DNA from: Candidatus Melainabacteria bacterium GWF2_37_15
GTDB taxonomy: Bacteria; Cyanobacteriota; Vampirovibrionia; Gastranaerophilales; UBA9971
Assembly (NCBI GenBank): GCA_001784565.1
Contig: MFRL01000021.1
Location: 1-37,679, forward strand
Reading direction: 5' to 3'
DNA length: 37,679 nucleotides
The notes under the pieces were generated by a model, which worked only from the letters and a program-made list of their open reading frames with translations, was not told the DNA's origin and made no database searches. The translations under genes were made by a program, and so were the position numbers. Positions 1-37,679 of the stretch are shown here, piece after piece (within the stretch, counting starts at the first letter, position 1; every line of letters begins with the position of its first letter).

Positions 1-1
1 T

Positions 2-319
2 GAAATTCAGGCTCAGAACCTGCGGAACAAATACAAAGATCACTCTGTTATTAGACCTTTGATTTTGTACTGTAGGAAACACAAGTTAGGTTTTGAATTT
101 TTAAAAGAAATTGTCCACGGTAATTACGGCCAAAGCGGAGTAAAAAGTTTTAACACTACCAGCATGTACTATATGAAAATAGGAAATAACCTGTTAAAAC
201 AGGATACAGAGTTTTGCGGTTGGAGAAGTTTATTAGACCTGATAACTTTTGCATACGAACATGTAGGTCTTCAAAAACCGGAAAATCTCTTAAGAGCACT
301 TCATGCCTTTAATAGATAA
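2..319 (+). CDS. C-terminal part of an unknown protein (cut by window edge)
   Basis: The reading frame is open from the first bases of the window to a TAA at 317-319, so the gene begins upstream and about 105 C-terminal residues are visible. The visible part is mixed basic and aromatic (YCRKHKLGFEFLKEIVHGNYG near the start; CGWRSLLDLITFAYEHVG further on) with no membrane segment and no motif I recognise. It looks like a soluble alpha-helical domain. The next gene begins 9 bases after the stop, so the two may be co-transcribed. I assign no function; the frame itself is well supported by its uninterrupted length and its neighbour spacing. Confidence 0.6.
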   Translation, partial: EIQAQNLRNKYKDHSVIRPLILYCRKHKLGFEFLKEIVHGNYGQSGVKSFNTTSMYYMKIGNNLLKQDTEFCGWRSLLDLITFAYEHVGLQKPENLLRALHAFNR

Positions 320-328
320 CCAAAAATT

Positions 329-1015
329 ATGAAAAAACTAACCTTACTTCTAGTAAGCTTCATTTTTTGCATAAGCATGGCATTTTCTGAGCAAAGGGAA
401 AATGTGCTTATTATTCTTGATTGTTCCTTGAGCATGGAGGATGAAATCAACGGCCAGAGGAAAATTGATATTGCAAAAAATACAATAAGCACAGTACTGT
501 CCGAAATTCCTCCCACTGTTAATGTTGGGTTGAGGGTGTACGGCCATAAAAGGGATAAATTAAAAGGCTTTCTTGGAATTGATAAGTGCGAAATATCTGA
601 TCTGCTGGTTCCGGTCGGCCAAAATAACCGCCAGGTGATTTCCCAGGAGTTATCAAAACTCGAACCTGTAGGCTGGACGCCAATATGTTATTCTCTGGAG
701 CAGGCTTCTACCTATGATTTTAGTAATATGCCGGGCAAAAAAAGGATTATTCTGGTAAGTGATGGCATGGAAACATGCAGCGGCAGTCCGTGCGAGCTGG
801 CTGTTGATCTTGTCAGGAAAAATTCTGATATATCAATAGATGTCATAGGGTTTGACGTTTCTTCTGAGCCTTCTGTTATTAGTAATTTAAGGTGTGTAGC
901 GCTTGCGACACGGGGTAAGTTTTATACAGCAGATGATCCTGAGCAGTTTTTAAGGAGTTTAAAGCAAAGTTTTAGTGTTTCTCGGGAAGTAGAGGGTAGG
1001 ATTCTGGGGAAATAA
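329..1015 (+). CDS. Secreted von Willebrand factor A domain protein
   Basis: 228 residues. The N-terminus is a Sec signal peptide: MKK, a hydrophobic core to about residue 18, and a likely cleavage before SEQRENV, so the product is exported. The rest is one vWA fold. The MIDAS metal site is visible as D31-x-S33-x-S35 (DCSLSM), with a Thr in the GWTP segment and the SDGMETC segment supplying the later Asp. Such domains bind Mg2+ and mediate protein-protein contacts; many relatives carry a 'Ca-activated chloride channel-like' label that says nothing of function. There are several extra cysteines (CEISD, CYS, CSGSPC), consistent with disulfides outside the cytoplasm. It follows the unknown upstream gene by 9 bases. 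No good Shine-Dalgarno is seen, so coupling to the upstream gene is likely. The partner is unknown. Confidence 0.8.
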   Translation: MKKLTLLLVSFIFCISMAFSEQRENVLIILDCSLSMEDEINGQRKIDIAKNTISTVLSEIPPTVNVGLRVYGHKRDKLKGFLGIDKCEISDLLVPVGQNNRQVISQELSKLEPVGWTPICYSLEQASTYDFSNMPGKKRIILVSDGMETCSGSPCELAVDLVRKNSDISIDVIGFDVSSEPSVISNLRCVALATRGKFYTADDPEQFLRSLKQSFSVSREVEGRILGK

Positions 1016-1020
1016 GGAAA

Positions 1021-1864
1021 TCAAACCTTTTCTTTTTTTATTTCGCCCACTTTTTTATAGATGCCCGGGCCAACTTTTTCTAAAACTTTATTTTTTTTGG
1101 TATTAACATAACATTTCATAATTTCAGGAAAAACTCCATCATCGTGTGTTAACAATATTCCTCCCGGGTTTAGCATTTTAACAAGATTAACTGCTGTTTT
1201 TATATCTTCATCATAGTTTAAATACATTGATACATAATGGTTGGATATTATGTCATATTTTTTCCTGCGTTGTTCATCCTTTTTAGCTTCGTTTTCTGCA
1301 AAATCCACAATGTCAGTATTCCAAAAAGTTTTTTCAGGATTGCGTACAACCTTTGTAAGATATTCAACTATATGAGGTTTTGCCTTATATCTATAACCTG
1401 ATACACATTTACCTGAACCTGTTACATAAAAATCAGGTTCCTTAATGAAGCTTGATTTAGGATAAAAATCATAAAAATACCCTCTTTCACAATAAGAAAG
1501 CTTATCAACCTCTGTATTAGGAATTTCAGGCTTTAAATCCACACAATTTAAGTCCAGATAATCATCAATGGGTCTATGATTTTGCATTTCACTGAGTATA
1601 GACAAATAAGAAAACGGCTCCTCAAGATTTGCAACACCCACTACAAGCATTTTGGCTTTTGGTTTAGACTCAAGTACTTTTCTAAATTCACTTTTTAGTA
1701 TTTTTACTATGTAATTGCCTAAACCAGAGTGAAGTATTCAATAGTGATTCTTTTTTGAGGAGTTCCTGATAATCTTTTACCCCAAATCCAATATTGCCAT
1801 GCTTATTTAGCGGGCAGGGGCGGTAATTATAGTTTATAGCTGGATATGCTGCTGGAGAAATCAT
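1021..1864 (-). pseudogene. CheR-like methyltransferase paralogue, frameshifted
   Basis: This is the broken sister of the intact gene at 2866-3708. An ATG at 1864 opens a 58-codon frame (MISPAAYPAINYNYRPCPLNKHG...) that matches the N-terminus of the intact paralogue through the shared segment ending Trp-Phe-Arg, then hits TGA at 1688-1690. The rest of the homology continues in another frame (ILKSEFRKVLESKPK..., then VGVANLEEPFSYLSI from about 1650 down to 1021). Between Trp-Phe and Ile-Leu-Lys-Ser the intact copy has 45 nt and this copy 25 nt, so a 20-nt deletion explains the shift. The downstream piece is still open for 209 codons and starts at an ATG (1650), so a truncated protein is possible. 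It retains the motif-I-like segment (VGVANLEEPFSYLSI) and the late NPGGILL segment of a SAM methyltransferase fold. Confidence 0.75.
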
Positions 1865-1898
1865 AATTTTACTTTTTTAATTCTGTACTACTTCATTT

Positions 1899-1927
1899 AA
1901 TGAAGCTGAATAATAAAAATTGCTAAA
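1899..1927 (-). repeat. Upstream block shared with the second CheR-like gene
   Basis: A 29-base block (core CTGAATAAT then AAAATTGCTAAA) lies just upstream of the frameshifted CheR-like gene. It matches 3721-3749, upstream of the intact paralogue, at 25 of 29 positions by eye. The two genes were therefore duplicated with their 5' regions, and the block may hold their common promoter or operator. A 15-nt palindrome, CTTCATT-T-AATGAAG, overlaps this copy at 1891-1905 and is not preserved in the other copy. Confidence 0.55.
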
Positions 1928-1991
1928 AATTTAAGTAAATTTATCATTGTTTCCACAAGCTTGCAGGGCAGGGTTATGTTAAAATAAATTT

Positions 1992-2879
1992 ATGCTAAAT
2001 AAAGAAAAGCCTGTCCACATAACTTTTGATGAAAGCTGCACAAAATGCGGCGCATGCGCTCTAGCATGCCCGGCAGAATATTTATTGTATGAAAATAATG
2101 AAGTAAAAATTAACAATGATGCGCCTTTTGGGTGTATTCAATGCGGGCATTGCATGATGAGCTGCCCTGTAGATGCCATTAAAGTAAGAGGGGAAGGTAT
2201 TTCAGAACAGGATATTTTTGAGCTGGAAAAAGATTCTATCGGTTATGAGCAGCTCTACGCCCTTCTTTCCAAAAGAAGAAGTGCAAGAAAATTCAAAAAA
2301 CAGGAAGTGCCGCAGGAAATTATTGATAAAATCCTCCAGGCAGGAGCAACCGGCGCTATCAGTATCCCGCCATATGAGGTTAAAGTGCTGGTAATTAACG
2401 GTTTTGACAAGGTGCAGGAATTTGCCGGCGATGTTGTAAATTCTTTTAAAAAAATCGGAAAAATAATGAATCCCTTTGTTTTAAAGCTTGTAAAGCCGCT
2501 TATTGGGGATGCAAACTACAAAATGTTTAATGAATTTATTGTTCCTCTCCTTGATATGACCGTGGAATCAAGGGAAAAAGGGGAAGATATCCTCTTTTAT
2601 GACGCGCCTGCCGTACTGGTGTTTTACACAACAGAGCTGTGTGATAGCGAAGATGCTATTATTGCCGCAACCCTTGCCATGACAGCCGCGGATTCACTGA
2701 GACTTGGTACTTGTATAATCGGGTCTGTGCCTCCAGCTATAAATAAAAATTCCCAATTAAAGGAAAAATACGGCATTTTAAAGAAGGAAAAGGTGGCATT
2801 AGCTTTTATTCTCGGATACCCTGAAAAAACATTTACTAAAGGAATCACAAGAAAATTTAAAGCGGTTAGGAATTATTAA
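1992..2879 (+). CDS. Ferredoxin-nitroreductase fusion protein
   Basis: 295 residues with two parts. Residues about 8-70 form a bacterial 2[4Fe-4S] ferredoxin domain with two complete cluster motifs, CTKCGACALACP and CIQCGHCMMSCP. The remainder is a nitroreductase-type flavoprotein domain beginning near SKRRSARKFKKQEVP, the usual FMN phosphate-binding Arg/Ser segment, and ending with GYP after ILG. Fusions of this kind pass electrons from the clusters to FMN for reduction of small substrates such as nitro compounds, quinones or enones; the substrate cannot be read from sequence. It is cytoplasmic, with no signal peptide. It lies alone on the plus strand between the two CheR-like genes, and its 3' end overlaps the convergent intact copy by 14 bases. 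Two-thirds of the typical nitroreductase domain length follows the ferredoxin part, so it is full length. Confidence 0.85.
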   Translation: MLNKEKPVHITFDESCTKCGACALACPAEYLLYENNEVKINNDAPFGCIQCGHCMMSCPVDAIKVRGEGISEQDIFELEKDSIGYEQLYALLSKRRSARKFKKQEVPQEIIDKILQAGATGAISIPPYEVKVLVINGFDKVQEFAGDVVNSFKKIGKIMNPFVLKLVKPLIGDANYKMFNEFIVPLLDMTVESREKGEDILFYDAPAVLVFYTTELCDSEDAIIAATLAMTAADSLRLGTCIIGSVPPAINKNSQLKEKYGILKKEKVALAFILGYPEKTFTKGITRKFKAVRNY

Positions 2880-3708
2880 CTCTTACGTCACTCACTTTTC
2901 TATAAATTCCCGAGCCGGGGCTTAATTCCTGTAGAACAGTATTGCCATTTTTATTAATATTGTTTTTTATAAGAAACCGAAACATGGGCCCTCTGGCAAT
3001 TAATAATCCCCCGGAATTTAGTATGTTTACAAGGTTAAAAGCTGTTTCTTTCTCTTCTTTAACATCTTTGAGATAGTCGAGTACAAAATTACAGGATATA
3101 ATGTCATATTTCCCTTCTTTTCCCTTTTTAGTTTCATTGAGTGCAAAATCAACTACATCAGTATCCCAATGCGCTTTTTTAGGGTCAGAAAGTACTTTTT
3201 TTAAATATTCGGTTATTTTTGGTAGTATAGCGTATTTTTTAGAACTAGAAATTTCTCCAAAAAAACTTGTCCATGGAAAGGATTCTCCATATCTGTCTTC
3301 AAAATAGCCATAATCATAGTATTTTGTTAGGTAAGAAATTTGATCAATTTTTGAATCCGAAATTTTAGGCTTTAAATCCACGCAGTTTAAATCAAGATAG
3401 CTTTCAATAGGTTGATGATTCTTCATTTCATTAAATATGCTTAAGTATGTAAAGGGCTCTTCCAGGTCTGCAACTCCGATTATAAGCATTGAAGGCTTTG
3501 GTTTATTGTCAAAAACATTCTTAAACGCACTCTTTAATATTTGCAAATCTTCTTTTGTAAGGAATTCTCCTTCTTTTCTAAACCATTGGGATGCATTTAA
3601 TAAAATGCCATTTTCCTGTTGGACTGCCTTATAATCCCTTACTCCAAACTGCACATGTCCGTGCTTATTTGGAGAGTATGGATAGTAATTATAGCTTAAT
3701 TTCATCAT
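2866..3708 (-). CDS. CheR-like SAM-dependent methyltransferase family protein (intact copy)
   Basis: About 280 residues. The middle carries a CheR-like SAM-binding signature (IGVADLEEPFTYLSI, compare the GEEPYS of CheR motif I), then DLNCVDLKP. The second half has WDTDVVDFAL, KYDIISCNFVLDYL and LNSGGLLIARG, the pattern of strands 4-5 of a Rossmann methyltransferase. The N-terminus (SYNYYPYSPNKHGHVQFGVRDY) is lineage-specific. No receptor, CheB or pentapeptide-binding domain is nearby, so a chemotaxis role is not implied. Starts are ambiguous: GTG 3711, ATG 3708 and ATG 3705 are consecutive and no Shine-Dalgarno separates them; I use the first ATG. It is paralogous to the frameshifted gene at 1021-1864. 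The substrate is unknown. Confidence 0.65.
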   Translation of the reverse strand: MMKLSYNYYPYSPNKHGHVQFGVRDYKAVQQENGILLNASQWFRKEGEFLTKEDLQILKSAFKNVFDNKPKPSMLIIGVADLEEPFTYLSIFNEMKNHQPIESYLDLNCVDLKPKISDSKIDQISYLTKYYDYGYFEDRYGESFPWTSFFGEISSSKKYAILPKITEYLKKVLSDPKKAHWDTDVVDFALNETKKGKEGKYDIISCNFVLDYLKDVKEEKETAFNLVNILNSGGLLIARGPMFRFLIKNNINKNGNTVLQELSPGSGIYRKVSDVRVNNS

Positions 3709-3720
3709 CACGTATTAATT

Positions 3721-3749
3721 AACAAGGCTGAATAATGAAAATTGCTAAA
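3721..3749 (-). repeat. Upstream block, second copy
   Basis: This is the partner of the block at 1899-1927, sitting at the same place relative to the intact CheR-like gene. On the minus strand it reads into the start region at 3705-3711. It also lies immediately upstream of the divergent gap promoter at 3755-3783, so any regulator bound here could touch both genes. Confidence 0.55.
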
Positions 3750-3754
3750 TCCTC

Positions 3755-3783
3755 TTGATTTATTAACATGTTTTAACTATAAA
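3755..3783 (+). promoter_or_regulatory. Sigma-70-type promoter of gap
   Basis: TTGATT (3755-3760) and TATAAA (3778-3783) are separated by exactly 17 bases, an excellent housekeeping promoter. Transcription would start near 3790. That places the upstream in-frame ATG at 3788 at the very 5' end of the RNA and supports the downstream ATG at 3821 as the real start of gap. Confidence 0.7.
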
Positions 3784-3820
3784 GAAAATGTATGTTAATA
3801 GGAAAAATGGGGTTTATATT

Positions 3821-4846
3821 ATGGTAAAAGTCGCAATAAACGGATTTGGAAGAATCGGACGTAACACTCTTAGAGCCGCTGTAGCAAACGGTTCTTTCGC
3901 AAGGCTTGAATATGTTGCTATCAATGACCCAGGTTTAACACCTGATCAAGCAGCTCACCTTTTCAAGTATGACTCAATTATGGGCAGATTTGACGGCGAA
4001 GTATCAGCTTACAATGAAGGTATCGTTGTAAACGGCAAACAAATTAAATTCTATGCAGAAAAAGATCCTGCACAGCTTCCATGGAAAGCATTGGGCGTGG
4101 AAGTAGTAATCGAATCAACAGGATTCTTTACCGATGGGCCAAAAGCAAAAGCACACATTGACGCTGGTGCGAAAAAAGTTATTATTTCTGCTCCTGCGAA
4201 AAATGTTGACAACACAATCTGTATAGGAATCAACCATGACAGTTATGATCCTGCAACACAGAACATAATTTCAATGGCAAGCTGTACAACAAACTGTCTT
4301 GCTCCTATAGCTATGGTTCTTAACAAAGAATTCGGCATTAAAGAAGGTTTAATGACAACAATTCACTCATACACAGGCGACCAGAGAGTTCTTGACGCTG
4401 GCCACAAAGACCTTAGAAGAGCTAGAGCAGCTTGTATGAACATAGTTCCTACAACAACAGGCGCAGCTAAAGCGGTTGGTTTAGTATTACCTGAAATGCA
4501 AGGTAAATTAAACGGCTTTGCAATGAGAGTTCCTACTCCAGACGTATCAATCGTTGACCTGGTAGTAACAACCGAAAAACCTGTAACAAAAGAATCAGTT
4601 AACGCAGCACTTAAAAATGCATCAGAAACATATTTAAAAGGAATTCTTGAGTATGTTGAAGAGCCTGTAGTAAGCTCAGACTTCATCGGCTCACACTATT
4701 CAAGCAGTGTTGATTCTGATTTAACAATGACCATGGGCACCAATATGGTGAAAGTTGTTTCCTGGTATGACAACGAAATGGGCTACTCAACAAGGCTCGC
4801 AGAAACAACCGAAATGGTAGCAAACAAGTTAACTGTTAACGCATAA
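3821..4846 (+). CDS. gap: Type I glyceraldehyde-3-phosphate dehydrogenase
   Basis: 341 residues from ATG 3821. It oxidises glyceraldehyde-3-phosphate to 1,3-bisphosphoglycerate with NAD+ and phosphate in the cytoplasm. The N-terminal NAD-binding motif NGFGRIGR is at residues 7-14. The catalytic cysteine is C155 in SMASCTTNCLAP, and the C-terminal WYDNEMGYS segment is present. Length is typical for the family (about 335-340). An in-frame ATG at 3788 would add 11 residues before the conserved start, but it coincides with the predicted transcription start and is unlikely. It is a single-gene unit with a strong promoter upstream and a perfect terminator downstream. Codon use is rich in preferred codons, as expected for a highly expressed gene. 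Cofactor preference (NAD over NADP) is inferred, not proved. Confidence 0.97.
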   Translation: MVKVAINGFGRIGRNTLRAAVANGSFARLEYVAINDPGLTPDQAAHLFKYDSIMGRFDGEVSAYNEGIVVNGKQIKFYAEKDPAQLPWKALGVEVVIESTGFFTDGPKAKAHIDAGAKKVIISAPAKNVDNTICIGINHDSYDPATQNIISMASCTTNCLAPIAMVLNKEFGIKEGLMTTIHSYTGDQRVLDAGHKDLRRARAACMNIVPTTTGAAKAVGLVLPEMQGKLNGFAMRVPTPDVSIVDLVVTTEKPVTKESVNAALKNASETYLKGILEYVEEPVVSSDFIGSHYSSSVDSDLTMTMGTNMVKVVSWYDNEMGYSTRLAETTEMVANKLTVNA

Positions 4847-4872
4847 ATTTAAGCTAAAAAGCTTTTAATATT

Positions 4873-4901
4873 AAAAATGGCGGGATAAACCCGCCATTTT
4901 T
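4873..4901 (+). terminator. Rho-independent terminator after gap
   Basis: A perfect 12-bp stem, AAAAATGGCGGG with CCCGCCATTTTT, closes a 5-nt loop (ATAAA) 27 bases after the gap stop. The A and T flanks make it functional in both directions. Confidence 0.9.
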
Positions 4902-4952
4902 GTTACAAATATTTATAAATAAACGATTAATTTTTTCTTTTTTGTTGTTTTA

Positions 4953-4958
4953 TATAAT
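4953..4958 (+). promoter_or_regulatory. Likely -10 box for the gene at 4988
   Basis: A consensus TATAAT lies 30 bases before the start codon at 4988. The -35 region 17 bases upstream is only a T-run, so the promoter call rests mainly on the -10. Confidence 0.45.
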
Positions 4959-4987
4959 TAGGTAGGTTTAACAAAAAGGAAAAATTT

Positions 4988-5461
4988 ATGTCAATTAACC
5001 CTCCGCAATCAAATATTCAACCCCCTGAAAAAAGATCATATGATAACCCAAAAACAGTTCTCAAAGCGGCTGCGGGACTTGGAGCGGTGGGTGCTTTAAC
5101 AGGAGCGGTACTGCCTGTTTCTGATAAAGCTTTGGATAAATTTGTTAAAAATAACGGAACAAAAATTAACATCTGGTTTTTTAACTCCCTTAAAAAAGGT
5201 GAGCAAAAAGGAAAAAAATGGGCTTTGGATTTATTAAAGGAAATGGGTATAGATTCCGCTAAAAATTTAACAAAAGAAGAAGTAGCTAAAAAGTTATCTA
5301 AAGGCATCATAGAAACCACTTATCCCCATATGAAAAAGTTTTTAAGAATAGATAGGGCAGCAGCTGGAGCAGCGGCAGGCATGTCAATTGGAGCGGTGGC
5401 CGCAGTAGCGCATATTTTTAACAATAAACATAAAACCAACAGCGTTAATCTGATTAAATAA
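4988..5461 (+). CDS. Small membrane-associated protein of unknown function
   Basis: 157 residues, preceded by a good ribosome site (AAAAAGGAAAAA). It has a Pro-rich N-terminus, a Gly/Ala-rich hydrophobic helix at about 26-45 (KAAAGLGAVGALTGAV), a basic central region (KKGEQKGKKW) and a second Gly/Ala-rich helix at about 125-143 (AAAGAAAGMSIGAVAAVAHIF). The pattern suggests two membrane or helix-packing segments around a soluble loop. I recognise no family. Its style (short, Gly/Ala helices, Lys-rich loops) recurs in the genes at 11609-12163, 12166-12660 and 35449-36342, which may be related lineage-specific envelope proteins. It is monocistronic: terminator of gap before it and hairpins after it. 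Confidence 0.7.
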   Translation: MSINPPQSNIQPPEKRSYDNPKTVLKAAAGLGAVGALTGAVLPVSDKALDKFVKNNGTKINIWFFNSLKKGEQKGKKWALDLLKEMGIDSAKNLTKEEVAKKLSKGIIETTYPHMKKFLRIDRAAAGAAAGMSIGAVAAVAHIFNNKHKTNSVNLIK

Positions 5462-5479
5462 ATTTGTAATTATAACAAT

Positions 5480-5500
5480 TTGATGGTAACATTACATCAA
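5480..5500 (+). promoter_or_regulatory. Dyad symmetry in the rimP leader
   Basis: TTGATG (5480-5485) and CATCAA (5495-5500) form perfect 6-bp arms around a spacer that is itself nearly symmetric. TTGATG could also serve as a -35 hexamer, with a poor -10 at about 5503-5509. It could be an operator or an RNA hairpin upstream of the rimP-nusA operon. Confidence 0.35.
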
Positions 5501-5504
5501 TCTC

Positions 5505-5538
5505 ATAAAGAGAGCGGGTTAAGTCCTGCTCTCTTTAT
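5505..5538 (+). terminator. Hairpin between the 4988 gene and rimP (terminator or attenuator)
   Basis: A 14-bp stem (ATAAAGAGAGCGGG with CCTGCTCTCTTTAT, one G-U pair) closes a 6-nt loop. It ends 9 bases before the rimP ribosome site. The U-tract is weak (CUCUUUAU), so it may be a terminator for the upstream gene or a leader structure of the rimP operon. Confidence 0.5.
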
Positions 5539-5560
5539 AAGTTAAATAAGGGGTCTAACC

Positions 5561-5983
5561 TTGATAAGTAAAACTGAAATGAATAGCAAAATAATGCCGG
5601 TCGTGGATAAAATCGTTAAAGACAGCGGTTTAATCCTGGTGGAAGAAGATTTTGTCAAAGAAGCCGGTAAATGGACGCTTAAAATATTTATTTATAACCC
5701 CGAAAAACCCATTACACACGAAAACTGCGAAAATGTGACAAGGAAACTTTCTGAACACCTCGATGAAATCATTACTGTCCCCTACTATCTGGAAGTGAGC
5801 AGCCCGGGAATAGACAGAAAGCTTAAATCAGAAAGGGAATACCACATTTTTAAAGGCAAAAGAGCTAAAATAAAACTGAAAACCGGTAAAATTTATATAA
5901 GTGAAATTAATGATGAAGTAATAAAAAAATATATAAATAATGAAATTTCTTACACAAAACTTGATCCTGAATATAACCTTTAA
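5561..5983 (+). CDS. rimP: Ribosome maturation factor RimP
   Basis: 140 residues. RimP binds the 30S precursor and helps its late maturation. The N-terminal domain has the family signature ending EVSSPGIDRKLKSEREY (about residues 80-95), and the segment KIFIYNPEKPITHENCENVTRKLSEHLDE fits the conserved 'D...GV.ldDC..vSr.ls..lD' region. The C-terminal Sm-like domain is short. The start is TTG at 5561, chosen because AAGGGG (5548-5553) lies 7 bases upstream; the first ATG (5579) has no ribosome site. It is the first gene of rimP-nusA-ylxR-infB-rbfA, with nusA 11 bases after its stop. Confidence 0.9.
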   Translation: MISKTEMNSKIMPVVDKIVKDSGLILVEEDFVKEAGKWTLKIFIYNPEKPITHENCENVTRKLSEHLDEIITVPYYLEVSSPGIDRKLKSEREYHIFKGKRAKIKLKTGKIYISEINDEVIKKYINNEISYTKLDPEYNL

Positions 5984-5994
5984 GGAGATAAAAA

Positions 5995-7125
5995 ATGATT
6001 AAAGTCGGCAAAGCGCTTGTAGAAGCAACTGATCAAATGGAAAAAGAAAAAGGCATCCCCAAAGACGCCATAATGAGATTGATTTGTGATGCCATGCTCA
6101 CAGCATATAAGAAACATCTTAAGGAAAAGAACGTCTTAAATATTGTTGCCGCTGTTGATGAGATCAACGGCGAAGTCGGCGTGTTCCGAGTAAAAGAAGT
6201 TGTCGAACAGGTTGAAGACGAACACATTCAGATGAGTCTTGAAGAAGCACAGGAAATTGACCCTAATGCTGAAGTAGGAGACGAAATCCAGGTAGATGTT
6301 ACTCCGTCCGACTTTGGAAGAATTGCAGCGCAGGCGGCAAAACAGGTTATCACCCAGAGATTGAGAGAAGCTGAAAGATCACTTATCCTTGAGGAGTTCA
6401 CTTCAAAAAAAGGAACTCTGGTAACCGGAATAGTAAGAAGGGTTGAACCGCGGCATGCTATAGTAAATATCGGTAAAACCGACGCTATACTGCCTAAAAA
6501 GGAACAAATCCCAAGAGAATACTACAGAATTAACGACAGGCTAAGAGTATATGTCCTGGACGTTAGAGAAACCAGCAAACTTCCACAGGTTATTTTATCC
6601 CAGATACACCCGAGAATAGTTCAGGAATTGTTTGAACTTGAAGTTCCTGAAATAGAAGACGGAATAATCGAGATAAAATCAATTGCAAGAGAAGCAGGCT
6701 TCAGGACAAAAATAGCTGTAGCAAGCACAGACCCTAACGTTGACCCGGTAGGAGCATGCATTGGCCCAAGAGGCGGCAGGATCCAAACCATAGTTAATGA
6801 ACTTAAAAACGAAAAAATCGATATAATCAGGTACACTGATAACCCGGTAGAATACATTACTAATGCGCTTTCTCCGGCAAGAATAGTATCAGTACAAATC
6901 CTTGACCCGGATAATAGAGTAGCGGTTGTGATAGTACCGGATGACCAGTTAAGTCTGGCGATTGGCAGGGAAGGCCAGAACGTAAGACTCGCACACAGGT
7001 TAACAGGCTGGAAGATTGACATAAAGAGTCTTTCCCAGTATGAAAAAATGGAACAGGAAGATCAGGATTATGAGGAATATGTCGAATCTCAAGAATCTGA
7101 AGAAACAGCCGAACAGGAGGATTAA
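5995..7125 (+). CDS. nusA: Transcription termination/antitermination factor NusA
   Basis: 376 residues, preceded by AAGGAG 6 bases before the ATG. NusA binds RNA polymerase and nascent RNA and modulates pausing, termination and antitermination. The order seen is an N-terminal polymerase-binding domain (about 1-125), an S1 domain (about 130-200, GTLVTGIVRRVEPRHAIVNIG), then two KH domains (IGPRGGRIQTIVNEL and AIGREGQNVRLAHRLTGWKIDI). After the KH domains there is only a short acidic tail (EQEDQDYEEYVESQESEE), with no C-terminal acidic repeats, as in most non-proteobacterial NusA proteins. The YlxR gene follows 5 bases after the stop. Confidence 0.96.
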   Translation: MIKVGKALVEATDQMEKEKGIPKDAIMRLICDAMLTAYKKHLKEKNVLNIVAAVDEINGEVGVFRVKEVVEQVEDEHIQMSLEEAQEIDPNAEVGDEIQVDVTPSDFGRIAAQAAKQVITQRLREAERSLILEEFTSKKGTLVTGIVRRVEPRHAIVNIGKTDAILPKKEQIPREYYRINDRLRVYVLDVRETSKLPQVILSQIHPRIVQELFELEVPEIEDGIIEIKSIAREAGFRTKIAVASTDPNVDPVGACIGPRGGRIQTIVNELKNEKIDIIRYTDNPVEYITNALSPARIVSVQILDPDNRVAVVIVPDDQLSLAIGREGQNVRLAHRLTGWKIDIKSLSQYEKMEQEDQDYEEYVESQESEETAEQED

Positions 7126-7130
7126 ATAAT

Positions 7131-7385
7131 TTGCCCATTAGGAAATGTTTAGGGTGTAACAAGATTAACGAATCCTCTCAAATGGTGAAAATAACCAGGG
7201 TACACAACACTCGCAACATATTAATAAATCCCCCTTCAACATATTTTGGCCGATCTTCTTATATTTGTTATAATAAAGAGTGCGTACAAAATGTAATTAA
7301 AAGGAAAAAACTTCCCAAATCACTAAAAACAGAAATATCTCAGGAAATTATTGAACAAATTAAGAATCTAACAGGAATAAAGTAA
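7131..7385 (+). CDS. ylxR: YlxR family RNA-binding protein (DUF448)
   Basis: 84 residues. The N-terminal PIRKCLGCNKINESSQMVKITR matches the YlxR signature (P-x-R-x-C-x-x-C). The later RSSYICYNKECV matches the conserved GR-[GS]-[AS]-Y-x-C region, and a Lys-rich stretch (KRKKLPKSLK) is consistent with nucleic-acid binding. YlxR proteins sit between nusA and infB in many bacteria and are implicated in RNA binding and regulation of nearby transcription. The start is TTG at 7131, with AGGAGG at 7115-7120 placed 10 bases upstream; no ATG fits the conserved N-terminus. Its stop codon directly abuts the infB ATG, so translation is probably coupled. Confidence 0.88.
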   Translation: MPIRKCLGCNKINESSQMVKITRVHNTRNILINPPSTYFGRSSYICYNKECVQNVIKRKKLPKSLKTEISQEIIEQIKNLTGIK

Positions 7386-9989
7386 ATGGCAGCAGAAAAA
7401 ATAAGAGTATATGATATAGCAAGGAAGCTGAACCTCTCGAATAAAGAGGTTGTGACTGCCCTGGAAAAACTGGGTGTTACTGTAAAGTCACACTCCAGTA
7501 CAATCAGCCCGGAAGAAGCAGTAAAACTTGAGTCTCTTTTAAAAGGAAAAAAAGAGACTACTTCTGCTGTCAACACTAATATAAGACCACCCAGGCTTAT
7601 AAAAAGGGAAAAACCACCTATAGTAGAAGAACCTGAGAAAAAAGAAGAGCAAGAAAAGAAAGAAGTAAAGGCTGCCGTAATTACACAGCCGACACCTGTT
7701 GCTAAGCCAGAGGAGCCAAGAGTTGAACCTCTAAGGTCAGAAACTAAACAACCGGAAGTTAAACAGCCTGAACCTCAGAGACAGGATTTCAGGAAACCAG
7801 AATTTCAAAAACCAGAATTCAGACAGGGATCTGCCCCCCAAAGACCTCCATTCAGGCCTGGTGAAAGACCGCCTATGTCAGGGCAGGGCCAAAAGCCTCC
7901 GTTTAGGCCTCCATTCAGACCTGGCGAGAGACCGCCTATGTCAGGCCAGGGTCAAAAGCCTCCATTTAGGCCTCCATTCAGGCCTGGTCAGGGCCCAAGA
8001 CCGCCATTCAAGCCACAGTCTCAAACTCAAGCTCCGCCTAAGCCGGGAGAAACTGCTGAACAGGCAAAACGGGTTCCGGTAAGAAAAGAAGTTCCAAAGA
8101 AAAAAGATAGTTTCAGGGAAAGAGAAGAACAAAGGCTCGAAAGGCTGGAGGAACTAAAACTCCAGGCCAAGCTTGCTGCGAAGAAAAAATTAAGAGAAGA
8201 AGAAGTCCCTGTTGAAATAGCTAAAGAAGTAATTATCGATAAACAGTTAACTGTTGGTGAACTTGCTGCAAAGCTGAATTTAAGCATAGCAGCAGTAATT
8301 AAACAGTTAATGATGTCAGGAATTATGGCTACTGTTAATCAGGTAATTGACGTGGAAACCGCAAAAGAAGCGGCAAAAGCTTTCGAATATACAATAATTG
8401 AACCGGAAGCCGAGAAAAAAGCAGCTGAAAAACCTGCAAAAAAAGAGCAAGATGAATCAAAACTTTTGCACAGAGCTCCCGTGGTTACTATTATGGGACA
8501 CGTTGACCATGGAAAAACCACGCTTCTTGATTCAATCAGAAAAACCAAGCATAAAATAGTCAGTACTGAAGCTGGAGGCATAACCCAATCTATTGGCGCC
8601 TACAGAGCAGAAGTAAATGACAGGAAAATTGTATTTATTGATACCCCGGGCCACGCTGCTTTTACTGCAATGAGGGCAAGGGGAGCAAAAGTCACAGATA
8701 TCGTAATTCTTGTTGTGGCGGCAGATGACGGTATTATGCCGCAGACAATTGAGGCTATAAACCATGCTAAAGCAGCAAAGGTACCTATAATTGTGGCTGT
8801 AAATAAAATTGACAAGGAAGGCGCTGATCCTGACAGAGTATTGCAGCAGCTTACCGAGTATGAGCTTGTTCCTGAAAAGTGGGGCGGTGAAACAATAACA
8901 GTAGAAGTTAGCGCACTTCAGGGACTTAATATTGATGAACTGCTTGAATATATTATTCTCGTTGCTGATGTTGAAGAGTTATCAGCAAATCCTGGCGCTC
9001 CTGCATCAGGTGTAATAATTGAATCCAAGCTCGACAAGGGCAAAGGCGCTGTAGCTACTTTCCTTGTACAGTCAGGAACACTTAAAGTGGGTGATTTTAT
9101 TGTAGCGGGCACAGTAGGCGGCAGGATAAGGGCTTTGATTGATGACAGCGGTGAAAGAGTTCAGCAAGCCGGACCAAGTACTCCTGTTGAAGTTTTAGGG
9201 CTTTCTGAAGTGCCTGAGGCCGGGGAATTCTTCGAAGCTGTTGAAAATGACAGAATGATGAAGGATTTAGTCAATAAAAGAAGTGACATAACAAGAATGA
9301 CCAGGCTGGAAGCTATTGCCCCAATGCAGGTAAAGCGCGAAATGCTGCTTAAAGGACTTGAAGGGGAAACAAAAGAGCTTAATATAATAATTAAATCTGG
9401 AACACACGGCGCTGCTGAAGCTGTGAATAACGCCCTGCAACAGCTTGAATCCAAAAAAATCTTTATCAAGGTTGTCCACCTCGGAGTCGGAGACATTTCC
9501 GAAGCTGATGTAATGCTTGCATCCGCAAGTAACGCTATTCTTGTCGGATTCGGAGTTAAGGAAGACCCGAACGCATTAAGAGTGGCAGCGGATGAAGGCG
9601 TTGTAATAAGGAAATACGATATCATATATAAAATGATGGAAGATATTGAGCAAACAATGCTTGGGCTCCTTGAACCGGAGTATAAGGAAATTGAAATCGG
9701 CACTGCTGAGATTAGACAGGTATTTACAGTAGGCAAAACTACGAAAATCGCCGGCTGTTATGTGCTTGACGGGAAAATAATAAGAAACAAAGAAGCTAAA
9801 CTACTTAGAAACGGAAAAGAGATTTATAAAGGAACCATAGGCCAGCTTAAACGCTTTAAAGACGATGCAAAAGAAGTGGCCAGCGGTTATGAATGTGGCA
9901 TATCTTTCGATAAATTTAATGATATTGAAATTGGTGACATAATCAAGGTTTTATCTAAAGAAAAGATTGAAAGACATACCCTGGTATAA
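7386..9989 (+). CDS. infB: Translation initiation factor IF-2
   Basis: 867 residues. IF-2 is the GTPase that brings initiator fMet-tRNA to the ribosome. The N-terminus has an IF2N domain ([25 protein letters not shown]), then a long low-complexity region rich in Pro, Lys, Glu and Gln with a tandem repeat at about residues 155-201. A second IF2N domain ([21 protein letters not shown]) precedes the G domain. G-domain motifs are GHVDHGKT at 371-378, DTPGH and NKID. Domains II-IV follow to a regular C-terminus ([21 protein letters not shown]). The start codon adjoins the ylxR stop with no spacer, and rbfA follows 11 bases after infB. Confidence 0.97.
7848..7989 (+). repeat. 63-bp tandem repeat inside infB
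   Basis: Two full 63-bp units (7848-7910 and 7911-7973) and a partial third (from 7974) each begin CCATTCAG and encode a 21-residue Pro/Arg/Gly/Gln unit ([14 protein letters not shown] and so on). The copies differ at a handful of mostly synonymous sites. They lie in the disordered linker of IF-2, where length varies freely, so this is a candidate copy-number-variable tract. Confidence 0.9.
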
Positions 9990-10000
9990 GGAGTATCACC

Positions 10001-10351
10001 ATGAATACAAGAGGGGAAAAGATTAGAAAAGCTCTTATTAGGGAGATTAGTGACGTAATTCAGCACGGACTTAAGGATCCCAGGATAACAGGCATTATTT
10101 CCGTAACTGATGTTGAATTGTCGCCTGATTACAGGTATGCAAAGGTATTTATAAGCATTTACGGCGATGAAGAAAAAAAGCAGACCATAATGGAAGCGCT
10201 GGCAGATGCCGCATATGCCATAAGAAAAGAAGTTGGCAAAAGAATAAGAACCAGGCATATCCCGGAACTAACGTTTTTCCTTGATGAATCCCTTGAAAAA
10301 GGCAAGAAAATAGAGGATTTATTGGACAAGATTTCGCGCGGTGAGGTGTAG
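10001..10351 (+). CDS. rbfA: Ribosome-binding factor A
   Basis: 116 residues, with AAGGAG upstream of the ATG. RbfA binds the 30S subunit near the 5' end of 16S rRNA and is needed for its maturation. Family features seen: RGEKIRKALIREISDVIQHGLKDPRI at the N-terminus, ISVTDVELSPDYRYAKVFISIYG, and the KH-fold end IPELTFFLDESLEKG. The last residues (KISRGEV, stop TAG) overlap a 17-bp sequence that recurs at 11646-11662. There the same frame would read ISRGEL then TAA. This suggests the original 3' end of the gene was displaced by an inserted module. The GTG start of the next gene overlaps the TAG stop by one base. Confidence 0.95.
   Translation: MNTRGEKIRKALIREISDVIQHGLKDPRITGIISVTDVELSPDYRYAKVFISIYGDEEKKQTIMEALADAAYAIRKEVGKRIRTRHIPELTFFLDESLEKGKKIEDLLDKISRGEV
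10329..10345 (+). repeat. Left direct repeat of the Uma2-ParDE module
   Basis: AGATTTCGCGCGGTGAG lies in the last codons of rbfA and is repeated exactly at 11646-11662. The two copies bracket the three accessory genes. Confidence 0.8.
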
Positions 10352-10929
10352 TGACCCGCTTGCCAAAAAAACAGGATAAACCCTATACATACTCTGATTA
10401 CCTGACCTGGGACGACCGGGAAAAATGGGAGCTGCTTAATGGAGTAGCCTATATGCAGGCTGCGCCAAGCTGGCAACATCAGAAAATAGTTGCTCAATTG
10501 GGGCGGCAATTTTTAAATTACTTCCAAAATAAACCCTGTGAAACATATCTGGCGCCGTTTGATGTGAGGTTACCGGAAAACAAAAAATCTGACGAAGAGT
10601 CCACAACTGTTTTGCAGCCTGATATTGTTGTTATATGCGATAAATCAAAACTTAAAGATACAGGCTATTTTGGCGTGCCAGTACTTATTATAGAAATAGT
10701 TTCCCCGGCATCAAGCAAAATGGACAAGTTATACAAGTTCAACAAGTATGAGCAGGCCGGTGTAAAAGAATACTGGATAGTAGAGCCGGATTATAAGGTT
10801 GTAAGCGTATTCAGACTGAAATCCAATAAAAAATACGGCCGGCCGGATAATTATTCAGAAGATGACACTATTAATGTTAAAAATTTTGCGGATTTAATTA
10901 TTGACTTAAGGGACGTTTTTGTATTTTAA
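10351..10929 (+). CDS. Uma2 family (DUF820) putative endonuclease
   Basis: 192 residues. Uma2 proteins have a PD-(D/E)xK nuclease-like fold and are abundant in cyanobacteria; their substrates are mostly unknown. Visible features: TYSDYLTWDDREKWELLNG with the conserved Glu (E27) before LNG, QPDIVV with D91, VLIIEIVSP with E115, and the KYEQAGVKEYWIVEP signature. The full catalytic set D-ExxxxP-K is plausible, with the lysine in the MDKLYKFNKY segment. The start is GTG at 10351, overlapping the rbfA TAG (TAGTG), with a purine-rich GGTGAGG just upstream, so it is probably read through from the rbfA operon. It lies within the module bounded by 17-bp repeats. Confidence 0.85.
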   Translation: MTRLPKKQDKPYTYSDYLTWDDREKWELLNGVAYMQAAPSWQHQKIVAQLGRQFLNYFQNKPCETYLAPFDVRLPENKKSDEESTTVLQPDIVVICDKSKLKDTGYFGVPVLIIEIVSPASSKMDKLYKFNKYEQAGVKEYWIVEPDYKVVSVFRLKSNKKYGRPDNYSEDDTINVKNFADLIIDLRDVFVF

Positions 10930-10950
10930 CTTTATTTTTATGCACAAATA

Positions 10951-10979
10951 TTTACTTCTGTGCGCAAGAAGTTTATAAT
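10951..10979 (+). promoter_or_regulatory. parDE promoter with embedded operator
   Basis: TTTACT (10951-10956) and TATAAT (10974-10979) are 17 bases apart. Between and over them lie perfect 6-bp inverted arms ACTTCT (10954-10959) and AGAAGT (10967-10972) around a TGCGCA core. Placement of a palindrome in the spacer is typical for autorepression by a ribbon-helix-helix antitoxin such as ParD. Confidence 0.65.
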
Positions 10980-11014
10980 GTTAATATGCTTTCAAAAACA
11001 GAAAGGAACTGGCC

Positions 11015-11293
11015 ATGAAACAAAATCGAGTGAATGCCAATTTACCGGAATCTTTAGCCTATCACGTCAATATTATGTGCGGCGAGGGGGGATTTTATGA
11101 TAGCGCCAGCGAATATATCAGGGATTTAATCCGGCAAGATTTAGTCAGAATAGAGCATGAAAAAACCGAAAGGCTCAAGGCAAAACTGGTGGCCAGAATT
11201 AACAGGCCTGTTAGTGAGTTTATAAAAGTTGACCCTGAATCCGCTATTCAGGAATTTAAACAACGCTGTAGAGCCAAAAGAAAGGCCAAATAA
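11015..11293 (+). CDS. parD: ParD-like ribbon-helix-helix antitoxin
   Basis: 92 residues, preceded by AAAGGA. The N-terminal NRVNANLPESLAYHVNIMCGEGGFYDSASEYIRDLIRQDL is a classic ribbon-helix-helix DNA-binding module of the ParD/CopG type. The C-terminal half is charged (EHEKTERLKAKLVARINRPVSEFIK), the part that usually wraps and neutralises the toxin. It overlaps the toxin start by one base (TAATG), giving tight coupling. The palindrome in its promoter is the likely self-regulatory site. Role: labile antitoxin and autorepressor. Confidence 0.85.
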   Translation: MKQNRVNANLPESLAYHVNIMCGEGGFYDSASEYIRDLIRQDLVRIEHEKTERLKAKLVARINRPVSEFIKVDPESAIQEFKQRCRAKRKAK

Positions 11294-11637
11294 TGGAGAT
11301 AATCTTTTATTCGGCAGCCCAGGATGAAATTTTTAACATTTATGATACAACAGATGAAAAATGGGGCGAAAAACAAGCGGATAACTATATCTCCGGTTTG
11401 TATGAAACAGTCGGCCTAGCCGCAAAAAGACAAAAAAATTGGCGGAAATACGGCGACCTTGCAGAAGATGCAAAACGTCCGATTTATTTTGTGTCTTACA
11501 AGCGACATTGCATCTTTTTTGAGGTCATTGAAGAAGAGAACGCAATCGGGGTGATTGGCGTTTTTCACGAGGCAATGGACATTCCTGCCCGCCTGCTGGA
11601 TGCAATCGTCAGTCTTGGCAGGGAACCTCGAGCTTAA
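11293..11637 (+). CDS. parE: ParE-like toxin (RelE/ParE superfamily)
   Basis: 114 residues. The fold is recognisable from IIFYSAAQDEIFNIYDTTDEKWGEKQADNYISGLYETVGLAAKRQKNWRKYGD, then IYFVSYKRHCIFFEVIEEENAIGVIGVFHEAMD, which matches the 'gyrs.r.ghhvIfY......I.I.rilH..mD' end of ParE toxins. ParE family members mostly inhibit DNA gyrase; whether this one does is not known. It is encoded directly after parD with a 1-base overlap. Its last 29 bases overlap the end of the convergent minus-strand gene, a sign of a recent junction at this site. Confidence 0.85.
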   Translation: MEIIFYSAAQDEIFNIYDTTDEKWGEKQADNYISGLYETVGLAAKRQKNWRKYGDLAEDAKRPIYFVSYKRHCIFFEVIEEENAIGVIGVFHEAMDIPARLLDAIVSLGREPRA

Positions 11638-12163
11638 TGAAGTTTAGATTTCGCGCGGTGAGCTCTAAATACTTATTCAAATAATAATTTTCCGTAGGGG
11701 TTTTCTTTGAATGTTTTTCTTTTAAGTAAGAAGCCATTGGTGTTGCAAAAAGAGGAACAATTATTCTCTCGCCAATAACACCAGAACCTATTAAAGCTGC
11801 TGCCGCTATAAATCCTTTTTTTGCAATACTATTCACTTCACCTTTAAGATGGCCAAATAATTTGTTACAAACAATTTTTTGCATGTTTCTATTGCTAATT
11901 GCAAAACCCAGCGCCAGTTGCACAACACACGTTGTAACTCCGCTCGCTAAATCCAGAGCTGCGACAAACCCTCTTTTTTCCTCAGGGATTTCTTTATTTT
12001 TCCTGCTCTTATCGTAACGAAATCCATATACAACCGCATCTTTTAAAACATTGGAGCAAACAAGCAGCCTTGCAGCATAAATATCATCACTTATGACCTT
12101 ATTAACATGCTTATTCATAAAAGTGCTTTTAGAAAGGCTTTTAAAAATTCCTGATACGGTCAT
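11609..12163 (-). CDS. Unknown protein with hydrophobic helices
   Basis: 184 residues. The ribosome site AGAGAGGTGA lies in the last codons of the upstream gene, and the two genes are 2 bases apart, so they form an operon. Hydrophobic Gly/Ala segments occur at about 68-90 (FVAALDLASGVTTCVVQLALGFAI) and 115-137 (KKGFIAAAALIGSGVIGERIIVPLFA); the rest is Lys-rich. No known family is recognised; it resembles its upstream partner and the genes at 4988 and 35449 in style. The C-terminal end (NFIKLEVPCQD) runs through the right module repeat and into the antisense of parE. Before the insertion it probably ended shortly after ...LELTARN. The true native end is therefore likely altered. Confidence 0.7.
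   Translation of the reverse strand: MTVSGIFKSLSKSTFMNKHVNKVISDDIYAARLLVCSNVLKDAVVYGFRYDKSRKNKEIPEEKRGFVAALDLASGVTTCVVQLALGFAISNRNMQKIVCNKLFGHLKGEVNSIAKKGFIAAAALIGSGVIGERIIVPLFATPMASYLKEKHSKKTPTENYYLNKYLELTARNLNFIKLEVPCQD
11646..11662 (+). repeat. Right direct repeat of the Uma2-ParDE module
   Basis: An exact copy of the 17-bp sequence in the rbfA 3' end. Read in the rbfA frame it continues to Leu then TAA (11663-11668), like an orphaned native end of rbfA. On the minus strand it encodes part of the C-terminus (ELTARN) of the adjoining gene. Confidence 0.8.
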
Positions 12164-12165
12164 TT

Positions 12166-12660
12166 TTATTTTTTCACCTCTCTTAAACTATCCGTTTGAG
12201 GCATTATTTTTTTCATAGCTTTAGGATAAGCCCAGTTCGTAATAGATGTTACGACTGGAATAGCAGCAAGGGCTGCTAAAATACCTATTCTATCTTTAAA
12301 TACACCAAGCTTTTTCTGAATTAATTCAAGGTTAGGGCCTTTGCTGACGCCTTTAAGATTAAAATCATCCGCTAGCTTGCCTTCAAGAGATAATTTATCT
12401 ACATATTTATCAATTTGATTAAGCGCCAATAGCTGAATAGCAATAGTTAAAACAGCTTCTATAGGCTGCTTCCACGCAGAATACACACGGGTTTCCTTAT
12501 TTTCTTTAGAAAGCGGGTTAAACGCTATAACCAAAGGCGCTATGGCAAATTTACCCGCAGCATTAACAATATTAGCGACTTTTTCCCCGCCTGCTTCAGC
12601 AAATCGAACTGAAAATTTAACCAATCCGGATTTATTTGCAATTTGATTACTTATATTCAT
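12166..12660 (-). CDS. Unknown protein with hydrophobic helices
   Basis: 164 residues from ATG 12660. Two hydrophobic stretches are seen: about 34-50 (AAGKFAIAPLVIAFNPL) and 120-140 (RIGILAALAAIPVVTSITNWAY), plus an amphipathic middle (AVLTIAIQLLALNQIDKYVD). This suggests a membrane-associated protein with a soluble loop. It is first of a two-gene unit with the 184-aa gene downstream (2-base gap). I recognise no family. A small Gly/Ala-rich membrane protein of this kind could be an envelope component; that is speculation. Confidence 0.7.
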   Translation of the reverse strand: MNISNQIANKSGLVKFSVRFAEAGGEKVANIVNAAGKFAIAPLVIAFNPLSKENKETRVYSAWKQPIEAVLTIAIQLLALNQIDKYVDKLSLEGKLADDFNLKGVSKGPNLELIQKKLGVFKDRIGILAALAAIPVVTSITNWAYPKAMKKIMPQTDSLREVKK

Positions 12661-12721
12661 TAAATTCGGCCAAATACTATTTCAATAATATAAAGTCCGT
12701 AAATTTTAAATATTGCTAATT

Positions 12722-13093
12722 TTACTTTTTTCTTTTAACCTTGCTTAAAACTTCTTCAAAACTTTCTATAGGAACAAACTTATATCCGCAGTTTTCCGAG
12801 ATTACCCCACCCATCATAAAAATTTCCTCCTGAGGGTACAATTTACATAAAAGTGCCCTGTTTTTATAAGCAGTGCATTTTTTAGTTTCCGGGTCCAGTT
12901 TTGTGCAGGCAAAAACAAGGCCATCCTCTGTTTTAGCCACTATTTTTAAATAAGAATAAAACCAATGCAGTTTTCTTAAGCGGTTATATTCCTTTTCTTC
13001 TTTTATAATGCCCTTTGCGTGTTTAATGTATATTTCCTGGCAGCACCGCCCGCAGGCATTGCATTTACCCTTTCTTATATACTTTTTTCGCAA
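12722..13093 (-). CDS. YkgJ-type cysteine-cluster protein
   Basis: 123 residues from TTG 13093. Cysteines are arranged C11-x2-C14-x2-C17-C18 (GKCNACGRCCQ), then C63, C73, C83 and C102, the pattern of the YkgJ/FliB 'zinc- or iron-chelating' family, often annotated as putative Fe-S or Zn proteins of unknown role. The start is doubtful. TTG 13093 has no ribosome site, yet the frame stays open upstream (NFKKFFLLKVLRKKYI), and a good AAGGAG (13140-13145) stands 7 bases before an in-frame ATA (13130-13132). The upstream extension resembles the Lys/Leu-rich lead-in seen in such proteins. It follows the LemA-like gene closely and is probably in the same transcript. Confidence 0.75.
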   Translation of the reverse strand: MRKKYIRKGKCNACGRCCQEIYIKHAKGIIKEEKEYNRLRKLHWFYSYLKIVAKTEDGLVFACTKLDPETKKCTAYKNRALLCKLYPQEEIFMMGGVISENCGYKFVPIESFEEVLSKVKRKK

Positions 13094-13115
13094 TACTTTT
13101 AATAAAAAAAATTTT

Positions 13116-13736
13116 TTAAAATTGAATTGTATTTCGTGGCTCCTTCTTTAAAAAAAGTGCAAATAAAAGATAAGGAAAACTAATTATAAAAGAATTAAAC
13201 TCTTTAACCTTTCTGTTGTAAAGGCAAATAATGGTATCGAGATCGGATTCAATGCCTTTAAATTCCGAATATTGTGTTAAAAATTTTGTATACGATTTAA
13301 TATCCGGGTATTTTGATGTAATTGACAGATATCGGCGTATTGAAAAATCAATTATACTACTTATTTCTAATATACCTTTTATACTGTGCGGAGTTGTGCC
13401 ATATTTATCAATTGCATCCAATTTTTTTCTGTTGCTAAATTTCTCAGATTCTACCTGTTTAATAATTTGTGCATCGTGCTCCCCATATAAATTACTATAT
13501 TCCATTAGTTCCTTTGTAATTCCTTCTAATATTTCAAGTTGTTTTTTATACATTTTTTTTATATTGAAAAATGTATCATTTACAGATTTTTCTTTTTCCT
13601 TTATCTCTTCCAATTTGCATACAACATAATACAGAGTAATAAGAATTATGGAAATTACCCCTAAAACAAGGCATATTACTAAAAAAGGATAAATTACATT
13701 AATTACAAAGACATTTTCTAAAAAAAATGGTTTCAT
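13116..13736 (-). CDS. LemA family-like membrane protein
   Basis: 206 residues. One N-terminal transmembrane helix (about 10-38, VFVINVIYPFLVICLVLGVISIILITLYYVV) is followed by long helices. The C-terminal part SIRRYLSITSKYPDIKSYTKFLTQYSEFKGIESDLDTIICLYNRKVKEFNSFIISFP fits the LemA helical-bundle signature (A..YP.L.....F..L...L...E..I...R..YN..V..YN..I..FP). The N-terminal LemA repeats are less typical (KEKSVNDTFFNIKKMYKKQLEILEG). LemA proteins are membrane-anchored helical proteins of unclear function. Its ATG overlaps the stop of the TPR gene upstream by one base, so the two are translationally coupled. Confidence 0.7.
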   Translation of the reverse strand: MKPFFLENVFVINVIYPFLVICLVLGVISIILITLYYVVCKLEEIKEKEKSVNDTFFNIKKMYKKQLEILEGITKELMEYSNLYGEHDAQIIKQVESEKFSNRKKLDAIDKYGTTPHSIKGILEISSIIDFSIRRYLSITSKYPDIKSYTKFLTQYSEFKGIESDLDTIICLYNRKVKEFNSFIISFPYLLFALFLKKEPRNTIQF

Positions 13737-14857
13737 TATTTTTTATTTCCATTATGCAGCCACTGAACCAGCCATACAAACCTTTCATAATCCTTATCTT
13801 TACAGGATTCCCGGGTTTTTTTGTACATCTGCTTGAATTTCTGCTCATTCTCAGAAGTTTTATATAAACGTGCCAGCTTTGAACACGCATAACAGCTTGA
13901 GGGATTAATTTCCAGTGCCTTTTTAAATTCAACTTCCGCTTCTGTATATTTTTCTAATTCTAAAAACAGATAACCTAAAAAATTATGCCCAAATTCATTT
14001 TCAGGAACAAATTTAATATATTTTTCCATTTGCTCTTGAGCTGATCCATAATCATAAGTTGAATCAACATAAGCGATTGCCAGGTATTTATAAATGTTAT
14101 TATTTTCAGGCAGCTTTTCTTTGACTTTATTAAGTATTGGAATAGCTTTAAATCCCAGTGTACTTATAGCATAAAGCCTGCCTAATTCAGCAGCTTCTTC
14201 AAATTTCATTTTACCGCCTTTATACAGGTTTTCCAATTCTGTTATTTGTTGTGTGAATTCTTTATCTTTAGAAATTGTGTATATGTCCTGGTCTTCAAGA
14301 GGTATATCTATACCGGAATTAGTGGGGAATTTTCTTAAAATAGCTAAATACGGTGATATGTTCTTTGCAACTCCCCATGAAGAAGCGCCTTTTCTTATAA
14401 GTTTTTTCTGATGTACCACATCAAATTTCCACCCTTCTTCTGTTTTACAGAAAAGAAACGGAGGATCTTTGCGGCCTTCAAAATAAACTATTGCATAATC
14501 TCCCCTTTGAATTATTTCATATGGGATGCCGTCATATTCATCTGCGTGTTCAGGGGATAGAGGCACGAATTTTGCCATAGAAGTATATATATCCAAGTTT
14601 GTGGATTCCTGCCCGTCTTTCCATACCTGGATAAGACTTTTCCAAGCTTCATCAGGGGTTTTTCCCGCTAAATATTTATCAGTGATTACAGGTTCTTCCA
14701 CCTGCTCTTGTACATCTTCAGCCTGAATCAGGGTTTCAGACTGCACGGGGGGTTGTTTTTCTATAACTGCATTATTCTGTGCTTTAGGAAATACTATATA
14801 AAAAACAAGTACTCCTATCACAGCTAACAAAAATAATTTAACAATTTTTTGCTTCAT
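13736..14857 (-). CDS. Membrane-anchored TPR protein
   Basis: 373 residues. An N-terminal membrane anchor or signal (residues 5-23, IVKLFLLAVIGVLVFYIVF) leads to a Gln/Glu-rich linker, then a globular region of unknown type (about 60-200, with YAIVYFEGRKDPPFLFCKTEEGWKFDVV). The second half carries tetratricopeptide repeats, clearest at about 300-335 (FGHNFLGYLFLELEKYTEAEVEFKKALEINPSSCYACSKLARLYKTS). It probably faces the periplasm or outer side of the membrane and scaffolds partners. It is first in a minus-strand group with the LemA-like and YkgJ-type genes, and divergent from mdh across a 61-base gap. Confidence 0.8.
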   Translation of the reverse strand: MKQKIVKLFLLAVIGVLVFYIVFPKAQNNAVIEKQPPVQSETLIQAEDVQEQVEEPVITDKYLAGKTPDEAWKSLIQVWKDGQESTNLDIYTSMAKFVPLSPEHADEYDGIPYEIIQRGDYAIVYFEGRKDPPFLFCKTEEGWKFDVVHQKKLIRKGASSWGVAKNISPYLAILRKFPTNSGIDIPLEDQDIYTISKDKEFTQQITELENLYKGGKMKFEEAAELGRLYAISTLGFKAIPILNKVKEKLPENNNIYKYLAIAYVDSTYDYGSAQEQMEKYIKFVPENEFGHNFLGYLFLELEKYTEAEVEFKKALEINPSSCYACSKLARLYKTSENEQKFKQMYKKTRESCKDKDYERFVWLVQWLHNGNKK

Positions 14858-14918
14858 TACTGTTTCATTATCGTTCTCATTATATAATCAATTATAACAA
14901 TTTTAAGGAGAGAGTAAA

Positions 14919-15854
14919 ATGAGCTTAAAAAAAGTAGCGGTCATAGGCGCAGGAAACGTTGGGGCTGAAATAGCAAACCAAATCGTATGCAGAGAACTAG
15001 CAAACATAGTTTTAATCGACAAATACGGCGATATAGCTAAAGGCAAGGCTCTTGATATCCTGACTTCCGCTGCATTGAAAAATTCAAGCTCAAGTATTAT
15101 AGGAAGCGATGATTTTACCCTTGTAACCGACTCAGACATAGTCATTATAACCGCAGGACTGCCTAGAAAACCGGGGATGTCAAGAGAAGAGCTCGTTGAA
15201 GCAAACGGAAATATCATCTCAGAAATAGTAACAAATATTAAGAAATTTGCTCCTAACTCTATTATAATTATAGTGACCAACCCGCTAGATGTTATGACAT
15301 ATCTGGCATACAAGATTTCAGGGTTTAAACCGGAAAAAGTGCTTGGCATGGCTGGGGTGCTTGACACAGCTAGATTTAAAACTTTTATAGCAGAAGAGCT
15401 CGGAGTTACCGCAAGAGATGTAAACGCTGTAGTGCTGGGTGGACACGGAGATGAAATGGTTCCTCTTATCGACTGCACGACTGTGGCTGGTATTCCTATA
15501 AAACAGCTCGCTGATGACGCCACTATAGAAAAAATTGTTGAAAGGACAAGAAAAGGAGGTATTGAAATAGTAAACCTCCTTAAAACAGGCTCTGCTTACT
15601 ATGCACCTGCTGTGTCAGCTGTTGAAATGACAGAGGCAATAATAAAGGACAAAAAGAGTATAATGCCTGTATCTGTGTATTTACAGGGCGAATATGGTTT
15701 AAATGATATTTATTTTGGCGTACCGGCTGTGTTGGGAACAGGTGGCGCAGAAAAAGTTGTTGAGTTCAAACTTAATAATGATGCTCTGGAAAAGCTGAAA
15801 ACCTCAGCTAATGTAGTAAGGGAAACAATAGAAAAGCTTAAATGTATAAAATAG
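14919..15854 (+). CDS. mdh: Malate dehydrogenase (LDH-like type)
   Basis: 311 residues with a strong ribosome site (AAGGAGAGAG). It interconverts malate and oxaloacetate with NAD(H) in the cytoplasm. NAD-binding GAGNVG is at residues 10-15 with D34 for the adenine ribose. Substrate loop GLPRKPGMSREEL has R83 and R89, the arginine that selects dicarboxylic malate over lactate. The catalytic pair D149/R152 lies in GVLDTARF, and H176 in GGHGDEMVPL. The length is typical. A fused fumarase lies 1.4 kb downstream on the same strand, separated only by the Abi-like gene. This suggests an original mdh-fum unit for the reductive branch from oxaloacetate to fumarate. Confidence 0.95.
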   Translation: MSLKKVAVIGAGNVGAEIANQIVCRELANIVLIDKYGDIAKGKALDILTSAALKNSSSSIIGSDDFTLVTDSDIVIITAGLPRKPGMSREELVEANGNIISEIVTNIKKFAPNSIIIIVTNPLDVMTYLAYKISGFKPEKVLGMAGVLDTARFKTFIAEELGVTARDVNAVVLGGHGDEMVPLIDCTTVAGIPIKQLADDATIEKIVERTRKGGIEIVNLLKTGSAYYAPAVSAVEMTEAIIKDKKSIMPVSVYLQGEYGLNDIYFGVPAVLGTGGAEKVVEFKLNNDALEKLKTSANVVRETIEKLKCIK

Positions 15855-15908
15855 TAATTCATATTTATTAATCATTATTTGCAGGAAAGCAGCATTTATA
15901 ATAATATA

Positions 15909-15985
15909 ATTAAAAACAAAAATGCGACGAGTTATAAATAACTGTCGCTTAGTAATAATATTATATCATTAGTTTTTGTTTTTAC
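15909..15985 (+). ncRNA. Candidate structured RNA upstream of the Abi-like gene
   Basis: A consensus TATAAT at 15897-15902 would start transcription near 15909, right at the base of a nested structure. The outer 12-bp perfect stem is TAAAAACAAAAA (15911-15922) with TTTTTGTTTTTA (15973-15984). The inner hairpin is GCGAC/GTCGC plus AGTTA/TAACT with a one-base bulge and AU loop (15924-15948). A weak AU-only hairpin lies at about 15953-15965. The U-rich 3' arm could also end the RNA. The -35 region is weak. The position directly before an Abi_2-type gene recalls candidate structured RNAs described upstream of abiF genes (from memory; not searched). It could instead be the mdh terminator or a miniature repeat. 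Confidence 0.5.
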
Positions 15986-16022
15986 AATCTATTTATAAAA
16001 ATTTGTTAAGGAAAAAATTAAA

Positions 16023-17285
16023 TTGTCTGGTAAATTTGTTAATACAATAATTAAACAATTAAAATTAGAAGAAAATTTATCGAGTGAAATAAATTTATTT
16101 TTGTTAAATGTTTCTTTTTATAGGATAGCTCCATATGTAGATTTTATATCGAAAAATAAAGAAACGTTTGAGTACATAAAAGAGAAGACTAACGGCATTA
16201 TATCAAATGAATGGGAAGCAGTTGTTTATTTATATAGATATAATATAAAACTTTCCATATCAATATATCCATATATTTTTTTATTAGAAACAATTTTAAA
16301 AACAAGAATTAATAATAAACTAACGGAAAAATATACTGATTATTGGTTTAGAGATGAAGCTTTATTTTTAAAAGCATATGAAATAACTAATGCAACTGAT
16401 TTATCAATTTATAATAAATATAAAAATATTGATATAACAGAACAAGTTGAAAATAATATATATGAAGATTATTATTTGATAAATGATCAACTTGAAAGAT
16501 TAGAGAAAGATAAACTTTCAAATAATAAAATTAAAACTAAAATTCAATATATTAAAAAATGCGGGTATATTTATAGGGGAAAACAAGAAGCTTTAATTAA
16601 TAATTCAGCAATAACTTGTATGGATTTTGTTGAAAACAAAGTAATGTTAGGTTATTGGTTATCTATCTTAAGTATTAAAAACTTATGGGAAAACTCGGAA
16701 GGGGTGTTCTTAAAGAATATTTTTTCTAAATTACCTGAGCCAATTACGAAAAAAGTAATAAATAAAAAGCTTGAATCTATAAGAATTTTAAGGAATAAAA
16801 TTGCACATCATGCTCAAATTGTAGGAAAAAATCACATAAAAAATACAAGAGAAGAAAAGGTATCTTTAATTGATGTTTATAAAGATATGAAAGACATATT
16901 TGAGTATTTAGACGTAAATCTAGATGGTAATTTTGAAATAATGGAGCTTAAATGTAATAAACATTTAAACTGTTCGAAACGCTCCTTTGAAATATTGTAT
17001 GATGAATTAGCACAAATTCATGAATATGAGATTCTACCTGCAAAAACAGAACGTAAAATTTCTTTAATTGAAATGAAAGAAGTGGAATCGTCTAATATGA
17101 AAAAATTAGGATACGATGAAAAAGAAAGAATTTTCCAGGTAGAATTTAACAAGGGAGAGATTTATCAATACTATAATGTACCCAACTTTTTATATGAAAA
17201 AATAAAAAGCAATGAAGTTAAATCTAAAGGTAAATTCTTTATAAAAAATATTAGGGATAATTTTAAATATAAAAAAATAAATTAA
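16023..17285 (+). CDS. Abi_2/AbiF-like HEPN protein fused to a KTSC domain
   Basis: 420 residues from TTG 16023, with AAGGA 10 bases upstream. Residues about 20-300 resemble Abi_2 (AbiD/AbiF) proteins: LLNVSFYRIAPYVDF near the N-terminus, VMLGYWLSILS in the middle, and the HEPN ribonuclease motif R257-x4-H262 in ILRNKIAHHAQIVG. Abi_2 proteins mediate phage abortive infection, and HEPN sites cut RNA. Residues about 352-418 form a KTSC domain: VESSNMKKLGYDEKERIFQVEFNKGEIYQYYNVP...SKGKFFIKNIRDNF. I know of no standard description of this fusion. The gene is visibly more AT-rich than mdh and fumarase on either side (many AAA, AAT, ATA and TTA codons), suggesting transfer. Its stop overlaps the fumarase ATG by one base. 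Confidence 0.75.
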   Translation: MSGKFVNTIIKQLKLEENLSSEINLFLLNVSFYRIAPYVDFISKNKETFEYIKEKTNGIISNEWEAVVYLYRYNIKLSISIYPYIFLLETILKTRINNKLTEKYTDYWFRDEALFLKAYEITNATDLSIYNKYKNIDITEQVENNIYEDYYLINDQLERLEKDKLSNNKIKTKIQYIKKCGYIYRGKQEALINNSAITCMDFVENKVMLGYWLSILSIKNLWENSEGVFLKNIFSKLPEPITKKVINKKLESIRILRNKIAHHAQIVGKNHIKNTREEKVSLIDVYKDMKDIFEYLDVNLDGNFEIMELKCNKHLNCSKRSFEILYDELAQIHEYEILPAKTERKISLIEMKEVESSNMKKLGYDEKERIFQVEFNKGEIYQYYNVPNFLYEKIKSNEVKSKGKFFIKNIRDNFKYKKIN

Positions 17286-18613
17286 TGAACAACGTAACAA
17301 CAATTAAATCTTCACTCATAGCCGATGCAATAAGCTATTTATGCCAAAAAGCTGCGTGCTTTCTGCGGGAAGAAATATATAATGCCCTGCAAAGATTTAA
17401 CTGTGAAGAAATACTCCTGAATGCCCATCTTGCCTATAAAACTAAAAGACCAATTTGCCAGGATACCGGCATAACTGTGGTTTTTGTCGATATTGGCCAG
17501 GATGTACATATAGAAGGTGATGAGCTTGAACTTGCAATAAACAAAGGCGTTGAAAAAGGCTATGAACAAGGATATTTAAGAAAATCCATTGTAGATGACC
17601 CTGTTTATGCCAGAAAAAACACTGAAACCAATACTCCTGCGGTAATCCACACACGAATCGTGCCGGGAAATACAATTAAAATAACCGTTGCCTTAAAAGG
17701 GGCAGGCAGTGAGAATATGAGCGCAGTTAAAATGCTCAATCCATCTGATGGGGTGGAAGGAATAATTAATTTTGTGGTGGAAACAGTAGAAAATTCCGCT
17801 TCAAACTCATGCCCGCCTGTGTATATTGGCATAGGCGTGGGTGGAACAATGGAACAAGCTGCAATATTAGCCAAAAGAGCCCTGTTGAAAACACCGCTTA
17901 CTGAGTCTGAACTTGAAAAACAAATATATGAAAAGGTTAAGGATATTGCTTTTGGAGTAAGCATAGAAACCCAGGCATGCCATATTGCAGGACTGCCTGT
18001 TGCGATAAATTTAAACTGCCATGCAACACGGCATGCTGAAATGGTTTTAACTGAAAATACTGTGTTACCTGAAGAAATAAAACCTGATTTTGATATTCCC
18101 TGTAATGAACATAAAATTGATTATTCTTCATATAAAAAAATAAACCTGCCTTTAAAAGATGAGGATATTGAAGGTTTAAAAGCAGGAGATGGAGTTTTAT
18201 TAAGCGGAGAAGTTTGCACAGCAAGAGATGCAGCGCACAAAAAATTCATAGAACAGGGTATTCCATTCGATATAAAAGGCCAGGTAATATACTACACCGG
18301 CCCATGTCCTGCAATGGAAGATGAAATAATAGGCCCCGCTGGCCCTACAACCTCCAGTCGGATGGACAGCTATACACCACAGCTCCTTGAGCTGGGACTA
18401 AAAGGCATGATCGGCAAAGGGATAAGAAACCAGGAAGTATTGAATTCTATTAAGCAGAATAAAGCTGTATATTTTACTGCAATTGGCGGTGCAGCATGCC
18501 TGCTTACACAAAAAATTAAATCCGCTAAGATTATTGCCTATCATGAACTTGGAACAGAAGCGGTATTTAAACTGCAAGTTGAGGATTTTCCGGTAATAGT
18601 TAACTTTATTTAA
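17285..18613 (+). CDS. fumA: Class I fumarate hydratase, fused alpha and beta parts
   Basis: 442 residues. This iron-sulfur hydratase interconverts fumarate and malate. The alpha part (about 1-265) contains the three cluster cysteines C58 (RPICQDTG), C176 (NSCPPVYIGIGVGG) and C232 (TQACHIAGLP). The beta part (about 283-442) has LPLKDEDIEGLKAGDGVLLSGEVCTARDAAH and TGPCPAMEDEIIGPAGPTTSSRMD. Many anaerobes encode these as two genes (alpha about 280, beta about 180 residues). Here they form one chain without extra sequence, so it is shorter than E. coli FumA (about 548). Tartrate dehydratase is a related alternative, but the mdh context favours fumarase. The ATG overlaps the stop of the Abi-like gene (TAATG) and no separate ribosome site is seen. 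Confidence 0.88.
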   Translation: MNNVTTIKSSLIADAISYLCQKAACFLREEIYNALQRFNCEEILLNAHLAYKTKRPICQDTGITVVFVDIGQDVHIEGDELELAINKGVEKGYEQGYLRKSIVDDPVYARKNTETNTPAVIHTRIVPGNTIKITVALKGAGSENMSAVKMLNPSDGVEGIINFVVETVENSASNSCPPVYIGIGVGGTMEQAAILAKRALLKTPLTESELEKQIYEKVKDIAFGVSIETQACHIAGLPVAINLNCHATRHAEMVLTENTVLPEEIKPDFDIPCNEHKIDYSSYKKINLPLKDEDIEGLKAGDGVLLSGEVCTARDAAHKKFIEQGIPFDIKGQVIYYTGPCPAMEDEIIGPAGPTTSSRMDSYTPQLLELGLKGMIGKGIRNQEVLNSIKQNKAVYFTAIGGAACLLTQKIKSAKIIAYHELGTEAVFKLQVEDFPVIVNFI

Positions 18614-18618
18614 ACATT

Positions 18619-18647
18619 TTGACAAGAATTTTATATACTATTACTAT
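18619..18647 (+). promoter_or_regulatory. Sigma-70-type promoter of the 84-aa gene and anmK
   Basis: A consensus TTGACA (18619-18624) is followed after 17 bases by TACTAT (18642-18647). Transcription would start near 18654, 33 bases before the TTG start at 18687. Confidence 0.75.
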
Positions 18648-18686
18648 TAAGATTATTACAAACTTAACACTCAGAGGTTTAAAAAA

Positions 18687-18941
18687 TTGCTTCCTTTTAT
18701 TACTGAAGAAATTAGAGATGAAGGCCTTAAAACAGCACTAGAGGATGTTGTATCCTGGAGAAAAAAAATGGTGCATTATATAAAGGAAGAAAATCCTGAA
18801 ATTAACGCTGCCATAATTGAGGCTGCTGAAAAAACACAATTAGATCCCAAGGCAATTGCAGTGGGAGCGTATATAGCTTATATTATGCTGGAAAAAGCTG
18901 AACGGGAAGAAACGGGCATAATAGAAAAAGCCTTGGAATAA
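18687..18941 (+). CDS. Small acidic helical protein, unknown
   Basis: 84 residues from TTG 18687, with AGAGG about 10 bases upstream and a near-consensus promoter at 18619-18647. It is predicted to be all-helical (EEIRDEGLKTALEDVVSWRKKMVHYIKEENPEINAAIIEAAEKTQLDPKAIAVGAYIAYIMLEKAE), with no signal peptide, and acidic at both ends. I recognise no family. It is first in a two-gene unit with anmK, which begins 5 bases after its stop, so it may have a role linked to cell-wall recycling or merely share the promoter. Confidence 0.7.
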   Translation: MLPFITEEIRDEGLKTALEDVVSWRKKMVHYIKEENPEINAAIIEAAEKTQLDPKAIAVGAYIAYIMLEKAEREETGIIEKALE

Positions 18942-18946
18942 TTTAA

Positions 18947-20038
18947 ATGGAACCAAAACACGTAGTCGGACTTATGTCAGGCACGTCTGCTGATGGGATT
19001 GATGCCTGCATTGTAAAAATATATCCTGATTTTTCGTTTTCTTTTATTGATGGGATTGTTTATCCTTATCCTGAAAATATAAAAGATACACTGTTTAAAA
19101 TATTTCAGAACCAGACCAGCGTAGAAGAGATATGCAGGATGAATTTTGCTATTGGTGAGTGTTTTGCTGAGGCGGCGAATGAACTTATTACAAAAACAGG
19201 AGTTAAACCTGATTTAATAGGTTCTCATGGTCAGACTGTTTGGCATGAACCCGGAAAAAACACTTTGCAAATTGGCGAGGGCGCTGTAATAGCCGAGCGC
19301 ATAGGAGCGTTAACAATTTCTGATTTCAGGACAGCAGACATTGCAGCGGGCGGTCAGGGCGCACCGCTGGTCAGCTTTGCTGATGAGATTATGTTTAAAA
19401 AAGATAACAAGGCAAGAGCAATACAAAATATAGGCGGGATCGGCAATGTTACGGTTGTTGCGCCGGGCATTGATTCTTTTGCTTTCGATACAGGTCCTGG
19501 TAACGTTATTATTGACTATTGCGCAAAGAAATATTTTAATCAGGACTATGATAAAGACGGCCTGCTCGCTGCACAGGGAAAAGTTGACGAGGAATGGCTG
19601 AATACCCTTTTAAGCGAGCATTATTATCGCAAATCGCCGCCAAAAACCACGGGGCGGGAGTTATTCAGCGTTTCTTACATTGAAACAGCGTTATTGTCAG
19701 CTCCTGAAAGTCCTTATGACATAATGGCAACCGTTACCGCGTTGACTGCAAGCACTATTTTTAATGCTTACAGGGATTTTGTGTTTCCTGTAACACAGAT
19801 AGATGAAGTCATAATCGGCGGGGGCGGGGGATTTAACTCGGTGTTGATGGAAATGCTAAAGAACAAAGGCTTAAATGTATTAAAACACGAAGATTTTGGT
19901 ATATCAGACAAGTTTAAGGAAGCAATAGCGTTTGCAATGCTGGCTTATGCCACGTATTACAGGATACCCAACAATGTGCCTTCCTGCACTGGTGCGAGGC
20001 ACACGGTGGTGCTGGGGAAGGTTAGTTATAACCCTTAA
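18947..20038 (+). CDS. anmK: Anhydro-N-acetylmuramic acid kinase
   Basis: 363 residues, the usual size. AnmK hydrolyses the 1,6-anhydro ring and phosphorylates anhydroMurNAc to MurNAc-6-phosphate, a step of peptidoglycan recycling in the cytoplasm. Signatures present: GLMSGTSADGIDACIV at the N-terminus (ATP binding), GSHGQTVWHEP, LQIGEGAVIAERIGALTISDFRTADIAAGGQGAPLVSFAD (catalytic Asp in DFR), QNIGGIGNVTVV and FDTGPGNVIIDY. It follows the 84-aa gene by 5 bases. Its stop overlaps the stop of the convergent TPR gene. No MurQ is seen nearby. Confidence 0.95.
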   Translation: MEPKHVVGLMSGTSADGIDACIVKIYPDFSFSFIDGIVYPYPENIKDTLFKIFQNQTSVEEICRMNFAIGECFAEAANELITKTGVKPDLIGSHGQTVWHEPGKNTLQIGEGAVIAERIGALTISDFRTADIAAGGQGAPLVSFADEIMFKKDNKARAIQNIGGIGNVTVVAPGIDSFAFDTGPGNVIIDYCAKKYFNQDYDKDGLLAAQGKVDEEWLNTLLSEHYYRKSPPKTTGRELFSVSYIETALLSAPESPYDIMATVTALTASTIFNAYRDFVFPVTQIDEVIIGGGGGFNSVLMEMLKNKGLNVLKHEDFGISDKFKEAIAFAMLAYATYYRIPNNVPSCTGARHTVVLGKVSYNP

Positions 20039-21336
20039 TCCACTATAGTAATAGGCTTTCTTTCCCTGGTTATCGGGATATTCCTGAATAATTTCCATTT
20101 TTTAGGTGATTTCTGGGAAACATACACCTGGACTACCAGATCGTGATCATCAAAAACATGTTTTATCGGTGCATTAGAGTACATACCTATTTCCGAGGAT
20201 TCAGAGTCGCCTTTAAAAGGACTTTCCTTGCTAGCGATTGTGACTATCTCGGAGCTGATAGGCTTACCATCTTTGAGAAAAACAACTTTTATTTTTAAAT
20301 CGTCAATTATATCCTTGCTTATATTAATTACTTTGAAAATTATTCCTGGAACAAGAATATCATTGTCTGCGTCCTCATTTAACTTTGTGGCAATAAGGGT
20401 GAATAGGATTTTTTTATCAGGATTTAGGGGCACGTCCAGAGCTGAATTCAATTTCTTTGCCTTGGAATAATAGTATTCTGCGTTGACATCGTTCCCTTTG
20501 TCCTTAAATTCCTTGGCTTTTTTAACCAAAAGTTTTATATAAGAACTTTTATTAGTAATCTCCGGATCGAGTTTCAAGGCATTGCTGTATTCTTTAAGGG
20601 CTTTATCATCTTTGCCGTTGCTTTCATATATTCTTGCAAGTTTATAGTGTGCTAGGGCTGTATCTTCGTATTTTAGCGATAGTTTAAGTATTTCAACTGC
20701 TTCTTTAATTTTTTTAGAATTTATAAGATCATTGGAAATTTCAGCATAAAGGTTTGTTATAACTATTGCAGTATTTTTTTCAGATGTGGTGTCTGTTTCC
20801 TGGTAATACTCCCTGGCTTTTTTATATTTTCTTATAGCTTCCGGTTTATCCGTATTTTTAAGATGCTCGCCCCAGTTGAAATACATATCTCCTATAGCTT
20901 TTCGGGCATCCTTGTTTTTTGTGTCCTTTATATCACTGATAATATCTTCTGCAATTCTATATCTGCTTTCATTACAATAAATTTTTGCCAATTTGAGGTA
21001 TGCTTTTGGCTTGTGTCTGCCTCCTTGTCTTATTGCCATTACATACTCAATTTTTGCCTTATCAGGTTCATTAACTTTTTCATAAAGTTCACCCAGGCCT
21101 AGATGTACTTCATAATTTTCAGGATAAAGACTAAGCAGTCTTTTATATTCTTCCAGTGCAAATGCCACTTGGCCCTGCTTTGCATACATTTCAGCCTTTT
21201 TAAACATATCATTATATGTCAGGGGTTTAGTCTTAAAGGCAAAAAATAACCACAATATTGTCACCCCAAGGATAATTATCCCAATGATTAAGTAATATCG
21301 AGTAGATTTGTTTGATTTTTGATTTTTTTCTGGCAT
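20035..21336 (-). CDS. Membrane-anchored TPR protein
   Basis: 433 residues. A short basic N-terminus and one transmembrane helix (about 14-33, YYLIIGIIILGVTILWLFFAF) are followed by six or more tetratricopeptide repeats (for example GQVAFALEEYKRLLSLYPENYEVHLGLGELYE and ALAHYKLARIYESNGKDDKALKEYSNALKLDPE). The C-terminal 120 residues form a separate domain that looks beta-rich (IIFKVINISKDIIDDLKIKVVFLKDGKPISSEIVTI...), resembling FxLYD-type domains. That suggests an extracytoplasmic protein interacting with partners or the wall. It is convergent with anmK (4-base overlap). Confidence 0.8.
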   Translation of the reverse strand: MPEKNQKSNKSTRYYLIIGIIILGVTILWLFFAFKTKPLTYNDMFKKAEMYAKQGQVAFALEEYKRLLSLYPENYEVHLGLGELYEKVNEPDKAKIEYVMAIRQGGRHKPKAYLKLAKIYCNESRYRIAEDIISDIKDTKNKDARKAIGDMYFNWGEHLKNTDKPEAIRKYKKAREYYQETDTTSEKNTAIVITNLYAEISNDLINSKKIKEAVEILKLSLKYEDTALAHYKLARIYESNGKDDKALKEYSNALKLDPEITNKSSYIKLLVKKAKEFKDKGNDVNAEYYYSKAKKLNSALDVPLNPDKKILFTLIATKLNEDADNDILVPGIIFKVINISKDIIDDLKIKVVFLKDGKPISSEIVTIASKESPFKGDSESSEIGMYSNAPIKHVFDDHDLVVQVYVSQKSPKKWKLFRNIPITRERKPITIVD

Positions 21337-21376
21337 AAAATCTATTTTAAAACCTTTTATTATTTTTTAGTATCAT

Positions 21377-22036
21377 TTAGTTGATTAAATTTTTAAGCAG
21401 CTCCTGTACATTATTAAGCCGCATATTTGGTTTTTGATTTTCCTGTATAAATCGACTTTCAGGACCTATACCTATTGAAACAAATCCACCAGCATTGGCC
21501 GCTTCAACTCCTGATGCCGCGTCTTCCACTACAGCACACTCATTAGGAGGTAATGCCAGCTTTTCTGCGGCTTTAAGAAATATTTCAGGATCAGGTTTAC
21601 TTTTTTCAATTTCAGTTCCGTCAACTACTGCATCGAGTTTGTGTTTGATGCCAAGCTTTTCAATTACCACAGCTGCGTTTTTACTGCTTGAACCTATAGC
21701 TACTTTATAGCCATTTATGTTAAGAGTATCAATTAATTCCTCAGCGCCGGGCAAAAGATTATTTGGGCTTAACTCCGCGAGACTTTCTCTATAGTAGCGG
21801 TTTTTTCTATCCATCATTTCCTGAATTTCTATTTCTGTATATTTTCTATCTGTGTTTTCCAGAATAAGTTCCAATGACTTACGCCTGGACACGCCACGTA
21901 GCGAGTTAGACAAGTTTTCGGGAAATGGGATTCCATCTTCCTGTGCCATTTTTCTCCAGGCTTTTTCATGCAAAACCGAGGTGTCAGTAATAACACCGTC
22001 TAGGTCAAATATAAAGGCTTTTACGTTTTCGAGCAT
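21377..22036 (-). CDS. pgmB: Beta-phosphoglucomutase
   Basis: 219 residues from ATG 22036. It is a HAD-superfamily enzyme converting beta-glucose-1-phosphate to glucose-6-phosphate via an aspartyl phosphate. Nucleophile D11 and general acid-base D13 are in FDLDGVITDT. The cap has the PGM-type LRGVSRRKSLELIL. Later motifs are IGSSSKNA (motif II), KSKPDPEIF (motif III Lys) and VVEDAASGVEAANAGG (metal site). The extra in-frame codons up to 22081 are rejected as start because they overlap the terminator of the upstream gene. A kojibiose or maltose phosphorylase, the usual partner, is not in the window. Confidence 0.9.
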   Translation of the reverse strand: MLENVKAFIFDLDGVITDTSVLHEKAWRKMAQEDGIPFPENLSNSLRGVSRRKSLELILENTDRKYTEIEIQEMMDRKNRYYRESLAELSPNNLLPGAEELIDTLNINGYKVAIGSSSKNAAVVIEKLGIKHKLDAVVDGTEIEKSKPDPEIFLKAAEKLALPPNECAVVEDAASGVEAANAGGFVSIGIGPESRFIQENQKPNMRLNNVQELLKNLIN

Positions 22037-22069
22037 ATTTAAAATATAATATAATGCAATGAAAAAAGT

Positions 22070-22093
22070 AAAAATCCCCAACAGTATAGGGAT
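22070..22093 (-). terminator. Terminator after the 65-aa gene
   Basis: On the minus strand ATCCC pairs with GGGAT across a 10-nt loop, followed by TTTTTAC. The stem is short (5 bp), so the call is moderate. It separates the 65-aa gene from pgmB. Confidence 0.5.
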
Positions 22094-22109
22094 AGTTTAG
22101 CTTTTAAAT

Positions 22110-22307
22110 TTAATGTTTTAAAATTATGCCAATTTTTTCGGACAGTCTGGATATCCTGTTGGTTTCATCCAGGGCAATTTCAGCGAGAACCTGGGATTCC
22201 ACATTACCTATCAGTTTTTCAATAATATTTTCAAGCAAAAATTTAACACGCTCTGATTTTATTGAGATTTGTGCTCTTAATTTATAGAGTTGTTTATTTT
22301 TTCCCAT
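22110..22307 (-). CDS. Small helical protein, unknown
   Basis: 65 residues, preceded on the minus strand by a good ribosome site (AAGGAG 6 bases before ATG). It is basic at the N-terminus (MGKNKQLYKLRAQISIKSERVKF) and helical throughout, with no cysteine, signal or membrane segment. I recognise no family. It lies between a terminator and the divergent leaderless HTH gene, so it has its own promoter. Confidence 0.65.
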   Translation of the reverse strand: MGKNKQLYKLRAQISIKSERVKFLLENIIEKLIGNVESQVLAEIALDETNRISRLSEKIGIILKH

Positions 22308-22417
22308 TTTAAACTCCTTATGTTAAGTTTTATTAGTTCCATTAAGGTTTAATATTTGTAATTTAAGTATAATTATATGCTTAAATTCTTAGAAATCAAG
22401 AATTTATTTAGGCTTAT

Positions 22418-22446
22418 TTGGATAGATTTAGCCACTAAAGTACAAT
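22418..22446 (+). promoter_or_regulatory. Promoter of the 68-aa HTH gene
   Basis: TTGGAT (22418-22423) and TACAAT (22441-22446) are exactly 17 bases apart. The predicted start of transcription is about 22453, only a few bases before the ATG at 22456. No ribosome site precedes the ATG, so the mRNA may be leaderless. A second TATAAT (22450-22455) abuts the ATG. Confidence 0.5.
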
Positions 22447-22455
22447 ATTTATAAT

Positions 22456-22662
22456 ATGAGTATAAAAAAAGAAATTAAGCATCTTTTAGTAGAGCAGGAT
22501 ATAACCTTGACTGAACTTGCAAAAAGGATTGGTACAGCAAGAAACGAAGATTATGCTGTTCAAAATTTATCAAAAAAAATTAACCGGGAAACAATTACTT
22601 ATAAAGAAGTTGAACTGATTGCAGAAATTCTCGGCTATAAAATAAAATTTGAAAGATGCTGA
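22456..22662 (+). CDS. Short XRE-like helix-turn-helix protein
   Basis: 68 residues. LLVEQDITLTELAKRIGTARNEDYAVQNLSKKINRETITYKEVELIAEILGYKIKF fits a small lambda-repressor/XRE-type DNA-binding domain: helices at about 5-11, 16-23 (TLTELAKRIG), 32-39 and 48-56. No second domain is present, so it is a minimal regulator. The recognition loop is longer than usual (GTARNEDYAVQN). There is no Shine-Dalgarno, and the promoter position suggests a leaderless transcript. The stop codon lies inside a REP-like palindrome (22656-22676). Confidence 0.7.
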   Translation: MSIKKEIKHLLVEQDITLTELAKRIGTARNEDYAVQNLSKKINRETITYKEVELIAEILGYKIKFERC

Positions 22663-22676
22663 AACAAGTTCAGCAT
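22656..22676 (+). repeat. REP-like palindrome overlapping the HTH gene stop
   Basis: ATGCTGAA and TTCAGCAT, perfect 8-bp arms, flank ACAAG, followed by GACGGG. This GCTGAA-ACAAG-TTCAGC type sequence is familiar from many bacterial genomes as a dispersed intergenic repeat. It contains the stop codon of the HTH gene and may fold as a transcript 3' end. Confidence 0.65.
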
Positions 22677-22707
22677 GACGGGTTTTGTCGCTATCATATA
22701 TTTTGAG

Positions 22708-22722
22708 GTCGCAAATTGCGAC
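22708..22722 (+). repeat. Perfect 15-nt palindrome before nth
   Basis: GTCGCAA and TTGCGAC flank a single central A, 29 bases before the nth start. It could be an operator or a hairpin following the REP-like element. Confidence 0.5.
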
Positions 22723-22750
22723 TTCAAGTTTTCTCATATATCATAAAAGG

Positions 22751-23380
22751 ATGAAAAACGTTGATATTGCCCAAATAGTAAAAATCCTGGATAATACCTA
22801 CTCCACTCACGTTATGGAGGATAGTTATTCTGGAAATCCATATAAAGCCCTTATTTCCTGCATACTAAGCCTGCGTACTCGGGATGAAGTCACATTCCCT
22901 GTAGCAGAAAAGCTGTTTAAAGTGGCTGACAACCCTAAAAAGATGATTGAACTACCCTACGAAGAACTGTGCAGTATTATAAAATCCATAAACTACTACA
23001 AAACCAAAGCAGAAAATATTCAGCTAATTTCCAGAATCCTGCTTGAAAAATACAACGGGAAAGTGCCGGATAATATGGATGAATTGCTCAGTTTTCGTGG
23101 AGTTGGACGAAAGACTGCTAATATTGTACTATCTGTTGGGTTCAACCAGGATGCAATCGCCGTAGATACTCATGTGCATCGTATTTTTAACAGGCTCGGC
23201 TACGTCAAAACAAAAACCCCTGAAGAAACAGAATTTGAACTCAGAAAGAAAGTGCCGCAAAAGTTATGGAGAAAGATTAATCGGCTATTCGTGCTGCATG
23301 GAAAAGCAATTTGCAAGCCTATAACTCCATTGTGTCATCAGTGTCCTATAATTGCTTTTTGTAATCAAATTATAATATAG
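22751..23380 (+). CDS. nth: Endonuclease III (DNA glycosylase/AP lyase)
   Basis: 209 residues from ATG 22751. It removes oxidised pyrimidines and nicks abasic sites in base-excision repair. The helix-hairpin-helix is LLSFRGVGRKTANIVLSVG with catalytic K121, and catalytic D139 is in AVDTHVHRI. The [4Fe-4S] ligands C188, C195, C198 and C204 are in the exact C-x6-C-x2-C-x5-C arrangement. A longer frame begins at TTG 22685 but its extra residues are encoded by repeat-like palindromic DNA and do not belong to the family. AAAGG adjoins the ATG without a spacer, so initiation signals are weak. Confidence 0.94.
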   Translation: MKNVDIAQIVKILDNTYSTHVMEDSYSGNPYKALISCILSLRTRDEVTFPVAEKLFKVADNPKKMIELPYEELCSIIKSINYYKTKAENIQLISRILLEKYNGKVPDNMDELLSFRGVGRKTANIVLSVGFNQDAIAVDTHVHRIFNRLGYVKTKTPEETEFELRKKVPQKLWRKINRLFVLHGKAICKPITPLCHQCPIIAFCNQIII

Positions 23381-23410
23381 TAATACTTATAAAGAATTTG
23401 AGATGACTTT

Positions 23411-23971
23411 ATGTTTACAAAAGAGCAATTGCTTGAAAAAATTAATGATCCAGAAATGGGGAGCGCAAGTGAAATCACAAATGTCTTAAAGTCATGGCGC
23501 ATTGATCCTATATATGAGGATGAAAATAAGAACGAATATTATGATGAGATGGCCATTTCAAAGCTAAAACATGCCTTAAAACTAAAAGAACAGGGTAAGA
23601 ACGACGAAGAAATTTCTTCTATTGTAAATAACGGCATAATAAACCCAATAACCGCACCGATGGCACGTAATACACAGGCACAAGCATTAAATAATATAAC
23701 ACTGGACGTTACTTCACAAACCCTTTCCTTACTGGCAGAGTCAATTGCGCAGAAAATAACCGGAGAAATAACAGAAAAACTAAAGAATTCTGATATATTC
23801 GAGCCGCTAATGGACTCAACCAGATTAAAAAGAGATAATGAAATACTTTCAAGACAGGTCAGTCAGATTCTTGAAGAAAATAAAAAGCTTATAACAAGAA
23901 ACAATATGCTTCAAAAGGAAAACGCAAAATTCCGACACCTTGCCGGGCAATTGTACTTTAAACAGCAATAG
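23411..23971 (+). CDS. Putative MerR-like HTH protein with C-terminal coiled coil
   Basis: 186 residues. The N-terminal 65 residues (KEQLLEKINDPEMGSASEITNVLKSWRIDPIYEDENKNEYYDEMAISKLKHALKLKEQGKNDEEISSIV) look like a MerR-type winged helix: HTH, a short wing with N-EYYDE, then a helix with LKLKEQGKNDEEI. A Thr/Ala-rich linker follows, then a heptad-patterned coiled coil at about 135-180 (LKRDNEILSRQVSQILEENKKLITRNNMLQKENAKFRHLAGQLY). It is probably a dimeric DNA-binding protein; its targets are unknown. It is convergent with clpX across a shared terminator. Confidence 0.65.
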   Translation: MFTKEQLLEKINDPEMGSASEITNVLKSWRIDPIYEDENKNEYYDEMAISKLKHALKLKEQGKNDEEISSIVNNGIINPITAPMARNTQAQALNNITLDVTSQTLSLLAESIAQKITGEITEKLKNSDIFEPLMDSTRLKRDNEILSRQVSQILEENKKLITRNNMLQKENAKFRHLAGQLYFKQQ

Positions 23972-23973
23972 TA

Positions 23974-24010
23974 AAGAAGATGAACCCACCTAAGGTGGGT
24001 TCATCTTCTT
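23974..24010. terminator. Bidirectional terminator between the MerR-like gene and clpX
   Basis: A perfect 17-bp stem, AAGAAGATGAACCCACC with GGTGGGTTCATCTTCTT, closes a 3-nt loop (TAA). It starts right after the plus-strand stop and reaches into the clpX stop codon, so it serves both convergent genes. The U-rich arms stand in for a separate U-tract. Confidence 0.85.
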
Positions 24011-25346
24011 ACGCTATTTCTTCTTCTTTTTCTACTTCTTCAGGCTTTTTCCTGTTTTTCTTGGCTTTGTCCAGATGAAGCAGCTCAGCAACTGATTCCT
24101 TCTTCTTTACCATTTCAGGCGTTACTGTAAATAGTTCAATATCTTTCCTGGAAGGCACTTCATACATAATATCAAGCATTATCTCTTCAACAATAGACCG
24201 CAAAGCCCGTGCGCCGGTTTTTCTCTTTAAGGCTTCCTTTGCAATCTGCTTTATGGCTTCCTGTTCGAATTCAAGCTTTACATTATCCATTTTAAGCAAT
24301 TCTTGATACTGCTTAATAATGGCATTTTTCGGCGCTGTAAGTATTTGTACCAGCGCTTCCTGATCCAGAGGATCAAGAACAGCATAAACAGGCACCCTGC
24401 CTATGAATTCAGGAATCATGCCGAATTTAATAATATCTTCAGGCACCATGTTTTTAAGCATTTTAGCCTGGTTAATTTCTCTTTCATAAGATTCTTTTGC
24501 ATTGGTAGCGCCAAAACCAAGGGTTTTACCTGTTCCTGCACGTGCATCGACTATCTTATCAAGTCCAACAAACGCTCCACCAACGATGAAAAGAATGTTA
24601 GCTGTATCAATCTGGATAAACTCCTGGTGAGGGTGTTTTCTTCCCCCCTGTGGAGGCACATTAGCAATAGTCCCTTCTATCATCTTTAACAGGGCCTGCT
24701 GTACGCCTTCTCCGCTAACATCTCTTGTAATGCTCGGATTTTCAGACTTTCTTGCTATTTTATCTATTTCATCTATGTATATAATGCCTCTTTCTGCTTT
24801 TGCAGCATCGAATTCAGCGCTTTGATACAGTCTTAAAAGAATATTTTCAACGTCATCGCCTACATACCCGGCTTCAGTCAATGTGGTCGCGTCTGCTACA
24901 GCAAACGGAACATTGAGCATTTTAGCAAGAGTCTGCGCCAGAAGGGTTTTTCCGCTTCCTGTCGGCCCGACAAGAAGTATATTGCTCTTTTGGATTTCTA
25001 TAGCATCTTTTTTCTCTTCATTGGATTTAAAATTGTGATTTATTCTTTTGTAATGGTTGTATACAGCTACTGCTAGCTGTTTTTTAGCGTCATCCTGCCC
25101 AATTATATGCTGATCAAGATACTCTTTTATTTCATAAGGTTTTGGTACCTCTGACATTGGAGGAGCTGATTTCTTTTCTTCTTCCCCTTCCTTTGTTTCA
25201 AGGAATTCTTCATCAAGTATCTCATTGCACAGGTCAACGCATTCATCACATATATATACTTCAGGTCCGGCAATAAGTTTTTTCACCTGGTCCTGAGTTT
25301 TACCGCAAAAAGAACATTTTAAGCGGCTGTCGTCTCGTTTAACCAT
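24009..25346 (-). CDS. clpX: ATP-dependent Clp protease ATP-binding subunit ClpX
   Basis: 445 residues with AGGAGA before the ATG. ClpX is the hexameric AAA+ unfoldase that feeds substrates to ClpP. The N-terminal zinc-binding domain has C11, C14, C33 and C36. Walker A GPTGSGKT is at 127-134, Walker B in [11 protein letters not shown], and sensor/arginine-finger segments follow. The ClpP-docking loop reads LGF (TLGFGAT) where E. coli has IGF. The acidic tail ([13 protein letters not shown]) is a little long. It is last in tig-clpP-clpX, 15 bases after clpP. Confidence 0.97.
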
Positions 25347-25361
25347 AGTCTCTCCTACGTT

Positions 25362-25985
25362 TTAAGTTTCTTCAGTGGCCTCTTTTTTCTCTAATTTTGT
25401 AATTACTTTGTCTACCATTCCATATTCGACAGCTTCCTGAGGAGACATTATATAATCTCTATCGGTATCTTTTTCTATTTTCTTAAAGCTCTGGCCTGTG
25501 TGCTTTGCCAGAAGTTCATTTAAAGTTCTCTTAATCCTGGTTATTTCAGCTGCCTGGATTTCTATATCAGTAGCCTGACCCTGGGCTCCGCCAAGAGGCT
25601 GGTGGATAAGGATTCTTGAATTAGGTAAAGCCATACGTTTGCCTTTTGTTCCGGCAGCGAGTAGGAATGCACCCATACTTGCCGCCTGGCCAAGACAAAT
25701 GGTATTAACATCAGCTCTGATGTGCTGCATAGTATCATATATTGCCAGTCCGGCTGTTACGCTTCCGCCAGGACTGTTTATATAGAGCATAATATCTTTT
25801 TCCGGGTTCTCGGAATCAAGAAGTAACAATTGTGCAACTATAAGGTTTGCAACCATGTCATCAACCGGAGTGCCCAAAAATATTATTCTTTCTCTTAACA
25901 GTCTTGAAAAAATATCAAAAGATCTTTCTCCACGGCTGGACTGTTCTATAACTACAGGTACATAAGCGTTTGTAATCAATCCCAT
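25362..25985 (-). CDS. clpP: ATP-dependent Clp protease proteolytic subunit ClpP
   Basis: 207 residues. This serine peptidase forms the tetradecameric chamber that degrades proteins delivered by ClpX. Catalytic triad: S103 ([11 protein letters not shown]), H128 ([10 protein letters not shown]) and D177 ([11 protein letters not shown]). The N-terminal start ([38 protein letters not shown]) is typical, with a short propeptide region at most. It sits between tig (16 bases upstream) and clpX. Confidence 0.98.
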
Positions 25986-26001
25986 TAGTATAACCCCTCT
26001 T

Positions 26002-27309
26002 TTAAATTGAATCGTCCTTAATATATTTTACTTCATTATTGTCTAAAAGATAATTAACAATTTTTTGACTCATTATTTGCTGGGATAATCCCTGAGCAAT
26101 TGCCGGATTTTGTGACATCTGGTCATATATTGCCTTATCCTCAACATTATAATTAATTGCCAGTTCTCTTACCTTTTCAGCGAAATCTTCTTCTGTTAGC
26201 TGAATATTCTCAGTTTTTGCTATTGCGCTCAGTACAAGACTGGTTTTTACACGTTTTGTAGCTTCTTCCCTGAGGCTGTTCCAGGTATTTTCATATCCCT
26301 GCTTTTCAATAACTTTTTCCCACGATACACCCTGGCTCTTGAAGTTTTTTTCTACTTCTTCCATAAGGAATTTGGCTTCACGGTTAATCATTGTATCCGG
26401 TGTATCAAGTTTGGTTTCTTCAATGATTTTATCTATAATAGCTTTTTCTGCTCTTATTCGGTTTTCATTTTCCCGAGTTTGATCCAGGTACTTTTGCAAG
26501 TCAGCTTTTAAGTCTTCAATTGTGTTAAAAGGCCCTAATTTTTGAGCAAACTCATCGTTTAATTCAGGCAATACCTTCTTTTTAATTTCATTTATTTTTA
26601 TTATGAATTCAGCATTTTTTCCTGCAATATTTTTGTCCTGGTAATCTTCGGGGAAAGTAACATTAATAGTAAATTCTTCACCAATATTTTTGCCTACAAT
26701 CTGCTCTGCAAAGCCAGGAATAAAATGACTATTCGCAAGATCAAGCTGGTGATTTTTTCCAGCTCCGCCTTTTATTGGCTCACCTTCGATACTTCCGTTA
26801 AAGTCTATAAAAACAATGTCATCTTTATCAGTCGGCCTGCCTACAACTTCTTCCATCTTTGCAAATTTATTCTGCAAATGTTCAAGCTGTTGTTCAAGCG
26901 CATTTTCTTCTACCTTAAATTCAGGCACATCAACCGTTCTGCCTTTATATTTAGGCAGGGTGATTTCAGGTTTAACTTCTATTCTTGCTGTAACAGTAAC
27001 AGGCTGACCTACTTCAAAATTATATGATTCAATAACCGGCTCAGTAACCAAATCAAGCTGATGCTCGCTTATTACATCCGCTAAAATACCGGGAAGTAAA
27101 GTATCAAGAACTCTTTCCTTGATTCTGTCCTGTCCGACATGCTTTTCAATTATAGCCCTTGGGGCTTTGCCTTTTCTGAACCCTGGGATCGTAACATTTT
27201 CCCCGAACTGTCTACAGGCTTTATTGTATTCCTGTCCGGCAACCTCATTATCAATCTCAACATTTAACTTAAAAACATTGTTATCAAATTTTTCTAAAGT
27301 TGTTTTCAT
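26002..27309 (-). CDS. tig: Trigger factor (ribosome-associated chaperone)
   Basis: 435 residues. Trigger factor binds at the ribosome exit tunnel and shields nascent chains. The ribosome-binding signature GFRKGKAP is at 43-50. A FKBP-type prolyl isomerase domain spans about 150-245 ([46 protein letters not shown]), and a long helical C-terminal chaperone domain follows. It is first gene of the minus-strand tig-clpP-clpX operon and divergent from the decarboxylase gene across about 107 bases, where both promoters must lie. Confidence 0.96.
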
Positions 27310-27416
27310 ATTTTACTCGTCCATTCCCATAATATTCACAGTATTAATGGTACACTTAAAATAATATAAATCAAACCTTGGTTATTTATACTCACATTAA
27401 TGAAGGAGATTTTAAT

Positions 27417-29066
27417 ATGAGCGACCATTCCCCGGAAACAACCACTATAGCAAATTATTTGATACAGCAGCTTAAAAACGCCGGAATAGAGCATATATTT
27501 GGGATTCCAGGCGATTATGTCATAAACTTTTTTAGTGAAATAGATAAAAACGGCATTAAAACCATAGGAACCTGCACGGAACAGGGAGCTGCTTTTGCGG
27601 CAGATGCGTATGCCAGGCTGAATGGGATTGGTGCATTATGTGTTACCTACTGTGTGGGCGGGTTGAATACCATAAACGCTGTTGCAGGGGCTTATGCAGA
27701 AAAAGCTCCACTGGTTGTAATAAGCGGAGCCCCTGGAACCTGCGAACATAATAACGATTATCTTCTGCACCATTCCATAAGAGACCAGGACTCGCAATTA
27801 AATATGTTTAAAGAAGTAACTGTTTCTCAAACCAGGCTAAGTGACCCGCATAATGCACCTTTTGAGATAAACAGAGTAATTAAGGACTGTCTTCATTATA
27901 AAAGACCGGTTTATATCGAACTGCCAAGAGATATGGTGCATGCAAAGTGTGTTGTCCCCATAGTAAAACAGGAAACCAAATGTATTTCCAGCCCGGCTGT
28001 TATTGAAGAAGCACTGGTTGAATCCGTTGAAATGATTAAAGCTGCAAAAAACCCTATTATTATGGGCTGCGTTGAAATCAGAAGATACGGGCTTGAGCAG
28101 GAATTTACGGATTTGCTGGAAAAATCAGGCTACCCATATGTAACGACTATTCTGGGAAAATCCATTATTGATGAATCCCATCCTCAATTTGCAGGCGTAT
28201 ATATGGGCAAAATGGGAGACCCCGACATTAAGGAATTAATTGAAAAAAGTGACTGCATAATCATGCTTGGCGTGTTAATGACCGATACTAATCTTGGAAA
28301 TGCGCAGCTTGATGTTTCTAAAACAATCTATGCTACGGCGGATCAACTTTGCATAAAACATCATTACTACAAGGAAATAAACCTTAAAGAATATATGAGC
28401 AAGCTTTCAGGCTTATTAGCGGATTTAAAAAAGAATTCTACTATGGCTAAAGCTGAATTAGAACAATATACTCCTGATAATAATGCCCCAATAACCGTAA
28501 CAAGGTTTTTCCAGAGGCTCAACAGCTTTGTTCGGGAAAATTCAATGGTAATATGCGATGTGGGCGACTGTTTATTCGGTTCTGTTGACTTAAAAATGCC
28601 TAAAAATTCAAGCTATCTCGGGCCTGCATATTATACTTCCATGGGTTATGCAGTACCTGCAACCCTGGGGGCCATGATTGCAAAGCCTGACAACAGGCCC
28701 ATAGTCATAGTGGGCGATGGGGCTTTCCAAATGACAGGGATGGAGCTGTCTTCCATAGCCAAAAACAAGCTGAACCCTATTGTATTCATTGTGAATAACA
28801 AAGGATACACAACCCAGAGATACCTAAAAGACGGTCCGTACAATGATATTAACAACTGGAATTATCATCTTGTGCCTGATCTTATAGGCTCAGGCGTAGG
28901 GCTTGAGGTTAAAACAGAGCAGGAACTGGAAGAAGCCCTTATTACAGCGGAAAACAACACAGACAGTTTTTCAATAATTAATGTACATTTTGATAAATTT
29001 GATAAATCCCCGACTTTATACAGACTGACCAGCCAGGTTAAGCAAAAGGTGCTGAATCAAGGGTAA
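27417..29066 (+). CDS. Thiamine-diphosphate 2-oxoacid decarboxylase (pyruvate/indolepyruvate type)
   Basis: 549 residues from ATG 27417, chosen for GAAGGAG 7 bases upstream; the frame begins earlier at 27378 without a ribosome site. Cofactor-activating E55 is in CTEQGAAFAADAYAR. The His-His pair at 118-119 (LLHHSIRDQ) is the mark of the decarboxylase branch and is absent from acetolactate synthases. The ThDP-Mg motif is GDG 433-435 through NN 460-461. Pyruvate decarboxylase makes acetaldehyde for ethanol fermentation; indolepyruvate or branched-chain oxoacid substrates are alternatives that residues alone do not settle. It is cytoplasmic. An HigA gene follows 26 bases after its stop, perhaps in the same transcript. 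Confidence 0.88.
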   Translation: MSDHSPETTTIANYLIQQLKNAGIEHIFGIPGDYVINFFSEIDKNGIKTIGTCTEQGAAFAADAYARLNGIGALCVTYCVGGLNTINAVAGAYAEKAPLVVISGAPGTCEHNNDYLLHHSIRDQDSQLNMFKEVTVSQTRLSDPHNAPFEINRVIKDCLHYKRPVYIELPRDMVHAKCVVPIVKQETKCISSPAVIEEALVESVEMIKAAKNPIIMGCVEIRRYGLEQEFTDLLEKSGYPYVTTILGKSIIDESHPQFAGVYMGKMGDPDIKELIEKSDCIIMLGVLMTDTNLGNAQLDVSKTIYATADQLCIKHHYYKEINLKEYMSKLSGLLADLKKNSTMAKAELEQYTPDNNAPITVTRFFQRLNSFVRENSMVICDVGDCLFGSVDLKMPKNSSYLGPAYYTSMGYAVPATLGAMIAKPDNRPIVIVGDGAFQMTGMELSSIAKNKLNPIVFIVNNKGYTTQRYLKDGPYNDINNWNYHLVPDLIGSGVGLEVKTEQELEEALITAENNTDSFSIINVHFDKFDKSPTLYRLTSQVKQKVLNQG

Positions 29067-29092
29067 GGGGCTGTGACTTAAAGGACAATAAA

Positions 29093-29410
29093 ATGACTGA
29101 ATATTTTGATATCCCGCATATAGGCAAAGTTTTATTCGATGAATTTTTAGAGCCTTTAAATCTTTCTCAAAACGCTCTGGCAAAAGCTATAAATGTTCCT
29201 TCTAACAGAATTAATGCAATTATTAGAGGACAAAGAGGTATTACAGCTGATACAAACCTAAGGCTTACAAAATATTTTGGTTTAACAAAGGGATATTTTT
29301 TAAGATTGCAGGCAGAATTAGAATTATTAGAATCAGAGCGAAAGATTGAAAACGATTTATCTAATATAGTTCCAATTGATTATAACAGCCTGAAAAAGGT
29401 ATCTGGCTAA
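29093..29410 (+). CDS. higA: HigA-type antitoxin-like HTH protein (no HigB partner seen)
   Basis: 105 residues with AAAGGA upstream. The XRE domain IGKVLFDEFLEPLNLSQNALAKAINVPSNRINAIIRGQRGITADTNLRLTKYFGLTKGYFLRLQAEL is the standard HigA/VapI (VapI-like) antitoxin sequence. HigB toxins normally precede higA, but here the upstream gene is the decarboxylase and no toxin-like frame is present in the 26-base gap or just downstream. It may be an orphan antitoxin, a repurposed regulator of the decarboxylase, or a remnant of a lost pair. The transcript would run antisense over tRNA-Gly(CCC) before the terminator at 29520-29541. Confidence 0.85.
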   Translation: MTEYFDIPHIGKVLFDEFLEPLNLSQNALAKAINVPSNRINAIIRGQRGITADTNLRLTKYFGLTKGYFLRLQAELELLESERKIENDLSNIVPIDYNSLKKVSG

Positions 29411-29424
29411 TAGTTAAATAAAAT

Positions 29425-29496
29425 AGCGGGAGACGAGGCTCGAACTCGCGACCTCTTCCTTGGGAAGGAAGCATTCTACCATTGAACTACACCCGC
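29425..29496 (-). tRNA. tRNA-Gly (CCC)
   Basis: On the minus strand the cloverleaf has acceptor GCGGGTG, D-arm TAGTTCAATGGTAGAA, anticodon loop TTCCCAA (anticodon CCC) and T-arm with GTTCGAG. The acceptor stem has a U-U mismatch at pair 6-67 (GCGGGTG against CTCCCGC), and CCA is not encoded (ATT follows the discriminator). It is otherwise nearly identical to the neighbouring tRNA-Gly(GCC), from which it probably arose. Confidence 0.85.
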
Positions 29497-29519
29497 TTAT
29501 TACTTTTATTTACTATAAT

Positions 29520-29541
29520 GGTGCGACATGCGCACCTTTTT
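29520..29541 (+). terminator. Terminator between the two tRNA-Gly genes (plus direction)
   Basis: GGTGCG, loop ACATG, CGCACC, followed by TTTTTG. The U-tract is on the plus strand, so it ends transcripts coming from the decarboxylase-HigA side, after they have crossed the tRNA-Gly(CCC) gene in antisense. Confidence 0.7.
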
Positions 29542-29553
29542 GAATTCTTAAAA

Positions 29554-29628
29554 TGGAGCGGGAGACGAGGCTCGAACTCGCGACCTCTTCCTTGGCAAGG
29601 AAGCATTCTACCACTGAACTACTCCCGC
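29554..29628 (-). tRNA. tRNA-Gly (GCC)
   Basis: A complete cloverleaf on the minus strand: acceptor GCGGGAG pairs fully with CTCCCGC, D-arm TAGTTCAGTGGTAGAA, anticodon loop TTGCCAA (anticodon GCC), T-arm GTTCGAG. The 3' CCA is encoded (29554-29556). This is the canonical major glycine tRNA. Confidence 0.95.
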
Positions 29629-29686
29629 ATACTTGCCATATACATAGTACATGCAGAAAACTTTAATTTCAAGTAAAAAATTTAAA

Positions 29687-30238
29687 TTAATCTTCTACAG
29701 GAATAATAAGTTTTTGGCCTATTTTAAGTTTATGAGGACTATCCATATTATTTGCTGACTGAATTTTATTTACTTTTGAAGGACTGCCGTTACCGTAAAA
29801 TTTGTAGGCTATTCTCTCCAGGGTATCCCCGCTTTGTACTTTATATTCAGCAGTTGTAGTAAGCACTGATCCATTGTTTTCAGCAGAAGGTGTTACATTT
29901 ACCACAGGATTTGCTGATTTTATGCTTGCTTTTTCCCACAGGTTTAACTCTGCAAGATTATCTCTGGATGGATTTCCAAAGTTTAAAATAGCAGTCATTA
30001 TAATCATAATAATAATGCCTGCAACAAAACCTACGCACAGATAAACAAACGGAGACTTTTCCTCCTTTGAATTTATCCTGTAGCCCTGCCATAATATGTC
30101 AAGTTCTCTTTCTTTATCGGATCTCACATACACCCCCGGTGAACAATCATATTGGGTTGCCCTTTTTGGTAAAAGTTCATCCAAAGCTAATACCCTTTCG
30201 TTTGACATATTGCTTTTTCTTACAGCTTTTGTTCTCAT
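29687..30238 (-). CDS. Membrane-anchored LysM protein
   Basis: 183 residues from ATG 30238, chosen for GAGG 5 bases upstream; an earlier in-frame TTG at 30262 has no such site. The cytoplasmic N-terminal 75 residues (KSNMSNERVLALDELLPKRATQYD...) precede one transmembrane helix (PFVYLCVGFVAGIIIMIIMTAIL). An outer linker leads to a C-terminal LysM domain (EYKVQSGDTLERIAYKFYGNGSPSKVNKIQSANNMDSPHKLKIGQKLIIPVED), which binds peptidoglycan or related glycans. So it ties the membrane to the wall. The cytoplasmic tail may bind a partner; it is not a domain I know. Confidence 0.85.
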   Translation of the reverse strand: MRTKAVRKSNMSNERVLALDELLPKRATQYDCSPGVYVRSDKERELDILWQGYRINSKEEKSPFVYLCVGFVAGIIIMIIMTAILNFGNPSRDNLAELNLWEKASIKSANPVVNVTPSAENNGSVLTTTAEYKVQSGDTLERIAYKFYGNGSPSKVNKIQSANNMDSPHKLKIGQKLIIPVED

Positions 30239-30495
30239 CAGATCCTCGCTAAACTTTCCCAAATTTTAATAAAGTTATCATAATTAAGAAATATTTCGGA
30301 AGCAAGCTTCTTTACATTTCAACACTAAAGTTTAATGTTAAAAAACATGAGAATCTGTGTAAAATAAGCTGAGGTAAAGTAATAAAAGTAAAATGTCTTT
30401 CTGAAATATATTTTAACATATATTTTGATACTTCTTTACAAAATTCATATTTTCCGAAAAACTGTTAGAATTTTTAATATAAATGAGAAAAGAAT

Positions 30496-31458
30496 ATGCT
30501 TAAAAATAAAAAACTTAAAGAGCTGATAAGTCAATATATCAGTAAATACAACCTTAGCCTAAAAGATTATAACGTACTGGTACCGATTATGGATAATGAG
30601 CCACTCTTATTTGGAGTGATAGCAGGCATGGCCGGCGCTAATAACATTTACGTATTTAATCCTAAAATTAATATTAATGAAAAACATAATGCCGTACCCG
30701 GGGAATTTGCTTTTAACCTTAATATAATTGGCAGTCTGCCATATGAAGTTCTACCTAACCTTAATATACTTCTAAAAAATACAACAATTTCTTTAAAAGA
30801 CGAAAAAACAAACTGTCTTCCGCTGCGCAATTTCGTTATAAGCTCATTACCTTTAAACTTAGACTTTTTAGGATCTCAAGACCCTGATATAAAAACACTT
30901 AAAGCAAAGAAAATACCTGTGTTAAACCACAACCCCGAAGATCAGCGTCTTGACCTGTATCAACACCTTTCCCATATTGTATTAAAACGCTGTTACAAAC
31001 ATGGTATCGATATTTTCAGGTCAAAAATATTGCTTGTGGGACACGGAACCTTTTTAAATACAACTTTAAGCCTCCTTAAATCATTGGGGGCAATGGTATA
31101 TGTATGTAATACAGGCCTTCCATTTGACCAGACTTATGTTTTAAAACACTTAAAAGATATTGACGTCATTATTGCAATGGATTATCCCAAGCAAGAAATC
31201 CAGGTCATAGGCAGTAAAGGAGTTATTGAAATTGGCGATATAGTTGATTTGAGCCCATTTGTAAGAATTTTGCACATAAGCGGTGAAATTGAAACAGGCT
31301 CGCTTAAATTAGGCGGGATTCGCTACTATCCTGATGAAATAAACCAGGAATCTCTAAATGTTAGCATTAACGAACTGGGAGAACGTGGCCAGGTTGAAAT
31401 AGCGGTTAATTGCCTTAAATTAGCTGAAAATTACCTGAAAATAGGAAGCATAATTTAA
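30496..31458 (+). CDS. Rossmann-fold protein of unknown function
   Basis: 320 residues. The C-terminal half contains a dinucleotide-binding segment (FRSKILLVGHGTFLNTTLSLLKSLGAMVYVCNTG, with V-G-H-G-T-F-L), then DVIIAMDYP and VIEIGDIVDLSPFVRILHISGEIETGSLKLGG. This layout is like the NAD domains of S-adenosylhomocysteine hydrolase and related enzymes, but the N-terminal half (YNVLVPIMDNEPLLFGVIAGMAGANNIYVFNPK) is not a family I can name. It is cytoplasmic, with no signal. The next gene, a sugar-binding lipoprotein, starts 3 bases after its stop, so the two are co-expressed. Confidence 0.7.
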   Translation: MLKNKKLKELISQYISKYNLSLKDYNVLVPIMDNEPLLFGVIAGMAGANNIYVFNPKININEKHNAVPGEFAFNLNIIGSLPYEVLPNLNILLKNTTISLKDEKTNCLPLRNFVISSLPLNLDFLGSQDPDIKTLKAKKIPVLNHNPEDQRLDLYQHLSHIVLKRCYKHGIDIFRSKILLVGHGTFLNTTLSLLKSLGAMVYVCNTGLPFDQTYVLKHLKDIDVIIAMDYPKQEIQVIGSKGVIEIGDIVDLSPFVRILHISGEIETGSLKLGGIRYYPDEINQESLNVSINELGERGQVEIAVNCLKLAENYLKIGSII

Positions 31459-31461
31459 ACT

Positions 31462-32625
31462 GTGAGAATCTTAATTTTATTATTAATTATTCTGGTTTTT
31501 CCCCTGTCCGGCTGCGAGTCCAAGAAATCACAATCTTCAAAAAAGGAAATTGAGTTCTGGACAATTCAGCTAACCGGCTTTTCTGACTATATAAATAGTA
31601 TTATTGATGAATATGAGGCAAAACATCCCGATATAAAAATAAAATGGGTTGATGTGCCGTTTGCAGAGGCAGAAAAACGAGCACTTGCTGCGGTATTAAG
31701 CAGGGATGTTCCTGATTTGATTAACATGAACCCTGATTTTGGGGCGACCCTAGCCTCAAAAGGCGCACTGTTAAACATAAAACCAATGATAACCCAGCAG
31801 GAGTATAAAAATTATCTTGAACCGGCATGGCATGCCTCAAGCATAGACGGCTTTGTTTTCGGGATTCCATGGTATATAACATCAGCAAAAACGTTTTATA
31901 ATAAGAAAATATGGCCTAATGAGCCTCCAAAATCATACTATGAACTGCGTTACATTGCGCCAAAGATCAATAAGTACGTATTAATGCCTAGCCTGACTGA
32001 AAACGGCCAGATGCTCAAGATTTTCAATAAATATGACATTCCAATTGTAAATAAAGCAGGCAATAAGGCCTTATTCAACACGAAAAAAGCCGAAGAAGTA
32101 TTATCCTTCTGGAAATATATGTATGACAAAAGTTATATTCCAAGGGAATCTATTACTGAAGGTCACAGGGAATCGCTTGAAAAGTTTATGGCAGGTGAAA
32201 CTGCCTTTATTGTTGCAGGAGAGAATTTCCTCAACATAATAAAGGAGAATTCTCCCGAAATATACAATAATATAGGCATGTCTGAACAATTAACCGGGTC
32301 AAACGGCAAGGCAGACTTTTCTATTATGAATTTTGTCATCCCGAAGAAAAGCCGCTATCCACAGGAAGCCCTTGAATTCGCACTTTTTCTTACAAACCCT
32401 GAAAATCAGCTAAAATTTTCAAAGCTTGTTGCAATTTTACCTTCCACGACAAAGGAAAATCAGCTTAAGACATCACTGTTGCGGCCTATTCCGGTGCTGA
32501 AAAACAGTAAGGATTTATATGAAATCATTGATTATATGACGCAGGAAGTTTTATTAGGGCATAAGACACCACATCAGGCACTGGATAAGGCTGTTGAGGA
32601 ATGGGATAAGATACTAGCCGAGTGA
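31462..32625 (+). CDS. ABC transporter sugar-binding lipoprotein (family 1)
   Basis: 387 residues from GTG 31462. A lipoprotein signal (RILILLLIILVFPLSGC) has its lipobox cysteine at C18, so the mature protein is anchored at the membrane. The body is a family-1 extracellular solute-binding protein: KEIEFWTIQLTGFSDYINSIIDEYEAKHPDIKIKWVDVPFAEAEKRALAAVLSRDVPDLINMNPDFGATLASKGALLNI, then IPWYITSAKTFYNKKI and the C-terminal EALEFALFLTNPENQLKF. The ligand is probably a mono- or oligosaccharide. No permease or ATPase genes lie beside it; they must be elsewhere. It is co-oriented with the Rossmann-type gene. Confidence 0.88.
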   Translation: MRILILLLIILVFPLSGCESKKSQSSKKEIEFWTIQLTGFSDYINSIIDEYEAKHPDIKIKWVDVPFAEAEKRALAAVLSRDVPDLINMNPDFGATLASKGALLNIKPMITQQEYKNYLEPAWHASSIDGFVFGIPWYITSAKTFYNKKIWPNEPPKSYYELRYIAPKINKYVLMPSLTENGQMLKIFNKYDIPIVNKAGNKALFNTKKAEEVLSFWKYMYDKSYIPRESITEGHRESLEKFMAGETAFIVAGENFLNIIKENSPEIYNNIGMSEQLTGSNGKADFSIMNFVIPKKSRYPQEALEFALFLTNPENQLKFSKLVAILPSTTKENQLKTSLLRPIPVLKNSKDLYEIIDYMTQEVLLGHKTPHQALDKAVEEWDKILAE

Positions 32626-32631
32626 AAAAAA

Positions 32632-34980
32632 CTAAGCCAGCTCCACAACAGTAACCCCGTCCCCACCTTCTGCCTGCTCACCGGCGCGAAACTTTGCCAC
32701 ATAGGGGGATTTTTTTAAGTATTCCCTCACGGTTTGCCTTAGTTTTCCGGTTCCATGCCCGTGAATAATATAAACAGGTGAGAAATTCGCTAAACTTGCC
32801 TGATCAAGATAAAGCTCTAGTCTTTTTAAGCCTTCCTCTGCTCTTTCCCCACGAAGGTCAAGGGTATTGTTTATATTCTGTCTCTCAAACATGAACCCTT
32901 TTTGTTGCGGGGCATGCTCTTTTTTTTGCGGTGGATTTTGTTTTGCTTTAAATATTTCTTCTTTTTTTACTGTTGTTTTTAACACCCCTACCTGCACCTG
33001 CACATTGCTGTTTTTATCCGGCAAGATGATAATTATTCCTTCTTTATCAAGGTTTTTAATGAACACAATATCGCCAATATTCACCTCATCCCAGCTTACA
33101 GGCTCCATTACAGGCTTTAGCTTTTCTGTTTCCTCATAATCCAGATTTCTGGCACGTGAAATAGTTTCTCCCAATTTGGAAAAAGAACTTTTATTCCTCA
33201 CATCGTTAAGTATATGAGAGATTTCCTCTTTTGCCTGAAAAAATGCAGTATCAAATTTTTTCCTGTAAATATTTATTATTTTCTTTTTTTCAGATCTTAT
33301 TTTCTCAAGTTCAGCATCGTAGTTGCGTTTTAGCTCTTCAATTATTTCCCTGTTTTCCTCAATTTCTTTTGTATGCCTTGAGAGTTCCTGTTGAGTATTT
33401 TGCAGGCTTTCAAGCACTTGGCCGGTTGGATCCTGTTTATTTAAGTAATTATTTCTTGCTTTTTCTACTACATCTTCGCCAAGACCGAGCTTTTGCGCGA
33501 TATAAATAGCGTTACTCTTACCGGGCAGCCCCATTATTAGCTTATATGTAGGAGATAGGCTTTCTGTATCAAATTCCACGCTGGCATTATAAAAACCATC
33601 ATGAGTGTATGCCAGAGCTTTGAGTTCACTAAAGTGCGTGGTTACCATCGCTCGTGCGCCTTTATCCCTGATATTCTCCATTATAGCTTCTGCAAGCACG
33701 GTTCCTTCTATTGGATCAGTGCCTGCTCCGATTTCATCAAGCAGGATAAGGGTATTTTCATCTGTGTTTTCCAGTATTCCTACAATGTTTTTTATATGGC
33801 CGGAAAATGTTGACAGACTCTGGGTAATACTTTGCTCATCGCCTATATCTGCAAATACTTTTAAAAATGGATATATGCTGGCCTCATCAGCAGGGACATG
33901 CAGGCCGGCTTTTGTCATCAGGGTACAAATCCCGATTGTTTTTAAGATAACTGTTTTGCCGCCGGTGTTAGGGCCGGTAATCACCATTACCTGATAATTT
34001 TTGCCTATTTCAATATCATTAGGGACTACATTTTCCAGCACTTTTAACAGCACAGGATGCCTAACATTCTTTAAAGATATAAATTTGTCTGTATTTATTT
34101 CAGGCTCAATTGCTTTTATGGATACACTGTACTTTGCTTTTGCAAATATAAAATCAATTTCCGTCAGCAGATCAAGAGTTAGGGCAAGTTCATATGTGTA
34201 TTTTGCAATTTTAGCGGATAATTCAGCAAGTATCCTCCTGATTTCTGCTTCTATTTGCAACTCAATTTCTTTTAATTTATTGTTCAACTGTACTATACTT
34301 TGAGGTTCAATGAATACCGTAGCCCCGCTCGCAGACATATCATGCACAATGCCGGGGACATGGGCTTTATGTTCAACCTTTACAGGTATTACATATCGAT
34401 CTCCACGCAGGGTATAGACGGGGTCTTGCAGCATTTTTGATATTTCCGGGGAATTTATCAGGCTGTTCAACTTGTTTTTAAGGTTTTCAGACTGGTCTTT
34501 AAGGCTTGTACGAAAACTTCTTAGAGCCGGGCTGGCAGAATCCAGCATGTTCCCGGCATCATCAAATACTTCCCGGATGCTGTCTTCCAGCTCCTTATTT
34601 TCAAATAGACCTATGGAAATATCATAAGTAAGAGGAACTTCTTCCTTGTGTTTATTAAAAAACGACTTTAAAAGCCTGGAAATTGTAAGGTCATGCCCTA
34701 TGTCAATTATTTCAAGGTTGTTCAAAGAATGGCCTATTTTCAGGATTTGCAGGGGTTCATATATATTTCTTATGCCTGAAATAGGCGGGTATATTGCTTT
34801 ATCAAGCAAATATTTGGCTTCAGTAGTGTGTTTTTGTTCAAGCCTGATTGTATTTATATCAGAATATATCTCCGCATTAAGGCAGCGGGTTTTGCCGGTT
34901 TCGCAGGTGGAGTATTTTGATAATTCGGTGACAATGTTTTCCCACTCAAGTACTTTAAGGGTGATTTTGTTTATATCCAT
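32632..34980 (-). CDS. mutS2: MutS2 endonuclease (recombination/ribosome-rescue ATPase)
   Basis: 782 residues, full length. It has MutS core domains III-V without the mismatch-recognition domain of MutS1. Walker A is GPNTGGKT, then DEIGAGTDPIEGTVLAEAIME for Walker B, and STFSGHIKNI is the usual signature. A coiled-coil region (about 510-590) leads to a C-terminal Smr nuclease domain (NTLDLRGERAEEGLKRLELYLDQA...IIHGHGTGKLRQTVREYLKKSPYVAKFRAGEQAEGGDGVTVVEL). MutS2 suppresses homologous recombination in some bacteria, and in Bacillus it acts on collided ribosomes. It is monocistronic, with its 3' end 6 bases from the convergent lipoprotein gene. Confidence 0.96.
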   Translation of the reverse strand: MDINKITLKVLEWENIVTELSKYSTCETGKTRCLNAEIYSDINTIRLEQKHTTEAKYLLDKAIYPPISGIRNIYEPLQILKIGHSLNNLEIIDIGHDLTISRLLKSFFNKHKEEVPLTYDISIGLFENKELEDSIREVFDDAGNMLDSASPALRSFRTSLKDQSENLKNKLNSLINSPEISKMLQDPVYTLRGDRYVIPVKVEHKAHVPGIVHDMSASGATVFIEPQSIVQLNNKLKEIELQIEAEIRRILAELSAKIAKYTYELALTLDLLTEIDFIFAKAKYSVSIKAIEPEINTDKFISLKNVRHPVLLKVLENVVPNDIEIGKNYQVMVITGPNTGGKTVILKTIGICTLMTKAGLHVPADEASIYPFLKVFADIGDEQSITQSLSTFSGHIKNIVGILENTDENTLILLDEIGAGTDPIEGTVLAEAIMENIRDKGARAMVTTHFSELKALAYTHDGFYNASVEFDTESLSPTYKLIMGLPGKSNAIYIAQKLGLGEDVVEKARNNYLNKQDPTGQVLESLQNTQQELSRHTKEIEENREIIEELKRNYDAELEKIRSEKKKIINIYRKKFDTAFFQAKEEISHILNDVRNKSSFSKLGETISRARNLDYEETEKLKPVMEPVSWDEVNIGDIVFIKNLDKEGIIIILPDKNSNVQVQVGVLKTTVKKEEIFKAKQNPPQKKEHAPQQKGFMFERQNINNTLDLRGERAEEGLKRLELYLDQASLANFSPVYIIHGHGTGKLRQTVREYLKKSPYVAKFRAGEQAEGGDGVTVVELA

Positions 34981-35220
34981 GTGGCTAATTTCCTGTACCC
35001 GACCGGGTAATTTTATTTAAAATTTACAATATTATAATTTTATACTATACTAAGTAGAATCTGATTTGTATAAATCATTAATTCTGCTAAGTAATTTTAA
35101 ATTAATTGTTCATGTAAACGTTTTTGTAAATTTTTATTAAAATGAAGGGTAAAAAATATTAACTTTTTGTTTTATAGTAGTTTATACAAATAAAGGAAAA
35201 GTAAGTGTGAGGTGTACGTT

Positions 35221-35430
35221 ATGATTATAGGGCCACATTCTTCTCTGCAAAACAGGAACCAGCAGGTCGGGTTTCAAAAAGGAAAAGAAGTAATAAAAAA
35301 AGCCGGTCAAGGAATAACTAATGCAGTAAAAAGAGTTATTACAGTTGATCCTAAAATTAAAGAACAGACAGAACGATTAAGAAGAATACATAATGGAGAA
35401 GTAAAACCACCGCTTATTATAGATGCTTAA
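35221..35430 (+). CDS. Small basic protein, unknown
   Basis: 69 residues from ATG 35221, with GAGG 8 bases upstream; a GTG at 35212 opens the frame slightly earlier. The composition is basic and polar (SSLQNRNQQVGFQKGKEVIKKAGQGITNAVKRVITVDPKIKEQTERLRRIHNGEVKPPLI), with one predicted amphipathic helix and no signal peptide. A possible promoter TTAACT-18-TATACA is seen at 35159-35188. It ends at a strong terminator (35457-35493) that lies within the convergent gene. I recognise no family. Confidence 0.6.
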   Translation: MIIGPHSSLQNRNQQVGFQKGKEVIKKAGQGITNAVKRVITVDPKIKEQTERLRRIHNGEVKPPLIIDA

Positions 35431-35448
35431 TAAGTTAATCATAATATT

Positions 35449-36342
35449 TTAAGTATAAACAACCGGGAAAATCTTTTTTTCCTGGTTGTTTTTATTATCA
35501 ACAACTTTGTCTATCTGCTTGTTTAAAGAATTTGAAGCCATTAAAGCTAAAGCTGAACCTATCGCCATACCGACAAATTCCCCTGCAATCAAGTATGGCA
35601 ATAAAGCAGCTCCTCCTATTGCAATACCCGCAGTCATAAGAGCAACATAGCCGCCAGACTTCATTAATTGAGTTCCAAAAGCCTTTGCCTTGTCTGTTAT
35701 TGTGCCTTCAGTTTTCGTTATGGATTTTACAAGCGCTGGAATCTCCAATAAAGCAGTGGTTATTAAACCAAATTTGGAAATTCTTAAAAGCGATCTGCCT
35801 ACAATCTTTTGTACAGAATTACCATTAATTTTAACAGCCGGAATATCGTCAGCATTAGCAAAAATCTTATTAATATTAGCTTCATTTGTATCATGTATTT
35901 TAAAAAGGCTTTTTACTCTTTCCCCAAAACTGCTAGAATAAAGCGTGGTATCTACTTTTTTTAAATTTTGGTACCATTTATATTTATTAAATAAACTATC
36001 AAAGAAAGTTCCTTTAAAAAATAGAAGTCCTCGTTGGTATTCCTTTTTGCCGAAATTTTTAAATCCATTGGCATACTGATTTTTAAGTTCCCTGCCGGCA
36101 AGAGCTAACTGTGTGAAGTCCCCCGGAAAGTTCGCTGCTGCCATGCCGGTTAAAAGCGCGGCACGTTCCCAATTATCCTCCTTTATTGATTCGGGAAGTG
36201 AACCAATCCTCCTCAAAGGCGGCAGTATTCCTCCTACATATAGGGTTTTTTGGGCTGTATCAAGACGATTTACATCATCTACCAGCCGTTTTGCAGCAGG
36301 CATTTTATATGCAGGATTAAATTCTCCAACTTTAAAGTCCAC
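35449..36342 (-). CDS. Unknown protein with C-terminal hydrophobic helices
   Basis: 297 residues from GTG 36342, with GGGGAAG 7 bases upstream. The N-terminal half is soluble and charged (KMPAAKRLVDDVNRLDTAQKTLYVGGILPPLRRIGSLPESIKEDNWERAALLTGMAAANFPGDFTQL). The C-terminal part has three hydrophobic segments: about 190-205 (FGLITTALLEIPALV), 228-250 (GGYVALMTAGIAIGGAALLPYLIAGEFV) and 252-262 (AIGSALALMAS), then a charged tail. It resembles the other Gly/Ala-helix unknowns in this window. The tail codons overlap the terminator of the plus-strand gene. Confidence 0.7.
   Translation of the reverse strand: MDFKVGEFNPAYKMPAAKRLVDDVNRLDTAQKTLYVGGILPPLRRIGSLPESIKEDNWERAALLTGMAAANFPGDFTQLALAGRELKNQYANGFKNFGKKEYQRGLLFFKGTFFDSLFNKYKWYQNLKKVDTTLYSSSFGERVKSLFKIHDTNEANINKIFANADDIPAVKINGNSVQKIVGRSLLRISKFGLITTALLEIPALVKSITKTEGTITDKAKAFGTQLMKSGGYVALMTAGIAIGGAALLPYLIAGEFVGMAIGSALALMASNSLNKQIDKVVDNKNNQEKKIFPVVYT
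35457..35493 (+). terminator. Terminator after the 69-aa gene
   Basis: AAACAACCGGGAAAA pairs with TTTTCCTGGTTGTTT (one G-U pair), followed by a run of T. It lies 27 bases after the plus-strand stop and inside the last codons of the convergent gene. Confidence 0.8.
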
Positions 36343-36453
36343 TTATAACTTCCCCATGAGCAAGGCACCTTCCATATATATAAAAAATTTAGGGGAAGGT
36401 CGTTTGCAGATTTAGCGAAAATCGTTACAAAAGTGCACAAAAACCTTTTATAG

Positions 36454-37326
36454 TTACTTTAAACGTCCGATAACAGACTTGACTTCCTTTATATTTTCAG
36501 GATTTGGCTCTTTTTCTACGTATTTTTTATAATAATTTATGGCTTCCTGCCTGTTTTCCATCTTTTCGTAAGCTTCTCCAATATGAAGATAAACCTCGCT
36601 TATTTCCGGGTCTATCGTTATGGCCTTTTTGTAATATTCAATTGCTTCCGGGTATTTGCCAAGTTTAAAATAAACATATCCCAGGCTATCTAGAGCAGGT
36701 GCGCTATCAGGAGTCTTTTCTACCGCCTTTTTGCAATTTTCAAATGCTTTGTCATGCTCTCCAATATTTGCCTGGGCATAACATAAATTGTTATAAGCTT
36801 CTGCAAAGTCAGGATTTAGCTCAATTGATTTTTCATTATAGTAAACAGACCCTTTATAATCGTTTTCCCTTGCATAAATAACTCCAATATCATAATAAAC
36901 CGCAGCATTATATGGCATAAGATTTACAGCTTTTTCCAGATATTTCAAAGCTTTATCTTTTTGTTCAACCCGATCGTATAACAGGCCTATATAATAATTT
37001 ACCTCTTTATTATCAGGCTCTATGGTAAGTATTTTTTCATATTCTGATATAGCTCCACGATAATCATTGGAAATTTCATAAATAAGTCCTAAATCAAATC
37101 TTGCTTTGGTATCTTCAGGATCAAACCTGATTGCATCCAACAGGAATTTTTTGGCTTTAGTGTAATTCCCATGCGAAATATAAGTTTCTGCGAGCAATAC
37201 ATATACATCAGTGAAGCGAGAATCTTCATTTTTAGGAGAAAATTTAAATCCGCTAAAAGCCCAAACTCCACTGCTAATAGGAATAACCAAGGCTAAAAAT
37301 ATACAAGTTAAAAATTTATTATTCAT
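36454..37326 (-). CDS. Secreted TPR protein
   Basis: 290 residues. The N-terminal signal peptide (KFLTCIFLALVIPISSGVWA, likely cut after WAF) indicates export. Almost all of the rest is tetratricopeptide repeats, about seven in series, each near 34 residues (for example AVYYDIGVIYARENDYKGSVYYNEKSIELNPD and APALDSLGYVYFKLGKYPEAIEYYKKAITIDPE). It is probably a scaffold in the envelope. It is the third TPR protein here, and divergent from the rpmG unit. There is no catalytic domain. Confidence 0.85.
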   Translation of the reverse strand: MNNKFLTCIFLALVIPISSGVWAFSGFKFSPKNEDSRFTDVYVLLAETYISHGNYTKAKKFLLDAIRFDPEDTKARFDLGLIYEISNDYRGAISEYEKILTIEPDNKEVNYYIGLLYDRVEQKDKALKYLEKAVNLMPYNAAVYYDIGVIYARENDYKGSVYYNEKSIELNPDFAEAYNNLCYAQANIGEHDKAFENCKKAVEKTPDSAPALDSLGYVYFKLGKYPEAIEYYKKAITIDPEISEVYLHIGEAYEKMENRQEAINYYKKYVEKEPNPENIKEVKSVIGRLK

Positions 37327-37336
37327 TTTTTTTGTT

Positions 37337-37366
37337 TTGCCCCTTTTTTATTTATTTTTTTATTAT
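37337..37366 (+). promoter_or_regulatory. Possible rpmG promoter
   Basis: TTGCCC (37337-37342) and TATTAT (37361-37366) are 18 bases apart, upstream of a leader hairpin and rpmG. The region is all A/T, so by-chance matches are easy. Confidence 0.4.
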
Positions 37367-37377
37367 AGAATAATATT

Positions 37378-37399
37378 AACAGGGATCATACCCTGTTTT
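37378..37399 (+). terminator. Leader hairpin before rpmG (possible attenuator)
   Basis: AACAGGG, loop ATCATA, CCCTGTT, then TT. It sits at the 5' end of the predicted rpmG transcript and also ahead of the divergent TPR gene. It is terminator-like in form, but it precedes the gene it might control. Confidence 0.5.
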
Positions 37400-37455
37400 A
37401 AAATGTCTTTAAAAATATTTTATTTAAAAAAATGAAAACTAGTAGGTAAAAAGAA

Positions 37456-37626
37456 ATGGGACTTAAGAAAAACGACAGATTAGTGACTCTGGCATGTGGA
37501 GAGAGCGACTGCAAAAGACGCAATTACACCACAACAAAAAACAAGAAAAATGTAACAGGAAGGTTAGAACTTAAAAAGTATTGCCCTTTCTGCCAGAAAC
37601 ACACTTCTCATAAAGAAACCAAGTAA
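37456..37626 (+). CDS. rpmG: 50S ribosomal protein L33 (zinc-binding form)
   Basis: 56 residues, too short for most automatic cut-offs but clear. It reads [32 protein letters not shown]... and has CxxxxC (ACGESDC) and CPFC, the four cysteines of the zinc-binding L33. The basic tail and length are normal. AGGT lies 8-11 bases upstream of the ATG. tRNA-Trp begins 13 bases after the stop, and secE-nusG are expected beyond the edge, the usual bacterial order. Confidence 0.9.
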
Positions 37627-37639
37627 ATTGACAGGACAA

Positions 37640-37679
37640 GCGCCTTTAGTTCAGTCGGTAGAACGTCGGTCTCCAAAAC
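37640..37679 (+). tRNA. tRNA-Trp (CCA), 5' half
   Basis: The 5' acceptor strand GCGCCTT, then TA, D-arm GTTC-AGTCGGTA-GAAC, and anticodon stem TCGGT with loop CTCCAAA (anticodon CCA) are visible; the 3' half lies beyond the window. The position between rpmG and (expected) secE is the standard one for tRNA-Trp. Confidence 0.9.

Follow-up and report, generated by a model that had tools for sequence, protein, structure and literature searches.

How did three accessory genes come to lie between two identical copies of the end of rbfA? We examined this locus in Candidatus Melainabacteria bacterium GWF2_37_15 (G000), whose genome comprises 2.27 Mb in 102 contigs and is 92% complete. The window, by which we mean the whole stretch of DNA analyzed, covers 37,679 nt of contig MFRL01000021.1. 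Elsewhere on its reverse strand it carries two nearly identical tandem tRNA genes (29425 to 29496 and 29557 to 29628; Rfam RF00005).

The repeated end of rbfA

The rbfA gene (10001 to 10351, forward strand; PF02033, E=1.2e-34) encodes 116 amino acids ending in DKISRGEV. Its last codons form the left copy (10329 to 10345, forward strand) of a 17-bp exact direct repeat, AGATTTCGCGCGGTGAG. The right copy (11646 to 11662, forward strand) begins 8 bp past the parE stop and is followed by CTC TAA (11663 to 11668, forward strand), which, read from the sequence, completes a displaced rbfA ending, ISRGEL. The conserved 3' end of rbfA thus reads KISRGE-V-stop at the left copy, whereas the right copy reads KISRGE-L-stop, as in most relatives. 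The inserted segment between the copies (10346 to 11645, forward strand) is 1,300 bp long, and the repeat spacing is 1,317 bp. Searches of the window and genome confirmed the repeat, and the alternative ending was present in the sequence as the initial annotation had described it. No further copy of the 17-bp core occurred in the window at ≤3 mismatches (0.02 expected), nor was there a third copy across the 2.27-Mb genome at ≤2 mismatches.

We considered whether the repeat could have arisen by chance. Some exact 17-mer repeat in a window of this size is not rare per se, as an unspecified one appeared in 50 of 300 random (Markov) sequences of 37.7 kb. Against this, the probability of this particular core is ∼1e-11 per site, which gives ∼5e-8 expected matches within 5 kb downstream of rbfA. 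The right copy additionally bears a Leu codon and a stop, and a Leu, Ile, or Val codon followed by a stop makes up 1.4% of window hexamers. As a gene-end control, we used 300 predicted genes (318 kb of sampled stretches from the source genome and nine family members) and asked whether the final 40 nt of each recurred exactly in the 6 kb downstream. Only one tandem flagellin paralogue pair had a longer repeat than rbfA, the next being 15 and 14 bp, and nothing comparable and nonparalogous was found at these 300 gene ends. Because the repeat is placed on the rbfA end and a hydrophobic codon and a stop follow its right copy, we regard chance as practically excluded, and the initial claim that the repeat is hard to explain by chance was borne out. 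The flagellin genes (L099 on G000:C7, reverse strand, 161 to 1921) share a 41-bp identical 3' stretch; we rejected this repeat as a second similar case in the genome, as it reflects tandem paralogues.

We detected rbfA in all 60 genomes searched and read its ending at 30 loci, where it was ISRGEL, ISKGEL, ISRGEI, or similar. Endings in L are the common state in the family. The V ending (GTGTAG) was confined to the source genome and to its sister genome, G002, the closest relative, in which rbfA adjoins no cassette and no Uma2 gene was found; the rbfA end of G005 was masked. The initial annotation had held that an rbfA always ending in V, irrespective of the block, would speak against integration, and this is partly the case: G002 has GTGTAG without the block, and thus the V ending need not derive from an inserted element. 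At all four synonymous codons of the core, the two copies agree, although relatives vary at each. None of the other 29 rbfA loci had a second copy of its own rbfA end (≤2 mismatches in 15).

In most of the order, truB lies directly behind rbfA. This arrangement was not seen in G000, G001 to G003, G006, or G008 (for G001, in only 101 bp of contig). In G007, a gene that we take to be ORF6N-like from its sequence (L051, 2422 to 2967) sits exactly between the rbfA stop and truB, and its borders show no flanking repeat of ≥10 bp. In G008, a tRNA-like sequence and a gene that is presumably RhuM-like, likewise recognized by sequence rather than by a family search, lie downstream of rbfA in place of truB (L045, reverse strand orientation, 7269 to 8636). 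The site at the rbfA end thus accepts accessory genes in this family, and duplication of the end was seen only in the source genome.

A convergent gene of 184 amino acids with no Pfam match (11609 to 12163, reverse strand) overlaps the parE end and spans the right repeat. When the flanks are joined at the repeat, an intact 116-amino-acid rbfA is obtained that ends in ISRGEL, the family's usual ending, together with a plausible convergent minus-strand gene of 175 amino acids ending in LELTARNLVQ. This reconstruction fits the right copy being the displaced native rbfA end. The initial annotation had predicted an empty site in relatives, with rbfA ending in ISRGEL followed directly by the minus-strand gene; none was found on the relatives' rbfA contig stretches, and in no relative did the minus-strand gene adjoin rbfA there. 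Relatives of this gene have 27 to 44% identity and variable C-termini. It belongs to a small protein family without Pfam or NCBIfam matches (window 11609 to 12660 on the reverse strand, G000:C77, G000:C82, L034 to L037, and L039), which has several copies per genome in the bacterial family, with a conserved core and variable C-termini.

The genes between the copies and their origin

As the initial annotation had proposed, exactly three accessory genes are bracketed by the repeat. The first (10351 to 10929, forward strand) encodes a Uma2-family PD-(D/E)xK-type nuclease (PF05685, 99.3 bits against a gathering score of 27). Its GTG start overlaps the rbfA stop (TAGTG), and because its frame opens only at 10345, its translation is probably coupled to that of rbfA; GGTGAGG, inside the repeat, is a possible ribosome-binding site. 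The second gene (11015 to 11293, forward strand) encodes a ParD-like antitoxin of 92 amino acids (TIGR02606, E=1.6e-6, under the curated cutoff), and the third (11293 to 11637, forward strand) encodes a ParE-like toxin of 114 amino acids (PF05016, 35.7 bits; cutoff, 23) that ends 8 bp before the right repeat. The two overlap by one base (TAATG), and the same parD-parE gene order is found in L077. Adjacent ParD-like and ParE genes define a type II toxin-antitoxin system, and this pair qualifies with a sub-threshold ParD match. Ahead of parD lies a sigma-70-like promoter, TTTACT-17-TATAAT (10951 to 10979, forward strand), which is a consensus match only, as the number of promoter-like sites found was not above that in shuffles. 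A Pfam profile search of the three genes identified no recombinase or transposase, in line with the claim that the block has no recombinase of its own.

Uma2 was found in none of the 29 relatives searched in the same family and order; of 291 further genomes from the phylum, 2 contained it at E≤1e-30. Because it was not found in these 29 relatives, Uma2 was probably acquired. ParE relatives were present in 5 of the 29 (best, 49 to 58% identity); for instance, in G017 the same parD precedes the parE relative, and in G005 a parD homologue lies upstream in a stretch that stops inside parE. The whole block is best read as acquired, judging by these sequence comparisons, although its G+C content (∼0.38 to 0.43) is only slightly higher than the window mean (0.37). 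Relatives on plasmids are distant (best, ∼51% for Uma2 and ∼38% for ParE), no parDE is annotated alongside the closest Uma2 relative on a plasmid, and ParE had no match in viral contigs. We rejected the idea that rbfA itself is foreign, as its 88% identity to G002 is in line with that of its neighbors (nusA, 86%; infB, 73%; rimP, 63%).

How the block may have been joined to rbfA

Whatever the mechanism, it is firm that the repeat exists, that its copies read as alternative endings of rbfA, and that no Uma2 gene was found in the relatives. We weighed three mechanisms, all of which predict an identical right border. It is important to note that their ranking is our judgment and that the data do not separate them firmly.

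Our tentative preference is that the 1.3-kb Uma2 and parDE cassette was joined behind rbfA by homology-facilitated illegitimate recombination. In the incoming fragment, the cassette would have stood behind an rbfA end of the V type. The left side of this fragment would have paired with the recipient rbfA by homology, and its right side may have been joined illegitimately where 2 bp (AG) overlapped, without a dedicated recombinase. The recipient's tail, AGATTTCGCGCGGTGAGCTCTAA (ISRGEL), would thereby have been left 1.3 kb downstream as a remnant, and parDE, expressed from its own putative promoter, may help to retain the block. We favor this account because each copy supplies a full rbfA ending, V-stop on the left and L-stop on the right, which would be no coincidence if both are genuine rbfA ends. 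We also found neither a recombinase nor terminal inverted repeats, and the core had no additional copy. Moreover, the left end can be a native allele, since G002 shares the V ending and has neither a cassette next to its rbfA nor Uma2. The same explanation has been given for 3' ends left behind after module insertion at Vibrio T6SS and Rhs loci (PMC5361080). Four points weigh on the other side. All four synonymous core codons are identical between the copies, so the donor must be almost the same strain, and the account then only moves the question of how the cassette was first captured to that donor. Recombination of this kind is reported to fall orders of magnitude below ordinary recombination in frequency (PMC5361080). 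No donor or empty sibling strain was found among the relatives examined. Finally, exact placement at a gene end would also be typical of site-specific elements.

Site-specific integration, whether by a recombinase acting in trans or through a decayed IME or CIME, is possible, if rather doubtful. An rbfA-end mimic carried by the element would have restored the gene (V ending), with the native L end at the right border. This would explain the exact placement at a housekeeping-gene 3' end with the reading frame restored, and it fits what is known of tyrosine-recombinase elements, which generally have repeats of 8 to 60 bp and often target housekeeping-gene 3' ends (PMC5704250). Four PF00589 hits were found in the source genome, as was a reading frame for a serine recombinase in the L091 locus, and a helper may be missing from the assembly because the genome is 92% complete. 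However, the block contains neither a recombinase nor a remnant of one, there is no third core (the best match beside the four PF00589 loci has 6 to 7 mismatches), and the V ending of G002 occurs without an element. Neither the genome, the integrase flanks, nor viral contigs, where the core itself had no match, yielded an autonomous relative of the block or a recombinase that uses this core. The initial annotation had looked to the core at other rbfA loci or beside other cargo; it was found nowhere else in the genome, nor beside integrases, and the lack of a second end at the 29 other rbfA loci also counts against this mechanism. Of the integration at the rbfA end that had been proposed, an acquired-looking insertion and a displaced end stand, while site-specific integration as such is unsupported.

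Three particular kinds of element were rejected. A DDE transposon or insertion sequence does not fit, as the block has no terminal inverted repeats and no transposase among its three genes. Modules moved by Xer recombination are bounded at each end by a 28-bp pdif site with a XerC arm and a XerD arm; by inspection against the consensus, identity stops at 17 bp and the XerD arm fits only 2 to 3 of 11 positions beside either copy. For an integron gene cassette, the junction GTTTAGA is unlike GTTRRRY, and no inverted-repeat pair spans the parE end.

It is unlikely that the repeat instead stems from repair of a staggered break in rbfA, filled in around captured linear DNA so that 17 bp were duplicated on both sides. 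Such repair requires no recombinase and accounts for the lack of any synonymous difference between the copies and for the sharp limits of their identity. It would, however, leave the V-stop directly after the left copy to chance or selection (1.4% of hexamers) and make the identity of the left ending to that of G002 a coincidence. Less probable still, in our judgment, is that the block is a minimal defense-plus-addiction cassette mobilized in trans through the 17-bp core, in which case the end of rbfA would be a hotspot in the family for accessory genes such as those in G007 and G008. Overall, the block probably goes back to a single insertion event rather than to a novel type of mobile element.

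Significance and comparison with known systems

If the block were a one-off capture, it would clearly illustrate how an essential translation operon can take up a toxin-antitoxin system and a candidate defense gene unharmed, the former gene end persisting as a scar. If it were mobile, it would be among the smallest defense or addiction units at a housekeeping-gene end, lacking its own recombinase, and would add rbfA to the known insertion targets; in the literature searched, no paper linked rbfA to both genomic islands and attB.

One parallel is offered by SCC and pseudo-SCC elements of staphylococci, which lie in the 3' end of rlmH: a short gene-end repeat flanks accessory genes there, and some copies lack a recombinase. 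The rbfA block differs in that it lies in another gene, is without a Ccr recombinase, and has no related element that we could see. CIMEs are decayed IMEs or ICEs that keep their att sites and have lost recombinase and transfer genes (PMC5704250). The block resembles them in having cargo between direct repeats, one of which restores a housekeeping-gene 3' end, and in lacking recombination genes. It differs in being only 1.3 kb long and in that no related autonomous element or further core was found; its 17-bp repeat is at most a candidate att core, and recombination there is hypothetical.

The Uma2 protein matches four profiles of PADLOC PDC-S03, a Uma2-type single-gene defense candidate (best E=3.8e-58). 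In contrast to that single-gene design, Uma2 is linked to parDE in the source genome, and its defense role is putative. The Vibrio T6SS and Rhs loci are similar in that a new module follows a conserved gene part and the former 3' end persists beyond it, but there the displaced pieces are immunity genes or effector tips (PMC5361080), whereas here it is a 23-nt housekeeping tail. The parts of the rbfA locus are known; what is unusual is their arrangement, in which accessory genes sit at the 3' end of a gene and its apparent former end lies beyond them.
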